Assembly (NCBI GenBank): GCA_002401055.1
Contig: NVRZ01000084.1
Coordinates: 1-10,863 of the forward strand
Length of the DNA stretch: 10,863 bases
Source of the DNA: Bacteroidota bacterium
Lineage (GTDB): Bacteria; Bacteroidota; Bacteroidia; NORP154
Direction: 5' to 3'
In this document: in pieces, positions 1-10,863 of the stretch
Numbering within the stretch: the stretch's first letter is position 1
Layout: every line of letters starts with the position of its first letter
Notes under the pieces: generated by a model
The model's database searches: none
The model's input: only the letters and a program-made list of their open reading frames with translations
What the model was told of the DNA's origin: nothing
Program-made: the position numbers and the translations under genes

Positions 1-2042
1 GCTGGGTCATCCCATAGATATACATAAGGTGCTGCACCTCCATTCGCAGAAACCGTAGCACTACCATTGTTGCCCCCGTTACAACTAACATCAGTTGTGG
101 AAGAGATAGTGGCTGTAGGCCCGCCAATGTTTGATACCACAGCTGAAGTTGAATCTGAACATCCGTTATTATCTGTAACTATAACGGTGTAATTTCCTGG
201 GCATAAGCTGTCGGCGACATCTGTGCTTTGGGCCAGAGGATCATTCCATATATAAGTGTACGGAATAGATCCACCGAAAGCTGAAGATCCTATGACTCCG
301 TCACAATTCCCACATGTTGCATCATTTACATTGGTAATAAAAGCTGTTGGCCCAGCTGCCTGCGCAATTGTAACTTCACCCGTCTCAGTACATGACGCAT
401 CATCAGTTACAACAAACGAATATGTTCCTGCGCACAAGCCAGTAGCTGTTAGGTTTGTTTGTGCATTTGAGTCATCCCAAAGATATGTGTATGGGGGCGT
501 ACCTAAAAAAGCTGTTAGTGTTGCGTCGCCGTCGCAGGCGGTACAAGAAGTATTTGTGGATCCGCTAATGATAGCGACCAAATTTCCCGGCTCCATTACT
601 GTTGCTGTGGCTGAATCCATACAGCCGCTTCCATCTGTAACTATTACGGTGTAGGTGCCTTCTGATAATCCAAAAGCGGTATCAGTTGTCTGGGCAAGTG
701 GGTCGTCCCATAGATATGTAAATGGCCCAGTGCCACCAGTAACGGTTACTGACGCTTCTCCATCTCCTGCACCACATGCACTCTCATTAACAGCATTTGT
801 TGCCAATGTGAATGAGACACCACCTCCAACTACAACAGTATCATCTTCCGAACACAGATTCGAATCGGTAACGGTAACTACGTAAGTGCCTGGACAAAGA
901 CCAGTTATTGACGAAGTGGTTTGAATTGGATTTGTGTTCCAAGAGTAGGATAGGGGAGAAACTCCTCCAGCCACACTTACCGAGGCAGTGCCGTCACATA
1001 CACCGCAGCTTGCATCATTGCCGGAAGCTGTAAGTGTCATACCACTTCCACCTGTCGTTCCTACAGTGACACTTTCAGTAATAAAGCAAGTACTTGAGTC
1101 TCCAATAATCACATCATATGTTCCAGCGCAGAGGCCAGTTGCTATCGCGGTTGTTTGGTTAAGTGGGTCGTTCCATTGATACCCGTAGGGCGGAATTCCG
1201 CCGGTAACATTGGCAGTGGCACTTCCATCGCAGGCGCCGCAACTAGATTCATTGGTAAATGAAATGGTAGCTGCCAGGTCGGAGGAATCAGCAATAGTTG
1301 CCGTAGTAACTTCTGAGCAGCCTAAACTATCGGTAACTGTTATGTTATATGTACCGCTGCAAAGACTTGTAGCAGTTGAATTTGTTTGGTTGGCAGGATC
1401 ATTCCATGCATACATCAATGGAGTATTACCACCAGTAACGCTAACAGATGCTGAACCGTTGCAAGAAAACATGCAATATGTGTTGTTCATAGTTGTAACG
1501 GAGAGCGTCATGCCACTACCGCCTGAAGTTCCGACGCTTGCGCTTATTGTGTCCTGGCATGAATTTGAATCAATAACTGTTACTGTATAAATTCCAGGAC
1601 ATAGTCCAGTGGCTATTGAGTCGGATTGACTTGATGGGTCGTCCCAAATGAACGTGTAAGGTGGAACGCCACCACTTACGGATACAGCTGTACTTCCGTC
1701 GCATGCTCCGCAACTAGATTCATCCGTTGAGGAACTACTTAGAATCATGGTGCTGGCCGCCGCGATAACGTCAGCTGAAGCAGAATCAATATTTAGCATC
1801 ATATCGACAACATAAACCGTGTAGTTTCCCGGGCATAGGCCCGTTGCAATCGATGTGGTTTGACTAGCCGGATCATTCCATAGGTAGGTATATGGTGGGC
1901 TACCTCCAAATACAATAGCGGTTGCCGTGCCATCACAGGCTCCACAGCTGGTTTCCCCAGAGGCTGATACAAATACACTTAGCGTTTGCGAGAATGCAGT
2001 GCTTCCAATTAATATGAATGCTAACAATAGATTGAATTTCAT
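1..2042 (-). CDS. Large secreted adhesin with tandem SprB-type repeats (N-terminal part, runs off left edge)
   Basis: The minus strand is open without a stop from an ATG at 2042 to the left edge (680 residues visible). Residues 1-19 form a signal peptide ending in 'AFSQ', so the protein is exported. The rest is a tandem array: eight complete repeats and the start of a ninth, beginning near residues 32, 110, 189, 267, 345, 422, 499, 576 and 653, a period of 77-79 residues. Each reads roughly S-C-G-A-C-D-G, then GG.PPYTY.W.DP..QT, GLCPGTYTV.VTD and a late Cys. This is the SprB-repeat pattern known from Bacteroidota gliding adhesins, which are moved or displayed at the cell surface by the gliding/T9SS machinery. 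The C-terminus, where a T9SS sorting domain would be expected, lies outside the window. Four Cys per repeat suggest disulfides. Family assignment is firm; a role in motility, adhesion or matrix is inference. Upstream is a divergent intergenic region shared with the methyltransferase. Confidence 0.88.
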   Translation of the reverse strand, partial: MKFNLLLAFILIGSTAFSQTLSVFVSASGETSCGACDGTATAIVFGGSPPYTYLWNDPASQTTSIATGLCPGNYTVYVVDMMLNIDSASADVIAAASTMILSSSSTDESSCGACDGSTAVSVSGGVPPYTFIWDDPSSQSDSIATGLCPGIYTVTVIDSNSCQDTISASVGTSGGSGMTLSVTTMNNTYCMFSCNGSASVSVTGGNTPLMYAWNDPANQTNSTATSLCSGTYNITVTDSLGCSEVTTATIADSSDLAATISFTNESSCGACDGSATANVTGGIPPYGYQWNDPLNQTTAIATGLCAGTYDVIIGDSSTCFITESVTVGTTGGSGMTLTASGNDASCGVCDGTASVSVAGGVSPLSYSWNTNPIQTTSSITGLCPGTYVVTVTDSNLCSEDDTVVVGGGVSFTLATNAVNESACGAGDGEASVTVTGGTGPFTYLWDDPLAQTTDTAFGLSEGTYTVIVTDGSGCMDSATATVMEPGNLVAIISGSTNTSCTACDGDATLTAFLGTPPYTYLWDDSNAQTNLTATGLCAGTYSFVVTDDASCTETGEVTIAQAAGPTAFITNVNDATCGNCDGVIGSSAFGGSIPYTYIWNDPLAQSTDVADSLCPGNYTVIVTDNNGCSDSTSAVVSNIGGPTATISSTTDVSCNGGNNGSATVSANGGAAPYVYLWDDP

Positions 2043-2244
2043 AAGTATTTTTTTAATTGTTTTATTCTGAAATGTAGGCTGTTAATCGTGCAAGTATTAA
2101 GACGGAATATATGAGTAATTCGGTTGCCTATTATCTGATAAAGAGAATTATGCAGTTTTCAACTTAATCGTACTAGCTAAAAAATAGTCAGCATTTGGAA
2201 TGCAATAATAAGAGGTCGGATTGACAAATTATATTTTACACAGC

Positions 2245-2272
2245 TTGAATATCATAGAACATTTTACCTTAG
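2245..2272 (+). promoter_or_regulatory. Candidate Bacteroidota-type promoter for the methyltransferase gene
   Basis: TTG at 2245-2247 is followed after 17 bp by TACCTTAG at 2265-2272, one mismatch from the Bacteroidota -7 consensus TAnnTTTG. It lies 23 bp upstream of the ATG at 2296. Spacing and position fit, but short motifs like this occur by chance in AT-rich DNA. No Shine-Dalgarno site is visible; the leader before the ATG is A/T-rich, as is common in this phylum. Confidence 0.35.
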
Positions 2273-2295
2273 CGGCTTAAATAATAAGCACATTC

Positions 2296-3372
2296 ATGTA
2301 CGACGGACATTTTGAAGAAGATAATTTAACCCCAGATGAAGCAAAAAGTCAAGCTGATATGTTGGCCTGGCATCCTATTATGTTCCAGGTAGCTCGAGTA
2401 TTGAGTTCAACGGGAATATTGAAGGAGGTAAAATCGGGTAGAAAGAAAGGGATTACGCCGGAAACCATTGCGGATAAATTGAGTATTCCGCTCTACGGAG
2501 TAAAAGTATTGCTGGAAGTTAGCTTGAGTATTGGTCTCACCAAGTTGATGGCTCATAACACTTACACAATTAGTAAGATGGGTTATTTTTGGTTGCTCGA
2601 TAAACAGATAGAAATCAATATGAATTATGTGCACCATGTTTGTTACAAGGGCATGTTTCATCTTGAGGAGGCTATTCTGACCAATAAGGCAGCAGGGCTG
2701 AAGGAACTGGGGCCATGGGAAAAAATTTATGAAGGGCTGTCACTTTTGGATGAACCCATCAAGAAAAGTTGGTTTGATTTTGATCATTATTACTCAGATG
2801 TTGCATTTAAGAAAATATTTCCGGAGATATTTAAAGATAATCCAAAAATGATATTGGATGTAGGCGGAAATACTGGAAAGTTCTCAATTGCTTGCTGTGA
2901 ATACAATAAGGATGTTAAAATGACCATTGTTGATTTGGCGGGACAATGGAATAGAGCCAAAAAGAATATTGATGAACTTGGTTTGTCAGACAGGATAAGT
3001 GGGCACGTTATGGACGTATTAATTGATGATCCTGTTTACCCGAAAAATGCAGATATTGTTTGGATGAGTCAGTTTTTAGACTGTTTCTCAGAGGAAGAAA
3101 TTGTGCACATAATCTCCAATGCCTCAAAGAGCATGCATGAGAATTCTGCGCTGTATATTATGGAATTGTTTTGGGATAGGCAGAGCCATCCTGTACCAGC
3201 ATACTGCCTTCATGGAACTTCGATATATTTTACAGCCATGGCCAATGGAAATAGCAAAATGTACCACTCTGAAGATATGCGACAATGCGTGGAAAAGGCT
3301 GGTCTAAAGGTGGTAAAGGATGTGCAGGTTGAAAATGGTTACCATACGCTCTATAGGTGCGAGCTGGCATAA
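2296..3372 (+). CDS. Class I SAM-dependent methyltransferase, COMT-like (O-methyltransferase family 2 architecture)
   Basis: The 358-residue protein has the two-part layout of plant COMT-like and bacterial polyketide O-methyltransferases. An N-terminal winged-helix dimerisation region (about residues 25-100, with 'ITPETIADKLSIP') precedes a Rossmann-fold catalytic domain. The SAM-binding glycine motif is LDVGGNTGKF (187-196), the acidic residue that would bind the ribose hydroxyls is D213 in 'IVDLAG', and a post-strand-4 segment reads 'WMSQFLDCFSEEE' (256-268). In classical family members the last segment carries the catalytic His ('LHDW'); here Asp262 sits at that place. The protein has no signal peptide and should be cytoplasmic. 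Substrate cannot be told; related enzymes act on phenols and polyketides, and a pigment or secondary-metabolite role is only a guess because no biosynthetic neighbours are in view. The start is the first ATG after the candidate promoter. Confidence 0.85.
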   Translation: MYDGHFEEDNLTPDEAKSQADMLAWHPIMFQVARVLSSTGILKEVKSGRKKGITPETIADKLSIPLYGVKVLLEVSLSIGLTKLMAHNTYTISKMGYFWLLDKQIEINMNYVHHVCYKGMFHLEEAILTNKAAGLKELGPWEKIYEGLSLLDEPIKKSWFDFDHYYSDVAFKKIFPEIFKDNPKMILDVGGNTGKFSIACCEYNKDVKMTIVDLAGQWNRAKKNIDELGLSDRISGHVMDVLIDDPVYPKNADIVWMSQFLDCFSEEEIVHIISNASKSMHENSALYIMELFWDRQSHPVPAYCLHGTSIYFTAMANGNSKMYHSEDMRQCVEKAGLKVVKDVQVENGYHTLYRCELA

Positions 3373-3399
3373 AGCTATTTTAAGTGCATTAAACCTTTT

Positions 3400-3407
3400 T
3401 AGTTTAG
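3400..3407 (+). promoter_or_regulatory. Possible -7 element for the deiodinase-like gene
   Basis: TAGTTTAG, one mismatch from TAnnTTTG, lies 36 bp upstream of the ATG at 3443 in the 70 bp gap after the methyltransferase gene. No clear TTG partner occurs at the usual spacing. If it is not a promoter, the two plus-strand genes may be cotranscribed. Confidence 0.2.
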
Positions 3408-3442
3408 CCTAGTCAAACGCGTACAAACTAAAACAAGGTATC

Positions 3443-4819
3443 ATGAAATCTATCAAACTTTGCTATCTATTGGTGATCGTATCGGCACTTATTTCGACTA
3501 CCACAATTCTCAATGCTCAGGCAATTCTTCTTCCATCAATTGGAGTGGGGGCGCTGCCGAATGATGCCGATACCGTGTGCGGCTACCCGATTCCTGTTAA
3601 TCCGGATATGACATTCGACTCATATCCATTATTTGCGGGTGATACCATTCCTAACTTTACCTTATATGATCTCAATGGAGATTCCATGAACATGGCTGAT
3701 TTGCTGGGCTATGGCAAACCAGTTGTGCTGGTGGCGCTCAATATCACCTGCCCTTATGTGAGGAATAAGGTTTCTATCTATAATGATATATATGCGAACT
3801 ATAGCAACCAGGTTACGATTATTGGAATATATCAACTTGAGGCTCACCCTGATGATGATTACAGTCCGAATTCAGGAACTTTTGGAAATGTTAGCGCAAA
3901 TGTAAACGAGGGGATTGTAGTGAACCAGCACGCTACTTACGCAGACAGAAAAGCCGCCGCCCAAGATCTGATAACAAATGAGGGGCTGAATTTCCCTGTT
4001 TATATGGATGGACCATGCAACGAGTGGTGGGAGAATTTTGGCCCGGGCCCGGCAACAGGGTATATTATCAATGCTAATGGAACCGTATTTGTAAAGCACG
4101 GGTGGTTTGATAAGAATGCCAATGGACATGATATATATTGTGACCTCGATAGTTTGATTGGTATAACCTGCAGTGGGTCATCTCCAACAGGTGATTTTAC
4201 CTTTAATCTTACCACCAACGACACAGTTGTTGGATATCCGGGTACCATGATTGATGTAGAAGCGGATTTGATTAATACATCTGGGGCCGATGTGCTCGTT
4301 GAAATAATCCGGGATCAGAATAATTTAGATATGGGATGGGAATCTGCTATTTGTGCCGACATATGCCTGAATCCTCAAGGTACGGAATATACATTCTTGT
4401 TGAAGGATGGAACGACTCAACATTTCTGGCTGCACTTTTATTCTGACGCTGGATCAGAAGGGGAGGGGCATGCGAAAATGGTGTTCCGCGATGCGAATGA
4501 CTTTTCGAACCAATACATAGTTGATATGTACGCTGTTTCTGAGTTTGCCGCTTTAAATATAAATCAGGTGAATACCCAATCTGATATCAGTGTTTTTCCA
4601 AATCCTTTTGGCAATATGGCTACAATAGCCACAAATGGACAAGCGATCATTTCAAGGATGGGAATCTATGATGTATCTGGCCAGTTGGTTCGTATTGAGG
4701 CGAACATAAACTCAGGAACAGTAAACATCAAAAGAGGTGAACTCTCCCCTGGATTGTACTATTTAGAGCTGCAAAGTATGGATGGCATTATCGGAAGACA
4801 GAAGATCCTTATCCAATAA
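3443..4819 (+). CDS. Secreted deiodinase-like thioredoxin-fold protein with T9SS C-terminal sorting domain
   Basis: This 458-residue protein begins with a signal peptide (about 1-25, 'STTTILNA'). Residues about 65-240 form a thioredoxin/redoxin fold that matches iodothyronine deiodinases: 'ITCPYV' at 101-106 puts Cys103 where deiodinases have selenocysteine in 'CTUPP', followed by the conserved 'EAH' (133-135), 'NQH.TY.DR..AA' (161-173) and 'NFGPGPATGYIIN.NGTV' (198-215). The upstream Cys of the deiodinase motif is Ile101 here. Residues about 250-365 look like an Ig-like beta domain with two close Cys (304, 308). From about 380 the tail 'VFPNPF...GLYYLELQ...KILIQ' is a T9SS sorting domain, so the protein should be carried across the outer membrane and anchored or released. 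Deiodinase fold is well supported; the substrate is unknown and need not be iodinated. A general peroxiredoxin or thiol oxidoreductase role is the alternative. Confidence 0.85.
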   Translation: MKSIKLCYLLVIVSALISTTTILNAQAILLPSIGVGALPNDADTVCGYPIPVNPDMTFDSYPLFAGDTIPNFTLYDLNGDSMNMADLLGYGKPVVLVALNITCPYVRNKVSIYNDIYANYSNQVTIIGIYQLEAHPDDDYSPNSGTFGNVSANVNEGIVVNQHATYADRKAAAQDLITNEGLNFPVYMDGPCNEWWENFGPGPATGYIINANGTVFVKHGWFDKNANGHDIYCDLDSLIGITCSGSSPTGDFTFNLTTNDTVVGYPGTMIDVEADLINTSGADVLVEIIRDQNNLDMGWESAICADICLNPQGTEYTFLLKDGTTQHFWLHFYSDAGSEGEGHAKMVFRDANDFSNQYIVDMYAVSEFAALNINQVNTQSDISVFPNPFGNMATIATNGQAIISRMGIYDVSGQLVRIEANINSGTVNIKRGELSPGLYYLELQSMDGIIGRQKILIQ

Positions 4820-4823
4820 GTAT

Positions 4824-4946
4824 TTACTGTCTGATACCAATGGCAATAGGAATCTTTAGTATAAAAGGTTCAAAAACCTGAGCCAGATATAGATATCCCT
4901 TATATTCTATTGCTGTAGAGCATCCTGATATTTCCTCTCCTGTTTA
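4824..4946 (-). pseudogene. Detached C-terminal segment of the paraoxonase-like gene
   Basis: Reading on in the same minus-strand frame past the TAA (4944-4946) gives 39 more residues before a second TAA at 4824-4826. The segment includes 'SGCSTAIEYKGYLYLAQVF' and 'EPFILKIPI', matching the C-terminus of paraoxonases ('GSTVASVYKGKLLIGTVF...LYCEL' in PON1). This strand normally closes the propeller. There is no frameshift, only one stop codon. With it the full gene would be 4824-5771 (315 coding positions counting the stop position) and would end 4 bp from the convergent gene that stops at 4819. Confidence 0.75.
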
Positions 4947-5771
4947 ATCTTGGTAGACAACCTTGGAAGTCCCCTCTTTTAAGTCTAATTCGTAGACCAT
5001 TGATGGTGACTTATTCTCTTTCTTCTTTGCGTGTTTAATGAACTTCAAGATTTTGGGATGCGCCGTAACAAGTAGCGTTTTCCTTTTTGTGATCGTGAAG
5101 TTATCACCGCCGCTAATTTTATACAGATTCTCTTTTTTATATTTTGTTTTACCTTCTCTTTCCACCAGTTTATAAACTCTATTCCCCATTGTAGTGCTTA
5201 GGTAAATCACTTTGCCAATGACATGAATACCATTGGCGTAAGAATATCCTTTTGATATGATGGTACACGTGCCCTCTTTATACCTTGCCAGTGAGCCACC
5301 GAATAAATTATCATTTGAAAAGTAAAAATGGTCCCTCCCAACTGCGTACAAATCATTTGGGTGAGAAATACACTTATTCTTAAAGCTTACCTCTTCAAAC
5401 AAGGTATCTGGTGTTATTCTGAATCGGATTACCTCGCTCTCTTTCTTGCTAACGTGGTTGATGACAAATAAATAGCTCTGGCCGTCAGCGTGCAGAAGAC
5501 TAATGCCATGAGGTGCAAAGCGCCTGTCTTCTTTAAATGTCAATTCCAATTTTCTGGCCTTTCCTAAACTAAAATCGTATTCCCAGATGCCGCTATCAAA
5601 GGTATTTTCATCTCTACGCTCAGAGCAAGAGATAAGAATCCTTTTGTTAGCAATCGTATCAAGGACCATGTCCTCAGGGCCGCCTCCCACTAAAATTTGA
5701 GACTTGTTGGCGGTTTGCGCCAGACTATATACTGGAATAAAAAGAAAGAGCAATAGTTTACCGACAGACAT
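4944..5771 (-). CDS. Paraoxonase/arylesterase-like calcium beta-propeller protein, truncated by an in-frame TAA
   Basis: The 275-residue frame starts at an ATG 21 bp after the cupredoxin stop, so the two genes probably form an operon. Residues 1-19 are a signal peptide (ends 'YSLAQ'). The body follows serum paraoxonase in order: 'GPED' (31-34), 'APHGIS' (86-91), 'VINH' (103-106), 'HPND' (137-140), 'HFYFSND' (148-154), 'YANGI' (178-182), 'GGDNFTI' (221-227) and 'AHPKILKF' (237-244). By this alignment all PON1 calcium ligands (E33, D34, N139, D140, N180, D223, N224) and both active-site His (H88, H106) are kept. Such enzymes hydrolyse lactones and aryl esters; the substrate here is unknown. A TAA at 4944-4946 stops the frame before the last propeller strands, which are still readable downstream (see the separate entry). 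The product is thus probably a truncated propeller, unless the stop is read through or is an error. Confidence 0.85.
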   Translation of the reverse strand: MSVGKLLLFLFIPVYSLAQTANKSQILVGGGPEDMVLDTIANKRILISCSERRDENTFDSGIWEYDFSLGKARKLELTFKEDRRFAPHGISLLHADGQSYLFVINHVSKKESEVIRFRITPDTLFEEVSFKNKCISHPNDLYAVGRDHFYFSNDNLFGGSLARYKEGTCTIISKGYSYANGIHVIGKVIYLSTTMGNRVYKLVEREGKTKYKKENLYKISGGDNFTITKRKTLLVTAHPKILKFIKHAKKKENKSPSMVYELDLKEGTSKVVYQD

Positions 5772-5792
5772 ATTGCCAAGTTAGTAAGCTTG

Positions 5793-6761
5793 CTACTTCA
5801 CAAACTTTCGGTAAGCGCTACCGGATTCTGTTACTACGCTTACAAAATATAGTCCGCTTGGAAGATCGGAGACATCAATATTGACCTGTAGATCGTTCGC
5901 TAGGTTAGAATAGCTCAGCTCTTTTAGGATCTTTCCCTCCACAGAGATTAAACTAATTATTGCATCACCATCAACTTTGTTTCCTGAGATGACAAGACTC
6001 AAATTATTAGATGCAGGGTTGGGATATATCGGCGCTAGGTTTAGCTGGCTATTTCCTGCTGCATTCTCAATTCCGTTGGTATTGGAAAACACGTAAGCAA
6101 CGGTTGCCAGATTATTTGGTGGGAAGAGGTCTCCTGCCATATCGGCTATACCATAGCCAGTGCTGTCACTGGTGTCTGCAACGGTAAATTGTGATGTGAA
6201 GGTATAATCAACTGAATCGCCGGGGTTGAGTGTGCCAGTCCATATTTCATTTAAGGGTGTATTTCCAGGTCCGTTCAAGGAAAACTTAACGGGTATACTG
6301 GTTATGACCGTGTTGGAGTCATTGTGCAGACGTAACGTTACTGTGTAGCTGCTGTTAAGTGTGAGCGTACTCCCGGCTGCCGGAGCAACCACCATATGGC
6401 AACTCGCATCTCCAGGCTCTAGAACTGTTATAACTCCTGTCATTCCGCCGGTTACATGCACATCACATTGATAATTATACGTGCCGGCAATGGTAAACCC
6501 GTAGGTAAACACCCATGCACTGGCAACTGCATTTCCGAATGATTCAGGATTTGATGGATAAGTTGTTGTTGTACCATTTACATTGTGACTGCCTGAGGTA
6601 TTCGTCCAGCGTACTGAGTCTCCTACAATGATTGTAATGTTAGCCGGAGAAAATGAAAAGGCGTTGGCTACTACGTCCCAGGTTGTTTGGGCGTTGCTTA
6701 TGTTCGTAACCAATAGAAATGAGAATGCTAATACAAATAGTCTTGTTGTATGAATTTTCAT
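5793..6761 (-). CDS. Secreted cupredoxin (type 1 blue copper) protein with T9SS C-terminal sorting domain
   Basis: The ATG at 6761 was chosen over an upstream ATG at 6866 because it directly begins a signal peptide ('RLFVLAFSFLLVTNISNAQ', residues 7-25); product 322 residues. Residues about 27-113 are a plastocyanin/azurin-like domain: 'ANAFSFSPANITIIVGDSV' followed by His59 in 'SGSHNV', Cys99 in 'YQCDVH', His102 and Met107 in 'GGM', the complete H-C-H-M ligand set of a type 1 copper site. Residues about 118-226 resemble a CARDB-like beta-sandwich ('YTVTLRLHNDSN', 'LNPGDSVDYTF'). From about 240 the tail 'IYPNPAS...LPSGLYFVSVV...RKFVK' is a T9SS sorting domain. The protein should bind copper and carry electrons at or outside the outer membrane; the redox partner is not visible. 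The paraoxonase-like gene follows after 21 bp. Confidence 0.9.
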   Translation of the reverse strand: MKIHTTRLFVLAFSFLLVTNISNAQTTWDVVANAFSFSPANITIIVGDSVRWTNTSGSHNVNGTTTTYPSNPESFGNAVASAWVFTYGFTIAGTYNYQCDVHVTGGMTGVITVLEPGDASCHMVVAPAAGSTLTLNSSYTVTLRLHNDSNTVITSIPVKFSLNGPGNTPLNEIWTGTLNPGDSVDYTFTSQFTVADTSDSTGYGIADMAGDLFPPNNLATVAYVFSNTNGIENAAGNSQLNLAPIYPNPASNNLSLVISGNKVDGDAIISLISVEGKILKELSYSNLANDLQVNIDVSDLPSGLYFVSVVTESGSAYRKFVK

Positions 6762-6788
6762 GGTAGGGTTTGTTTTAATATGATGCGA

Positions 6789-6796
6789 TAAAGATA
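6789..6796 (-). promoter_or_regulatory. Possible -7 element for the cupredoxin gene
   Basis: On the minus strand TATCTTTA, one mismatch from TAnnTTTG, lies about 27 bp upstream of the start at 6761. No convincing TTG partner is found at the usual spacing, so this is weak. A 7-bp inverted repeat (TGCTGAG at 6814-6820, CTCAGCA at 6856-6862) lies just upstream of it. Confidence 0.2.
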
Positions 6797-7043
6797 GCGT
6801 GTTTTTATTAGAATGCTGAGAGCAGGTGTTTCTCAACTTAGCTGTATAGTTACAACTCAGCACCAAGAATTGATTAGATAAAAAGACCTATCGGCAAAAT
6901 TTTGGGCATGAATCGCAAAAGTGAAGAGAAATAAGAGCGCTGCTATGAAGTATCGTTTCATCACGGTACTAATATAGTGATTCAACTATCGGTTAATGTA
7001 GTATATAGGCCCTACAGGGTGAAAGCTCTGAGCGAGGAAAGAG

Positions 7044-7068
7044 TAGGGTGCATTATTTACACACCCTA
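7044..7068 (-). terminator. Hairpin spanning the stop codon of the TPR gene, possible terminator
   Basis: TAGGGTG (7044-7050) and CACCCTA (7062-7068) form a 7-bp perfect stem with an 11-base loop. The stop codon of the minus-strand TPR gene (7053-7055) lies in the loop. The minus-strand sequence after the stem is pyrimidine-rich (CTCTTTCC) but is not a clean T tract, so termination is possible rather than clear. Confidence 0.35.
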
Positions 7069-7964
7069 TCATAAATTGATTTGGCCCTAAGGAAGCCTAG
7101 CTCCGCAGACTTCTTAAGATCCTTGCATTCACCTTTGCTGTCTTCCATTTTACGTTTTACCCCGGCCCGGCTGAAGAATGCGCGACCATTTTTTGGATCA
7201 AGCTCAATCACTTTGCTGTAATCCGCCAGTGCCAAATCATTTCTCTCTAAGCCTTCATATGCTAGCCCCCTATTGCTATAGGTTAGTGCATAATTTGGTC
7301 TTTTGCTTATGTGGTAGTCAAAATCTGTAATAGCGCCTTTGTAATCTTTTAAGTTGATTTTAGCGTTTGCTCTGTTCATATAAGCATTCAATTTATCTGG
7401 GTTGATATCAATTGATTTGCTGTAGTCTTTAATAGCTTTTTTATAATTTTTAAGTTTACCATAAGCATTTCCTCTATTGTAGTATGCTTCGTCAAAATTA
7501 GGGTAGATTTTGATTGCTATACTGTAGTCTTCAATGGCCTGATCATATTTCGTGAGTTTCTTTTTTGAATTTCCTCTGGCAAAATAATAATCGAAATGTT
7601 CTTTTAGAATAATGGCGTTGTCGAAATCTATTATAGCTTCATAATACATCTTTAGCTCATGCTTAGAATTACCCCTGTTGTAGTAGATTTCAGCTTCGCC
7701 AGGGTCAATGCTCTCTGCAATATCATAATCCTCAATAGCTCCCTTGTGATTGTGCATCAGGCCCTTAACATTCGCCCTATTGATTAAAGCGCTTACAAAT
7801 TCAGGCCTAATTTTCAGGACCGTATCATACTCTGCCAGGGCTTCTGTATAACTACCGTTTTTTTTATACTCTACTGCGCTTTCAAATGCTTCTCTGGCTG
7901 GGTCCTGAGAATTTACTACACAGCAAATTGATATCAACACAATGATCGCTAATATTCTCTTCAT
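7053..7964 (-). CDS. Exported tetratricopeptide-repeat (TPR) protein
   Basis: The 303-residue protein has an N-terminal signal peptide ('ILAIIVLISICCVVNS', about 4-19). The Cys pair does not give a good lipobox, so cleavage by signal peptidase I before 'QDPA' is preferred. The rest is eight consecutive TPR units of 33-34 residues, from about residue 22 to the end, with the usual pattern of Y.NRG.A....YK.AI.DY..AI.I.P. The last unit ends 'CKDLKKSAELGFLRAKSIY', a variant shared with the third repeat of the protein at the right edge. TPR arrays bind peptides and assemble complexes; the partner cannot be told, and the likely location is the periplasm. The gene appears to be alone: 307 bp of non-coding DNA lies upstream and a hairpin spans the stop codon. 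Confidence 0.85.
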   Translation of the reverse strand: MKRILAIIVLISICCVVNSQDPAREAFESAVEYKKNGSYTEALAEYDTVLKIRPEFVSALINRANVKGLMHNHKGAIEDYDIAESIDPGEAEIYYNRGNSKHELKMYYEAIIDFDNAIILKEHFDYYFARGNSKKKLTKYDQAIEDYSIAIKIYPNFDEAYYNRGNAYGKLKNYKKAIKDYSKSIDINPDKLNAYMNRANAKINLKDYKGAITDFDYHISKRPNYALTYSNRGLAYEGLERNDLALADYSKVIELDPKNGRAFFSRAGVKRKMEDSKGECKDLKKSAELGFLRAKSIYDRVCK

Positions 7965-8271
7965 GATGCTGATATTTTAAAAACCATATTTAAGTAATGC
8001 ATAAAGATTAATCATATTTTCTATTGTCCAGTATAATCCAAGTTCGCTGTAGTCTACCTTAAAACTAACCATAAATTGTTAGGCGAAGGTTGCGCCTTCG
8101 CCTGATTATTATCTTCGGCTTAGCTACAGCAATAAGAATAACCTGATTCAGTAATACGTTGACAGTTATAAATACTGTCGCGATCATAAAGGATTGGAAA
8201 TCTATAATTCACGATCTAAGCTTAATCACCTTCCGTTTTTACGAAAAAACAAAACAGCGCACTATCCGTGT
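7965..8271. other. Gene-free intergenic stretch with hairpins
   Basis: No convincing reading frame is seen on either strand. It lies between the start of the TPR gene (7964) and the stop of the small lipoprotein gene (8272), both minus strand. It holds a strong GC hairpin (8081-8103), a segment that resembles part of the attC-like structure near 9930 (8114-8160), a small palindrome (GACAGT at 8161-8166, ACTGTC at 8174-8179), and an A/T hairpin (GTTTTT at 8235-8240, AAAAAC at 8245-8250) 22 bp past the lipoprotein stop. The TPR-gene promoter should lie in 7965-8060, but no clear element was found. Confidence 0.6.
8081..8103. repeat. GC-rich perfect hairpin, possible terminator or mobile repeat
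   Basis: AGGCGAAGG (8081-8089) and CCTTCGCCT (8095-8103) form a perfect 9-bp stem with loop TTGCG in an otherwise AT-rich spacer. It could terminate transcription from the minus-strand lipoprotein gene 168 bp upstream, but neither side has a long T run. A dispersed palindromic repeat is the alternative. Confidence 0.5.
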
Positions 8272-8724
8272 TTATTTTTCGGATTTCAGAGAAGGTACAC
8301 CAATTTTCCTACTTAGAGGATTAATAAAGTGATTTTCAAATACCCAGAGCAACTCTTTTCTTTTTCTTTCACTTATTTCTCCTTCACTTTTATAAGAACC
8401 ACTTCCTTTTTTGACAGCAGTAATAAAAAATTCGGAATTATTGGGGTGTGATTTCCAATATTCTTCGTCATCATAAAATCTAACAAGAAAGTAGCATGAA
8501 TCATCAGTAGCAATTAAAATTTTTATATAGGAATCAGCATCTACTTCTAATTTTGTTATGTTTTTGTTGTTTCTTATAATAGTGTAAATAGCTTTTTCCA
8601 GAGAGTCTTTTGAAATAGCAAATGAGTAACCTCCTAATGAACCACTACCTCCAGCATTCATGAGAGAAAAGAAATCACATGAGCTAATTGATAGGCAAAA
8701 AAATAGAATAGTGCAATATTTCAT
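8272..8724 (-). CDS. Small predicted lipoprotein of unknown function
   Basis: The product has 150 residues from the ATG at 8724; a TTG 12 bp upstream is a less likely start because the ATG directly begins the lipoprotein signal. The N-terminus 'KYCTILFFCLSISSCD' ends in a lipobox (I-S-S-C, Cys16), so the protein should be lipid-anchored after signal peptidase II cleavage. A short Gly/Ser-rich stretch (about 22-32) follows, then a compact mixed alpha/beta region with 'SDSCYFLVRFYDDEEYW'-like aromatic and acidic content and 'ISERKRKELLWVFENHFINP' near the C-terminus. The family is not recognised. Its start lies 14 bp after the stop of the small lysine-rich gene, which suggests cotranscription. 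Small lipoproteins beside small genes in this phylum can be immunity proteins, but nothing here proves that. Confidence 0.65.
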   Translation of the reverse strand: MKYCTILFFCLSISSCDFFSLMNAGGSGSLGGYSFAISKDSLEKAIYTIIRNNKNITKLEVDADSYIKILIATDDSCYFLVRFYDDEEYWKSHPNNSEFFITAVKKGSGSYKSEGEISERKRKELLWVFENHFINPLSRKIGVPSLKSEK

Positions 8725-8738
8725 AGTATAAATCAAAA

Positions 8739-9041
8739 TTAATACCCACCTGCTGGCTTCTTAGGTGCTTTATAGTTTTTAAAATATTCAGCCACTTTAA
8801 ATAATTTTATTGTTTGTGCTCTTCCTTTTGTTTTTTCGGTCACTGGCTTACCTGTTACTGTATCAATTTTTTTATTTATTAAGTTATCTGCGGACTTAAT
8901 AGCTTTTTTATTAGCAGGGGTTGATTCTTTACTCATTGTTCCAGCAAACCCTTTCGCTAGCAAGGAAGGTAAAACAGTGGTTGTATTTGACATTGCTAGA
9001 TCAAGTAACAATATATTGGATAGGGATAATGTCCACTTCAT
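8739..9041 (-). CDS. Small lysine-rich protein of unknown function
   Basis: A 100-codon frame starts at an ATG that directly follows a TGA, and ends 14 bp before the lipoprotein start. The C-terminal two thirds look coding: Lys- and Ala-rich with 'ANKKAIKSADNLINKKID', then 'TGKPVTEKTKGRAQTIKLFK' and a 'KKPAGGY' end, using AAA/GCA/ACA-type codons like the neighbours. The N-terminal 30 residues are less convincing, and a second ATG at 8993 (starts 'MSNTTTVLP') is an alternative start giving 84 residues. No family is recognised. It might be a free-standing gene or the C-terminal remnant of a larger protein. The opposite strand is also open here but has no ATG start. Confidence 0.45.
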   Translation of the reverse strand: MKWTLSLSNILLLDLAMSNTTTVLPSLLAKGFAGTMSKESTPANKKAIKSADNLINKKIDTVTGKPVTEKTKGRAQTIKLFKVAEYFKNYKAPKKPAGGY

Positions 9042-9087
9042 TCAAAGAAAAGCTACAGACTTAGCTATTGCTGATTTCACATCTGTT

Positions 9088-9110
9088 GGGGGGTGAGCAC
9101 AACTGGGGGG
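9088..9110. repeat. Paired G6 tracts
   Basis: Two runs of six G (9088-9093 and 9105-9110, plus strand) lie 11 bases apart in the 137 bp spacer between the small lysine-rich gene and the next TPR gene. Such runs stand out in this AT-rich region. They could be length-variable or form a structure on the plus strand; no function is known. Confidence 0.4.
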
Positions 9111-9178
9111 CATTTTTTGAATCTTGTTTTAATTCCATATTTAGGAAGTCAATTTTATATAAATGTTAGCCACCCTAT

Positions 9179-9898
9179 TTATTTTTTCTTTTTGCACTTC
9201 TTCTTCAAGTCTTTTGTGTATTCATCCCTGATAGGTTGGCCACCAAGCTCTTTACACTCGTCAAAGAACTTCCAGGCATTATTGCATTCTCCTTTTAGCA
9301 AATAACAAATCGAAAGCTTATAAGTCGTGTTCATATCAGTATTGTCAAACGAGTACGATTTTCTTATATAATAAATTGCAGAGTCAAGATTGGATAAAGC
9401 GCCTTTTTCATCAATAGGTATCAAACCATAATATTGAGCCATAAAATAAGTTCCGTAATCCGTTAGTAGGTGAGTGTTGCTCCGGTCCAAAGAAAGTCCT
9501 TCTTTGTATTTCTTTGCTGCTTCTGCGTAGTTCATGATTTTCATAAAGAATCCTGCGTACCCCCAGTAAATTTCTGTATTGGTTGTATCTAATAGATAAG
9601 CTTGATTAAAACGATACATTGCAGTTTTTGAATCTCCTCTATATAAATAAGAAAAGCCGAGTTCAATTAAGTGATTTGAAGCTGCTTTTCGGTCTCCTTT
9701 AAATTTCTCTTGCTTCATTGTTTCATTTATGAATTTTTTATCTAACTCCTTCTGATGGTCGGTTTTTTCGCGATATCCGTACTTTGGAAGCAGTCGAATA
9801 TTTGTTTTTGATTGTTCCTCCCATTCATTCGTACCCATTTGTTGTCCAAATGTTACTAAAGTGAATAATGCGATTGTTATTGAAAATAAGTATTTCAT
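9179..9898 (-). CDS. Exported tetratricopeptide-repeat protein
   Basis: The ATG at 9898 was chosen because it begins a signal peptide ('YLFSITIALFTLVTFG', 3-18); a longer frame reaching 9982 would add a non-signal-like extension running into the inverted repeat upstream. The product has 239 residues. After a linker ('GTNEWEEQSKTNIRLLPKYG') come TPR units at about 74-107 ('LIELGFSYLYRGDSKTAMYR') and 108-141 ('IYWGYAGFFMKIMNYAEAA'), and a third more diverged one at about 165-217 that includes 'LSICYLLKGECNNAWKFFDE'. The C-terminus is very basic (ends KKKCKKKK). The layout fits conserved exported Bacteroidota TPR proteins of unknown function; the probable location is the periplasm. No promoter is obvious. 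It is separated from the next minus-strand gene upstream by the attC-like element, so it is probably transcribed separately or after read-through. Confidence 0.82.
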   Translation of the reverse strand: MKYLFSITIALFTLVTFGQQMGTNEWEEQSKTNIRLLPKYGYREKTDHQKELDKKFINETMKQEKFKGDRKAASNHLIELGFSYLYRGDSKTAMYRFNQAYLLDTTNTEIYWGYAGFFMKIMNYAEAAKKYKEGLSLDRSNTHLLTDYGTYFMAQYYGLIPIDEKGALSNLDSAIYYIRKSYSFDNTDMNTTYKLSICYLLKGECNNAWKFFDECKELGGQPIRDEYTKDLKKKCKKKK

Positions 9899-9926
9899 TT
9901 TGTCTTTTTTAAAATGCTTGCTTCCT

Positions 9927-10002
9927 GTTCGGCTTAACGTAGTGCTGGCATTATTATTAAGTAATACACGTGCCAAGCCCACTAACCGTTACAGGCTTGA
10001 AC
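9927..10002. repeat. Long imperfect inverted repeat resembling an integron attC site
   Basis: The arms are GTTCGGCTTAACG then TAGTGCTGGCA (9927-9950), and TGCCAAGCCCACTAACCG then TTACAGGCTTGAAC (9971-10002), with a 20-base loop. Pairing covers TGGCA/TGCCA, GC/GC, TAGT/ACTA, AACG/CGTT and GTTC/GAAC. Most unpaired bases (9976, 9979-9980, 9985-9986, 9992) lie on one arm. GTTAAGC on the minus strand (9932-9938) fits the attC core GTTRRRY; the partner box on the other arm does not fit well. The element sits between the stop of one gene and the start of the next. No integrase is visible. Alternatives are a terminator or another dispersed repeat. Confidence 0.45.
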
Positions 10003-10050
10003 ACCATTTATTACATTTAGGGCAATGTTAACAGCAGCCCAATCTCATTA

Positions 10051-10863
10051 TTATTGTGTTACGATTTTTGATTTCTTAAAAAACTTCACCCATTTGTCTT
10101 CTAAATCAGCAGGAACGGTTTTCTGTTTTACCGCCCGAAGGTTAACGAACATTTCATTTGTCCCTTGTATAATATGCCAAACCTGTGATTCAGGTTCCTT
10201 GCTTCCACATTCAATTTTAAAAAGAATCCATGGGTGCTTTGCCGTCTCTTCTTTTTCAATGAAAGTTAGTTTTGCAGAAGTGCAAGTCTTTTTTGCTTGC
10301 CCATACATTGCGTTCATTGCGGCCTCAACAGGAATATTCCGTAATGCAGGATAGACCATCATTGTTCCAATTTCAGTCCAAGTTTCAAATGTTTCGTCGT
10401 TTCTTAGCAGTTCAATTACTTTCCTTTCGTTGTCTTCCTGACTGCTTGCAACTTTCCAACCTTCTGAATCAGGCCAATCCATCATTAATGATTCGATGAC
10501 TTCGTTCTTACCATGGCTACCACAATACTTTTGGAGAAAACTTTGAGCGCTCGCATAACCAAGTTCATCTGCTTTGGATATATCAGCACATCCTCCGTCA
10601 GCGTCCTGAGTCTGAAGCTTTACTTGACCACGCATGAAATATGCTAGTGCATTATTGGCATTAAGTTTTATAGCCGAATCAAAGTCTTGTAATGAACCTT
10701 TCCTGTCATTAGTTTGAAGTTTTGCCACGCCCCTATTAGTAAATGCATTTGAAAAGTCAGGCTTAAGCTCTATTGCTTTGTTAAAGTCTGCAAGGGCTCC
10801 CTTGAAATCCTTAATTTGCATTTTGGAGGAGCCTCTGTTATAATAAGTGTCGACGTGTTTTCG
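10051..10863 (-). CDS. TPR protein with an unassigned C-terminal domain (N-terminus beyond right edge)
   Basis: The minus strand is open from the right edge to a TAA at 10051-10053, giving 270 visible residues. The internal ATG at 10821 lies inside a TPR unit, and the 14 codons before it ('HVDTYYNRGSSK') continue the repeat, so the true start is outside the window. Three TPR units cover about residues 3-110 ('FKGALADFNKAIELKPDFSN', 'RKGSLQDFDSAIKLNANN', then a last unit 'GGCADISKADELGYASAQSF'). About 155 residues follow as a separate domain with 'WPDSEGWKVAS', 'ETWTEIGTMM', 'AKLTFIEKEE', 'HPWILFKIEC' and 'SQVWHIIQGTNEMFVNLRA'. I do not recognise this domain. The last TPR resembles the final unit of the protein at 7053-7964, so the two may be related. 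A signal peptide would be outside the window. Confidence 0.82.
   Translation of the reverse strand, partial: RKHVDTYYNRGSSKMQIKDFKGALADFNKAIELKPDFSNAFTNRGVAKLQTNDRKGSLQDFDSAIKLNANNALAYFMRGQVKLQTQDADGGCADISKADELGYASAQSFLQKYCGSHGKNEVIESLMMDWPDSEGWKVASSQEDNERKVIELLRNDETFETWTEIGTMMVYPALRNIPVEAAMNAMYGQAKKTCTSAKLTFIEKEETAKHPWILFKIECGSKEPESQVWHIIQGTNEMFVNLRAVKQKTVPADLEDKWVKFFKKSKIVTQ

Follow-up and report, generated by a model that had tools for sequence, protein, structure and literature searches.

The closest described enzyme to the gene studied here is serum paraoxonase 1 (PON1), for which the available text of PMC7766523 describes the roles of the active-site histidines and of the calcium ligands. 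According to the same text, loss of the C42-C353 closure, by replacing the cysteines that tie the N-terminus to the C-terminus, inactivates the enzyme. Bacterial genes that carry a single in-frame stop codon have been described by Belinky et al. 2021 (PMC7918605), and the portion of that paper considered here argues that prokaryotes may often read through such stops and that many of the genes are under purifying selection and are not pseudogenes, while assuming that the vast majority of its cases are without functional recoding.

Here, we analysed a stretch of 10,863 nucleotides (the window) from a draft genome that is 60.48% complete and consists of 269 contigs. An earlier note on this DNA had described a paraoxonase homologue cut by a single in-frame TAA with its C-terminus intact behind the stop, and this observation was confirmed, as the coordinates, the length of 275 residues, the TAA at 4944-4946, the 39-codon continuation and the gap of 4 bp were all reproduced from the sequence. 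The minus-strand frame opens with an ATG at 5771 and runs for 275 codons (5771-4947) to the TAA at 4946-4944, after which 39 more codons remain open in the same frame up to a TAA at 4826-4824, which is separated by 4 bp (4820-4823) from the convergent ORF at 3443-4819. The one in-frame TAA is the sole lesion, and the frame is otherwise intact. The features of the locus are collected in Table 1.

Table 1. Features of the interrupted paraoxonase-like gene and its flanking genes (positions in the window).
Feature	Position	Strand	Basis and remarks
Convergent gene with deiodinase/redoxin-like domain and T9SS sorting tail	3443..4819	+	Domain search; ends 4 bp from the family-length stop
TAA close to the usual coding end of the family	4824..4826	-	Alignment of relatives, C-terminal profile
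39-codon in-frame continuation, corresponding to the conserved C-terminus	4827..4943	-	C-terminal profile (E = 1.5e-18); strands as modelled for relative P0004, in which it forms the last three of the propeller
Lone in-frame TAA within the coding length of the family	4944..4946	-	ORF translation, genome search, C-terminal profile
Paraoxonase-like gene, open part, 275 codons	4947..5771	-	Signal-peptide-like N-terminus (by eye); counterparts of the catalytic His and calcium ligands
Upstream same-strand gene with cupredoxin-like domain and T9SS sorting tail	5793..6866	-	Domain search

The earlier note had also recognised a paraoxonase C-terminus beyond the stop, and a profile search bears this out. 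Using a C-terminal profile made from 42 relatives, with the window excluded, we compared the 304 six-frame segments of the window that have 20 or more residues. The tail matched the profile with E = 1.5e-18, and the next best segment reached E = 0.056. The score of the tail (60.3 bits) lies within the leave-one-out range of the 42 relatives (30.6-82.2 bits, median 70.7), 8 of which scored below it and 34 of which did not. In addition, when nine relatives were compared with the window protein, the local identity of the tail (44.8-71.4% over 28-35 columns) surpassed the figure for the body (30.1-59.5%) in all nine.

In-frame extensions behind stop codons were also surveyed in a sample of the same genome, made up of the window, 18 contigs in full and the starts of two more (186,682 bases, about 7% of the genome). 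ORFs of at least 150 codons were chosen mechanically, which gave 136 ORFs, 119 of them with a stop. Extensions of at least 30 codons were present behind 22 of the 119, and the tail in the window ranked third by codon score. The top-ranking extension, of 113 codons, encodes a MazG domain that is nearly complete and follows a complete PorP/SprF domain; it was rejected as an interrupted gene because this arrangement points to a separate gene. The second, of 391 codons, was rejected because it qualifies as an ORF of its own in the sample. Codon scores were negative for each of the ten remaining extensions of 30-60 codons, and no look-alike of an interrupted gene besides that in the window was found among the 22 long extensions of the sampled 186,682 bases. 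When neutral decay of a frame of the length of the tail was simulated, no further stop had appeared in 15.8% of the runs at 5% divergence and in 3.9% at 10% divergence, and when indels were added (at an assumed 0.1 per substitution), the frame was still undamaged in 0.1% of the runs at 5% divergence. The tail has acquired no further stop, so either the stop is young or the frame behind it is still selected.

The relatives were compared both as proteins and in genomes, and the two sets of counts overlap in part. We assembled 123 family proteins from the 15 matches of a first protein search and the best 120 of the 371 matches of a second. The C-terminal motif lies within 25 residues of the end in 121 of the 123, a count that is partly circular for the 13 proteins that are also rows of the alignment behind the profile. 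The two proteins without the tail are that of the window and a 159-residue record named partial, and apart from these no naturally shorter form was found among the 123 proteins, which include the best 120 of 371 matches of the second search. Searching 395 genomes of the class in six frames, with the source genome among them (E <= 1e-15, at most five candidates scored per genome), gave family matches in 43 genomes, in 52 rows that represent 49 places, as three genes were split into two rows each. A stop lay within the match in two of the 52 rows, namely in the window (TAA) and in genome G153 (TAG). The latter was rejected as a second interruption since that gene naturally ends at the TAG, and a stop inside the gene was found in no row other than that of the window among the 52 rows from 43 of the 395 genomes. 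Except for a stub of 111 codons (L012) and the window frame, the inspected family frames have the C-terminal motif at their end. No complete relative examined ends naturally at the position of the TAA, and none carries a stop codon at this place, so that both comparisons proposed by the earlier note came out in favour of an interruption where relatives are uninterrupted. The closest other protein among the 15 matches of the protein search is 59% identical, and no intact allele was found.

Two further copies deserve mention. The copy in genome G009 stops short of the C-terminus, and the PON-like copy in genome G072, L042 (G072:C89:23244-24104), has a frame of 287 codons and matches the profile only from position 58 on. 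Contig edges are a likely cause in both, and L042 may instead have lost its N-terminus. When six other genomes of the genus and family were searched, the gene was found in one of them only (G005), where its neighbours differ from those in the window. The five genomes without the gene are 69-91% complete, and their incompleteness may hide some copies. The paraoxonase-like gene is accessory and patchy even among close relatives.

The truncated protein matched PON1 with E = 1.1e-11 and the family profile matched it with E = 2.8e-41 over PON1 residues 82-350, which indicates that the family is homologous to PON1; the modelled fold of a relative agrees. The gathering score of the Pfam family Arylesterase (PF01731) is 21.3 bits, and both the window protein (19.7 bits) and the relative P0004 (14.4 bits) score below it. 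No Pfam or NCBIfam name was obtained above the cut-off for the window protein, and a few relatives among the best 120 of 371 matches carry PF01731 in their precomputed annotation. Judged by these scores, the protein is PON-like rather than a full Pfam member. The earlier note had stated that all calcium ligands and both active-site histidines are kept. The alignment supports this for seven residues, as H88, H106, N139, D140 and N180 aligned with PON1 H115, H134, N168, D169 and N224, and D223 and N224 aligned with PON1 D269 and N270. The remaining pair, E33/D34, lies outside the local PON1 alignments and would be the counterpart of PON1 E53/D54. All counterparts of the histidine dyad and of the calcium ligands fall within the first 275 residues. 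A lactonase- or arylesterase-like activity of the family is a prediction from sequence.

The model of P0004 is a complete six-bladed propeller of the paraoxonase type that is closed by the C-terminus, and the stretch corresponding to the tail accounts for strands 285-291, 294-299 and 304-309. In the model of the 275-residue product, these last three strands have no counterpart, and the propeller is left incomplete. The N-terminal strand (24-28 in P0004) was not assigned in the short model either, as would be the case if closure of the ring needed both ends. Since the two models are of different sequences, this comparison is suggestive only. The truncated protein has an AlphaFold mean pLDDT of 91.1, which is no measure of stability, and a PDB search with its model returned PON1 first, which decides nothing. 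The residue aligned with PON1 T332 also lies in the tail, and, going by the structure titles, this PON1 position was changed in directed-evolution structures. No conserved counterpart of the PON1 C42-C353 pair was found in eight aligned relatives. The earlier note expected a propeller deprived of the strands that close it to fail to fold normally, which is in line with the models and with the known requirement of PON1 for N-to-C closure. By structure and by analogy with PON1, and not by sequence decay, the 275-residue product is likely to be unstable or inactive.

NCBIfam models were run on four ORFs of the window. The convergent ORF (3443-4819) matched the model 'deiodinase family protein' with an E-value of 2e-17, yet its 63.7 bits are below the cut-off of 250 bits. 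The same-strand gene at 5793-6866 (minus strand) lies 21 bp before the start of the paraoxonase-like gene, and the two may possibly share one transcript. This ORF was called from a TTG, and its true start is probably an internal ATG, as seen by eye. Further away, the ORF at 3-2042 (minus strand) runs off the window edge and contains seven SprB repeat stretches (PF13573, E = 5.5e-50); SprB repeats are typical of large surface or gliding proteins of bacteria with a T9SS. The ORF at 2296-3372 (plus strand) comes near the FlxJ-family methyltransferase model, with 465.9 bits against a cut-off of 560 bits. A promoter and terminator scan added nothing.

Among the four readings offered by the earlier note, a very recent nonsense mutation is the best supported, as the tail shows no decay, none of the complete relatives examined terminates at this point and the distribution of the gene is patchy. 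We put the probability that the stop is a recent nonsense mutation, in an accessory gene for a secreted, paraoxonase-type lactonase/arylesterase-like protein, at roughly 0.72. A single nonsense mutation (TAA 4946-4944) would have arisen recently in an otherwise intact frame, translation would stop at 275 residues, and the secreted product would be unstable or inactive for want of the final three strands, which close the six-bladed propeller. The allele may still be segregating or may represent a young pseudogene, and it would be tolerated because this lineage could do without the gene. This is consistent with the presence of the tail in 121 of 123 proteins and of an internal stop in this row alone out of 52, with a tail that is more conserved than the body in 9/9 relatives and scores within their range (60.3 bits), with a gene found in G005 only among the six other genomes of the genus and family, and with the three strands of the relative that the truncated model lacks. 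Against it, the frame contains no second lesion, many genes of this kind are argued to be under purifying selection in the portion of PMC7918605 cited above, and the pLDDT of the truncated protein is high, though this is no test of stability. The main rival, which we hold to be rather unlikely, is that the organism has a sense codon and that the TAA is a base-call or strain-mixing artefact of a fragmented draft. One wrong consensus base or minor-strain base is plausible in a 60.48%-complete assembly of 269 contigs, and the rest of the frame is intact; however, homopolymers at the site do not exceed three bases, tandem repeats are absent from it, and no intact allele turned up, the best other match being 59% identical. 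Moreover, the protein database contains an identical 275-residue protein whose longest contig is given as 15,213 bases, against 10,863 here, and this may point to another assembly in which the protein ends in the same way.

Programmed or tolerated readthrough of the TAA, yielding some full-length enzyme, would fit the intact and family-like frame behind the stop and the argument of Belinky et al. that readthrough may be frequent, but it appears very doubtful. TAA closes 70 of the 119 sampled ORFs (TAG 28, TGA 21), so it is the commonest sampled terminator and not a scarce one, interruptions are not recurrent in the sampled 7% or so of the genome, and no examined relative has a stop at this place. 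The RNA of 103 nt from the stop onward folds worse than its shuffles (z = 1.28; 186 of 200 shuffles were at least as stable), and no Rfam family matched in the window. The cited portion of PMC7918605 itself assumes no functional recoding in the vast majority of its cases. The recoded stop suggested by the earlier note is therefore without support. Slightly less probable again is that the TAA is kept as a dial, with low-level readthrough giving a little full-length secreted lactonase, most of the product being discarded and the frame behind the stop under selection. More improbable still is that the short product of 275 residues is functional as it stands, as an enzyme or a binding protein: the catalytic and calcium-ligand counterparts do lie in the first 275 residues, but no other complete member examined is shortened here, the lost tail holds both the T332 counterpart and the closing strands, and PON1 is inactivated by loss of its closure, as described in the cited text of PMC7766523. 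A phase-variable ON/OFF switch at the stop can hardly be credited. The continuation is intact, and a weak inverted repeat pairs 4942-4957, which overlaps the stop, with 5938-5953 (16 nt, 81% complementary, 980 nt apart), but this repeat looks like chance. No tandem repeat occurs at the stop site, the repeats found in 4400-6000 are all short and none is perfect, and a search of its own 60.48%-complete genome gave no second copy of the gene or of its 3' end. The frame is broken by an in-frame stop rather than by a slipped repeat, and the phase-like state proposed in the earlier note is left without support.

Taken together, these results suggest that the stop most probably reflects a recent and ordinary mutation that inactivates a dispensable gene, or else an assembly error, rather than a new reading of the genetic code. 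The gene should be flagged as interrupted, as a possible pseudogene or consensus error, and should not be annotated as a short enzyme; beyond annotation, the consequence is small. The patchy family of PON-like secreted proteins sits around the Pfam cut-off, and most relatives are therefore listed without a domain name.

Compared with the bacterial genes with a single in-frame stop described in the cited portion of Belinky et al. 2021 (PMC7918605), the gene likewise has one nonsense codon in a conserved frame and is apparently young, whereas the window comes from a single draft genome and thus gives no allele frequency or estimate of selection. In comparison with serum paraoxonase 1 (PDB 1v04, 3sre, 9r0q), the window product ends before the last three strands, the C42-C353 pair is without a conserved counterpart in the eight relatives, and the window protein is under the Pfam Arylesterase cut-off (19.7 against 21.3 bits). 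Another close system is the set of PON-like secreted proteins (P0002-P0009 and relatives) that bears no family name and is mostly from Bacteroidota, as far as the records are named. These proteins have a similar frame length and the same C-terminal motif and are 31-57% identical to the window protein over the body, and, unlike the window gene, the complete members examined are uninterrupted.
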